A stretch of DNA of 64,000 nt from Phyto melanocephala (lineage: Eukaryota > Arthropoda > Insecta > Diptera > Rhinophoridae): assembly GCA_941918925.1 (NCBI GenBank), contig OW799233.1:31068421-31132420 (forward strand), in the 5' to 3' direction. A program made the position numbers and the translations under genes. Below, piece by piece: positions 1 through 64,000 of this stretch; the first letter of the stretch is position 1; every line of letters begins with the position of its first letter. The notes under the pieces are model-generated. The model ran no database searches and was not told where the DNA came from. It saw nothing but the letters and a program-made list of their open reading frames with translations.

Positions 1-1480
1 TGTAAGGGAGAACTTAAAAAAATTTTGTGACAAAAACTTAAATGAATAACCGACTATTTTATTTTATGCAAAGTAGCTTTAACTTTTGGAAAGTTTTCTG
101 CATTATATATTTTTCATATATATTTTGCTCTGCCATCCATATTCTTATGTCCTGTGTTAAATAAAAAACCAAGAAAATAATTTAAATTTCATTAAAGCTT
201 AGAGCAAAAAAGCTTTAGAAAAAAATTTCGGTTTATACAAATATTTATCAAGTTGCCGTTTCTGATGTCACTCACAGTCATATATCTAATTATATGACTC
301 TAAGATATGGCTATATATACATAAGGCTCATAAAACTCAGGGGTTTCGTAAAAAATTGAAATATCATATTATTTAAATAGCGTCTCTTAACTCTACTTTC
401 TTTATCTAAATTGTACCAAAATTATTATGTTGGTAATTACATCAAATAAAAGAATACATACTTAAATTTGTAATAAAGTAAGTACGAAATTAAAAGTAAA
501 TATATCAGACGGACTGTGAAACAGATTTATGGATTTATTTTTAAACTTCAAAAGCAAAGACCCGGTGCGCATCGGCATCCTTTACTAAAAAAATAATTAT
601 TCAGATGATTTAGATTTACAATAGAACTACGCTTTAAGCTATTGTTAATTGGATTTAAAAGAATTATATCTGTCGTAAAATTTTTATCACAGTCTGCAAG
701 CAAGAAAATTCAATACTTTTGTTTTTTGTATAGCATTTCTCTTAGGAATTTCAAAGCAATATTATATTCCTTTCAGATAACTAGTTACAGGTTAAGAAAA
801 TTGAAGAATCAAACTAGGCTATTTTTAGAAATATTGTTACCCATATATGTAAATTTGCAAAACGAACTAACTAGCATTTTGTAAAATAAACAGCGGAAGT
901 AAAAATATTAAAAATAATTTTGGTTTTTAAACTAAATTTCTTTGATAAGTTTTTTGTATACAGTAAACAAAAAATGTGTACATACACCTTACACTGAAGA
1001 GCAAGCCAAGAGAATTCTATATTTTTAAAACAGATAATAATTTGTAAGCAAAAAACTTCAATATTTTTGTTGTATAATTATTTAACATTAAATTACGAAA
1101 CATTTTGTAAATGATTTGATTAAAAGAATTACGTTAATATTACTAACAATTTTTGGTTCACTGTCCAGATGCCATACTAAGCGATGCCATACGTTTCAGA
1201 TCTGCTTTTCTTTATGACATTCGTTGACTGTCTAAGAAATGTCATCCTTTCTGAATACGAAAGAGAAAAAATTCAACAAATTTGTGCCAACAATTATGCA
1301 TATTGAATACGCTTGGCACAATGTTCGAGAGAATAGTTGGATGACAGGAGATGAAGTTGAAATATTTAGAAGGGCTCATCTAAAACCAGTATGGCTTCCG
1401 AAAAAGAAGAGGCATGAGAACCCAACAATTGTAAATAACTTTTGCACAAATAAAACACTTGATATTAATTAAGCATTTAA
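1..1480. other. AT-rich intergenic DNA, no gene recognised
   Basis: This stretch is AT-rich with frequent stops in all frames. A 77-codon open frame at 1239-1472 has a mixed amino-acid composition, but I recognise no family and see no splice context, so it is not called. It ends just before a degraded reverse transcriptase fragment. Confidence 0.5.
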
Positions 1481-1489
1481 TTCGGTTAA

Positions 1490-1735
1490 GTAAAGCGTCA
1501 TCCGAGAATCATTTCGAACCATACAATCTATTATTGGAGACTACATGAGTAATCGGGTCTTTTTGCATAACATAGACAATGGAGTTATATAATACAATAT
1601 GACACCTAGAGTCCCACAGCGGACACTTTCTATGAACTATCATGTACGATGGCCTGCTGAACCTTAACTATCAGGACGGGACGATACTTATAAAATACGC
1701 AAATGATGTGCTTTGGTAGTAACATGTCCATCGGA
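1490..1735 (+). pseudogene. Degenerate non-LTR retrotransposon reverse transcriptase fragment (R1/jockey-like)
   Basis: Conceptual translation across two frames gives pieces of the reverse transcriptase palm. A VPQ-type block (normally GVPQGS) near 1610 is followed by IMYDGLLNLN and then KYANDVLW near 1700, where intact elements have a YADD or FADD box. The second catalytic Asp appears to be Asn. The reading frame shifts between blocks and stops interrupt it, so this is a short dead LINE relic. The LWNIMYDG-like spacing suggests an R1-clade or jockey-type element. Assignment is from remembered motif order only. Confidence 0.6.
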
Positions 1736-1879
1736 AAAAACACGTTCATTGTACAACTGCTACGATGTTTTTCCTAAAATTTACAAACGGAAATCGACAT
1801 TTTTCAATTTCAATACAACCGATAGAACCAATATTGAGATCAAATGAAAGTTTTTGAGTATTAAAATATTGTTAGCTAA

Positions 1880-2130
1880 GAAAGGAAAAAAATCCAATAT
1901 ATCATCCTTGATTTAATGGCTAACATATGAGTCAAATATAGTAGTTACGGCCTTGTCCCTTTAACCCTTATAATATTTGTTTGGCCAGTGAAAATTCCAA
2001 GATGGCGCCTTAAACAATATTGCGGAGCAACATTTTTTAGCCCCAACAATATGGGTATCAAATAAAAGAGCTTGGCTGGTAGAACACAAAAATCAAAGAT
2101 GGCATCGGAAATAATATTGAAAATGTGAGA
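1880..2130. repeat. Fragment of fly interspersed repeat
   Basis: Phrases such as 'gatggcgcc', 'caatatgggtatcaaataaa' and 'aaatcaaagatgg' resemble the interior of the repeat copy at 47.5-48.3 kb. No termini are visible. It is a probable old fragment of the same dispersed family. Confidence 0.35.
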
Positions 2131-3228
2131 TTAAACGAAATCCAAAATACAGAATAAAATACCATGTGGTATATATATATAAATACCATGTACATGACGA
2201 TGAAGGGTATTATCAGATTCGGCACAGTTTTAAATTAAAAGATTGCAATGGTGTGATTATTTCAATTTTAGATTATGTCGACTTAAGCAGTTATTTCTTT
2301 TTGCCACAGATATATTTAAATGTATGTGAAGTACTTTACGCGTTACAATGCAGAAAAGGAAAATTGTTTTATATTGTTTACCAATATTAAGAAAACTATT
2401 GCTTGCTTGCAAATACCACTTTTGTGTCACAAAATTCTAGTTAAAACCAGCTCATCCAGCATAAACAATTTGTAAAATCTAAATTTCCACAACATGTTTA
2501 AAAAGCCAAAAACTACTTAATAAGTTTTTACTTTAAAACTTTTTAACTTAAATACTTTGCTTAAGCAATTAAAAAAAAAAATACTTTGAAATAGATACCG
2601 CAATATTGATAAGTTAGTCGTTAATAATGAATTAAACACTAAATTATTGTTAAAGTTAACGTGCCAGAATTATTATTTTTAATTACAATAATTATGAATA
2701 ATCAGTAAATAACGATCATTACAAACGAATGCTTTTTATTCTGTAAAAAAATATTTTGATTAAAAATAAATATGTATAATTTATAAAATAATAAACTAAA
2801 ATTATCTTACCTCAAAGTTTATGAACAAAATTAAATTAGTGAGTACGTACATACATATGTAGTATATACAGTGTTTATTTTAACAGCTTTATTATCACAA
2901 ATATTAAAAGCAGATTGTAACTATAAAACAAATTTGCACAAAATGATACACAAGTCCTCCCAAAATAAAAACAAGTGCGATTTGACTTTCAATTCATTCG
3001 GACCAACAATAACAAAAAAAAAAAACAATCTGCCCAAGAAAGTCAAGTGAATGTTTTTCTTCGTTTGATTTGCAACAGTTTCACTTCAAACGTTCAACCA
3101 ACAACACAGATTGCGGCTGTAACGGTGTCGTAGAATATTATATTTAACATTTTGTATGAGAATTGTAGATCTATTAAATATCATTCGATTTAAGTGGAAA
3201 ATTGAATTGTTGTTATTATTGGCATAAA
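2131..3228. other. Upstream region of the first arrestin-domain gene
   Basis: About 1.1 kb of AT-rich sequence precedes the ATG at 3229. It should hold the promoter and 5' UTR of the + strand arrestin-domain gene. I see no unambiguous TATA or initiator arrangement that would fix a start site. No repeat family is recognised here. Confidence 0.4.
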
Positions 3229-6200
3229 ATGGCAATTACATGTAAATTTCAGTTATCACGCATTTCTAATATCTATTACAGTGGTGAGGAAATTACCGGT
3301 ACGATAACAATATGCAGTTTAAAACAGCGGCAAATTGAGGGTAAGAAAGTTGATGAGTGGGTGGGTGGATGGTTGGTGTAAACAAGTGTGTGTTTGCTCA
3401 AAACTAATTTGTGATATGTTTAGATAACATACATACATATGTATTCATATAAGGCAACTCATTTGAAGTATGTAGCATTTGTTTTGCTTCCGTTTGCATA
3501 GTTTGTATTGTGTTTCCCAAAATTGAATGTAGACAGTGATGGGTGTTCGTTGGACAATTTTTAATTGAAGTGAGTTTACGCGTGTGAAATGAAAAAACAA
3601 GAAATATGTTTCCTATACCACTAGTTCACATTATAAATCTGATAGCGTAAAAATATTACTTGTACATGTCATATCTGTAAAAGAATTATTTCTTTTTTGA
3701 ATAAACATTCAGGTAATAAATTGTGATTTTTCTGTGAGCATTCAGTTTACGCAAAATAAGAATTGAAATCTAAATAAATTTATCATGAATAAGAAGTTCT
3801 CGAATGCATTAGATTTATATACAATAAAAATACATAATAAAATACTTGAATTAGCTGTGATCATGCTTGTCATATAAAATATGCTAAAGGTGTCAATAAG
3901 CATTTATTATTTATATATTGAAAATCTTAAAATAAATGTACTATGTAACTAAAATTGTAATTCCAATTAAAAGTTGAATTAAGAAATAAATTATAATACC
4001 CCACTGTCAAGTTCCTAATAAAATAACTATAAATTTCGTGTGCAGCTTTTCGATCCCTTTGTAATGTACGCTTGTTCCAAACAAATTTTAATTGACTACG
4101 ACGATTAAAATATATGTGTTTTTTTCCTTGATAAAAGTCCAAAAAAGATACACTGATTTAGAAGGGTATATTCACAGCCAAGCTTATTTTATTATACCCC
4201 TCAACTGTAATGACATCGTCGGCTTTGTTGTCAGCCTTCTTAGAGAAAAACTTAAGAACTTTCTAAATATGGGTTGTAAAACAAAACATGGCTTTACGAC
4301 TCTCTGAGCGATATAGAAACATGTTTCTTTTATAATTTGTATCCATATTGGTCACTTACGTGTTTGCAATTTTTCTGAGCCGATAAAACACTTACTTCGA
4401 AAGAATTTTGGACCCAATTTTTTTTACATAAAAAAATGTCTGTTGTTTTTTAATTTTGAGCTTAAGGTCAGTTTTTTATATTAAAACTATCTTATTATTT
4501 TAGCAGGTTAGGTTAGAGGTTGTTATAAAATTAATATACAAAAGTTTCTGTGCGTAAATTAAGATTTATTCCTATATTAAAAAAAAACAAGTAAGAGCAC
4601 TATATTCGGCTGTGCTGAATCTTTTATACCCACCACCAATTTTCTGTACAGGGGGGCTTCAAAAAGTTGATTTCAACAAGACTGACAGAGCTTAATCGAC
4701 TCCCCTATTCATAAGCTTCCAGAAAATATATACTTTATGGGGTCGGAAATAAAAATTGTAGAAATTTCACACGGAATGATAAACCTATATATACCCTTTT
4801 TCACTGTGTGAAGGGTATAATTACACTTAAGTTAATCGATAAATAGTGCTGATGAAATCGTAGTTGGTCTCGATAATGCATTCCACTAGATTAATATCGG
4901 AATAGTTTTTAAATATTTTTAAATGATTACAATTTAATTGAATAAATGTTTTACAAAGTTTAATTTTAGAAAAATCAAAAATTATTTATAATAAATTTAA
5001 GAATAAAATGTTCAAATAAATATTAATTTATAATCATTTCATAAGTTTTGTGAATATTCCTTAAGGCATTTAAATATCAATATTGTTTTAAGAAAAACTT
5101 TTTATGTATACAATTCAATTCTTCTTAATATACAATATTTAGTAAGAGTTGATTTAAGACAACTGTTGACAAATATCTAAAGCTTATCGGTAATTTCTCC
5201 TGTAATTATATAGACTTAATTTCAATATATGTCGTTTTACTTTTTATTCTAGCTCAAATTGTTTTCGGCCTTTGGTTATATACACATCACACCAAGTTTA
5301 GAACCATCTTGTACAATCATTCTCCATGTACATATAGAAACAACAATTTTCACCATTAAAAATATACAAAAAATAGATTCTAGGGCTTAGAAGAACTATT
5401 GAAATCTTGGTTACTCGCAAAGAAAATATATAACCGATCAAAAGAGTGCTGATGATGAAACCGTAGCTGGTTTCGAAAATGCATTTCACTCAGTTAGTAT
5501 CAGATGACTAATTTTTCCTTGACATTCTTGTCGTTATCGCATTGAACTTATAGCCTAAAATTTAAATATAATACAAATAGAAAAGTTCATAAAATGTAAC
5601 ATTAAAATACGGGGTGATTATAATCTACTACTTATGATTGGATTGTATGATTACAGATAAAACATATGAGGCATTTAAATTTTTATACCCGCCACCAAAA
5701 AAATGGTGGGGGTATATTCATTTTGTCATTCCGTTTGTAACACATCGAAATATCCATTTTAGACCCCATAAAGTATATATATTTTGAATCGGGGTTTCAT
5801 TTTATAACAATCTAGCTATGTCCGTCCGTCTGTTGAAAGCACGATAGAGGTCGGACTGAAAAAGCTAGGGGGCTCAATTTTTTTCAGATTGTGTCTTATA
5901 CACAAGGCTTGTTTTGTATTGCAAATGGGCTAAATCGGAACATTAGAAAGAGAGTTATAGCTCGTAATACGTGAGTAGATCAAGAAAACCGTGTGGTTCC
6001 AACATCGGATAAAATGAAATTGTGTCCAACTGCATTTACGTAGATATAGTGTATGAAAATTTATACAGCATAGTATATTTGTCGGTCTATATAAAATTTA
6101 AAACCTAATGAAACTGACAGAATTAGAGCTACGATAATGAAATTTTGCAAACATTGCTGTTTGGCCAAAGGATGTTTTCTAACGGGAAATAAATATGACA

Positions 6201-8575
6201 CGCATACTTTTACGCCCACTTCCCATATAACGCTTTATCCCAAATTCATATAATTTCTCTATGAACACAGATTTCGGAATAATACAGGACTATATTGAAA
6301 TATCTTAGTTGTATGCATAAGCAGAAACAACTTCGACACGCCTACTATAACGCCCACTTTTCACGTTATCTACCGTTAATGAAATTTAGAAGCTCATAAA
6401 ACCGACAAAATTTAGGGGTATAATGATGCAATTTGCTACATATATCCTTCTAGTCAATGTCATTGTTATTCCAGAAAATTTAGGTGACATGCCCACTTTA
6501 ACGCCTACCTCCCATAGAACGGTTTATCTTAAATTCATATATTATTTCTCTATGGACTAAATTTTTGGGAGAAAAAAGAACTATATTGAAATATCTCAGT
6601 TTTATTTATTAGCAGAAACTATATCGAAAAGCTTATTTTGACGCCTTCTTTAACGCCTGCTTTTATTGAAAGACTAAATTTACGAAAACCTTTTACTAGC
6701 ATATCGAAGTTTTACGAAGAAAGTGATATATATTTTAGTATAAAGAGATTATTCCATAGCGATTACTGTTAATAACAAAATAATACATTTTTTGTTATAA
6801 AGAAACTCAAAATTGGTGGTGGGTATAAAAGATTCGGCACAGCCGAATATAGTGCTCTTACTGGTTTTTTTTTAATTTGACTTTATTGTACTTGCTGTAA
6901 GTGTGAGTATAAACAATATTTTCTGTATTATCAATAGTAGTATCAAATTTTTCTTATAATAATTTACCTGCTTCTGCCAATCTCTCTGCCAAATCACTGG
7001 TTAAGTGTGCCCTCTAGCATCAGCCTTAAACTAATGTATAATGGCACCTTAAGGTATGTAAAACAAAACCATAAACCGCATAAACCGTATCCGAAGAAGG
7101 TAAAACTATATTGATCGGAAGGATAAGTTCAATATTAAAATCATTCGGTCTACGTTTTTTTTTCTAGTAGATTTTTCCAATTTTTAACACAATCACGCCT
7201 CTGCATTATTTGTGATTTTAATAAAGTTAATTGCGATGTTAACCGAAAGTGCGAACACACTTTTAGATTAGATAAAATATTGTTTATAACTGGATATCTC
7301 TGTCATTTTCATGTCTGTTAATATTTTTTTAAATATTTATTTTGCAGCAATTATACTTGATTTTTATGGTCAATCAACGGTACAATGGTGGGAATTAGAT
7401 AAAACGAAGGAAAGCATTATGCACAACGACTTTAGTACCCAAGAAGTATCAGAGAAAACATTTTGCAATGATCAACAAAAACATGTTTGTAAACAGCTTA
7501 AACTTGATTCAGAGATGTTTGACAAACAGCTACAGCCACATGTTGAATATACACACAACTTTTGTTTCGTAATACCACAACAAGTACCGGCAACATATCA
7601 ATGTCCATATGGGCAAACAGACTACGGTTTACGGTTGCTTGTGCAGCATGCAAAGAAAGTCAATAAAGAATTTTACCAAAGAATCGTTGTTAAAAACAAA
7701 CTTGATTTAACACAGGAAGTCATATATCGAGAGGTAAGTAATCTTCCATAAAATCCATAAAATTCATACTTAACTAAAAACGAACATAACAAACATTTGT
7801 ATTGTCTAAATATAATACCTGTTGATTTTGTCTTTGTTTTTGTAAATGTTTTTTTAACAGCCCCTTACTGTTTGTCGTCATAATGAATTTGGCCATTTAA
7901 GTTTGCAAGTACCTTGTAGCGGTTTTACACCAGGTCAAAAAATTCCTTATCATATTGAATATCAGACAACACAAGCCGATTGTAAATTATTAATAAAATT
8001 AAACTGTTTTACCAGATGTCGTTGCATACGTAGCAAGAGAAATGAATACAAACAAATAAAACAAATTGTTAATTATGAAAAACACCTGTCGTGCAATGTT
8101 TCATCCCACCTCAATGTACCCCTTCATAGCCAGATCTCCAGTATCGATGACACTGAGTTAATTCTTCGTGTTGAATACACGCTGGAAGCAGTTTTGCTTA
8201 ATGCCAATAAAAAAGCTATACTCTATGTTATGTTACCTTTAACAATTGGCACAACACCATGTTATAGAGCGGAAAGGGACATCGTACAAAACTATATGTG
8301 CTACGATAATTTTGGTAAGTTATCTGATATGAAGGCAGTTAAATTTTATTACATTTTTAATATAAAATTTAATTGTAATAAATCTATTTTAAAAATTTAT
8401 AGGTTCCTCTTCAGCTGAATTAACCTCCTGCCAGTTTTCCACCAATCATCCAGACATTTCACATTCAGTGGGTGATGAATTATTTGACTCAATGCGGATT
8501 TTGCCCATAAAATGTAGAAAGCAGTTAAGGAAGTCATTGAGATATTGTTATAAGAAACTAGTTAAAATTATTTAA
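3229..8575 (+). CDS. Arrestin domain-containing protein (alpha-arrestin/ARRDC family), four exons
   Basis: Coding exons are 3229-3340, 7348-7733, 7861-8314 and 8403-8575. All introns are GT-AG with matching phases (1, 0, 1), giving 374 aa. Exon 1 (about residues 1-37) holds the first arrestin strand with YYSGEEITG, matching the family's 'YYPGE-x-x-x-G' start. Exon 2 holds the rest of the arrestin N domain, with VQWWE at 49-53. Exon 3 is the arrestin C domain, including CSGFTPGQ near its start. Alpha-arrestins are cytosolic adaptors that usually recruit NEDD4-type ubiquitin ligases to membrane proteins through C-terminal PPxY motifs. This tail (318-374) is short and basic and has no PPxY, so ligase recruitment by that route is not expected. 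The start is chosen because it precedes the first arrestin strand directly and has an A at -3. Intron 1 (4.0 kb) contains two interspersed repeats. Function beyond the fold is inferred. Confidence 0.88.
4586..4820 (+). repeat. Short copy of (GTCY)-core fly interspersed repeat, copy A
   Basis: The copy opens with 'caagtaagagcactatattc' and continues through a 'gctgtgctgaatcttttata' block. It ends with 'cactgtgtgaagggtataat'. The same ends bound the copies at 44.5 and 59.3 kb. Most of the interior is missing, leaving about 235 bp. Such dipteran repeats (mini-me/DINE-1-like) are non-autonomous. It lies in intron 1 of the arrestin-domain gene. Confidence 0.65.
5680..6869 (-). repeat. Full-length interspersed repeat with GTCY core, copy B
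   Basis: This 1.19 kb copy runs in reverse. It starts at 'tatacccgccaccaaaaaaa' and ends at 'ggcacagccgaatatagtgc'. The terminal blocks recur at 29.6, 31.1 and 32.6 kb. It contains a short GTCC/GTCT run near 5820 and several 'cgcccac' phrases spaced 100-150 bp apart. No open reading frame of interest is present. It sits in intron 1 of the arrestin-domain gene. Confidence 0.7.
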
Positions 8576-8938
8576 TATCGAAACTTTTTAACAGAAAATG
8601 TATCAGATAACCACTGATCTGACACCTCGATTTAGGTAAAAAAATGTTTGATATTTAGGCTAAATATATTAACTTGAGATTTGTCCTTGGATACAAAATG
8701 AAAAGGAATGGGTAGAAGAATGTAATAAAAGCTAAATATGAAAAAAATTAAGTCCATAGTTTTTCCTTTTTTTTGACGAATATTTGCGACAAAAAATTGA
8801 TCTTTTCGTGTGGTCAAGGGGTAACTGGGACACCCCTTGACCACACGATCAATATCTTTGGCAATTGTTACTACAGCGATTGTCAAACTCTATTGCCAAT
8901 ACAAGATATTAAAGTGTGAACCGCATGAAAATGTATTA
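8576..8938. other. 3' flank of arrestin-domain gene, contains a strong hairpin
   Basis: The roughly 360 bp after the stop codon holds AT-rich sequence with an 'aataaa' at 8724. The only conspicuous structure is the perfect hairpin listed separately at 8808-8848. Confidence 0.4.
8808..8848. repeat. Perfect 16-bp inverted repeat (hairpin)
   Basis: The arm 8808-8823 (cgtgtggtcaaggggt) is the exact reverse complement of 8833-8848, with a 9-nt loop. A few more bases pair outward around a small bulge (attgatc/gatcaat). It is GC-rich against a very AT-rich background. It lies 233 nt past the stop codon of the + strand arrestin-domain gene and could fall within its 3' UTR or mark the centre of an old palindromic element. 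Confidence 0.8.
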
Positions 8939-10141
8939 AGGAGTGTATCAAGAAAAAAATTATGGTTGCTTTAAGTTAAATAAAACTCAAATTGTGCAAT
9001 ATAGAAACTCTTTAAAATACGCAAATTTATTGCCATATTGAACAAATTTATTTAACATTGAAATCTTTATTTATTATTTCATATACATATATAAAATTAT
9101 CGACTTGCCTTCCATTAAAGATTTTACAGTTGCTTTTGTTACCTTTTCGGAGGAGGTGGTCTATGTACACTTTAAATTGGACATGTTCTGTGCATCTTTC
9201 CTGTGTTCTTCAATTCCTTTTTTACAAGAGCCCAGTACCTTTCCACAGGCCTAATTTCTGTACAGTTAGGTGGATTTGCCTCTCGTGGTATAAAAATAAC
9301 ATTTTTCGTTGAATACTACTCAAGTGCCTTTTTTCCATAGTGATATAATGGCAAATTAGGCCAAAAATATGTAGGTAAAAGTCGTTTTTGCATGCACTCC
9401 GAGATATAAATTTCTACACGAGAAATTTCTTAGGGAATTTTGTTTGTTTTTTTGTCCGGAACTCTTCCTGAAAATGACCTATTTCATTATCAGCATAAAA
9501 ATCTTGGATGGGAAGTTGAGAAAAGTCTGCCAGTACGTATGTTTCGTCATCCATCACACAACAGGTGTATTTTTTTATTAAATCTGCCTTCAATTTTTTC
9601 GCTCGTATTTCGCTTCTAAGTTCTTTACCGAATTGCGATCTTGAACTTTCTGAACTTGGTATGTCTTCAGTCCAGCATATGCTTTGCACCTTTGGACAAA
9701 ACTATTAGAGCATTTCATCGTACGCGCTGCTTTTCTAATAGAAGTATGAGGTGCTTTTTTGAACAGTTGCTCTACTTATTATACCTTACCAATATCTCTT
9801 GGACCTTTTCTATTACCTGCTATTTATAGGTTTTCTTACAATGCTCTGGTCCTCCCTTTACCGTTTAATGGCATTTGAATAGTTCGAGGGTGAACTTTAA
9901 ATTTTTTGCTATTTTTTTAAAAGTCCATGACGGATTTTTTGAAAAGTTTTTATTATATTTTCAAGTACTTTTTTTTTGCAGTCCATTTTGATCGTTATAA
10001 CAATTGAAAATTAATGAGTTTTCAAATAATAGTATCTGACATATTTATAAAAGCTAACGTGATAAAAAGAAAAATTATTTATTGCGCGATTTGAGTTTAA
10101 TATAACTTAGTGCAACTACCAATTTTTTTCGATACATTTCT
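8939..10141 (-). mobile_element. Tc1/mariner-type transposon, inactive
   Basis: The element is 1,203 bp. Its terminal inverted repeats are imperfect: the left end starts aggagtgtatca, and the reverse complement of the right end starts agaaatgtatcg. Similarity extends about 50 bp, and TA dinucleotides (8937-8938, 10142-10143) flank both ends as expected. The transposase on the minus strand is broken. An N-terminal helix-turn-helix region (about 10000-9700) is frameshifted. A block at 9689-9414 carries CVMDDETYV, the first catalytic Asp region. A block near 9370-9200 carries FWPNLP (Asn where Asp is expected) and RPVERYWALVK with the final acidic residue. Size and motif order fit a complete but dead IS630/Tc1/mariner copy. 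Confidence 0.85.
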
Positions 10142-10240
10142 TAGAACACATATTTAGCAAAACTTACATTGCTGAACAACAATCTTTTAACACAAGCTGT
10201 AAAATCCAATTGCAAAGAAATAAAATGTTACAACAACACT

Positions 10241-11332
10241 ATCCAGCAAAAAAAAATTTTGACTAATACAATGTTAATAATTCATAAGTGCAAAAAAATT
10301 CATGAAGAATGCAAATACAAAATAGTAAGTCATTATTGATGTGCTTCAAAATACATTCAAATACATGCAAAATAACTTAAACAATTTATGTAAACAAACA
10401 TTATTAACTCATGAAAAATGGGCTTTTGCATCTACTGTGCTGTTATTAAGTAGAGTGAAGTGAATTTTATTAATATATTAGAAAAGCCCGGAGCGCGTTG
10501 CTACGCCCCTGAATTCAAAATTTTAATTGAATATAAATTGCAAAAAGCTCAAAATTATAACTTTTTTTAATGGGCGTGGCACTGCTCATTCTTCAAATCA
10601 AAAAATCGTATAGTCATGACAGCTCAATATGTGTGCGCAAAGTTTCAGAAAAATCGATCCAGCGCCAGTAGCTTAAAATTATAACTTATTTATTATGGGC
10701 GGGGCATTGCACACTTTATAATCACGAAGTTGTAAAATCATGAGACCTCATTATGTGAGTGTAGAGTTTCAGAAAAAGCAATGAAGTTCAAGTAGCTGAA
10801 AATTATATCTTTTTTTTAAGGGCGTGGTGCTGCCCACTTTTCTAATCACGCAATTGTAAACTCATGACAGCTCAATATGTGTGTAAAGTTTGAGAAAAGT
10901 CGGTCCAGTGCAAGTACCTCAATATTATAACTTTTTTTTATGGGCGTGGCCCTGCCACAAAGTTATATGTTCTTGACAGCTCAATATGTGTGCAAAGTTT
11001 CAGAAAAATCGGTCCAGTGCAAGTACCTAAATATTATAACTTTTTTATGGGCGTGGCCCCGCCCACTTTTTGCAACCCATAAACACTCCCTGGAATGTGT
11101 ACAACAACTTAACAAAGTTTGAGTCCGATCGGTCTTACAGTTTCGGAGTCTATCCTAACATACACATACACACACACACATAAACACACACACAGAATTT
11201 CACTTTTATATATATAGATTCACATTCTCTTTAATGACACGTTAATGTTAAAATCATGCTTGTTTCACCTAAATTAAATTGAACTCATGCATTTATTTCT
11301 TTTGCATGTTTTTTTTTTTTTTTTGGCTGGCT
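10241..11332. mobile_element. MITE with CCAGCAA ends, interrupted by a tandem-repeat element
   Basis: The left end (tccagcaaaa near 10242) and the right end (ttggctggct near 11325) resemble the ends of the copy at 23823-24198. Internal phrases are shared too, including 'actcatg' and 'gttaaaatcat'. The two halves are separated by the 0.75 kb tandem-repeat element at 10471-11219. This is therefore an older MITE split by a later insertion. Confidence 0.5.
10471..11219 (+). repeat. Tandem-repeat dispersed element T1 (about 120-bp units)
   Basis: The element begins at 'cggagcgcgttgctacgccc' and ends at 'cacttttatatatatagatt' after a CA-rich stretch. Between these are degenerate units of about 120 bp. 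Each unit has 'gggcgtggc', 'tgcccac', 'catgacagctcaatatgtg' and 'tttcagaaaaatcggtccag'. A second copy lies at 27310-28192. No coding capacity is seen. The ends recall 3' tails of some insect retroposons and also Helitron-like repeats. The class is unresolved. Confidence 0.7.
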
Positions 11333-12779
11333 AATGTTTAAGAGAACACCGCAGAAAAAACGGAAAACATATTAAAATTAACATTGTAGTTATAAAAAAA
11401 TTTAAGTTTTTAAATATATTTCAATATATAATGGTGAAAGAATCGTTTTGATCGAATGGCTTTGGTGAAATTTATTTAGATAGTATCTAAACGCCTACTT
11501 TTTATTTACATTAATTTTGCAAGTGGTTTCCTGAAAAAAGCGGTGAATTCTGTGAAGAGACACAGGGTTTTGAAGTCGAAAAAATTGGGTGTGTAAGATA
11601 GGGAAAGATAAAAATTACAACCAAATCCCGTATTAATTATTATCTAAACGTTACTGTCATAAAATTTTAAGATAGAGGATTTTGAATATAAAGCAGTCGC
11701 TCATGAGCTGGAAGGCTATGCACTGGCATTAATTTGAAAGTGTAAGAGTTGTGTGTATTTTTAACATATTACCAATTTTAATTTTTTTTTAGTTATTTCA
11801 GACAAATTTTATATTTAATTTTAACATATAAATCAAAAAATTTTATTAAATATTATTTCTTTTTTTTGCTTATATTTTTCAAAGAATTTAGTTTTATTTA
11901 TATTTTATTTCACTTATAAGCTAAAGGTATATAACAAAGTTATAAATAAAAATGTTAATATTAAAAATTTGTTAAATATTCTTTTATCTAAAAAACATCT
12001 ACTTAATATTTAAATACGAAAAAAATACGCTTAGCGAAATATTTAGTACCTATAAATTGTGCAATTATGCTTAAAGGCCAAAGGCTAGAAATTAATTAAA
12101 AAATAAATACAATAACATAGAAACAAAAATAGAAGACTTGTATTTTATTATAATAATTTTAAATTAAAATATATTGTTTTTATATTTGATTTTTATTTAC
12201 TTATTTTTTTTTTAATTTAAAAAACAGATTTCTTTATATAAATTGTGCAATTGTTAACATTTAAATAGGGAAGAATTTATTATTAAAAGTAAGAATCTTA
12301 AGAGTAGTTTTTAATTGTTTTAATATATATTATTGTTATTTTTAGTATATTTCCTTTTTTAGTTGTCAGCTTTACCGAATTAATTTTTAAATTTAATCTG
12401 TAGAGAATTTTATGCAGTTTTGTAATAATTATTTTTGTTTGTTTTTTTTTTCGAAGTTTTAAAGCGAAATAAATATAAAGTATTTTACATTTGTTTCAGA
12501 TTTGTTTGTTCGATGAAAACACCTTATTTCCATTTAAACATTTGTGTAATTAATTGGCTTTTTTTTATTACATTATTGTTTAACTAAAGTGGTAAAATTT
12601 TACTTTCTCAATAAACTTTTAATTTTACTGATGTAACGGGTATAACAAATTTTTTTCAATACTAGAAAAGCAGACTTACCACGCTTGAGAAGACTGTGAA
12701 TAGTACAGAATCAAGTGAACATTGATTGTGTGAAGGAGAGTGTTGCAGAATATTCAGAAAATTTAAAACAAAAATATTC
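11333..12779. other. AT-rich non-coding stretch
   Basis: I see no gene or delimited element here. Poly-T and poly-A runs are common, and sequence before 12660 is extremely AT-rich. Confidence 0.4.
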
Positions 12780-13840
12780 TGGACGATAACGTATCTTGTC
12801 ACGTCATGCATCCATACAAGTCCAATTGTTCCAAAAACTTTTACCAGTTGAATACCATCAAATACTTCCTTGTGCAACATGCTTCATATAGTTCAATATT
12901 CACAGAATATAATGAGTTCAATAACAATTTAATAATGTGTGAAATATGTTTAGACTATAATACAAATCTTAAAATTTCAACCAGATTTTGTAAGAGCAAA
13001 ATGTAAAATTTCTCCGGGCGGTTACTTCGTACTTTGATTTGAACATAATTTTTTCGAATTGATAGAAATACTAGCACAGCTTATTATGTTTGCCAGTGAT
13101 TATATTAAAATACACTTCTAATCTAATGAAATGCTCCACTTAAAAAAAATTTTTAAACAATTTAAAAAATACGGTTCGTTTGTTAACTTTACATCCCTTT
13201 TTGCTCTCATGTTTCCTTCTACTAATCACAATTTGTTTTACACTATTCTACTTTGCTCATTCTACACGAATTTTTGACAGATCTTACGATTTGAATAATA
13301 GTCCAAACTGGTCTTAAGCAACGTATGCGTTTTTGGTCTATGCAAAATTCAGACTTAATCAACTGCATTAATTGCATTCGCCCAATTGTCCATTAAAGTA
13401 TGCAGTGATATCATAAAGAGTTATAGGGACTTACTTCTTCGAGAATGAAGTTGGTAATGCACTGACGATGAATGAGAAGAAATATCGTACTACGATTAAT
13501 ATTTTTATACCTTATGAAAGCCAACAAGTGGTTCCAGCATGATGGAGCAACAGCATATGGCCCGTGCCACAATTTCTCTTAAAAATTAAATTTTTGATGA
13601 CAGAATTATTTGAAGAAATTTAAGATTCAACTTTTCAGAACGTTCACCAGATTTTACTACACCTGATTATTTTCTGTTTTGTCAAAGAGCAAGTATAGTT
13701 CCAAACTACAGAAAAACTAAAACACAAAATTTAAGCTAAGATCTGGGTAATAGAGCCTGAAACTTTACGTGCATTTATGCAAAATGCATGTTTAAGAGCC
13801 CAATTGTACATCGATGAAAATATTGTTTATTCTTTGATAT
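12780..13840 (+). pseudogene. Degenerate Tc1/mariner-type transposase
   Basis: Scattered frames on the + strand match successive transposase blocks. An HPYK segment with KLLPVEYHQ lies near 12805-12870. After a gap, VIGTYFFENEVGNALTMNEK lies near 13410-13480. HDGATA follows near 13540. A C-terminal segment with ETLRAFMQNACLRAQL spans 13758-13810. At least four frameshifts and several stops separate them. The order and spacing are those of a full-length transposase, so this is an old dead insertion. Terminal repeats were not found. Confidence 0.7.
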
Positions 13841-14253
13841 TGTTTTTCAAAACTGATATAATAGAGAAGCGTGGAAATCTCTTTTTTGAAAAATACAAAC
13901 AGTTAGTGGTCGCTGCTTATTTTAGGGGATCTTCAACAAATGAATGCTTCAAAAGAAAATATTTGAGCATTCAATAAACATAGTTTATACTTAGTAAAAT
14001 TATTTATTTATATTAATATAAAATATTATATATTACAGTTTTTCCAGCTCTGTCGCACAGAAAGAAAAATAATTATACAATAAAATAACACTTGTTGAAG
14101 TTACTACATTCCAATAAATGCTTAAGCAAAATTGTGTCGACAACTTTACACAAAAGCACTCACTTTATTGTTAATTTTTTTACATCAAAATTGCAAGAAT
14201 TTATGGTTTCGTTTGCAAAATGCAAGAAATTGTCTAAAAATATGTTAATATTA

Positions 14254-14815
14254 GGTCTGTCTGCGTACACATATTTTGCATCATTTTATGCAAAATGTTA
14301 CAAAATCTTGCAAAATGTTGTCTGCGTACTCAAAATCTCTTGCAGCGCGAAAGCAAAAAAGAAAATTTTTTGACAGTTGGAAGTTGAGAACTTGCAAAAT
14401 GTTGTTGGAGAAATTTCTTCTTGCACGATCTTGCAACTAGTTTGAACAGCTGTTTTTATTTACTAATTATGAAAGAATTTTTGTGAAACGAAAATAAAAA
14501 TTGAAATTTAACAATGGCAGAGGTAAGTAGTTAGAACATTTTACCGAAATGTAAGTGGATTGGAGATGGCAGAACCGATAAAATTAGCAATTTTTAATTT
14601 ACCGCGAGAATTCACTTTCGCGCACACATATGCTAAAACTCTTTTGCTTTGTAATTTCAATTGTTTACACATCGATCAGCTGTTTTTTTGCAAAATTTTA
14701 CTGGATACTGTCTGCTTACTTTTTGATATATTTTTAGCCGCCTGAGTAAAATTGGTTTTACTCTCCCAAAAAAATTTACTAAGTATTTGCTACTGGAAAA
14801 GTACGCAGACAGACC
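14254..14815. mobile_element. 562-bp MITE with ggtctgtctgcgtac ends and TA duplication
   Basis: The ends are perfect 15-bp inverted repeats (ggtctgtctgcgtac), flanked by TA on both sides (14252-14253 and 14816-14817), as in Tc1/mariner-type MITEs. Related motifs recur inside (tgtctgcgtact near 14320, tgtctgcttact near 14709). The interior contains ATGGCAGAG followed directly by GTAAGTAG at 14514, which looks like a captured first exon and splice donor. No transposase is present. Confidence 0.8.
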
Positions 14816-15471
14816 TATTATTGAGAGCATAAGTAAACTAAAATGAGAGCAGCAATAATTTTTTTTTATAATAAACAAATATTTTAAGAAAAAATATATT
14901 ATATATTATGCCTGTTTTCTACGATGAGTTTAAAATGACAATTTGTATGCATGAGCATACAAGCTTAAGCATTCATAAGTTATTACTTTTCATTTTTTTG
15001 TAGCAATTTTCGGATTTATTTAATTTAATATAGTCAAAATATATTAATTTCACAAACTTCTTACAACTTCGACCAGCTTAAATAATTGGCCATTTACTCC
15101 ACACATATATTGTATAATTTTAGGTGCAACAACATTTCAAACCACAGTATATTAATTTGGTAAAGCTGATACATTCGACTACGCCGAATTTTTCACTATT
15201 TTTGTGTATCTTTGAATTTTAGAAAAGATGCTTATAACTATGAATAATTTCTTATTTTTAACTTCAACCGAGAAAGACATAAAAAGATAAAAAAATAAAA
15301 TTAAATGGCATTTAATATAATATGTACATACATGCATACATACATACTGTACAATAATTTCTTTAAAGGAATAAACATTTTTTCACATAATATTTGTGTA
15401 CTATCTAAAATGATAATATAAAACAAATTTTTAAGTCGTACTATTTAATTGTGAATGTATAAAACGCTAAA

Positions 15472-15626
15472 CTATTTTTTAATGTAACGCAGTAATTGAA
15501 ATTTTTTATATGATTTAACGTGATGTAATTCTAGCGAAGACGATGACGTATCCGTTGTTGGTAATACCATAGAATGATGATGATATTGCTGATGGTAACG
15601 TGTTGGTATGGCATCATAAAGGGTCT
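15472..15626 (-). CDS. Alternative distal terminal exon of the arrestin-domain gene
   Basis: The exon begins after a pyrimidine tract and ...ATATAG at 15627. It is in the same phase (1) as the donor at 20928 and adds Lys-388 followed by 50 residues before a stop at 15474-15472. The tail is rich in His, Tyr and Ser (YHQQYHHHS) and basic at its end, with no PPxY. Use of this exon would replace the PPSY-bearing tail. The proximal exon carries its own stop, so the two are mutually exclusive. Evidence is splice phase and composition only. Confidence 0.5.
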
Positions 15627-18600
15627 CTATATTTAAAGAACATAAACCGGGTAAAAAAGAAAAAAAAAACACAGATAGAGACAAATATTAATAAATAGGA
15701 GTTATAAGAGAAACAATTCTTTCTTAACACTTAAGTAATTATGAAAAATGTTTTTTAAGAAAATTGTGTTTATAATAATAATTTTGTTCGTATTAAAAAC
15801 ATTTTTAATACCCTTCACATGGGTTTGTCGTTCAATTTGTATTCATTTTTGACCTAATAAAATATATACTTATTTTGTATTCTTATAAAAATAGAAGTCT
15901 ATTTAGCTATGTTAGCCCGTGTGAGCGTTGAAATCAACTTTTTGAAGCCACCATATATCCCATGGATTCGTATATAGTATCAGCTTATTTGAAGTACGTT
16001 CGAAAGTTGTGGTATTGAAATCTAGCACATTAACCTATTCAGTTTATAAGAAATGAGTAAAACGGTTGCCTCTATTTTTCTAAATATTATTGCTTCAAAA
16101 AATAGAAACTTTCATTCCCAAAATACTTTATAGAAAGATTTGTTTGTATTTGTTGGTATGTTAATTGTTGGAAAGATCGGTCACTAATCGGCAAAATTAA
16201 ACAAAAAAATTCTGGAAATTTTGTTTACGGGTAGAGTTTTAAATCGGGATTAGAAACAACAATTTATCGAAGGAAAAAATATTGGGAATTTTCAATGACA
16301 AAAAAATGTTAAATCACTTCTTCCACTCCGTTTGAGGTAAACTTAAAACGTTGACGTCTTTTGTAGAGTATGACTCGTTGGAAGGCCCATGTCCCCCGGC
16401 TTTGACATGAAAATCCACGATTCGTCACGTGTTGTGTTTTCAAAGACAGGTTTTGGAGCACTTATCATATTTTTTAGCATTTCTTGCGACCAATAGGCAC
16501 GAGATTTGTTTAAACGATTGTCAACTTATGTAGGATCTAACGCGAAAAAATCTTTTATAGCTAAATGTTCATGAAATATTGAATGTATGTTATCCCGACT
16601 AATACCTAAGGTTGCCTAAATTTTATGATAAATTTTATAACGATCTTGCAGTACCACTTCACGCGCAGCATCAATGTTTTTCGAAACAATAACAACTAAG
16701 GAGCAAGGAGAAAATAACGGACACTATTGAATCCAATAAGCCATTGATTAACATTGGTCCTTAATGACACTTTATCGATTTGAGTTCATGGATGTACTGC
16801 TGTAATTTAATCTACGTTAAAGATTATGAAAAAATTATCGGTCGAAAATTTTTTGGCCTTGGCCGACATGCATTTTACAAATAAATAAACAACACAGATA
16901 GCGTTCGAACACCAAAAGTTGCTAAGTACGTATATTGTAAAAAATGTCAAATTTTATCAAAAGGAATGTCAGTTGCCAGATTGCAGCTCAATTCAGAAGT
17001 TTAAAGGGCAAACCTCGTAATTTATGAAGTTTCTCAAGCCCCTAATCAATTTTTTAATTACATAAAATAAAAACTCTATACTCGAAAATTGTTTCTGACT
17101 GAAGGATCGGTTTAAAAATAACTTAGATATAAGTGCCAAAATTCTTTCCTATGATTTTCAAACAAAAAATAATTTTGACAGCTTTTAGAAAATTGAGAGG
17201 GCTTTGGGTATTCTATGAAATAGCTTGAATTGCAGATTATAAAACGCTATAACAAATATAAAATACATGATGGCCACCACTACAAAATGGCGTACAATAA
17301 ATTTATGTATAAGTTAAATTTAGTATAAAATTTTTTTCACCCTTTATCCCTGAAATTATTAATTTCAAATTAAGGTGCTTGATCAGTAGAATATAGTAAG
17401 TTACGAAAAAGTGTGAAATTTAAGGCGGCGTCCAAAAAAAGGTATTGTCATCCGAAATAGTAAAACATAAATAAATCTAGAAATTCTAGGCTCCTCTACG
17501 GCTATGTATACCTATGTGAAGGGTCAGATTCGGCACGGCCGAATATTGTACTCTTAACTATTTTTAATAATTTGTGTAAATTTATTTGTTTTAAGGCGTG
17601 CAATATTAGATTATCAATTATAAAAAAATAAGTACAAAATGTATATCTATAAAAATTTTGTTTTAAAAAATTTTAACATACCAAATATTTTGTTTAAAAT
17701 TTATGTTAAAAAATTAATAAATATGCAAATTTTTTCTTTTATAAATGTATATGCTGACTAACTACTTTGTTTTTAAAATGTACAAACAAAAAAAAATATT
17801 TTGTTAGTTAACTAGTTAAATTGTTATAAAAAAAAGTATGACAATTGTTAGGAATTAATATTATTCGGATTCAACATTAGAATCATCACTACCGGGTGGT
17901 ATAATGGGCGTTTCGTAATCATAGTAGACAGGATAGCGTGGTTTAAAATTTTCCGTTTTGGTATTGGTCGCTACGCTAGACATGCTCACGTTTTCCATGT
18001 ATTCTGTGTCATCGTAAAACTTTTCACTTAAAGCCATTGCATCCTCGTACGAAGGCGGCACTGTAGAAGAAATACAATTTGTTTAAATATTTACGTTTTA
18101 TAAATAAAAAGCATGCTTTTTGTCTAATTTGTCATAAAAGAAAGTATTTTTCGATTAATTGTTTTTATATCTAGTTTGATAATTAAATACATATTAATAA
18201 GAGAATGTTTTAATAAAAAACGCATACAATTTTGATATCTGTTCAGCTGGTCTAAGTTGAAACAATCTACTTATTTAATTAAAACTTAAAAAAATTTTAG
18301 TTTGAAAATATTTATCTCAAAATTTTCTGTGTTTGATCAGTATTTTATATTTTGGCACTTTTACTAAAAGTTACGTATTTAAGTCTTTTTTGGACAGTTT
18401 TTCTTACAATTTTTTTTTTGCGAAAAATTATTTGTAGAAAATAATTTAGAGTTAACCTTTGTGTCTACAACCAAAAAATTTCCGTTAAACATACAACCGT
18501 CATACCCGGTCGTACCCTTTGCAAAGGAATTTGTTCAGATGAGACCATTTTTTTGTTTTTTTCATCGAATTGAATGATTTGCAGTCGTATTTCTGTATGC

Positions 18601-21600
18601 TTTTAAAAAAGGGATTCCCATTATTTATCTTAGCTCGTATGTTTGAAATATAAAGCACAGTGTACACAGTATCGTAAACACAATTTGTTAGCAAATTAAA
18701 TTAGTTTTTAGCCGTTATATCAGATTTGATAATGATAGTTCACGCCATCACCGTAAAGAAAGTGATACAACAGCAGCAATATCTGACACATTTCTGATGC
18801 TGAATAGAAACCTACAGAACAACTATATGGCAGAAGCCAACATAACTGTTGATGAGTAACTTTATCCCTTTCGTGGTGGCACCGGATGTACTCAGTATAT
18901 TCCTTCAAAACTGCCGAAATATGGGATAAATGTTTGGTGGGTTTGTGATTCTCTTACATCTTATCCACGCAGTAGACAGATATATTGGCTTGGCGCCTTC
19001 TGGAGAAAGGGTTAAAAATAAGGGTGAACGCGTAGTCAAAGATTTGTATTGCACCGTTTTCGTGGAAGTGGACATAACATCGTCTGTGACAACTTTTTTA
19101 CAAGTTACAATTTGGCCTCTTCTTTGATCTTGGACTATAACTTGTCCATCTTGGGCACCGTGAACTAAAGGCGAACATTTGCTCCGATTGAATTTTCTAT
19201 ACCCCGAGGAAGATAAGTAGAAGAAAATGGTAGTAGTATTCTTTGGATTTAGCAACAACATTATTATGTGCTTATATATCGCGAAAAAAAAAACAAATCG
19301 GTTGTGCTACTATTTACATCTCATTATAACACCGAGGTTGGATACTGGATTATAACAAATGCAAAGGTGTAGTTGACAACATGGATAAATGTCTTTGCGA
19401 ATATACGACAAAGAGGAGAACAAATAAATGGCCCTTAGCATTTTTTTTTAAATATAATTGACGTTGCTGCATTTGAAGCTTTTGTCATCTATATGGAAAT
19501 AATCCCAGCCTTAAATCCTCAACGAGCCGAAAAAGACTGTTTCTTCAAAAATTTAAATACACAGTTAGCTATGAACGCAATTCAGAGCTGCTCGGAAAAT
19601 CAAAATCAAAAATTATGACACATTTTTCATCTCGCAGTGGAATTGAATGCAAGATGGGCCAAACAGTAAAGTCTTATACTGTTACTGAACCATATAGTGT
19701 TCACGAAGAACGCGACGCTTCTGGTAGAAAAAAGCACAAAGGAAGTTGCTACATGTGTGAAAAGAGGAGATCAACAAGAAACCAGTTTGTGTTCAGCATT
19801 TGAAGGATGTAACTTTTTGTCATCTATGAGCAAAGTAGAAAAAACAACGATACAAAAAACAATATAACTATTTATACGTATAAATGAATATACAATGTAC
19901 ATACACACAAACTTGTGGTTCAAAAATATTTTTATTTACGTGTGTAATTTTTAAATTTTTTGAACTTTAATTAAAAAAGTCTTTGAAGTGTTCTTTGCTT
20001 ACCCGGGTATGTCAGATGTATGGTTAAGGGGTAAATCTCGAAAAAAATTATTTTTTAAATTATTTCTTTAGATGTTGAAAACCCATATTTTAGGCACATA
20101 TTTAAATTTTCAAGTCGATACCTTATCAGAAAGCGAAAATATATTGAACGAAATATTAAAAACTTACCCAGGTAGGTGGTTGTAGACATAAGGGTTAATG
20201 GGGAACTACACTTTTTGGAAGAAAATTGTTCTTAAAGAAAATTTTACAATAAATCATTATTATTAGTGTAAAAGATAATAAAATAAAAAAAGTACGGATA
20301 TGGTAATTTTTTTTTCAATATTAGATAATTTACGTTATATTAAGGATATTAAACTGTTATTGAAATATTATAGTATGATCAAGTTAGAACATATTATGGT
20401 CATAAGGGATTATAATACATTTTTGTAGGACCATAGTATGATTATGAATAGTAACTTGACTGTTCTAATATTAAAAATCTTTTATATGTATGATTCATTT
20501 TAACTTGTTTTATAACTATAGTAAAAGTAATTTAGTTGTTTACGATATATTGAATATTTTGGATATAAAGAGTTCTTTGTGAGAAATCAATTAAAAAATA
20601 ATAATAAAATAAATAGATTTTAAAAACTAATAGTTTGAGTATTTTTCTTAAATACTAAAATTAAAAATAAATAAAAAGCATAAAAATAATATTTCTTAAG
20701 AATATAAAAAGTAAAAAACTAAGGCTTGTACTCATAAAAAAATGTATTATAAATCTATTTAAAAAAAATTTGTATGAATAATTTAAAATAAAATACATTT
20801 CATAACTCATTTGAAATTTTAGGACTATGGATGTATTTCATAAGCAAATAAATTTAATTTCTTTAATATTCAAGTTTAAAACACTTTTAGCTTTAAAGTT
20901 ACAAAATAATAAAAAATAACAACTCACTCAATGCTATATATTCTGGTGGATTGTCGGTTGTATCAGTCACCATTATAGTGTGTGTATTTTGATTTGGATC
21001 TTCTTCGTCTGCTAGTATACTGACATCATCAGCTAGAGTTGTCATTGGAGCCGGTAACTCATTTAGTGGACCACGTATAATACTATTGTTATTTGACTGC
21101 AATATAGCACTTCCACTACCAACACAACTCGTACCAACTTCTCCACCACCAGCTACACCACCACCCGTATCCATTATAGGTATACTGCCTATGGTCACTG
21201 GTACTTTCAATTTCATCTTCCAATGAAACTCTGTTGGTTTAACAATAATCTTAATGGCATAATTTACATTTATAGGACACGTTGTTTTAGCCGATGTCGG
21301 CGGTATAGATGGCAGTTCTATATAGCCTCGATAAACTTTACGACTCCAGCGCAAAACATTACCAAATTGTTTGCAGGCTATCAAGTGTTTATCATAGCGA
21401 TACTCATGCTGGGGATCGTGGCTCTCATAGGAGACCTCTTGTTTTAGCTTAACTTCACATTCGGTTATGTCTATGGAGGATTCATTGTTGATGTACAAAA
21501 CGAAATGGATTTTTTGCCCAGGCGCATAACCACAATAGGGTGTGGAAAATTTAACGGTTAAGGGACCGGTAGGGCAGCAAAAACTCCAAAACCGTTTGCG

Positions 21601-24600
21601 ATCGAGAATATCTAAGGGGACCTAAAATTAAATGGATTATAATTAAAGTTTTTTTTAAACTTAAAAATTAAATTCACCAACCTTATATAGGGCATCGGCA
21701 TTTAAATCTAGTGGCTGTATTACGGTAAATGGCAATTTAAAAACTTTCGGATAACGTCCTGGCCTATCTATTGTTGTTATTATTTCATAGTGTATTTGAC
21801 CATATTTCCCATCAAACGATGTTGGCAAATTGTCCGGCAGTATAACATGAAATGTATATGAATATTCACCAGCTAACCAATCCATATATGTTGTTGTACC
21901 ACACGAGCCCAAAACATATGAACGCGACGACAAATACGAGCGATACGCACGACACATGGATCGTTCATTGTCACGGGGATAACCCTTTTTTATCCAGCGT
22001 ATCTTTGCATAACCATTAACGGTAATGTGTATGGCTGAAAAAAAATGTTAAAGATAAAAAAATTAAAACCGCTTTTGCAGCCAGGATCATTGACACTTAA
22101 GAAAATATTTCCAATTTTTCTCGGGCCTCTAAATTTTTTTTCTCGTTTTTATATATTATTTTTAAATTATGCTCACATATTGTAGGTATACAAAAAGATT
22201 GAAATATTACAGAAATTCTAGCTTATATAGTACTTAAAGCAAAATGGATTTTAGTTCAATGAAATTTACTTTAATCAAAAACAAAACTGATCTTGTTTGA
22301 GCGAATCTTTAGTGCACAGTCGCCACTTATTGACATAGTGATTAAAATGTTGAAAGAAACAGCAAAGCCATCGATAATACAATAGATTTAAATAAATTGT
22401 AAAATAGTAATCAATATGATATCCTTTTTTAATGTGGCATCATTTATCTCTTTGTTCATCTTAACAATTTCCTATTACTCTCCTAATATTCATATAACAT
22501 CTCTCAATACAAAGAAACAAAATTTAAACTTAATAATATAAAGTGTAATTAGGCGCCACCGCAATTTAATGTTGACATTGTAATTAATTTTCCACTGCAA
22601 TTTCATTACATGTTCGAGTATTATTTTAAGCTTCTATTCTCAAAGGAGCTCTAAAACAAAAACAACAATACTAGCGCCAGCAGTAGTTGCAATACACTTA
22701 AAAGGGTTGTACAGACACACACGTGTACTAAGCTGCACCCTACATCTGGCGTTGTTGCATCGTGTAAACTGAATTCTTACAAATGAGCTTAAAATTAACA
22801 ACTATTGGGTTTATCCATACAAAAATGCTGATTTTTTTAATTTTTAGCTTTTCGATACATTTGCACAATATATATTTATTCAATATAATGGCGATTGCTA
22901 GCAATGACCTTCTTCCATCTTTTCGGTAACATATGGATTGCAGGCCAAAAGAACTGCTTATATTTTGAGAACAAGAATGCGGCAAGCCAATGGCGGTATA
23001 ACTTCGCGTTAACATATTTCTAAATAATTTTCATCTGGTATTGCAACATGTGGGCGAGTGTATCCATGATAAAAAAAGATAAGGGTTTCATGTCTGGCTA
23101 CATATTCTGGGCCTTTTACGGTTAATAATCTCCTCAAATGAGGTTACAGGTTGCTTCTGCTGGTCTGGCCAGGTTTGAACACCATTTTGATCCAACCAAA
23201 TGCAGAGCATTACCTTATCGCTAAAGATATTTCGCTTTAGTAAAAATTAAGCAGGTTATCAGAGTTTCACACACGATCTCTAATGCTTCGGGTTAACGTA
23301 ATATAACTATTTTTTATCGCAAGTAATGATTCAATGCCAAACTTTTTTATTGCTTAACGTCCAAGCAGTACTTACGATGAATCCTACTGTTCAAACATAT
23401 TTCAAAAAGTTGTGTTGACGAGCTCACAATAAATTAGAAAGTTGTTTGACAACAATATTCATAGAACTATGTTTGTCTCCAATTCTTGATATTTACACGG
23501 CACTACATCTCATATGAATCCTGTATTTTTAAGTTATTCATCCAAAATAAAAAATGTCAATGCTTACTCGTATTCGTAAATATATCTATAAAAACACATT
23601 AAGATTATTCGTGTCTGAATAATGTTCAAGTCAAGTTTTTAACGTTTTCTGTTAGACCACATATAGACACATCACCCTTAAAAATGTTGTGGGCTATGGT
23701 TCCACAAAACGGATTTATAGCCACTTAAAAAGAGCTTAAACCCATTTCATTCTCTTAAATTGTATGCAATAAATAGTAAAAAATTGAGTTACTAATAAAA
23801 ACATGAAACACATGAACATATACCCAGCAAAAAGCGAAAAACATTTTAGAGAATTCTAAATTATTTGTATTAAAGCAATAATTATTAATCATTTCCCAAA
23901 TGCGAAACAGTTTGTCATAAATGATGTGCTTAAAAATTAATGCAACATCATGCAAAATTTCTTATACAATTCATGTAAAGAAAGAAAGTTAACTCATGTA
24001 ACAGTGGATGCTTTTCACCATTTGTGCATGAGTTCTGTGCACTCGTTCAAACAGAGTGCAGTTAAAATATTCATGTAAACACATGATCTCCGGTGACACT
24101 CTAATGTTAAAATCATTAGTGCTTTTATCTAAATTTAATTCTTCGTCACCAGTTGAACCCCTGCAAATTCGCTTTTTTTCATAGATTTTCTTGCTGGGTA
24201 TTTAAGCCAAATCATTTTCGTTTCACCGAATAGCTCTTTGCGTTTTTCTAGTTTTTTTTTGATTTGGTGGCAACACTAACATAACTTGTTTCATATAGAT
24301 TAACTTGAATTATATTTTCCCCCAACCTATAGGATGCTTTCCTAATCTGTCTAGACCTATTTGCAAACCTTTCCTTACTATAGCATGCTTTGTGGTCACA
24401 GTAATGGCTAAATGCCAAAAACATAGTCGTAAGTACCAACACAAACTATTTTTCAAAAATGTTTTTAACTAAAAATAGGATATAATTATATAGAGCACAT
24501 TAAAGATAAAATGGTCATAATGCACAATGACAACAACAGATAATCGTAACAACAACTGCAATATTAAAACAGGAACTACAAATATTACAGTTTGTTCAAG

Positions 24601-27600
24601 TATGTGTTTATGTAAGCGGAAATGCTGTTGTTGTTATTTTGATTATCAAATGTACTCATATGTAGTACATGAACAGGGTGGGCCCAAAGTCATCATTGAC
24701 ATTGAAAATTTAATAACATTTTCTTTTATATACTTTTCTTTGTTATTTTTTTAGATTAACAATTTTTTATACAAAAAGGAAATTTTTTTACAGAAAGCTT
24801 AGGAAATAATATCCCCTAAATGACGACCGGTTTCTACTTTTCAAAATTTGTGGCTGTAGCGCTTGATCTTTTGCAACAATTTTAGCCTTGACTTCAAGTA
24901 TTTTCTCGGGCTTGTTAAAATTTACTCACTCCTTCAAATAACCCTTACAAAAATATTCAGATGCTGACCAGTCTGGCAAACGCGGTAGCAAATAAATTTC
25001 CGAATTTTAGGAAATTACTCGCTCTCCAAAAATGTTACTTAAAATTATCATTCAATCCAAGGTTAGTGTGGGCATTGGCTTCTTTCTGCTGTTTCTACAG
25101 CAGGATAAAAGAGTTGTTTTATCGTAAACCACGCTGCTCTCCATTTCCGGGTTTCTTTATGTGCGCATAAGGAAGGCAAAATGAAATTTTCAGATGAAAA
25201 AACACACCATAATGTGTACCTAATCCGTTGATATTGGTATTGATGACCGCAAAACCAAAAGTTATGCTTATTAATAAATCAATTCAAATGAAAATGAGCT
25301 TTATCATTTATAATCAGATTACCATTTCTGGCGTACTGTTGAAATTAAACGTCAAACTTTAGATGTTGCCGATAATATGAGCATTTTGATTCGTGCACAA
25401 ATTTTACTTTATATGGAAATAACAAAACCATTCCTAGTTAAGCATAATGGCTTCTGGTAAATGTTTCTGGTATTTTATTAACTATTTTCTCTATACACTA
25501 TCACTGCTTCAAAGAGCAAACTACTGACATTGAAATAACGACGCGCATAGAAGTATTTTGCCAATCTAGCCGGACATTACTTTTCTTAGGCTTATATTGC
25601 TTCCTTAAAGTTATTAAGTGCTCTTAAATCAATGAAACTTAGCAGAAATTATGTGTTGTAGTCATAGGCTGGTATATCGGATCAAGAAAAAAAGTTTTCA
25701 TAAGAAGAACTTATTTTACTTCTGAAAAATTCTACTTATACTATACTTTTGCTTAGAAAAAGTCTTGAAAACTTACTGAACGGTGCAAAATATTGTTGTC
25801 TGTCGAGCTGCGTCCTTTAATTTTTTTATTTCTAAAATTTTCCTTTTTACCAAATGTCCGACTAGAATGGCTAAATACCCTTATGTGCGACTATATGCCT
25901 TTATGTATTGAAATATTTGTTCGCTGATTAAAATAATAAAATCATATTATTCTGATTCTTTGTTGTAAGTTGCGAATCCCTTTACAATTTATTTTTAACA
26001 AAATGTATTAACAAAAAATTTATTAAATTTTTAAACCCTATGGTGTCTTTTGGTGCACCCTCTACACATGTATACGGCTGCAACAGAACACTGTTTATGA
26101 CATTATATGTATATATAGACGAAGTCACTGACAGCGATGTACGTATGTATGTAAACCTTCAAAAAAGTATTTAATTCAGACAAATGCAAACAATTCGAAT
26201 GTTATTTAATGCGTATGAAACATTTTAAAAAATTATAAAAATAATCGATTTAAATGATAAGTTTGAAGTGCAAACAAATAAAAATATTAACTATTATAAA
26301 AATGTTACAATTCGTCAAAATATGTATGTATTTTAAACATATTAGGCAGAGAATTCATGAATTACAAAGATACATTTATTCTCCGAATTAAGGACCGAGA
26401 TTGTAAAATGTTTCAATCGCAAAATTAAAGAAATTGACAAAATTCCATTTTGACAATTAATATTGTTTTTAGACGTGATTTTATGCAGATTATTATAAAA
26501 TATTTCAGAAATTTTATAAAATTTTTATTCGACAAAATTTAAAATTTTTCTGGTACCCCTTCCGTTAACGCGTTTATGGTAACTTTAGATAACTTTATAG
26601 CTTCTAAGACAACATTCCGCAGAAGTCTCTGATATATTTATGGGCATCCCTTATTTTTGACTTAATTTCTCTTTTGACCATAGTCCGGTCTCTTTAATTG
26701 GCCTTAAATTTGAACAGTTGAATAACTCGAATTTCGAGCATTAAAAGCACATTAATATTTAAGTACGAGTTCAATGCCGCTTTGCTATAATAAAAACAGG
26801 TAACGTTGGGTGTAAAGAAAGTATGCACTTGGTGCTGCGTAACAAAGGATTAGGCGCTTTAGGAAGAGCAATTAGATATAAAGGATGGAAAAATCATAAT
26901 ACACGATATTAATTGTGAGTTACACCTAAACGTAAAGTTTTTTGCTTAACTTATTTAAACATTTCTTTGTTTCAGTGTTTGTCCACAATCGGGAGAATTG
27001 TGTGCAAATTTTAGCAAATCGGGTTCAAAGGCAATGTGAAAACGTATGTGTATACTTGCCCAGTATGAATAACTTAAAAATCTGTTGTTGTTTGTGATAG
27101 TGTCGCAGAAAAGCCATTAACCTCGACTAGTAGTTCAAAAATTGAACATTAACATTGTCATTGAAAATGTGGATCATCGGATTGAAGTATGCCGTTGAAG
27201 CCTTGGCAATCATTTTGCCAATATATCTTATTTAACACGTAATTGTCATAGATCCTTCTGTCACAATAAAACATATTTAAATAAGTCTCTGAAAACCTTT
27301 TATTTTATTTAATACTAGCCAATCCCGGCGCGCGTTGCTACGCCCCTTTATGAATTTTAATCGCATTCTAAATTTTAATCGAATATCAAGTGCAAGGCTA
27401 AAAACTATAACTTTTTCTTTATGAGCGTGACACTGCCCACTTTTCTAATTACGAAACTGTATAGTCATGACAGCTCAATATGTGTGCAAAGTTTTAGAAA
27501 AATCGGTCTAGTGTAAGTACCTCAAAATGATACCTTTTTTTATGGGCGTGGCACTGCCCACTTTTCTAAATACGAAACTGTATAGTCATGACAACTCAAT

Positions 27601-30600
27601 ATATGTGTGCAAAGTTTCAGAAAAATCGGTCCAGTGCAAGTACCTCAAAATGATACCTTTTTTTTAATGGGCGTGGCACTGCCCACTTTTTTAATGAGAA
27701 AAGTGTAAAGTCATGATAGCTCAGTATGTTTGCAAGGTTTCAGAAAATTCGGTCCAGTGCAAGTAGCTAAAACTGATAACTAATTTTTTATGGGCGTGGC
27801 CCCGCCCACTTTTTTAATCACGAAATTATAAAGCCATGAGAGCTCAATATGTGTGCACAGTTTCAGAAAAATCGGTCCAGTGCAAGTACCTAAAAATTAA
27901 AACTTTTTTAGGGGCGTGGCCCCGCCCACTTTTCTTATCACGAAATTATTTAGTCATGACTGCTCGATATGTGTGCAAAGTTTCAGAAAAATCGGTCTGG
28001 TGCAAGCAGCTAAAACTGATAACTAATTTTTTATGGGCGTGGCTCCGCCCACTTTTTTTCACCCATAAACACTCCCTGGTATATGTACAACAACTTACCA
28101 AAGTTTGAGCCCGATCGGCTTTACAGTTTCGGAGTCTATAGCTAACACACACACACACACACACACAGAGTTTCACTTTTATATATATAGATTAACGTCG
28201 TATGTTTTGGTTGAACCACTCTATAGATACATATCCTATGGTATTACAACTTCCGTAATAAACGATCTGCTTTCCTTACAACTAGTGCATAAACTTTCAT
28301 ATCAAGATTTTTTTTTGCTTTTGGCCACCGAGACTATTTTTGACGAAGCAGCGTGTGAAAATTTAATTTGGAGCCACTTATTTGAGCCATAATCACGAAT
28401 AACACTAACACTGTTGCTCTACAAGGCTCAAATTATTTCTAGTTTATCAATTGGAAATATTCAAAAGGTGTTGGAGGTAAATTTTGGGAAATCAACTTAT
28501 CGTCATATTTTGATTTCTATGAATCGGTAGTTACGGTTTCTCTATTAAACATAGCTCTATCCATTTTGCCCACTATTTTTGTTTATATTAAAAAAATTAT
28601 TAGCTGTGGTCCGGTAATGACATCCATTGACGTAGTGCGAGCTAGGGATTCCTTTTGTAGACGGGTTCAAACGGTGTATTTTTCTAAATCTATATAAATG
28701 AGTCTGTTTGCTCTATTGTAGATGGTCTAAGTCCATATGAGGTAATTTTGTTTGTTAAAAAGCCGTGAAACCTAAACACAACTTTGCGATTAAACAACGA
28801 TGCGAAGGGATGATAATTTGGATAAGTTGGTAACGCTGTTCAAGAGTAAGTCTATCTTCGATAATTTACCAGAATATATTGATAATTAACGATGGAAGGT
28901 AAGCGCAGTCAACCTCTCGTAAGTTCTAAGGGTCCTTCTAAGGAGCAGCTTAATCATACCTTTCCTTTACTCAGCACGTTATATAAAGTAAATGTAAAAA
29001 AATCACTATTGAAATAAATTTTACAGTACAAAAGACATACTTTCTTACTAATAAAATTCAAAAAAATAATTTTTTCTAACGGGTAGATGTGATTTAATAA
29101 GTTTAATTCAATTTAGTTAGACAATGGAAAAATTGTCCCATGAGAATTTTAATAACACAGGAATATAATAAATAACAATTACACTTTTAAAAGACTTTTT
29201 GGCCTTTTTACGATAGAAATTAAATGCCTATTTCGAATTTGAGGATTTTCTTTACAAAAATAAAATAATTTATAAGAAAATTTTTGTAAAGGATTTATTA
29301 CATTTTTAATTTTGAGAAATTTTATGACTGAACCAACAATGAGAAATTTATTTTTATTTTTATAGCATTAGTTTGGTTGGGTGTTAATTTAATATTACAT
29401 TAAATTAATTTTCCTCTCTTTAAATATAAAACAAAATTTGTATGATAATGAAACAAGTTGTATCTACAAAGCCATTTAATATTTAGTAGCATAGTCTATA
29501 TATACTCGACAGTCCACAAATAAGTACAAAAATTAATTATGTTGAAGGAACAACTGCGGGATAGACTATTTATTCATAAAATACACGTTTTTATACCCGC
29601 CACCAAAAAAATGGTGGGGGTATATTCATTTTGTCATTCCGTTTGTAACACATCGAAATATCCATTTTAGACCCCATAAAGTATATATATTCTGAATCGG
29701 GGTTTGATTTGATGACGATCTAGCTATGTCCGTCCGTCTGTCCGTCTGTCCGTCTGTCCGTCTGTCCGTCTGTCCGTCTGTCCGTCTGTCCGTCTGTTGA
29801 AAGCACGATAGAGGTCGCACCGAAAAAGCTAAAGGGCTCAAATTTTGCCAGAATCTTTCTAATAGACAAGGTTTGTTTGGTATTGAAAATGGGCTAAATC
29901 GGAATATTAGAAAGAGAGTTATAGCTCGTAAAGCAAGAATAGGTCGAAAAAACCGTGTCCTTCAAACATCGAAAAAAAAGGAATTGTGTCCAAACGCATA
30001 AACGTAGAGTCATGAAACTTCGAATATATATTTCTCGAGTCAAAAGAATATTTCTCCCCAAAAATTGCTTAAATCTATGCATTAGAAAAGGAGTTATAGG
30101 TCAAAATGTACGAAAATTTATACCGCTCAGTGTATATTTGAAGTTTAAAACGTAATAAAACTGACAAAACTATATGTACGGTTCTGAAATTTTGCAAACA
30201 TGGTTTTTTGGTCAAAGTCTTCGTTATAACGGAAAATAAATGTGCCACGCCCACTTTTTTTTTTAATTTTTATAAAAATATATTAGTCATATTCATTAGC
30301 ATTTATTTATTGCAGATGGCGACATCTGTTGAAGGCGCCACTACATTTTGCAAACACTGAGGATGATGTCTTTGCTAAACATCACGTAGAACACTAGATG
30401 ACTCTAGTAACATTTTTTTGCACAAACTACAAAGGAATTTTATAGGGGTTTGTGAAAACGAAAATGACAAAAATTAACTAGAGTAATGATTTGTGCCCAA
30501 CTTTACATATAGTTGTACACACAGTCTTATGAGGTTTAAGATTTAAAAATATTTTAAAAAAATGTGCATCAGTAGATTTAAAATAAGTATTTGAATATTT

Positions 30601-32931
30601 AAAATACATATTTTAACAAATTTTTTTTTTATCTATCTATTCTTTTGTAAAGGGTGGTTAAATTTTAAGGGCCACAGGGTGATTCAAAATAGACATGCTC
30701 AGCATTTTGCTAAAACAGGAAATTTATTAGTAAGATTTTGATTTTTAAAGTTCTATAACATTTTACTTTTAGAAGATTTTCAAACGAAATAAGTTTTGTA
30801 TAATTTTAAAATTTGTTAGCCATTCGTACATGAAAATAAATTGTTTATAATGTTTAGAAATAATTTTTTTTTTATCTTTAGGTCTAAATTTTCCTAAATT
30901 CCTTTTTTTAATACACCATAACTTCTAGAAAACATAAGATAACAAAAAGAAATTAGCACCATTTAGTAGATAAAACTCTCCTATATACCACTATACCCCA
31001 TTTTATACCCGTTACGATCCGACCGTGATCAGCAGACCAATTTTTGTGACACAAGGTCAAATATTTTTTGCAAAATTTTAGTAAAAGAGCTAAACAAATT
31101 TTTTTGTAATGTGTTTTTTTGAAGTATTTGAGTATTTATATCCGCCACCAAAAAAATGGTATGTATATTCTTAATCGGGGTTTTATTTGACGACGATCTA
31201 GCTATGTCCGTCCGTATGTCCGTCTGTTAAAAGCACGATAGAGGTCCCATCGAAAAAGCTAGTGGGCTCAAATTTTGCCAGAATATGTCTTATAAACAAG
31301 GTTTGTTTGGAATAGAAAATTGGCTAAATCGGAGTATAAGGAAGAAAGAAAAATTGCCTAAATACATGTATTAGGAAGGGAGTTAGAGATCAAAATGTAC
31401 GAAAATTTATACCGCGCAGTGTATTTTCCAATATGTTAAAAATTTTAAACCTAATAAGAGTGACAAATTTAGATCTACGATTCTGAAATTTTGCAGGAAT
31501 TGCTTTTTGGTCAAAGGCTTTCTTCTGACGAAAAATAAATGTGACACGCCAACCTCCCAAACAACGTTTTCTCTCAAATTCTTATAATTTCTCTATAAAT
31601 CGAATAATAAAGGGCTTTATTGAATTATCTAAGTTGTATTTATTAGCATAAATAACTTCGACACACCTACTATAACGCTCACTTTCCACGTTATTTACTG
31701 TTAATGAAATTTAAATTTATAAAACCGACAAAATTAGAGGTATGATGATAAAATTTGCTACGGAAATTCTTCTAGTCAATGTTATTGTTATGCCAGAAAA
31801 TTTAGGTGACACGCCCACTCTTACGCCCACATCCTATATAATGCTTTATTTCAAATTCATATAATTTCTCAATGAATAAATATTTTGGAAGAATTACGGA
31901 CTATATTGAAATATCTAAGTTGTATTTATTAGCAGAAATTTTATTGACTCGCTTACTTTAACGCCCATTTTCACTGAAACACTTAATTTACGAAAATATT
32001 TTACCAGCATATCCAAGTTATAAAGGGTGGTTAAATTTTAAGGGCCGATGTTGATTTTGAATAAAACACAAATTATTTAAGAAATTATTATCATTTCTTT
32101 TTTAATGATAATATTTGTATGGTTCAATTATGTATGGAACAAAATATCGGCCAAATGGCCCCGCGACCTCAACGGCACACCTCGATCCGATAGTCCAAAT
32201 TTTAAATAACATTGCTGATGCTTAATTGTTTGGCACGATGATGAGTCGAAGTTGACTGTTTTTTTTGCCACACTATCGCGATAAACAGCAATGCTTCTCA
32301 TTTAACGAATTTAGAAGGCATTCATAGATCTTCTAACATTTTATACAGACCTGGGGCCGAATTACGGCATTCGATATCGATCGAAATTTTACTCGAACGA
32401 TCGAGTATGCTTTAGGTATATAGATTCTAATAAGAGTTTTCAAATTTGGATCACGTTCGAGTGCCGTCATTCGGCCTCTGTTTTAAATTTAAAATTTAAC
32501 CACCCTCTACAAAGAAAGAGATGTATATTTTATTATAAAGAGATTATTCCAAGCCATTAACAAAATAATAAATATTGTGCTTTAAATGTACACAAAATTG
32601 GTGGTGGGTATAAAAGATTCGGCACAGCCGAATATAGTGCTCTTACTTGTTCTACTTTAAGTCATATTTTATCACATAAACACACACATAGACACTTATA
32701 CATGTTCCCTAGTGTACACAGGCACACATTAAAATTAGTTTTTTTTTTACTGAATAATTGAAATGTTTTGTTTTTATTTTAGTATTTATTTGTTGTTGTT
32801 TTTGTGTATGACTTACCTTTAATACGTTTTGTTGTATCAACAGTGAGATCAACAATGCCAGATAACTCTTGACCAGCATAATAAACACCTTGAGTATTGT
32901 TATCAAAGGATATAAGGCACTCAATAGGCAT
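15472..32931 (-). CDS. Arrestin domain-containing protein with two PPxY motifs (alpha-arrestin/ARRDC)
   Basis: Coding exons on the minus strand are 32931-32817 (starts MPIECLISFD), 22034-21682, 21621-20928, and a terminal exon. That terminal exon is either 18060-17861 (453 aa in total) or 15626-15472 (438 aa in total). All junctions are GT-AG and phases match (1, 0, 1). Exon 1 has the arrestin start VYYAGQELSG. Exon 2 completes the N domain (AKIRW at 48-52). Exon 3 opens with the C domain and then a Gly/Ser-rich linker and acidic segment. PPEY (381-384) closes exon 3 and PPSY (389-392) opens the proximal last exon. PPxY motifs bind WW domains of NEDD4-family ubiquitin ligases, so this protein probably links membrane cargo to ubiquitination; the cargo is unknown. 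Intron 1 is 10.8 kb and packed with transposon relics. It converges with the arrestin-domain gene at 3.2-8.6 kb, suggesting an old paralogue pair. Confidence 0.88.
15809..17560 (-). repeat. Interspersed repeat copy G, split by a mariner insertion
   Basis: The left edge is 'atacccttcacatgggtttg' and the right edge 'ggcacggccgaatattgtac', matching the reversed ends of the copies at 44.5 and 59.3 kb. The interior includes 'gaaatcaactttttgaagcc', also shared. A mariner fragment occupies about 16.3-17.0 kb inside it. The copy lies in the intron between the two candidate terminal exons of the minus-strand arrestin-domain gene. Confidence 0.6.
16320..16920 (-). pseudogene. Mariner-type transposase fragment
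   Basis: Minus-strand translation gives NIDAAREVVLQDRYK (about 16680), then ATLGISRDNIHSIFHEHLAIK (split by a stop before it), then SRAYWSQEMLK, then RDESWIF near 16420, which holds the first catalytic Asp. An N-terminal segment upstream (16700-16900) is shifted in frame. The region after the first Asp is missing. This fits a truncated DD34D mariner inside repeat copy G. Confidence 0.75.
17861..18060 (-). CDS. Proximal terminal exon of the arrestin-domain gene (PPSY)
   Basis: The acceptor ...TTCTACAG ends at 18061. The first two bases complete the Met-388 codon, then PPSYEDAMALSEKF follows. The tail holds Tyr/Pro-rich sequence (RYPVYYDYETP) and ends NVESE. PPSYEDA is typical of alpha-arrestin C-termini. 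The phase match with the donor at 20928 is exact. Confidence 0.85.
18489..20023 (+). mobile_element. piggyBac-type transposon, internally deleted
   Basis: TTAA flanks both ends (18485-18488 and 20024-20027). The left end begins acatacaaccgtcatacccg, and the right end reversed begins ccatacatctgacatacccg. The length is 1.53 kb against about 2.4 kb for intact elements. The + strand transposase is broken but clear. VDE..YPFRGG and QYIPSKLPKYG lie near 18850-18930, SGHNIVCDNFFTS near 19070-19100, and NMDKCLCEYTTKRRTNKWPL near 19380-19435. The Cys-rich C-terminus (CYMCEKRR, then KPVCVQHLKDVTFC after a one-base shift) lies near 19750-19825. The N-terminal third is missing. It lies in intron 3 of the minus-strand arrestin-domain gene. 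Confidence 0.88.
20028..20927. other. AT-rich intronic sequence
   Basis: This is intron 3 of the minus-strand arrestin-domain gene between the piggyBac relic and exon 3. It is AT-rich and no element or conserved motif is recognised. Confidence 0.4.
22850..23480 (-). pseudogene. Mariner transposase C-terminal fragment
   Basis: Minus-strand frames give KVMLCIWLDQNGV near 23200, then D(T)xxHVAIPDENYLEIC near 23060, the second Asp region. The conserved C-terminus KYKQFFWPAIHMLPKRWKKV follows near 22930. A deletion after GV removes residues normally present, and frameshifts occur. It belongs to the classic mariner family. It lies in intron 1 of the minus-strand arrestin-domain gene. Confidence 0.75.
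23823..24198. mobile_element. 376-bp MITE with CCCAGCAA ends
   Basis: Left end cccagcaaaaag and right end cttgctggg are inverted repeats, each flanked by TA (23821-23822, 24199-24200). The interior is related to the interrupted copy at 10.2-11.3 kb. No coding capacity is present. It lies in intron 1 of the minus-strand arrestin-domain gene. Confidence 0.65.
24815..25175 (-). pseudogene. Tc1/mariner-type transposase C-terminal fragment
   Basis: Minus-strand frames read FGERVIS near 25040, then NIFVRGYLKESV near 24940 (normally FLWGYLK), then NKPEKILEVKAKIVAKDQAL near 24905. The tail VETGRHLGDI follows near 24830. The catalytic centre is not found upstream. The pattern matches the C-terminus of the same broad transposase class seen at 12.8 and 36.6 kb. 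Confidence 0.6.
25176..27309. other. Intronic sequence with unclassified repeats
   Basis: This is part of the 10.8 kb intron 1 of the minus-strand arrestin-domain gene. A block near 26790-26900 resembles a broken Tc1-type transposase in places, but too weakly to call. Nothing else is recognised. Confidence 0.35.
27310..28192 (+). repeat. Tandem-repeat dispersed element T2
   Basis: This copy has the same ends as T1: 'cggcgcgcgttgctacgccc' on the left, and a CA run followed by 'cacttttatatatatagatt' on the right. 'gggcgtggc' recurs near 27544, 27670, 27792, 27914 and 28036, giving units of 122-126 bp. The periodicity creates a repetitive 90-codon open frame at 27836-28108, which is not a gene. 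The CA run is (AC)12 or so. Confidence 0.8.
28193..29587. other. Intronic sequence, nothing recognised
   Basis: This stretch between T2 and repeat copy C, in intron 1 of the minus-strand arrestin-domain gene, shows no coding or repeat structure that I can support. Confidence 0.35.
29588..30262 (-). repeat. Interspersed repeat copy C with long (GTCCGTCT)n
   Basis: The copy starts like copy B (tatacccgccaccaaaaaaa). It is truncated after 'gccacgcccac' near 30260. It carries an uninterrupted GTCC/GTCT array at 29728-29799, about nine 8-bp units. GTCY microsatellite cores are a known hallmark of dipteran mini-me/DINE-1-type elements. The terminal block found at 32.6 kb is absent. Confidence 0.75.
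30263..31133. other. Intronic sequence with one isolated MITE end
   Basis: At 30650-30672, 'aaagggtggttaaattttaa' preceded by TA matches the end of the MITE at 32023. The partner end is not found. The rest is AT-rich and unclassified. Confidence 0.4.
32023..32507. mobile_element. 485-bp Tc1/mariner-type MITE inside repeat copy D
   Basis: The ends are inverted repeats: aagggtggttaaattttaag, and reversed gagggtggttaaattttaaa. TA is duplicated on both sides (32021-32022 and 32508-32509). A smaller inverted-repeat element sits inside it at about 32355-32476. No transposase is present. Confidence 0.8.
32355..32476. mobile_element. Small inverted-repeat element nested in the MITE
   Basis: The left end ggccgaattacggcattcga and the reversed right end aggccgaatgacggcactcg are inverted repeats around a short AT-rich centre. 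'gatatcgatcgaaat' and 'cgaacgatcgagt' lie between. At about 120 bp it could be a foldback element. Its target duplication is unclear. Confidence 0.55.
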
Positions 32932-34136
32932 ATAGGCACACAAAAACACAAACAAATACTTTCAATTAGTATTACTAATTTAAACACAATAATAATAGCA
33001 ACAACAACAACAACACGAAAACAGAAATAAACAATAATAACTGTGTAAGAAGGATACAAAACTGACACTACAATTGTAACGTTCTGTTGCTGATTTAATA
33101 TATTTTTTTATTTTTTTTTTATATATATTTTTTGTTGTTGTTAATGTAATCACAGTATATTATAAGGATTTTTTTTTTTCTAAATTTGTAAAAAAAAATT
33201 TGTTTCCTTTGATGTTTTTTACTTCTACTGATTTTTTTATTTTAGAAAAATCGTTAATAAATATTGCTTTCTTTGGGGCAATTTGGGTTAAATGTATCCT
33301 TTTGTTAGTGACTAATTATATTAACTTGGAATTTTTAATATTATTTTTTGCTTCATTCATTCAATTATCACGAGTAATTTTTGTTTTAATTAAATTTCTT
33401 TAGCACTTTTTTTTTTATTCCAATTTTTCTTTTTGTATTTTTCTGTGATTTATTTTTTTAATATTTTTTTTCTGTTAATTATTATAAAAATTAAGTATAT
33501 ATTTTATTTTTTTATTTAGTCCTTTGCGTACAGTTACAACTAACCTCACGAACGACCAGCAGCCTATTGCCTCTTACTACAGTTACTTATTTGTCATAGT
33601 GTTTGTCATGTCATTGTTCTCTTCTCATTTTTGTTCATATTTTTTCTTTCCTTTAACAAGTTTACGTGAATGTGTGTACATGCTCATGTAGTTGTTATTG
33701 TTGTATCTAACAATATTATCCTTTACGTATGTGTTGCTCTAGATTTTGGACAATTTTTTTTTTTTTTTTGGCTTTTTATTCTACTTATGCTCTTGTCCTT
33801 TTTGGCAGCTCTACCAAATAACAACATGGTTACGGTAAAAAAAAAATAAAAGTATTCTTCATTCATATACACATGAGCATACAGTCTACGGGCTTTCATA
33901 TTTTGTTGTTTTCATTTTATCTGTATACTTTTCTATGACATTTTTATTCAGCATTCTTTGCTTTTGTCGGCAGTTTCTTAGAAAGTCAGAAACAAAAGAA
34001 GGAATATTGTGTCATGTTGATAATTTTAAAAAAGCTTTCTTTTATCGTATGCTTTTTTCCTATACAGGGTTATGGAAAATGTTATAGCTATATAACAAAA
34101 AAGTAGTTAGATAAATTCTTGTAATTATTTTCATTA
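32932..34136. other. 5' region of the minus-strand arrestin-domain gene
   Basis: Sequence beyond the ATG at 32931 should hold the 5' UTR and promoter. It is dominated by T-rich and A-rich tracts. No core promoter element is distinct enough to call. Confidence 0.4.
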
Positions 34137-34137
34137 G

Positions 34138-34285
<148 letters not shown>

Positions 34286-34546
34286 TTGTTTATTACTAAC
34301 TTGTTATTATATCGAGAGTAACATTATATTATTAGAAAAGTTTAAAAATAATTTTTAATTTTTACATTAAATTTTTTATATAAAGAGTGTCTCGGTTAAA
34401 ATTTACTTTTTGATTTTAAAATAAAAATACGTAATTTTTGAGATAGCTATGTTTTTTTATTTGATTGTAAAAAAAACATGTTCCGATTAGGTATGAAATA
34501 AAATTTACATCAAATGACCAAAGGCTTGAATTTATTCCGGAAGCCG

Positions 34547-35912
34547 CACAGTGAGACAGCTCTAAAGTAACAGCGGCAAAAAATAGTTTTTGGCGTGTCG
34601 TCCAATTTGGATGAAATTTTCACAGTATATTAACAGATATATGAGTAACAATTCCCTGAAATTTGAGATTCATAACTTCATTACTTTTTGGTCTAGAGCA
34701 AGTCAAAGTTGAGGTATGCTAACGCGCTTGAAATATGTTGGTTCAATATGTAATATTCAAAAGCTTATCAATAAAAAAATACATAATAAATATAACCTTA
34801 AAGTATTTTTTGAATTAATTTAGTTGTTGTAGAATGAGTAGATAAAAAAATAAATTTAAAAAAAGAAACACAAAAAAAAATTTCTTTACAACAGAATTGT
34901 GGTGTAAAAATTTAACATTTTGCATTTTCAATGGACTAGGAAATATAGAGCAGCCCCTCGCCCTAGGTGCAGACTTATATCAAATAAAAGATTGAAGTCT
35001 CAGCTTTCATTTAAAGTAGAGGACATAAGTATAGCAAAAGTTTGCAAAAGTACTTTAAACATACAAAAAACTACAAAAAATACGCAACGTGCACATTTTG
35101 TCGCTATACGTATGTACATATGTTAGCATGCAATAGCATGTTTACAAATTTTTAATTTTTTTTTTTAATTGTTTGTTTGATATTTTATATTGTGCTCACA
35201 AACTTTTTAAAAACAAACTGTAAAAAAATATTACATTGTTGTTGTTTTAAATATTATTGATCAACAAACGGTAATTGCAATTATGTATATGTTTAATTCA
35301 CAATCTACATATTTGAGAGTGCAAGTTTATACAAGTTTATATAAAGTGTTAAAAAAAGTTTACAAGGTCATGGATAATTCAATAATTTTTTATAGTGCAA
35401 TTTCTGATATTTGGATCGATAGCAATAAAGATATTGAAAAAATTAGAATACCATGATGATATTAAAAAATTATTGATAGAATGAAAAAAATTGTTCTTTT
35501 TTATTGCATTTTAATGGGAAGTGGGTGTAAGAGTGGGCGTGTTATTGTAATTTTTGCATGAAACATTTTAAATTATATAAATAATAATAATATCAAATTT
35601 GAAGATTGTACCTAAAATATTTTAGAAAATATGGCACTTTTTATGTTGTGGTTGTATGGGGGGTGGGGGTAAAAGTGGGCCAAAGTCCAAAACTTTATTC
35701 CGATAATGTTTGTAACAATATAACATTCAAGTATACCAAAATTTAAAGTTATCCCTTAAGTATTACGGACAATACGGCATTTTACAAATTTCGATTGTAT
35801 GGGAGGTGGGCGTAAAAGTGGGCGAATTTTCTTAATTTTTTTTTTTTTAAACTGGAATTGTCAGAACTCTGCAATTACTCCTTGTATTTAATGCCGGCGT
35901 TGTCTCACTGTG
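34547..35912. mobile_element. Transib-like non-autonomous transposon, copy 1
   Basis: The element is 1,366 bp with perfect 12-bp terminal inverted repeats, CACAGTGAGACA. It is flanked by a perfect 5-bp duplication, agccg (34542-34546 and 35913-35917). Transib transposons are known for short inverted repeats starting CAC, GC-rich 5-bp target duplications and a RAG1-related transposase. CACAGTG is the consensus V(D)J heptamer. An A-rich run (caaaaaata) lies about 23 bp inside the left heptamer, where a nonamer would sit. No transposase reading frame is present, so it would need help in trans. Compared with copy 2 it lacks about 24-30 bp near 35860. A 68-codon open frame at 34920 is identical in both copies but matches nothing I know. 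Confidence 0.8.
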
Positions 35913-35917
35913 AGCCG

Positions 35918-36125
35918 TTGCTGCAAAAAATGGATTCTGTCATTCGTGGAATGGCAGCTGATGCCTTCTTGCTGAAATCACATGTCGTTTATATTTATGC
36001 TGTCGAGTTAAGTCTACAAAAACTCCGTTATTATGTTCCTCTAAAGAATTTCGTTTAAAGTTATCTCAATTTTGCCATTATCTTCAAAAATGATGGCCTA
36101 ATAACAAAATTTGTAAATTTTTTTA
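35918..36125. other. Short non-coding stretch
   Basis: This sequence lies between the Transib-like copy and the rearranged transposase. It reads partly like transposase-flank sequence but no block is clear. Confidence 0.3.
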
Positions 36126-36995
36126 TCATGGATTTTTTGAGCCAAACATTCGACTTTTTGTGTATTCACGAAGATATTTAGACGGAAATGCTCTTCGTAG
36201 GAGCAGATAAATTTTCATTGACTTCAATTTGTGATGAACAAATTGCCGGCGCTTTCTATGGATTACCTTGTTTGAGCTCCTGAGTAAACTGAGTTTGGTT
36301 CGCATGAGGATCTTGAAAAATTTCGCTAAATAAGAATGAGGCCGAATTGATATTTTCTGGTTTTCGGAAGCACATTCGTTTACCGACTTATACGTTGCCG
36401 AATATGAGTTATACACTGATGCAGTCTCATACAAGTTTTTTACTACTCTTCGAATGGTTTACATAAAGGGTCCGCCATCTAACGTTTTTTTTTAACTAGT
36501 GCTTATTTCGTGAATGGTAACACTTAGCTCATGTCTGATTTGACAGATAATTAGTTTTATCCTTCCGCAGGCATTCATTGAAAAGCCGATACACCCAAAA
36601 CGAGTCAATGTTTTGTGCGGATTTTGGTCCAGAGGCATAATTGGGCCATTTTTCTTTAAAAATGTGCAAGGAATGACCGTAGTCAATGGCGATCGTTATC
36701 GGGCCATGTTCAACGAATTTTTGTTCACAAAAATTGAAGAGGAGGATATTGGCAACATTTGCTTTCAATAGAATGGCGCTACGTGCCACACAGCCGAAGC
36801 TACATTTTTTGTATAGCATTTTCAAAAAAAGAGTTATTTGGCGGATCCATTATAAGATGAAGTTTCTCATAAAGTACTCTATTTTGAATATCGGAATAAA
36901 CATATATGATAGATGCCATGTTTCAGAGCTGCCACATGCACAAAAAATTACACTAAATTTAGAAAAATCATTCTTGCTGAGACACCATTCATTTT
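36126..36995. pseudogene. Tc1/mariner-type transposase with its N-terminal half inverted
   Basis: On the minus strand, 36480-36126 reads as the N-terminal half: TIRRVVKNLYETASV, then VIHRKRRQFVHHKLKS, ending RMFGSKNP at the left edge. On the plus strand, from about 36560, the protein resumes with FIEKPIHPKRVNVLCGFW. It continues with IIGPFFFKN, VVNGDRYRAMFNEFLF and NGATCHTAEATF. In this transposase class the segment ending GSxNP is followed directly by xxEKPxHPxRV. The arrangement is therefore what a single local inversion of the N-terminal half would produce. Stops and shifts make it inactive. Confidence 0.7.
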
Positions 36996-37372
36996 AACAC
37001 TTTGTCTTTTGAGTTAATACATTTTTTAGTACAATATTTTGTTAAGAAAGATAATTGGTAAATTTATAACTTGCCTTAAGTATCCTATGATCATAATGTC
37101 ATATTTTTTCCACATTTTAATCAGTCAATCATTGTCACTCATTGCATATGTGTGAGTGTCGTGTGATTGTCGTTTAAAAGGAGACGTACAAATAAACTTG
37201 TCAATCATTATTTGTATTATGTTTGCTTCGTAAATATGTCGGTTGTAAATATTTCGTTATCGGATGATGAACTATTTTTATTGGCATCTTCTGCAGTTTT
37301 ATTTAAAAAAAGTCAAAATTAAATGGGAAAAAGTATTATTTGTTTTAATCATTATTCAACATAATTATTTTA
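36996..37372. other. Non-coding stretch
   Basis: No gene or delimited element is recognised here. The sequence is AT-rich. Confidence 0.35.
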
Positions 37373-37767
37373 CACACTGGGCCAATTCAAAGTAGACTCT
37401 CATATTGTACTATGTCATATAATTCATATTAATATGACTAGTGACTTTGAACACCTTTTGTTAACAAATTATGTATTTAATACAAGAAAGAAGACAAAGA
37501 GATGACGCTGTTAAAAATTGTATGTATACAGGAAAGAAGAAAATAGAAAATATTTTCTCTGAGAGGTGAGAATCGAAGAAATTCTCTCTGAGAGACAGTA
37601 TGGTTAAAAGTATAACATAATCAATTTCTTATACATAGGAAACAAATGTGTAAAATCATATTATTTTTTTTGTATGGAAATTACTAACAAAAATTTTATG
37701 CGTGCATAAAATAATATGAAATTGTACAAATATGACTGATATGCAACCACTTTGAATTGGCCCACTG
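37373..37767. mobile_element. 395-bp Tc1-type MITE
   Basis: Left end cactgggccaattcaaagt and reversed right end cagtgggccaattcaaagt are inverted repeats. TA lies at both borders (37371-37372, 37768-37769). The left side has two extra bases before the shared motif. The interior has a repeated 'tctctgagag' motif and no coding capacity. Confidence 0.75.
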
Positions 37768-38960
37768 TATTTGAAGAAATATCAACACAGCCGCTAAGCA
37801 TGTGCACTCGTAACTGTCTCATGGACGACTTAATTAAAGAGCATAAAAATAAATTCAAAATTTTTTTTGATAAAATGGGCACCTATGGTTTAAACCGTAA
37901 AAAATGATGATGGAATTCAAAATATATTTTGTTTTTATAAAATCAAATTTAAAACTTCAAAATTTATTGATAATTTTTCATTTTACCAAGTGAAAAAAAA
38001 AATATATTAGCGTCACTGCATTTTTATTAGTCTTTTATACCAAAACAATTTCTTAAATTTTAATGAAAATCTTTAAAGAAACAAAACAATTTTTTGTGAC
38101 TAAATTTTGAAAAAGATCTGTGAGCTTACTTTTTCATAGCACTCTGCATTAACATTCTCTCACCAATACGAAATATTTTTGAGCATTTATGGTTTAAACG
38201 GAAGTGTAAATTGTTACACTACACTCAATTTGTTTCTTATATTATAGAGAGAAAAAAAAACAATCTTTACAAACACAATTTGTATCAACATGAACTACAT
38301 TTTTTTTTTTTTACATACATATGTACATTAGGGGTTCAACCAAAATAAGGCCCTTTCACCACGCTGTAGCCGATGTTGTGCTGAAACCGAAAAATGTTTC
38401 CTCTGGTCATTTTGGAACAAAAACGTTCGGCGTCGAAGCCGATTTCTGAAAGCCATTTAATGATTTTTTTTTATTTTTTCAAAATTTTTTATTTTATAAT
38501 TATTTAACTATTAACATTTCCTAATGTAATTATATGATTATAATCAAAATCACAATCTAAAAACTATCTTTGTTAAGTGAAATTACTTAATTTTTTAGAA
38601 CTTACTGATCCCAAACTTAATTGCATTTGACGCGGAACCTTTTTTATTCACTACATATAGGGTCATTTAAATATTTTCAAAAATTGTAAAAAAGTTGTAT
38701 CCCTAATGTACATACATACATTAAATCAATTCTAATGGAATTGATATAATATATAATTTATACACCCGTTAGTTAAAGTATTAATACTTTTGAAAAGTGC
38801 GCTATGTTCATATGTTTAAAATTTATAGATAATCTTTTAAAACTTATTGTCCGGAAATTGAGTTAAGAGAATGTCTGTTACTACATATATTATGATTGAA
38901 AAGTATTGTCTCTGGAAATATTTTTTATCGAACAAATTTAAATACGATTTAACTATAATC
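37768..38960. other. Non-coding stretch
   Basis: This is mostly AT-rich sequence. A GC-richer block at 38330-38460 stands out in base composition but matches no family I recognise. Confidence 0.35.
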
Positions 38961-39213
38961 CAAGGCGAATTTAATTATCGGGTGGTGGTAATTCTACAAC
39001 AAATAAAACATTAAAAGAACAACATGGTTTTTTATTGTTGCTTTTGACTGTCGATGTGTCAAAAACTACATGCTTTTTGTTTGTGTTTTTTTGCGAGGGA
39101 AAGAGTAATCTATGTAAACATAAATAATATTTGACAATTTAATCACCATTTATACAAATAAAAAAAGTAGATCAGCTGCGTTGTCAACACCACCTGATAA
39201 TGAATTCGCCTTG
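38961..39213. mobile_element. hAT-like MITE, CAAGGCGAATT family, copy 1
   Basis: The 253-bp element has inverted ends CAAGGCGAATTtaattatcg and, reversed, CAAGGCGAATTcattatcag. A perfect 8-bp duplication, ctataatc, flanks it (38953-38960 and 39214-39221). Eight-bp duplications are typical of hAT elements and also of P elements. A second copy lies at 40412 and an isolated end at 42075. Confidence 0.85.
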
Positions 39214-39221
39214 CTATAATC

Positions 39222-40411
39222 TTTTAGGTTTTGATTTTAATTTGAACACAGAGAGTTTTGCAAGTTAATTTCAACTTACATACAAATATGTAGATTTATG
39301 TACATACATATGTAGTTCAATAAGGTTTGAATAATAAGTTTTTAATGCTGAATAATGATTTTTACCAAACAATAAATTTAGTCGTTGATACTTATGACAC
39401 ATCTTTAGAAAATAAAATAAAACAAAATTTTTGTCCGCATTATTTACTACAATATATTATTATTATTATTATTATTATGTTACTGGTCTTTCTAGGGTTA
39501 AAACATAAAACCAGCTGCTTTTATTTATATATTTAAATATACATAAGTTTTAAACAAAAAGCTCATTTTTGACAGATATATGTGAGAGCAGCAAAATACT
39601 GTGCTCATTTGAAAAAGTTTTTTTTTAGTTAAAAACTTGTATCTATTGACAAAACAAAACAAGCAACAGCAAGGGAAAGCATGTTAAAGCTTTTTGTGGG
39701 AATGCCAGATGTACACAGTTGAAAATATTAAAAATTATTTCTCTGTTAATCGTAAATACTCAACTATTTTTAATTTGATTTAATAGAGTTTAACAAGACT
39801 TAAATTTTGTTAAATATTATTTTCTTTAACTTAGTTTGCTAATAAAAAAAAAACTAATTAATAGAAACAACAATTGCTATTGTTTTTTTCATTAAACACA
39901 TTTAAGATTTATGTACATACATATACATACATACATACATACATTAATATCAATTTATTTAGACATGCACGTTGAAATATCAATTTAAAAAGAATCAGTA
40001 TATAAAGTTAATAAAAAAATTAGTTAGCGTTTACATTGAACAAGTTTTCTTGCATAAAAAGTTCTTTTTCTTTTTAGTTGTGTGCGAGAGAAAGAAATAA
40101 ATATTGGTTTATACATGCATGTAGGTACTTGAAATTCGTTTTGGCTTTCATAATTTGCCGTTAGGTACACATATAAATAAATATATGTAAATAAATTTGT
40201 ATGCAATGAAATGTTTTCTGTGTAAACGTAAATGCATGTTTAAACAAAAAAGAAATTATATTGAAAGAAACCTATTTTTAATGTAATTTCTGGACTTATT
40301 TTCTGGAAATTTATATCCATATTTTTTTAAAATAAGTTTAAAATGTTGTTCAGAAAAAATTTTTCTCAAATAGATTTTAAATAAATGTACATATGTATAT
40401 AATGTTATTAT
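39222..40411. other. Non-coding stretch with microsatellites
   Basis: It contains (TAT)n at 39456-39478 and CATA/CATAC repeats near 39913-39943. No gene is recognised. Confidence 0.4.
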
Positions 40412-40943
40412 CAAGGCGAATTCAATATTAGGTGATGTTAAGAAGCCAGCTATTGTTTTTTGCTCGTTTTATTTTTACGGCACAATGTCAAAGTTTGTTT
40501 ACATTTAAATTAATTTTTATGTGGGTTGATTGAAAATTTTTATAAAAGTGAGAAAATTTGTGGGAAAAAATTTCAGAAATACTAATATTTGTGCAATAAC
40601 TTATTGGAAAATAAGTAAAACACATTTTATAATTTGAATAAACAACATTTATAAAGTTTTTAATTCAGATAATGCAAAATTTCCGTTGTGTTTGTCCTAG
40701 TGATTTAAAGTTGTGAAAATTGTGAAAAATATGATATAAAACACAAGTATGTGATGTTAACTGGCACAAATTTATGTAATAAATTAAAAAGACTTATTTT
40801 TTTTTAAATTTTCGCGTAAATTTATAAAAATAAAATTTGAATTAAAAGTCAACAAACAATTTGTTTTTTTTTGTGTTTTGACATTCTCTTGGCCTTTTTG
40901 TGTTTGTTGCAGGGATGAATCACCTGATATTGAATTCGCCTTG
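40412..40943. mobile_element. hAT-like MITE, CAAGGCGAATT family, copy 2
   Basis: The 532-bp element has inverted ends CAAGGCGAATTcaatattag and, reversed, CAAGGCGAATTcaatatcag. A perfect 8-bp duplication, gttattat, flanks it (40404-40411 and 40944-40951). It is twice the length of copy 1 but shares terminal sequence. It ends 330 bp before the PNPO start codon, so it may lie in or near that gene's promoter. Confidence 0.87.
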
Positions 40944-41273
40944 GTTATTATGTATATTAACTTATTACAATTTGCATAAAAAATACATATTTTGCTTCTA
41001 TTTATTTTTAAAACAAAATGTTTGTGCTTAAAGAAATATTCAAAAGCTTTTAATTTACCGTTTTTTTTATACATCTGGCTTCACTTAACATATTGTGTTA
41101 TCAAATCCCATTTGGCATTTGTAATGTAAAGTATACAAAAATTAAATTAAAAAGTAAGATTGTTCTGTTTATTTTTCTATTTAAAAGATAAAGTTAATAT
41201 TATTTACGATTTAATACAAGTTAAATCTGTTTTCTTTTCGAAATTAGTGAGGCTTTTAATACAACTGCGAAAA

Positions 41274-43673
41274 ATGTCTTCAAGTGTAAATTTATCAGGT
41301 AAAGTGTGTATTACGAAAGTGTATCGAATGTTTTAAAATTTTTGGATTTTTTTTATTTTTGTTGTGCAGCGTTACGCATGAAATACAGAGAAAAGAAAGA
41401 TGCATTTTTAGAGGAAAACATAAAAGTTAAAGAACCTATTGCACAATTCAGAGAGTGGCTAGAAGAGGCTGTGAATACAGAAGAAATTTTAGAACCAAAT
41501 GCCGCTTGTTTGGCAACCGTAAATAGGTGAGCAATTTAAATAAAATTTGAATAGCACTAAGCATGGTGTAATCACATAAGGTGATAGTGTAAAGGAGACC
41601 AATTTTTATCTCTCTTTATTTATATATGGAGTTTGACAATTTTTGGCACTGAAATCTATTTTTTATGCATGAAGTTTGACAAACATTTGCACAAAAAAAA
41701 AAAAAATAATCAGCTGGGCTGGCACCGACACCTGTATGAGTGTAAACTGGCACTAAGAGAGATTTACATATTAAAAGTACAAATTAGTATTAACACAAGT
41801 ATATATGTAATTTTGTAAACCCTTGGTCAAATGTTGAAAGTCCCTAACTCAAATAATTGTAACTTTACAGGGGAATGCAAAAAGTAATAGAAACTGTATT
41901 ATCATAATGAAACTTCTTTATTGTTAAACTGTTGGTAACAAAACAATTGCATAAGAGTTTTGTCTTGAAGTGTGAAAAACTAAGTTTTGTAAAAATTAGG
42001 TTTGGAGTTTGACTTTTTAAATATGTCGGCATTTGTAAGAATCCGCCACCGTTCTCAATTAATAAATTCGCCTTGAACTAGATGTAAAAATTGAATGACT
42101 GAACTTCAGTTAGAATATATCGACTGAATTTTGTCTTAACAGCACAATGATCGTAAAATTTAATATGATCCATTAAAAATGTGCAAGATTTTTTACTTTC
42201 TGAAGTTTGTAAGGATTTCTAAATTTTTTTTAAATTTATCAATAAGTGAGTATAATAATGGGTTTTCAAGAAAAAAAAAGTTACAAAATAAACCAAACTT
42301 GAAACAAAATTAAAGTATGTAGGTAAAGCTATGTCTAATTAATGTCAATATTGTCCCAAATTAGCGAACCTTATACTTTTAATAAATACTTATTTAATTA
42401 AATACTATATCCTTAAAAATTATATGGCAATAAGGAAAAACTGCTTATGTCTGTTTAAAAAGTTCTTCAACTTTAAATTTTTGAGTTGATTTTTAAAAAA
42501 ATTAATTCCCTTTAAAATAAAGACCGTTATATCAATTATTCGCAAATGAGCGAAATTATAAAGTGAATAAGTAATCATTCCAAATGATAAATAACTTTTT
42601 ACGCTATAACTTGCTGAATAGTTGTCCAAAATAGTTGAAAATTTGCTTAAGGGAAGTCTTTAATTCCGGAATTGTAATGGAGTGCTTATTTTAATTTTAG
42701 TCTATGTCGACTTAAGCTGTTTTTTTTATGCCCAGAAATATAGTCAATACATAATTCAATGAATTGATAATGCAATCGATTTAAATTGTAATAAAAAAAA
42801 TTATTAGAGCATAAATAAATATATTTTAGTTGTTCCGTATATTTCACTAAATATTGATCTAATGTGAACTTACCTTAGTTAAATACAAATTAAGCAAAAC
42901 CCGTCTCTACAACGAAAACGTTATATTTATTTAAAAACAGAATTGTTTTGAATAAAAAAAAAAAATTTCTTTTTTTTTGGTGGACATCATGCATAAGAAT
43001 AACATAATTCTAAATTAACTTTTTTTTTAATCTGAAACTCGTATCTGATAAAACAAAGATATATATTTTTTTTTTGAAATTACAGTGATGGCTGTCCTTC
43101 TAATCGTTTTGTTCTGCTCAAAGATGTCACCAACGATGGCTTTACTTTTTTCACCAACTACGGCAGTCGCAAAGCAAATGATATCGCCAATAATTCAAAT
43201 GTTGCTATGACTCTGTATTGGTGTCCGCTGCGTAGATCTGTACGGATTGAGGGGAAGGCGGAAAAAATTTCGCGAGCAGATTCTTTGAAATATTTCCATC
43301 AGCGACCACGTGCAAGTCAAATTGGTGCCCTGGCTTCGGAACAAAGTACACGAATACCTTCACGGCAACATTTGGATGATATTGAACAGAAAATTAAACA
43401 AGACTTGGGTGAGGACAAGGAGGTACCAATGCCCAATTGGGGAGGCTATTTAATAAGGCCAAGTTGCATTGAGTTCTGGCAGGGACAAACAGATCGCTTG
43501 CACGATCGCATTGTATTCAAGAAAGGAAATGATGTGGAAAAGGTAAGCTAATCATACTTTTATGCATACATTTGAAGTTATATAATAAAATTGCGGTTCA
43601 TTTTCAGGATGTTGATAATATTCTAACTCATCGTGGAGTAAATGGCTGGATTTATGAACGTTTGGCGCCTTAA
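41274..43673 (+). CDS. sgll: Pyridoxamine/pyridoxine 5'-phosphate oxidase
   Basis: Coding exons are 41274-41298, 41370-41526, 43086-43542 and 43608-43673. All introns are GT-AG and phases agree (1, 2, 0), giving 234 aa. The enzyme is an FMN-dependent dimer that oxidises pyridoxine or pyridoxamine 5'-phosphate to pyridoxal 5'-phosphate with O2, the last step of vitamin B6 salvage. Family blocks are in order: EPIAQFREWLEEA (substrate side), RFVLLKD (68-74), NYGSRKANDIA, YWCPLRRSVRIEG (FMN phosphate contacts), FHQRPRASQIGA, EFWQGQTDRLHDRIVF (190-205) and the invariant C-terminal RLAP (231-234). Length is near the usual 215-260 aa. No mitochondrial presequence is seen, so it is probably cytosolic. 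The Drosophila orthologue is sugarlethal (CG31472). The first exon codes for only eight residues. Intron 2 (1.56 kb) holds a MITE end. Two Transib-like copies lie on either side of the gene. Confidence 0.95.
41527..43085. other. PNPO intron 2, contains a hAT-like MITE end
   Basis: The 1.56 kb intron has 'aataaattcgccttg' ending at 42075, the right end of the CAAGGCGAATT family. No matching left end or 8-bp duplication was found, so this is a fragment. The remainder is AT-rich. Confidence 0.5.
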
Positions 43674-44507
43674 AAATTAGATAAATTGTAACTGTTTTTG
43701 ATAGACAATAGGTATCATAATCTTCCAACTAAGATTCAATTTTATGAATTTAAGTGAATTATATTTAAAAAATCTACATACATGCATACACACAAACATA
43801 TTTACATATTAATAGAAAAATTATGAAAAAAATTATATAAAGAAATATTCTTAAAACTAATAATCATCGAACCAATTTCTTTGACTAAAGTGGTCGAGTA
43901 CTTTGCTGAACACTAAAGCCCTTATTATGAGTCAGCCGATCTTTTTGTAACTGCCAAACGTACACTCATATCTTAAACTCTGTACAAAGAGCAAGTTACA
44001 AAATACGAAGTTCGAAGCCCAATATTTGAAGATTGACTTTTCAAAAACATAGAAGAAAATAATGGATTGTTTTTTATCTATAGATTATAAAATCTGACGA
44101 ATCAAAACTACTTATAAATAAATTTGCTTTTGTTTGAGGTTTTGTGCTTTTATTTCAAAAATGGTTACAAAAATTCTTATATTACAACTGCCTTCGTATA
44201 TCAAAAAGTCGAAACCAATTATAGTTGGTTTGACCCCAATCTTACCAACATGTGTCTGTAAGATATATTTTGATGTTTAATTCAATGTCTTAGCAATAAT
44301 ATTCTGTTTATTATTATTTCCCAAACACACCTAACCCTACGTTGCCACAAGCAAGTATTTACTTGCAAGTAGTGTATACGTATTACTAAGGAAAATCAGG
44401 AGAAATGCCAAAAAAAAAAAAATTTTTTTTGAGTGGCTACACAGCACAGTGCAAGTTAATTTTTAAAATGTCGTCAACAAATAAACTTCAAAAAAATTTA
44501 AAACAAA
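43674..44507. other. 3' flank of the PNPO gene
   Basis: This region should include the PNPO 3' UTR. An ATAAATAAA lies near 44116, which could serve as a polyadenylation signal, though nearer variants exist. Nothing else is recognised. Confidence 0.35.
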
Positions 44508-45265
44508 AACAAGTAAAAGCGCTATATTCGGCCGTGCCGAATCTTATATACCCTTCACAACGTGTAGTCATGCAATAACAGTAAATTCACGTATGTATGT
44601 TAAAAAAAACAAAAAAAAAAAATAAAAAATAAAAAAAAAATTTAAAAAAAAAAAATTTAAAAAAAAAATTAAAAAAAAAAAATTATTATATACATATATA
44701 ATATATATAAAACAAAAAAAAATAAATAAAAAAAAATAATAATAAAAATATATATAATATATTAAATAAAAAATAAAAAAAAAATAAAAAAAAAATTAAA
44801 AAAAAAATTTTAAAAAAATTTAAAAAAAAATTTTTTTGCCTCAGCTGGGATTCGATGCCACGTTTTCTCTAACCAGTATACACGTTTGTATGTATGTATG
44901 TTGTTGTTGTAATGTTGTTTTTATGAAAAGAAAATCGAGGTGGTCGTAGGTTTTTGCTCATATCTCAGTTGTTTATGTACCGATGTTTCTGATTTTCAAT
45001 ACCGATCTACTCCCGAATATTTCTGATATTTTAATACCTTACCCGGGTCCAACCTATGTCGGGGGGCTTCAAAAAGTTGATTTCAACATACACACGGACA
45101 GACGGTCAGACGGACAGACGGACAGACGGTCAGGGCTTAATCGACTCCTCTATTCATAAGCTTTCAGAAAATATATACTTTATGGGGTCGGAAATGAAAA
45201 TTGTAGAAATTTCACACGGAATGACAAACCTATATATACCCTTTTTCACTGTGTGAAGGGTATAA
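44508..45265 (+). repeat. Interspersed repeat copy I with A-rich core
   Basis: It starts with 'gcgctatattcggccgtgcc' at 44519 and ends at 'tcactgtgtgaagggtataa' near 45264. The interior includes the strand-reversed microsatellite (CGGACAGA)n near 45095-45135. A 240-bp A-rich tract lies at about 44600-44840. It is a good reference copy for one subfamily in this window. Confidence 0.75.
44600..44837. repeat. A/T-only low-complexity tract
   Basis: About 240 bases consist almost only of A with scattered T runs, and a few C residues. It is internal to repeat copy I. It may be an expansion of an A-rich segment of the element. Confidence 0.9.
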
Positions 45266-46041
45266 TAAGGCTGCTTCAATTGGTATTTAAGGGTTGTCAT
45301 TAGCCACTATTGAACGTTACCTTTAGACATATAACTTTATAATATATTTTTTTTTATTAAAAATTGATATTTATATTAAAACTTACATTTTAAATGAATA
45401 TCTATAATTTTTCTTAATATTCTTCATATACATATATACATATTTATTCAAAAAATTAGCTGAATTATTTACCACAATTGTATGATATATTAGTGAGTTA
45501 ACAAAAAACTCAATATTAGACAACACTGTTTTTCGGCTTGTCACTTTACTTGCCGTAACTGTAAAAATTCTACTTGCTTAAAAATTTCTTCGCAAGCTGA
45601 GTCGCATGTATGATTGTTAAAAAAAATTCGTCAAAAATCGGATAGTAAAATTTAAAATGAAAATGTTATGTTAACCAGTGTTTAATACAAACTTTTCTCT
45701 AAATTTACTTGATTTTAATAAATTGAAGGTTTTATCTTAAAATTTTCATGTACATATGTATGTTCCTTAGAGACACATGCTGGTATAACTTAAAATATTA
45801 TATGTCGGTATGATTAGGGTTGAGTTTTTGCTAAAATATATTTACTATTTGTAATAACTCAATATATAGTCAAATACGGAACACTTACATGGTTTCAGTA
45901 CATCCCGTGGTATAGTTTTATCCATTTGATTGGTAAAATTAGCCTGGTTTGAATGAATTTAATTTAGTTCCTCTTAAGAGAATATTTCCCACAGACAGAC
46001 TTTTAATAAGTTACTATAATTATTAAGAAAATATTAAAAAA

Positions 46042-48330
46042 TAAGAGTAATACATTTGGCAATACCGAATCTTATAATAACCTACACCATCATGGGCATG
46101 AGTATAATTGCCACGTCGCACAGTGAGACAGCTCTAAAGCAACAGCGGCAAAAAATAGTTTTTGGCGTGTCGTCCAATTTGGATGAAATTTTCACAGTAT
46201 ATTAACAGATATATGAGTAACAATTCCCTGAAATTTGAGATTCATAACTTCATTACTTTTTGGTCTAGAGCAAGTCAAAGTTGAGGTATGCTAACGCGCT
46301 TGAAATATGTTGGTTCAATATGTAATATTCAAAAGCTTATCAATAAAAAAATACATAATAAATATAACCTTAAAGTATTTTTTTAATTAATTTGGTTGTT
46401 GTAGAATGAGTAGATAAAAAAATAAATTTAAAAAAAGAAACACAAAAAAAAATTTCTTTACAACAGAATTGTGGTGTAAAAATTTAACATTTTGCATTTT
46501 CAATGGACTAGGAAATATAGAGCAGCCCCTCGCCCTAGGTGCAGACTTATATCAAATAAAAGATTGAAGTCTCAGCTTTCATTTAAAGTAGAGGACATAA
46601 GTATAGCAAAAGTTTGCAAAAGTACTTTAAACATACAAAAAACTACAAAAAATACGCAACGTGCACATTTTGTCGCTATACGTATGTACATATGTTAGCA
46701 TGCAATAGCATGTTTACAAATTTTTAATTTTTTTTTTTAATTGTTTGTTTGATATTTTATATTGTGCTCACAAACTTTTTAAAAACAAACTGTAAAAAAA
46801 TATTACATTGTTGTTGTTTTAAATATTATTGATCAACAAACGGTAATTGCAATTATGTATATGTTTAATTCACAATCTACATATTTGAGAGTGCAAGTTT
46901 ATACAAGTTTATATAAAGTGTTAAAAAAAGTTTACAAGGTCATGGATAATTCAATAATTTTTTATAGTGCAATTTCTGATATTTGGATCGATAGCAATAA
47001 AGATATTGAAAAAATTAGAATACCATGATGATATTAAAAAATTATTGATAGAATGAAAAAATTGTTCTTTTTTATTGCATTTTAATGGGAAGTGGGTGTA
47101 AGAGTGGGCGTGTTATTGTAATTTTTGCATGAAACATTTTAAATTATATAAATAATAATATCAAATATGAAGATTGTACCTAAAATATTTTAGAAAATAT
47201 GGCACTTTTTATGTTGAGGTTGTATGGGGGGTGGGGGTAAAAGTGGACCAAAGTCCAAAACTTTATTCCGATAATGTTTGTAACAATATAACATTCAAGT
47301 ATACCAAAATTTAAAGTTATCCCTTAAGTATTACGGACAATACGGCATTTTACAAATTTCGATTGTATGGGAGGTGGGCGTAAAAGTGGGTGAATTTTCT
47401 TAATTTTTTTTTTTAAACTGGAATTGTCTCAAAAGTAACCTGTGCAAAATTTCAGAACTCTGCAATTACTCCTTGTATTTAATGCCGGCGTTGTCTCACT
47501 GTGCGTCGTAGCGTATATTAAATTAGGGATATATGTAATGTTATGAGCCCTTTTTGTTTATTATTTTCTACACAATTTTTGATTCTAAAATTTTTCATAG
47601 TTAGATGTGTTTGATTAGTCAAGCCTTTTCATTTGATGTAGTTAAGAAACAAAATGTACGTCATTTTGTTTTTGACGCCATCTTGATTTTTTTTATTTAT
47701 CACGTTATGCTATTATTGAAGCCAGTAGGAACAACTCTGTAATTATTATATTTGACCCATATATCCGCCATTTTGCTTAAAATGCCATATTAGATTTTAA
47801 ATTCTCCATACCTTTCTGAATTCAACTGGTTATTTGATACCTATACTGGTCGTTTGAAGGGATTGAAGAGCGTTAATTTTTAATTTCAACATTTGGACCC
47901 ATATAGTTCATATTAAATTTTTGATAATTTATTATATCTATTTGGTCAAGCCCTTTAACTTGATATCCATATCAAGCCTCTCTTTTGTGAAGGAGGTGAA
48001 AGAATCTAAATTTTAGGAAAAACGCCGTAGTTACTGTATTATGCTGATTATAAATATCTCAGTTTCGAATCAATTTGTTATTTTATTAAAGAAAATATTT
48101 AAGCTTGTAATTTGGTATCTTTGTTGTGATCAAAAATTTTGTACGATCTTCAGTAACTTGGTGTATTTAAAAGAAATACATGTTTAGGCATATTTACTTG
48201 CTCATATAATTTATGGGGCAATTGTACTGGATTTCAATAGCGATTAATATCTGAATTAGGACTGCTAAAATTGATTTCAGACAACAAACGGAATGACGAA
48301 CATCCAGGCCCTATATATCCTTTACCGTTA
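46042..48330 (+). repeat. Interspersed repeat copy F, split by Transib-like insertion
   Basis: The left part (46042-46118) has 'tttggcaataccgaatctta' and the right part (47504-48330) ends with 'aacggaatgacgaac' and 'ctatatatcctttacc'. These match the start and end of the family seen at 59.3 kb. The Transib-like element at 46119-47503 separates them, so copy F is the older of the two. Confidence 0.6.
46119..47503. mobile_element. Transib-like non-autonomous transposon, copy 2
   Basis: The element is 1,385 bp, in the same orientation as copy 1 and nearly identical to it by eye. Both ends carry CACAGTGAGACA as inverted repeats. A perfect 5-bp duplication, cgtcg, flanks it (46114-46118 and 47504-47508). 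It differs from copy 1 by a few substitutions, one missing ATA-type unit near 47160 and about 24-30 extra bases near 47430. It is inserted in an older repeat (copy F). No transposase is encoded. Confidence 0.82.
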
Positions 48331-51300
48331 AGTACATGACAAAATTCTAATAATGACCATAACTTAGCTATGTTTCAGATTAAATGTATTTATACGCCAT
48401 TTTTTTCAGACGACATTATTGTTTTTTTTTAGAAATACAGCAGTGGCAATTTCGAACTCAAGACCAAACTCATCATTGTTTACATTATACTTAAGAAAAA
48501 GCTTGTTTAACATTCCCAACAAATGTAATGTTAAGAAAAGCCACTGCAGGAATTGTGTGTAAAAGCCCGAATACGTTTCATGGTTTTAAAAAGTACGTTC
48601 GATTTTTTTTCATTTAATGAAATTAACTTACGTAAAATAGTTGTTTCAATAAATTTTACAGAGCAGGGCGGTATTTATCGACAAAGTTAAACACCAAATT
48701 AAAAAATAGTTTTGTAGACCATTTTAAAATTGCGAGATACTTATACTGTAAATGGTAAGGCATGCTTAATCCTAATCTAATATTAGAGCTGTTAAAATAT
48801 AATTATAGAGCGTCGGAAATTTTTATATTTTTCCTGCAGACTGGTCCATATACCACGACAAATTACACATCTTAAACGTGTAAATATAAATATAACTATT
48901 TAAAATTTAATTTAAATATCGATGGCTTAATACAAACAGGGGCTGTTTTGATATTTAATAAAATCTCGTTTTTTTTAATTTTATTTAGTTTTCCTTGTAA
49001 AATTACAGACAATTGATAAACGCCATTTCTATATTAAGCTATATATATTATAAATGGTTAATTTTAGATTACGATCTCCTTTAGAAGGACTATATATGCC
49101 AGTCTTAAAATTATTCTAACTAACTACTCGACGGAAAACATGTAACCTGCAATCGTTTGTTTTAAATTATATTATATATGGTTTTATTACATTGTACCGT
49201 ATTTAATCAGATCTGTTATCTGCAGTATAGACTTAATTAATTTCATCAGCCGCTGTGTTCCGGTAAGTATGATAAAAATCTTTTTGGGACACTGTGATAT
49301 ATTTTTGATTTAAATAAAAAACTTTACAAATAATAAAACTTGTTAAAGCCAGTCTATATTAAAAGAAGCATGTGATAGTAGAGACAATTTAAATAAACGT
49401 TTTTAAATATAATACAATTTTTTGAGACACACACATACAAACATAAATAATATATTATGAAAAGAAGAAAAACAAACAAACAAAATTTTTAAATTAATTA
49501 AGCGTTTGACTTATAATACGAACAAGAAAAAAATTAAATTATTCAACAGCAAAAGAAGCAAACAATTTATGCTTTAGAAAGAGCCACAATCTACGATAAA
49601 TATTGACCCCTAAAAGCCCACTATATTTGTTGCATTAAAAAAAGTTGTTTTTCATTTATACATACACACGAACATACTTCTAATTTTTTTTTATTTTTGT
49701 AAACATTGTATGTTTCGTGTTTTTGTTTTGATTTGGTTATCCTTATGCATGGGCAAATAAAAGTGTTCATTTGTTTTACTTTTCTGGGTGTTTCCCTGTT
49801 ATTTTACGGTTTTTCTGCTTATTGTTTGTACACTTTTAAATCGTGTCTATGAGTGTATGTGTTTAGCTCGAAATCATCTGCCGAAAGTCACAAATCATTT
49901 TAAGGGTTTTTGAACTTTCAACTGTCATCAGTGATTTTATGTTTGCTTCCTTGTATTTATTATTGTTTTATCTTTTATATATTAAAACTTGTTTGTTGTG
50001 CTGATTTACATAAGTATATCAGTCAGTAAATGTATATTAGGGAGAATACAATAAAGAGTACACAAGAGATATCGTAAGAAAGTGTACGATAGTATAATTA
50101 GAAGGGTTGCCTACTGTTTAAAATTTTTACCTTTATGCTAAGAATATTTAAGTTGGTTGTTGGCAGTTTTGTCGTTAGTAACAACACTCTTAAAGTCTAA
50201 TTATAATATGCATCAGCTGACTTAATTAACTTTCTTTGTATGTGAAAAATACAAAAAAAGGAATTCGCGACCAGAGTCACTCTTTGCCTAAGGCATCCAC
50301 CAAAATAATTTTCGAATTTTGTAAGCAAAGTAGTCTTTATTCTGTATTGCCTTCATTGAAATGCTTAATATGCTTGCATACGATCTATAAACTCCACATT
50401 TCCCTTTTTTTAGATATTTACAACAATGTGGCAATTCTGGTTAGGCTTGTTTGTTTATGTAAATAAAAACAAAAATGATAACCACGCGCAGCAACCAGAG
50501 TTGCCATTGTAATATGTTAGAAAAGTAATTTTAATGCATTATATGTATTGATACTAGACTAGCCTATCAAAGTATTCATACAGTTCTAGAGTGTTATTTA
50601 GATCGTTAACTCATGTGAAGCAGCCAAACACTGTAATCATTTGAACAATTTAATATCCCACAAAGACGAACAGGCCTGATGTCCCTTGAAATTCTTTAGT
50701 TTTTAATGATTTTTGTGTGATGTATTACTGTAAATTAATAAAATGTGTCTGTATTTAAATTAATAATTTGTTTGTTTGTTGTTCTTAAAAATAATTAAAA
50801 AAAAAAACAAAATATTTACATCTAATATACATATAAAATAAGCTCAGTCTCAAATTTAGCAAGAAATTTAATTTCATGCTCTGCCACCCCCATTAAAAAA
50901 TTTGCAGCTACGCCAATGTTTATATGTTACCTTTGGCAACACTTAATCCAATACAACTGCAATAAAAATTAAAAGAAAAACTCTATTATTTAGCAACAGC
51001 ACACACAATGACAACTGTATAGTAGAAAAGCTTAAGAATAATAAAAAAGATGAACCTAAAATGGGTTTTTGTAGGTACATAGTTGCTGGAATGTCTGTGT
51101 TTCTTTAGTTGTTTTATATTGTTATATCCTTTGCATAAAATAAAATTATATTATTGACACACGCACAAACTTGAAAGGCCCAGTAAGGATAGCGGTCTGG
51201 TGTTGATTGTATCAACAATATAGTTAGAAAATTGAAGAAAAAAAGAAAAACTGAACAACAACAAATTTTATAAAATAGAGAAATTTAAACAGTGCTACCG

Positions 51301-51940
51301 TAAAAAAGCAAGTTTTAAAACTAAAGTATAAAATAAATATGCGAAAAAAAATCCTTAATTTTTACAATTTCTTATACACAACTAAAATTTGAAGTAGTTA
51401 GACATAAGTAGATAGTATTTTCTTATAATATTTATAATAAAATGGACTTATAAAAGATAATTGTTGGCAAAAAGGCTATGGTTGTAAGCGTTTTCAAGCC
51501 TAAATATATGCAATAATATTAAGTGTAGAAAATAAAAATAAGTGTGATGTGATTATTTTAGTAATAAAATCTATAAAACTATTAAATTAAAAAAAATATT
51601 AATGTACAACATTTAATATAAAACAATGGAAATAATTCTTTTAGCTGCATATGTGACGAAAAAAACTTAATACGTTAATTAATCAATAAATTGCGATAAA
51701 ATAAAACACAAACTGCCTTTACTTGTAATTGATATACATACTATGATTATAAACGTTTTTTTATTTAATTAAACCTATAATTAGCCTACATGTAATAATT
51801 TCAATTCCCTAAAACTTGCCCTACTAATAATATTAAAATTAATAGAGAAATAAAACAAATTATTACCTTTAAATTCATACTCATACACACCCACAAAATA
51901 CGAATAACAAAGAAAAAAGAAAATAAGAAAAAATATAGGA
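48331..51940. other. Intergenic region upstream of the unrecognised gene
   Basis: This is 3.6 kb of AT-rich sequence with no ORF that I can support and no delimited element. The last few hundred bases should contain the promoter and 5' UTR of the gene starting at 51941. Confidence 0.4.
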
Positions 51941-52201
51941 ATGTATAATCAAAGACTACATGTTGCTGCTACAACCACTTTTAATGTGCAAAGAGCGGCA
52001 CAAGGGGCAAGTTTATACAGTGGTGTTGGTGGTGGTGGAAGTGGTGTTAGCAGCACTTGTAGTTCGGGTAGTGTTTCACCCATACCAATACCGGTAATTG
52101 CTATTAGCCCGGGTGATGAATCTTCTGAATCGGAAATTGAAACTGAGCCGGCAAAAATATTTCATCGTCGTGTTTCTACCAAACGAAATGTTAATAGTTC
52201 G
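51941..52201 (+). CDS. First coding exon of an unrecognised gene (5' part only)
   Basis: An ATG at 51941 opens 87 codons that end at a strong splice donor (TCG|GTAAGTATT at 52201/52202, phase 0). The peptide is Ala/Thr-rich, then Gly/Ser-rich (GVGGGGSGVSS). It then has a Pro-Ile run (PIPIPVIAISPG) and an acidic DESSESEIETEP block. A basic RRVSTKR follows, matching an RRxS kinase-site pattern. Codon usage in the acidic and basic part and the non-random composition favour real coding sequence. No continuation exon was found before the window ends. It looks like a disordered regulatory N-terminus. I do not recognise the family. Confidence 0.65.
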
Positions 52202-54990
52202 GTAAGTATTTTCAAGGCTAAAAATCAAATTAAAGCCACATTTTAAAAGGAAGCCTACTCACACTCACACTCATACAACTGTATTATGTTATGAGTTCTT
52301 TGCTAAAATTATTTTATTTATTTTTGTTGTCAACTTTTTTTTTTTTAATCATTTGTAAACTTTTAATTTATTTTTTTTAGTCGTTTTTCTTTGGTTTTTT
52401 TTCTTCATCAGTTTGAAAGTTTTGTTATACCAGAGATTGCACTCATTTTGTTTGTTTAGTAAAACAAACTTTTGTCTCGTAATTTACACTAGCTAATTGA
52501 AGGAAAAAATTACTTCAGGCGACTTTCTTTTTACTAAAAACTAAATATAAACCACCTTGAGACAAGGACTTAGAAATACTAAAGGTAAAAAAGTGGGTTG
52601 TTTTTGAAAAACAAATTTACACTGAACAAAATTAATGTTGCACATATTTATGTAATTTAAAAATAATTAAAAATTACAAATTACAAATTACAAACAACTT
52701 CTTTATATGTTATCTTAATAGGAAACTTATAAAGGGTGGTCTAAGGCGCAGTATTAATTGTTATAGCCCCTTCTTCATAACAAAAAATATTATCTTAATT
52801 CTCTGAAAACTTTTTATTTTATTTACAATTATTATCGTTCCTTTTGGTTAGATTACACTGCACAAAAGATAACTTTAATAAACATTGGGCATTCGGATTT
52901 TAGTTTAATACTAAAAACTTTTAGAAAAATATCTCATTTGTCTAAGGTTTCCTTCAGTTAATATATTGTATCAAGCACTGCTGTGATAGTTGTTATGAAC
53001 CAGCTGAAACCGCAAATTTGCAATATTAATGCCGTTTTTAAGGCACAAAAAAGAGAAAAGTCTCACCATTTCTGGGTACTATAATATCTTGAGACTCGCT
53101 GCAGTATTGTCCACTACTTAACTTGGTAACGCGGTAGCTCTGCTCACTAATATAGTTTTTTAGTCATAATTAAAAAGCTCATTACTTAATTTTATTATCC
53201 GGCTTGTTTAGTAAAAAGTTCTCCTCGAATTTATATTTAAATTGATTTGGTATTAATTTTTAAATTCAATAAGCTTTCTCTGCTCTTACATCTGACTGTA
53301 TATCTCTCAGCATCGAAGAGTGTCACTGCCATTGTCTTAATGTCAGTACGCGATATAGGGTGATACTAACATATCTGGCTGAGTGAAACCATAAACTTGG
53401 TGAGCTTTAATTTTGCTCAGATAATAATCATACCCTCATATAGTGTCCGTAGGCTCTTAGAATTAGTTCTAAACTGGCATCTGTTGTTTATTCACAAGCA
53501 AGAATGATGGCTTAATTACTGATGCTTGACCTTGTGTCGGACTTTTAACAGCCTCTAATGTCTTTGTGTATTGTTGCCTTCTCAACAGAAATAGAACCCT
53601 TTATTTGATGATTTTTGTTCGCAGAGGTGATGCAAGTGTGTGAAACCATCAACGTTTCGATTATGACGCTGAACAACATCTTTCTTCTAGTAACGAATGA
53701 ATAAATCAATGGTCTAGATAGCATCGAGTTATACATAAAACACGAGATTTGTATAATAACAACACCAAACACATGGCCAGTTGGTTTTTTTTTAGAAACC
53801 TCGTGGCAAGGCAACCACTCTGCCTGGGCTGGCGCTAATCAAACCATGTTCTATATATCCCGGAAGATATGATATCTTCTTCAAATCCCTACGTCGTTAA
53901 TATTACATCTTATAAAGGATGTGCATTGTTTCTATGGGGCTTAAAAATTTATATAATTATATATATTTATTTGTTAAAATTTAATCCCTTGGCATCGTCT
54001 GGATCACCCTGTAGTGTATCGGTGCTACCATTTGGTTGAACGCAGCTATCAAATGGATGACCTTAGTTTATGGTGGACCACCAGTAGTTTCTAAGACTTG
54101 TTAAAGACTGGTTAGGCCTTTTTCGGTGGTTCCGGTTTCAATTCAAACTGAAAATCAGACAATAGTGGTTTAATGACCCTTTGTCGTGCTACTTGCTGGC
54201 AACATTAATGTCTCAGGTCATGTTGTTTTTTTAACAGAAGTTACTTGGTTTGTTGTTCGACCTCATTTACAGTATGAGACTAAATGTTTTCCTGAATTTC
54301 CTAGTGAATAAGTTGTAATTAGACTAACGATCTGCCAAAAAATTATTAGACAGTCCTAGCTCTCGAATAAACTTATGAATAAAATGTGAGTTTTTTAAAA
54401 CCGAAAATTTCGCCCTGAGTGTTATGTCTTTAAAACTATCGTTAAAATGAGATGCATGCACGTTAAAACGCAAGCAGTGGCATATCGACCATTAACTTAA
54501 AACATATTGGCAGGACTGAGGCCATTATGGTATTGCTGAATTTTGCGAAAGAAGGTTTCCCAATTTCCAGTTGAATAGATTTTAAAATTAAGTAGGAGAG
54601 AACGTTTTAACGTATCTGGTTCAATTGAAATCAGTAGTCCTGGACTAGTTATTGAGACCATATGGTAACTATGTCTTAAAATCGAATATTAAGTGAGATA
54701 TTGATGATTAAATGGCTGTTACTCATACTAGCAACGGGATTGTGTTGTTATATTTCAACATATGTTGTTTGGGGACTATTCGGTGTCCATCGCTGATTAA
54801 ACGCATACCTTGCAACTAATGAATATATATAGACTATGGGAAACGTTCTGTATTTTAGTAAAATACATTGCTCAGCATAGTCATTTCAGTGTCTTTATTA
54901 ATAGCAAAGCAATGGAAATTCTGAATAAATAAATTTTACTTAAAATACAGAACAGGGAGGTGTATGCTGCTTTATATACAAGGGCTATTT
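52202..54990. other. Intron or intergenic DNA, unclassified
   Basis: This follows the splice donor at 52202. A TA-AAGGGTGGT MITE-end motif lies at 52732. The block 52980-54960 is noticeably less AT-rich than its surroundings and may be degraded transposon, perhaps the 3' part of the piggyBac relic that follows. No clear protein block was read. Confidence 0.4.
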
Positions 54991-54999
54991 TTGAATGCA

Positions 55000-56383
55000 T
55001 TTTATTCAAGCTGTTGTAAGACCAAGAATGATAGAATAAAGATTATGACTTCCCACGCACAAACTTTAAATGTTCTGAGCAAGTCGTGTCAAAGACGTCA
55101 CTCAAGCAGTGTTTTACATTTTTCTAGTGATAGGATCCAATGCATGACAGTTTGATATAATGTTGATAATACTATTATCATGCCACTTAGCTGCAGTAAT
55201 TTCTTCGGAAAATTTATAACATAGCTTACCCCATGGTTCTTTTTTCATTTCTTTTCAGCTTGGCATATTGCAATTCTCAGTACGGGTTTCCCTTATAGTG
55301 CCAGTTGCCAAACATTCTGCTCGCGTAAATATTTAAGTAGTGGTAAACCGGTTAAAAAGTTATCGAAGTACAAATTGTAAGGTCCCATATCTTGGGGCAA
55401 TCTGGAGTGGAGCTCTTAAATTACAGCAGCTCCTAGGATTAAACCCGGCTGCATCTTAGGCTTGGTCCTGACGTACCCTGATATAGTTTACAATTTACTT
55501 AATATCCACAGCGAGTAGGTGCAGTTGGGCGGCAAGGACGTACTGTCTGCAAGATGGTGATATTGTTGAATTCCATTACTAGGTCATTGTACGTGTCACT
55601 CTTTACTTCTCAAAACATTCTCATATACTTTGGCGTAAAATATCCTGTAAGCAACAGTATTGCGATGTAAACTCTAATTTCATTAACAGTCACATTCAGT
55701 GTAAGATTGCTTTGTAAAGCATACAAATTACTCATATCAACTATGAGCTCAACAAGATTTTTGCTATAAAGTAATTCAAAAATTCCATGGCAGTCATCTC
55801 TTCCTGTAAGTTAGTAAAAGTTTCTTCGTCACAGTTTCCTTTGCCACAAGAAGCAAACGAAGTATTGTAGATAGCGCTTTCCCAGTTTTTGATAGTGCTG
55901 TTGTTCTTTCTTTTCTTCTTGGACAAAGTTTCGATAATTTCATTGTCTCTATCTACATTATGTACACTGTTTTCTGTGCATATAGACGCATTTTGCAGTT
56001 CTACTATAGACCGAAGCATGCGACCAGGTAGATGACTAATACTAGCTTCATTTTTATCATCACTGTCTTCATCAGTCACTTCGCCATCATCAGGTGGAAA
56101 TAAAATAATATCATCTACGTCTTCACCGGCATTAAAGATATCGCCAATCTAATCTAATGTCAAGCTATGTTGCATATGAGCATACAAATTATATTTATAG
56201 TGTAAATAAATAAATAAAGTGCTAATAATACCCAGTGTCACCTACAAGTGACACTTGGTATAGATGGTTATATTTTATGAGAACCAAATAATTTTTTTTA
56301 ATAACTTCATATTAAATAATTGAAGTGAATATTTCGAACTAATAAAGAAAAACAAAATTTTGTATTCTTACCCTTTTGGCATT
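55000..56383 (-). pseudogene. piggyBac-type transposase relic
   Basis: The minus strand from 56150 reads an acidic N-terminus (PPDDGEVTDEDSDD), then NLQEEMTAMEF. Next comes TVNEIRVYIAILLLTGYFTP near 55660 and a block with KSDTYNDLV. After a deletion it continues with LYFDNFLTGLPLLKYLREQN near 55340 and GTIRETRTEN near 55290. KEMKKEPWG and AAKWHDNS follow near 55190. Frames shift several times. A short possible first exon ATGCCAAAAAGG|GTAAGA at 56383-56372 could splice in phase to the TAG acceptor near 56153. The C-terminal Cys-rich part is not found. Confidence 0.72.
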
Positions 56384-56611
56384 TTTATAATATTTTTTTT
56401 TATTACAATACACACTAGTATGTAAAAATCAAAACCACTGCTTAAAAATGCTCAAAAATATCCTATTTTAAATAATGGCAGCAATGCCAAAATAAAATCG
56501 GTTACAAAACAGGGTGCTGTCTGTATATTATTGATATTTTTATTCTTCATTGGTGTCTGTATTTATGTTCAAAAATTCCGTTAATCTTTGTCACCTGCAG
56601 GTGTCACTGGG
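56231..56611. mobile_element. Inverted-repeat element with CCCAGTG ends (MITE or piggyBac 5' end)
   Basis: Left end cccagtgtcacctacaagtg and reversed right end cccagtgacacctgcaggtg are inverted repeats, and each is itself nearly palindromic. The span is 381 bp. Flanks (aata, aatt) resemble but do not match a TTAA duplication. It overlaps the 5' side of the piggyBac relic, so the right end could be that element's own terminus. Confidence 0.6.
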
Positions 56612-57505
56612 AATTGCCGGGTATTTGTATTTATGCATACAAGATATTAAGCCAAAAAAATATTTACTTTTTAAATTTCTTGCAAAAAATTTAGGGCGTA
56701 AAACTCCTAAGCATTCATGTTAAAGTATAATTTTTTCCCTAAAACAATAATAATTTATTTAAGTGTGAGTTAAGCTATAAAGACCGTTAAAATATTGGTC
56801 TGCAACCATCATTAAAATGGTACATACAATTTTTTGTGTCTATAGAGTTTTATGTGTATTATGTATTTTACATTTAAGTGAAAAATCTCCTAAAATTGGG
56901 GAAAAAAAGAGCTTTTTTATAACTGCCGGTAAAATAAGCTTTTTGTTGGTTTGGTATTATTTCTCATGTTCGCATTTTTTCAGTTTTTTGTGCAATTATA
57001 CTTGTAAGTTAATGTATGTCAAGAAAATCTCTTTCGTCAGCCACAAAAGAAGTATAAAACATAGATGGAAAAGTATAAACATGAACAACTGCCGGAAAGT
57101 TTACACAGCATCAGAACAGTCAAAAAAACAGAAATTCACGTTAAGTTTGCGTTAACACATAAGGCTTAAATACACATGAGAGTTGTGTACATTCTGTATG
57201 CTTATGCATATTTATGTATGTACATACACTAAAAACATCAAGAGCAATAAAAAAGCATGTTTTTACCAAGTGACATATGATGAATATAAGACCGTAAAAT
57301 TTCACTCATTCATATTCATATTTAAACATTAATACATAAATTTTTAAGCATTAGCTTTAAAGTTTAGGCACTAGGGAAACTGGGAAATAAAAGAAAGAGT
57401 AGTGATCTGATTTTAAAGGAAACACAGAGTCCACACTTTCGAATAAATTGCAGTTGTCAGTAAATATATAGAGTATTGAACATAAAATTGAAAAAACTAA
57501 CATTA
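56612..57505. other. AT-rich stretch, nothing recognised
   Basis: A 112-codon open frame at 56817-57155 exists but its composition (Phe, Ser, Cys, Lys) looks like AT-rich non-coding DNA. No repeat ends are seen. Confidence 0.35.
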
Positions 57506-57666
57506 ACTGCCTGTTCAACGATGTCGAAAGAAAACCCAAGCGAAATTTCATTCGTACAAATACGTTGAAAACAAAAACAAATTTTTAGTTTTTGTTGTTG
57601 CTTTCAATACATTTGTACGAATGAAATTTCGCTTGGGTTTTCTTTCGACATCGTTGAACAGGCAGT
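57506..57666. repeat. 161-bp near-perfect palindrome
   Basis: The first 56 bases (57506-57561) are the exact reverse complement of 57611-57666. Partial complementarity continues toward the centre (tgaaaacaaaaac against gttgttgctttca). Transcribed RNA would fold into a long hairpin. No flanking duplication is clear. It could be a foldback MITE or a hairpin-RNA locus. Confidence 0.95.
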
Positions 57667-57869
57667 AAAATAATTTAACAATGTTATATAACAATTCCAT
57701 TATAGCTGATATTGAGTAACATTTCAAAATAAACTGTGATAAACTTAAAAACCTCACTGTTGTATTTATTACAAAACTACGCAACTAAACTACGCGTCAA
57801 ATCAAGTATACAGTTACAGTTCAAGTAAGCCCTGATATTGGCATTGTTTATGGTCCTTCGTATCAGAAA

Positions 57870-58310
57870 TAATTACCAAGACCCCAATTCCCCTTCGAAA
57901 GTATTGTAATTTTAGTAACCAGCTGCCGTTGTAGTGCTAGCTTGTGGCTGTGTTACAGTGCTGACTTAGACAGTTGGATCATAAACTAAATCATTTGCAA
58001 CGACTTTTTGTGAGATATTATTGGGATTGTTACAAATTAAATTAAAAGCTGCTGTTGAGCCAAGTACCTAGGCTTAGTTTGATGTGTGCATATGTGGCGG
58101 CAGTCTGCATAGCTTGAGCGGAAGTAGCTTCAGTGTAGGTGTGGAGTCTAGATAAAAATGTTTAGGATGTAGTTGACATCATTATATATAAAGGTGCTTG
58201 ATTTTTTTACTTCTGTTGCATTTGAACTTATTACAATTGCTGCTGCTAATGATTGTCTATACGTATAAATTCCAAAGCCGCTTGGCTTCCCACGGTAGCT
58301 TGATTTTGTC
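57870..58310 (-). pseudogene. Possible degenerate coding remnant, Thr/Ala/Gln-rich
   Basis: Minus-strand frames show coherent low-complexity stretches. These are KRGQNQATVGSQAALEF near 58300, AQAMQTAATYA near 58095, and NPNNISQKVVANDLVYDPTV near 58010. VTQPQASTTTAAGY lies near 57930. Stops and shifts lie between them. No family is recognised. It may be a processed or truncated copy of a host gene with a Q/T/A-rich disordered region, or chance composition. Confidence 0.35.
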
Positions 58311-58507
58311 CTCGTTTATTTGATTTTTTATAATTTTGTAGCTTATAGCCAGTATCATTGTTTTTAATTTGGAATACTTTATTTTTTCACAATATTTTTC
58401 ACTTCAAATATATTAAGTAAAGAAAACAAAAAAAAAAGAAATTCTGACAACTTGGTACTTACCAGCTGACGATCAGCTAACGAGTCTACCTAGTTTTATT
58501 GTACAAT

Positions 58508-59123
58508 CAGTGTTGCCGCCGACCAACTTTTTTTCGCAGTGAAATCGACAAAAAAAACGCAGTGAAGCGCAGTGACGAGAAGTAAAAAAATTTCGTTTTC
58601 GTTTGGACAAAAAAAGGAAATTTTTTTCACTTTTTTGCCCTTTTTTTAAGAATTACTTGTTTTGTATTTTTTTTTAGTTAATTTTATCTCAACTACTCAA
58701 CTGAAATAGAAAAAAATTATTATTTTTGATTGTCAACAACAGTGCAATAAATATTTTTAACATTAGTTTTTCAATTTTATTTATCAGAACAAAAACAATT
58801 CATTTTATAACTAAAAGGTACATGTATAATATTATATATTTAAAAAAAAGTAACTCATTTATCAGTCTTGACTCGATTCTTATAAAAACAAATGCTCATT
58901 CACTAGTAAAATAATATCCAAATTTTTACGTATTTCATGTATGACTTTTATTGTATTTTGAAAGTAAATCTTTTGAAGGAACCCAGTCTTTTAAATGCTC
59001 CTCGGCAACACTTTGTTTTATTAACATAACTGAGCACACCGTTGAAACACTAAACGCAGTGATATTAAAAAAACGCAGTTACGCAGTGACGACGGGCAAA
59101 TCGCAGTGAAAACGGCAACACTG
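58508..59123. mobile_element. 616-bp hAT-type MITE
   Basis: Ends CAGTGTTGCCG are inverted at both termini. A perfect 8-bp duplication, tgtacaat, flanks it (58500-58507 and 59124-59131). Subterminal 'cgcagtga' motifs repeat at both ends (five or more copies), as is common for transposase-binding motifs in hAT elements. No transposase is present. Confidence 0.9.
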
Positions 59124-59321
59124 TGTACAATGGCTTGATCGAAAGTAAGCAAACGAAGCATTAGGATTGCTAGATCTAATTCTTAGATTTTTACAAAAAT
59201 TTTTGATAATTAATAACAAAACAATAATAAAATTAAATTCACCAAAGATTTATGAAATAATTTTAGGATAGAAACATTTTGGAAAATTATTTTAATAAGA
59301 CCGATTAAATAAATTAAATAA

Positions 59322-59833
59322 AACAAATGAGAGCGCTATATTCAACATTGATGAATCTAATAATACCCTACCTACGACATCTTTGATTTAAAATTTTTAC
59401 ATAGTTAAGTGTATTCTACCAATTAAACCCTCTTATTTAATATTCATATGGGGTTTCCGCAATTTTGTTTCAGACCCTTATAAAGGATTTTAAACTTTTT
59501 GAATAGTTCACTGTATTCGACTTGTCAAGCCCATTCATTTTACAAGAATATTAGGAGGATCAGTGAGGTATATTTTGAAATACCAAATATGATACATATA
59601 TATACATATATATATATTTATTTTTTTTTTCATAAAATATATATCGGGGGTCTTCAAAAAACTTATTTTTAAATGCACAACCACAGAAGAGTATTGCTCA
59701 ATTGACTCTCCTATTTATAAGCTTTCGGAAAATATATACTTTATGTGATTAGAATTGAATAATGCAGAAATTTCACACAGAATGACAAACCTATACATAC
59801 ATATATACCCTTACACTCTCTGTAAAGGGTATA
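59322..59833 (+). repeat. Interspersed repeat copy E
   Basis: The copy starts 'gagagcgctatattcaacat' and ends 'ctctgtaaagggtatacaaa'. It shares 'ataagctttcggaaaatata' and 'gaaatttcacacagaatgac' with copies A and I. It is more diverged than those. A partial start block (attcggctgtgctgaaagtc) also appears alone near 60688. Confidence 0.65.
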
Positions 59834-61124
59834 CAAATATTACAGGCTCTTAACATTGTTTATAATTTATTATTTTGTTTATATGTAAATCATTTTGAAA
59901 ATATTTTCTTAAAATTTTCACATCAGTGAATTTTATTTATGATTAGTTTGCGGAATGATTTGAAAATGGGAACAGAATATGAAGATTGTATTGTCAACTA
60001 AAACAAGAATTGCTTTAAGTCTTTGGTAAAAAAAATATTGACACAAGCATGGGATCAATTCTCCCTTATCTGGGTGTAACATCATATGAAGATGTCTTGT
60101 GATATTTAATATTAATGAATATTAAAATGAAATTTATTTATTTTGCCTCGTAAATACCGTAACCTTTTTTGTTTTGTACATAACATTGCAGAGGTAAACA
60201 AAGTTATTTTTGTGTGCATAAATAAATATATCTGCATGTATGAATGTAGAGCTGTAACTATATATTGACATACCTTTGTATGTATGGGCACATAACTACA
60301 TATGCGCTAATAAATCTTCATGTGGCAAAATTTATTATATTATGCTAAAGCTTCTAAAAATTTAGACACTTATTTCCGCTATGGAAATTACAAATGTCTG
60401 AAGGTTTCCGTAATGACCGGCATTTTCCTTATTATCTGTTTCAAAATAAAAGTAATTTTTGAATGTTAGTCATTCCATTTGACTTAGCTTTGCTTACATA
60501 ATAGTCACTTTAAGTACAAGCTATTATTAGCAGTGTGTGGGCAGAAAATGTTATTCAGGTATATCAGATTAATCAATATTGGTCACTTAGTTTACACTGC
60601 TATTGATATGGAAAAAATCCATATGTCCAATATATATGATAAACTAATTAAGATTAATAACAGTAATAATAAGATAAAGTGAGACATTCGGCTGTGCTGA
60701 AAGTCAAATACCCTTTATAAATGTGTACGCATAGAAGTGCTTCTGTTGGCACAAACTATATTTTTAAAAACTTTAATTAATTATTTTAATAATTTTGGAA
60801 AAAGAAAAGACAATTTCATTTCCATAATTAAAAAATATTTTATGATATAATTAAAAAAAATACTATATCAATAATTGCTACTTATGTGCCTATATTCGAG
60901 TGTAAGATACCAAGTCTAGAGATGTATAGCTCTACTTGATCTTTCCTTCGGAGTTTTTATTTTCCCCTTCTGCGTTATTCCTTACCATTCATTCTTACAG
61001 CATGACATCACCAACGCAATCGATGTAATATTCTACTCCTAACTATATCATATCAATGTAGACATATATATAATACAGGTTCATACGATACTCATTTTCT
61101 TCATCAATGCAGATTGGAATTTAA

Positions 61125-61643
61125 CTCATTGACTGCCAAAGCAATTTCAGTAAATAAGATGCTGGGGGCCATCATTTTTTTTTTTTTTTTTGAGTAATTT
61201 CTTTGAAAACTTCAATACTGGAATTTAGGCTACTTACGTAATATTTCTTGATGAAATCCAACAATATTCAAAAAACAAAATTAAACGCATATAATAGAAA
61301 AGTACGTCGAATATGTACTTTATATTATTTTAGAACAAAATAGATGGAAGGGGAAAAAAACTGCCAGCAAAAGGGCAAAAAGGGTAAACACGTATTGTAT
61401 AATAAAATAAATTCTTTTTTCAAAAACAATCTTTTTCAATTAATTTTTGAGTTGTGCCGAAACCATTTTCACAGAAATTCCATGGCGAGCCAATAAAACT
61501 GCAATAAAATCCTATTTATCGTCAGCCACTATTGTGTGACATGGCTAGAGAGAATGTAAATCGCGTCAGACATATGTGTCCGACGTGGCGTAAACCACAT
61601 AGTGCAGTGTCAGACATATGTGTCCGCCGTGGCAGTCAATGTG
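61125..61643. mobile_element. 519-bp piggyBac-type MITE inside the LINE relic
   Basis: TTAA flanks both ends (61121-61124 and 61644-61647). Ends are inverted: ctcattgactgcca on the left and, reversed, cacattgactgcca on the right. Near the right end 'cagacatatgtgtccg' occurs twice, 44 bp apart. LINE coding sequence reads on either side, showing that it inserted into the LINE. Confidence 0.87.
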
Positions 61644-62388
61644 TTAAGCATACTTTTCCTGTCGAACACTTCAAGCATTGCCTCGCCTTCATGCTTTAGA
61701 ACCATATAACAGCACAAGTATCAATGTCTTATAGAGGGGGATTTTTGTCTGTTTAAACTTATGTTTGTATTGTTTATGCAACTACCGAGATTAAATCGCT
61801 AATAGTCTCATGATTGTAGTCCTCAATTTCCACCGTATGACCGAGTCTACTGGACTTCTTGTAGGTTGATATAAATAATTTTTTTTTATTTCCATTTAAT
61901 TCCAGACCCTGTTTGGTAGATTCCTTTCTGATTCTTTCAACTGTGGCGGTTACTACTTGTAGTATTCGTCTCATAATATCGATATCATCGGCGTAAGCAA
62001 GTAACCTGTGACATTTGTAATATAGAATTTTAGTTATATGTACTATTGCATTAAAAAATAACCTTTCCCAGCATTATTTACTGATGGACTGTCTCCTTGT
62101 CTGAAACCTCAATATTAAATAATGCTAAATAGTTCAGAGAGTTTTTTTCCTATTTTATCTAAGGACCGTGTATCTGCTTAGTTGCATTAGTTTTTGAGGG
62201 ACACCAAATACAGACAATGGCTTGAAATACTTTTGAATGTTTGGGGTTGATGAATAGATGGTAGGTGCAGATATGATTTTCTTTGGTCTTTTCCATAATT
62301 TGGCGTAGAACTAAAGATGCTTTGTTATTACTTAATTATCTTACCGACTTTAGATTTTAATGTTTCACACAATACGCCAGAAATCATC

Positions 62389-63103
62389 GCACATTGGTTT
62401 GAATGATACCAAAAGACGATCTTAAGTCCAGGAAGATGTAATGTGTTAATGTTGAAATTTTGTTTTTGCTTTATATTAAAGTATATGAATATAGCCAACT
62501 TTTGAGATAGAAAAAAAATTTTGAAATTTTTCTTTAACCCTTTAAGGACCCTTTAGACATTTGTATAAAAAATTACTTTTTTCAAATTTTTTACTGTAGT
62601 TTACAAACCAATTAAGATATGTATATATTATTATTATTATGATTATTTTAGGCCACTTGATTTGTTTTTAAATCTAATTTATTTAAAAACGGCGGTGAAT
62701 GCGCGATGTTTTTTCTTGAATATGAAAGCTGAGACCTTGAACGATTTTATTACAAAATATAAAAACAAACATTTTTAACATAACATTTTTAGTGGCATTC
62801 CATTAAGCACGAAAAATACTCTATATTTAGACCATTTAAAAAAATAAAAATAGTTTTACACAATATTTTTTTTACTAAACACTTAAATACCTGAGGTTAT
62901 TTTTTACTACTTTTTATGTAAAAGCAAAAACTTTCTGAACTTTAACGGTGCGCTGTAGATAATTATAATAACACACAAAAACGATATTATTAAATAGTGA
63001 TTTAGAATTGTATAGGCTTTTATACGGTACCAATTTTTTTAAAACAAATGAATTTTCAAAAATCAATTAAGATCGACTTTTGGTATGATTCAGCCCAATG
63101 TGC
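62389..63103. mobile_element. 715-bp inverted-repeat element inside the LINE relic
   Basis: Left end gcacattggtttgaatgata and reversed right end gcacattgggctgaatcata are inverted repeats. Similarity continues for about 37 bp to 'gatcttaa'. A possible 3-bp duplication, atc, flanks it. The interior is AT-rich and non-coding. Superfamily is unresolved. Confidence 0.75.
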
Positions 63104-63500
63104 ATCGGAACTTAGATGGAGAGAGGCTTTATCCCTCTGTAGTTGGCACATAGTGTTTTTTCTTCTTTTTTTGTGTACGGCATTATAAGCATCATAAGCT
63201 GATGCTCGAATTATCGGGTGTGTGTTCTTTTAGCCAGATTGTTTAATCCAGTTGATGAATTCGCCTTATCAGCATGTCACCGCGGGTCTTCAACAGTTCA
63301 GTGGGAAACCAATAGGCTATTGTTGCCTTGTTTTTCCTCAGCCTGGCTACTGCTATTGGATTGGTTCTGGAGTATCTATATTGCCGGTGGCAAATGGGAT
63401 GCGATACCAAGCAACTGCTTTGATTGCTTTTAACTGTGAATTCTGTTCTCCTTTTAGTTTCAAACTGCGAAGCTACCTTTAACACTCGCAAAAGATAATG

Positions 63501-64000
63501 ACTTTAAATGTGACACGTGTTCACCCAGAAGAACAAATAAAAAAAATGAATTAAGGCGTTCGGTTAGTAAGTAACTCCCCCTTGTAAAAATTTATCTACT
63601 ACAAAAAACAAAAAAAAAATAAAACAAAACGTTTCTTAAAATAGAATATTTTACCACAAATTTTCTCAACTAAAAACATGGTTCTTTAAAGTGTTTGTAA
63701 TAAGAAAAAATTATAAATAATTATTTACAACTATAATAAAAATGTTTCTATAATTTTTTTTTTTTTTATTTAGATAATTTAAATATTTATTATTTGGAAT
63801 CATAAAATTATATATTTGAAAAATATATACTTACATATATAAAAAATATTGTCAAATTTTTTATTTACTATTTTTTTAATTTAAAAAAAAAATCTTGTTA
63901 ATTTGTATTTATACAAATTTCCTTTCTTTAAATCAATAATCCCAAATGCAGCTTTTTGAATAAAAAAACGAAACAATATTGAATATAACACAAACCCGAA
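63501..64000. other. AT-rich stretch at the window edge
   Basis: No gene or element is recognised. T-rich and A-rich runs dominate. Confidence 0.4.

What the first reader, a model, noticed from the sequence alone, without database searches (positions are those of the whole stretch)
34547..35912. Non-autonomous Transib-like element whose ends are the exact V(D)J heptamer
Both ends read CACAGTGAGACA and the target duplication is 5 bp and GC-rich (agccg here, cgtcg in the second copy). Transib is the superfamily from which RAG1 and its recombination signals derive. Its ends usually resemble, but are not always identical to, CACAGTG. An A-rich nonamer-like run (caaaaaata) about 23 bp inside the left heptamer adds to the resemblance; the right end has no clear nonamer. 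A fly MITE with this signal would be a useful natural substrate for studying RAG origins.
Basis: partly seen in the sequence, partly recalled or inferred. Interest (0 to 1): 0.78.

Follow-up and report, generated by a model that had tools for sequence, protein, structure and literature searches.

The report
Fly Transib transposon with V(D)J-like ends
This stretch is a young, shortened jumping gene of a fly; it ends in the same seven letters that mark cutting sites in antibody genes, and complete copies that encode a relative of the antibody-gene cutting enzyme lie in the same genome.

Summary
Confirmed: 34547-35912 and 46119-47503 are two copies of one element. Both ends read CACAGTGAGACA and each copy has a 5-bp target duplication (AGCCG, CGTCG). 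The genome holds 682 exact copies of this end (reversed-pattern control 37). Of 41 exact-ended pairs read, 40 have perfect 5-bp duplications, mostly YGNCR. The element is Transib: it carries the first ~22 and last 16 codons of a Transib transposase, fused at an ATTGA microhomology. Two complete partners, L073 (3197 bp) and L074 (3179 bp), have the same 12-bp ends, CGCCG duplications and open 626/621-aa transposases with one intron. The transposase core matches the solved Hztransib transposase (E=1.7e-84). The exact heptamer is not peculiar to this family: two other Transib families here also end in CACAGTG. The ends are asymmetric, with an A/T run 23 bp inside the left heptamer and 12 bp inside the right. 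This 12/23 look is suggestive only (P about 0.015, chosen after seeing it), and such asymmetry is already reported for Transib. A clean new member of a known kind, and a useful substrate.

The parts
34542..34546 (.). target-site duplication AGCCG, left, copy 1
34547..35912 (+). copy 1: 1366-bp non-autonomous Transib
   Evidence: 0.22% substitutions from the consensus of 15 copies
34547..34553 (+). left heptamer CACAGTG (terminal inverted repeat is 34547-34558)
34554..34576 (+). 23-bp spacer between left heptamer and A-rich run
34577..34585 (+). A-rich nonamer-like run CAAAAAATA (function inferred only)
35370..35435 (+). remnant of transposase N-terminus, MDNSIIFYSAISDIWIDSNKDI
   Evidence: near-identical start in coding copies L071, L073, L074
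35433..35437 (+). ATTGA microhomology at the internal-deletion junction
35434..35484 (+). remnant of transposase C-terminus LKKLEYHDDIKKLLIE plus stop, in another frame
   Evidence: 15 of 16 residues as in Rhagoletis protein P0076
35885..35893 (-). A/T run CATTAAATA, 12 bp inside the right heptamer (function inferred only)
35894..35905 (-). 12-bp spacer
35906..35912 (-). right heptamer CACAGTG (terminal inverted repeat is 35901-35912)
35913..35917 (.). target-site duplication AGCCG, right, copy 1
46114..46118 (.). target-site duplication CGTCG, left, copy 2
46119..47503 (+). copy 2: 1385-bp non-autonomous Transib; copy 1 lacks 25 bp of it near the right end
47504..47508 (.). target-site duplication CGTCG, right, copy 2

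Best explanation
The element is a non-autonomous derivative of a cut-and-paste Transib DNA transposon. It arose when an autonomous ~3.2-kb element lost ~1.8 kb of its transposase gene between two ATTGA microhomologies (shown by comparing sequences). Its two ends stayed intact. The RAG1-like transposase made by full-length copies in the same genome recognises the CACAGTG-led ends, cuts the element out, and inserts it at YGNCR pentamers with a 5-bp stagger; gap filling makes the 5-bp duplication. The recognition and cutting steps are inferred from the Transib family and were not tested here. The result is up to about 340 exact-ended copies, most of the sampled ones young.
Against: No excision, expression or polymorphism data were available. 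One of 41 pairs (L016) has flanks that differ at one of five bases, CGCCG/AGCCG. L071 and L075 are broken; only two full copies were read, and L074 has a 5-residue gap and a change at one residue that is invariant in the 37-sequence alignment, so current activity is unproven. Old-subfamily copies L018, L031 and L042 lack or have altered the sequence just inside one heptamer; I cannot tell whether that happened before or after insertion.
Confidence: 0.96

Rival explanations
1. The ends form a working 12/23-type signal pair: the transposase reads heptamer plus A/T run at 23 bp on the left and 12 bp on the right, as RAG does. (This would add to the best explanation, not replace it.)
For: The same 11-mer pattern GGCA(AA/TT)AAATA starts 21 and 10 bp inside the two heptamers, 11 bp apart. 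Shuffles give such a match on a shift of 10-12 bp in 1.5% of trials. The layout is the same in W1, W2, L073 and L074, and in L072 with base changes. The right run has 1 substitution in 108 sites among 17 older loci, against 4.7% at internal positions 121-880. The transposases carry a GR(P)-plus-basic-helix segment where RAG1 has its nonamer-binding domain.
Against: The shift was chosen after seeing the data; without it, P is 0.23. The right run matches the vertebrate nonamer at only 3 of 9. The left run and spacer are not slow-evolving in older copies (12.6% and 14.8%, partly subfamily differences). The NBD-like segment of L073/L074 is short and reads GRH, not GRP. Family B in the same genome has no A-rich run there.
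Confidence: 0.3
2. The copies were moved mainly by another Transib family of this genome, such as family A (L066), whose ends CACAGTGTGACT resemble them.
For: Family A is open (671-aa frame, CGGCG duplications, 37-bp repeats) and its heptamer is identical.
Against: A partner with identical ends and near-identical flanking sequence exists. The family A element shares no blastn match at E<=0.01 with the MITE consensus.
Confidence: 0.04
3. Another superfamily with similar ends (hAT, Chapaev, CACTA) or a chance pair of repeats.
For: Short CAC-starting ends occur elsewhere (recalled, no call).
Against: 5-bp duplications in 40 of 41 pairs and a Transib transposase inside the same ends.
Confidence: 0.01

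Closest known systems
Hztransib of Helicoverpa zea (PDB 6pqn and relatives; element described in PMC1852546)
   Same: Homologous transposase (E=1.7e-84), 5-bp duplication (GCTCG in PMC1852546, passages read), heptamer-led ends.
   Different: Hztransib has symmetric ends per PMC8289069 (passages). Its solved chain starts where the profile reaches position 181, so lacks the NBD-like N-terminal part. The fly transposase gene has an intron at PIG|MLSEE; Hztransib's gene was not seen.
Transib5 of Drosophila melanogaster and Transib2/N1-N3 of Anopheles gambiae
   Same: Reported as Transibs with 12/23-asymmetric ends (PMC8355894, passages read, citing Kapitonov and Jurka 2005, which is not held).
Stomoxys calcitrans LOC131994136 (P0243) and Rhagoletis pomonella LOC118750909 (P0076)
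   Same: P0243 is the best match that bears an organism name: 63% over 93% of L073 exon 1. P0076 is 87-90% identical to the four best C-terminal exon matches in this genome.
   Different: Their records call them uncharacterized proteins; their ends were not seen.
Vertebrate RAG1 and V(D)J recombination signals; ProtoRAG/RAGL transposons
   Same: Identical heptamer CACAGTG; RAG1-core homology and fold; 5-bp GC-rich duplication.
   Different: No RAG2-like gene in L073/L074 (no other frame over 99 aa on either strand); no good nonamer on the right.

Membership tests
Transib superfamily | RAG1-core-like DDE transposase of the Transib clade | tested here: met
   Partners L073/L074 and L071: Hztransib E=1.7e-84 over 311 residues of L071; GCDG, MIDGK and SEEAQEAMNK motifs present in L073 and L074 (that these hold the catalytic residues is recalled). 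The window copies keep only the two gene termini.
Transib superfamily | Ends beginning with a CACWRTG-type heptamer (definition recalled) | tested here: met
   CACAGTG at both ends
Transib superfamily | 5-bp GC-rich target duplication | tested here: met
   40 of 41 pairs, YGNCR in 33 of those 40
Transib superfamily | Cut-and-paste movement through hairpinned flanks | not testable with these tools
   needs biochemistry
RAGL / ProtoRAG transposon | A RAG2-like gene beside the RAG1-like gene | tested here: not met
   Six-frame scan of L073 and L074 between their ends: besides the two exons the longest stop-to-stop frame is 99 aa, lying antisense over exon 1.
Vertebrate-type 12/23 RSS pair | Heptamer CACAGTG | tested here: met
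Vertebrate-type 12/23 RSS pair | Nonamer near ACAAAAACC at both ends | tested here: not met
   Left best 6 of 9 (spacer 22), 5 of 9 at spacer 23; right 3 of 9 at 12, best 5 of 9 at 13, 14 and 20
Vertebrate-type 12/23 RSS pair | Spacers of 12 and 23 bp that matter for pairing | tested here: inconclusive
   Layout present; P about 0.015 after the fact; function untested.
Miniature inverted-repeat element (MITE) | Non-coding deletion derivative with intact ends and high copy number | tested here: met
   Longest frame in the consensus 81 aa, deletion junction, 682 ends. At 1.4 kb it is long for the name.

The most novel reading that the evidence does not exclude
A recently active fly transposon system, with complete partners at hand, in which a RAG1-like transposase with a nonamer-binding-like segment recognises exact V(D)J heptamers plus A/T runs at 23 and 12 bp: a living 12/23-type pair outside vertebrates without RAG2.
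Probability: 0.2. Interest if true: 0.68.

Novelty: new member of a known kind. Interest (0 to 1): 0.42.

Why it matters
Transib is the group from which RAG1 and its signals are thought to come. PMC4411706 (passages) says autonomous Transibs are usually absent, or few and often damaged. Here a young, high-copy derivative and two open, near-identical partners with the exact RAG heptamer and asymmetric ends lie in one genome. This makes a direct test of whether a RAG2-free Transib needs or prefers 12/23-like asymmetry practical.

Tried and rejected
Long pairs L009-L015 looked like autonomous elements by end spacing, but they align as the MITE with extra or rearranged DNA; frames were listed only for L009 and L013. 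Places listed with one end (L029-L047) gave no partner: they were copies with one changed end or with insertions, or unrelated end matches (L032, L040, L041); L047 proved to be a pair. The Pfam RAG1 model found nothing in the genome at E<=0.001, but it rang in none of the 14 controls, so this says nothing. Pfam gave no family for L066, L067, L073 exon 1, P0243 or P0246; L068 hit RAG1 just under its cut-off and P0241 hit DUF1280 under its cut-off. Idea that exact CACAGTG is special to this family: rejected, as families A and B share it. Idea that an NBD-like domain would be new: rejected, as PMC9435367 (passages) already reports it in both Transib subgroups, along with symmetric and asymmetric ends. 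Ends of family C (L068, L069) were not found with a heptamer pattern. Kapitonov and Jurka 2005 is not held. In the fold comparison, folds not listed are not excluded.

Full report
Observation. The window holds two copies of one element, 34547-35912 and 46119-47503. Both end in CACAGTGAGACA in inverted orientation and are flanked by AGCCG and CGTCG repeats. The alignment of the two has 7 mismatches and 4 gap openings, one of them a 25-bp gap (97.3% with gaps counted). The host assembly is 740 Mb in 9 contigs and unnamed. The exact 12-mer occurs 338+344 times there, against 15+22 for the pattern read backwards. The tool lists only the first places, which end at 113.7 Mb of contig 1. All copies studied from that list lie there; this is not a random sample of the genome, and exact ends were required.

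Target sites. All 41 facing pairs of exact ends that I could make out in that list, window copies included, were read. Perfect 5-bp duplications flank 40 of 41; in L016 the flanks differ at one of five bases. The duplicated pentamer fits NGNCN in 36 of 40 and YGNCR in 33 of 40, with A before (26 of 40) and T after (29 of 40) favoured, a palindromic target.

Copies and age. Over 58 loci aligned to a consensus of 15 copies, 41 differ by at most 2.0% and 17 by 4.5-7.5% (median 0.87%). Before that count I left out L001-L008 (early cuts, overlapping later ones), L032, L040, L041 (unrelated) and L066-L070 (other families); L073-L075 were not yet in hand. The first group is young; the second looks like an older subfamily with shared differences, including copies lacking consensus positions around 605-877.

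Origin. The consensus from position 820 reads MDNSIIFYSAISDIWIDSNKDI in one frame and, overlapping at ATTGA, LKKLEYHDDIKKLLIE-stop in another. The latter matches the C-terminus of a Rhagoletis pomonella protein at 15 of 16 residues; the next best of the 240 proteins then in hand matches 9. That protein finds many Transib exons in the genome. Fetching some of the best gave L071, a coding copy whose first 53 bp equal the MITE consensus, with an in-frame stop in the first exon and a broken C-terminus; L072, a second and different deletion derivative with CGTCG duplications and one changed base in its right 12-mer; L075, degraded; and two complete elements. L073 is 3197 bp and L074 is 3179 bp. Both have exact 12-bp ends, CGCCG on each side, and open exons joined by a 71-bp GT-AG intron, giving 626 and 621 residues; the splice is read from the sequence, without RNA data. 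The two proteins differ at 12 residues and by a 5-residue gap in L074, and L074 differs at one residue that is invariant in the 37-sequence alignment. Coding DNA of L073 reads ...GATATTGATG... at the upstream break and ...GAAATTGAAA... at the downstream break, while the MITE reads ...GATATTGAAA..., so ATTGA is shared.

The transposase. L071 exon 1 (from its stop on) matches the Hztransib structure chain with E=1.7e-84. A profile of 37 transposases matches Hztransib at 3.7e-193 and 16 RAG1 or RAG1-like chain sequences at 5e-12 to 9e-10. In the two RAG1 alignments shown there are three stretches in the same order: nonamer-binding/dimerisation region, first catalytic region, and C-terminal region. 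The first stretch alone is weak (independent E about 5). An HMM of the NBD-like part alone scores the 91-residue mouse RAG1 stretch below 9 of 19358 scored shuffles; against the longer stretch it is below 20 of those, or 21 of 18714 length-matched shuffles. With the next domain added, RAG1 exceeds all of 19396, and all of 19544 length-matched shuffles. A model of a relative, P0121 (mean pLDDT 86.7), aligns with Hztransib from residue 225 on. Seven of the 30 RAG1 rows begin at model residues 148-187, inside the nonamer-domain region (6oet, 6dbl, 6dbv, 6dbx, 6cik, 6cim, 6oem; rmsd 5.3-6.8); the other 23 begin at 221-227. The tool warns that model parts outside 221-691 are barely tested. P0121 is a relative of family A, not of the window's family. 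In L073 and L074 this segment is shorter and reads GRH, while the 95% relative P0241 reads GRP. An NBD-like domain in Transibs is already in print (PMC9435367, passages).

Signal-like ends. Left: CACAGTG, 23 bp, CAAAAAATA. Right: CACAGTG, 12 bp, CATTAAATA. The layout is the same in W1, W2, L073 and L074, with one base different in the left run of L073, and in L072 with base changes. The match of the two runs, 9 of 11, is reached somewhere in 23% of shuffles, and on a shift of 10-12 bp in 1.5%. So the asymmetry is real, but its meaning is open. PMC8355894 (passages) reports 12/23-asymmetric ends for a few Transibs, so this would be a further case. Family A, in contrast, has 37-bp perfect symmetric repeats with CCAAAAG at 23 bp on both sides; family B has symmetric repeats without an A-rich run there.

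Verdict. It is a new member of a known kind. Its value is as material: young, many copies, open partners, exact heptamer and asymmetric ends. I did not find this family described, but my searches of the paper library were few and the host species is unknown, so no claim of first report is made.

Noticed in passing
own genome, whole: 150 scored matches (of 2448 first-look candidates, so a lower bound) to the Transib C-terminal motif, several with open frames of 500-690 aa: rich in Transib.
   Followed up: partly
L066:382-3300: Family A: complete 2919-bp Transib, 671-aa open frame, 37-bp perfect ends starting CACAGTGTGACT, duplication CGGCG.
   Followed up: yes
L067:449-3721 and L070:447-3729: Family B: 3273/3283-bp Transibs with ends CACAGTGGGAGAAATGG; duplications CTGTG and CAATG, the second not GC-rich.
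   Followed up: partly
L068 and L069: Family C: 692- and 501-aa Transib frames; the two stretches are 97.8% identical over 3.6 kb, nearly all that was fetched, and the ends were not located.
   Followed up: no
L032 and L040: Two otherwise unlike places share the 20-mer CGTGTCCACACAGTGAGACA; reason unknown.
   Followed up: no
C1:40778897-40779055 and C1:42653457-42653621 (in L037, L038): Older deletion copies that keep about 53-55 codons of the last exon beside a CACAGTGAGACA end.
   Followed up: partly
L013:1347-2445: Open frames that read like a Tc1/mariner transposase lie inside a copy of the element (name by eye, no family search).
   Followed up: no
34547-35912, element positions 1049-1137 and 1193-1280: 75% identical internal direct repeat containing GTGGG(C/G)GTAAAAGTGGG.
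   Followed up: no
window 7311-8418 and 20899-21957; 43207-43551: Arrestin-domain coding stretches and part of a pyridoxamine-phosphate oxidase gene in the window.
   Followed up: no
P0246: A Helicoverpa armigera Transib protein carries a UniRef name beginning 'V(D)J recombination-activat'.
   Followed up: no
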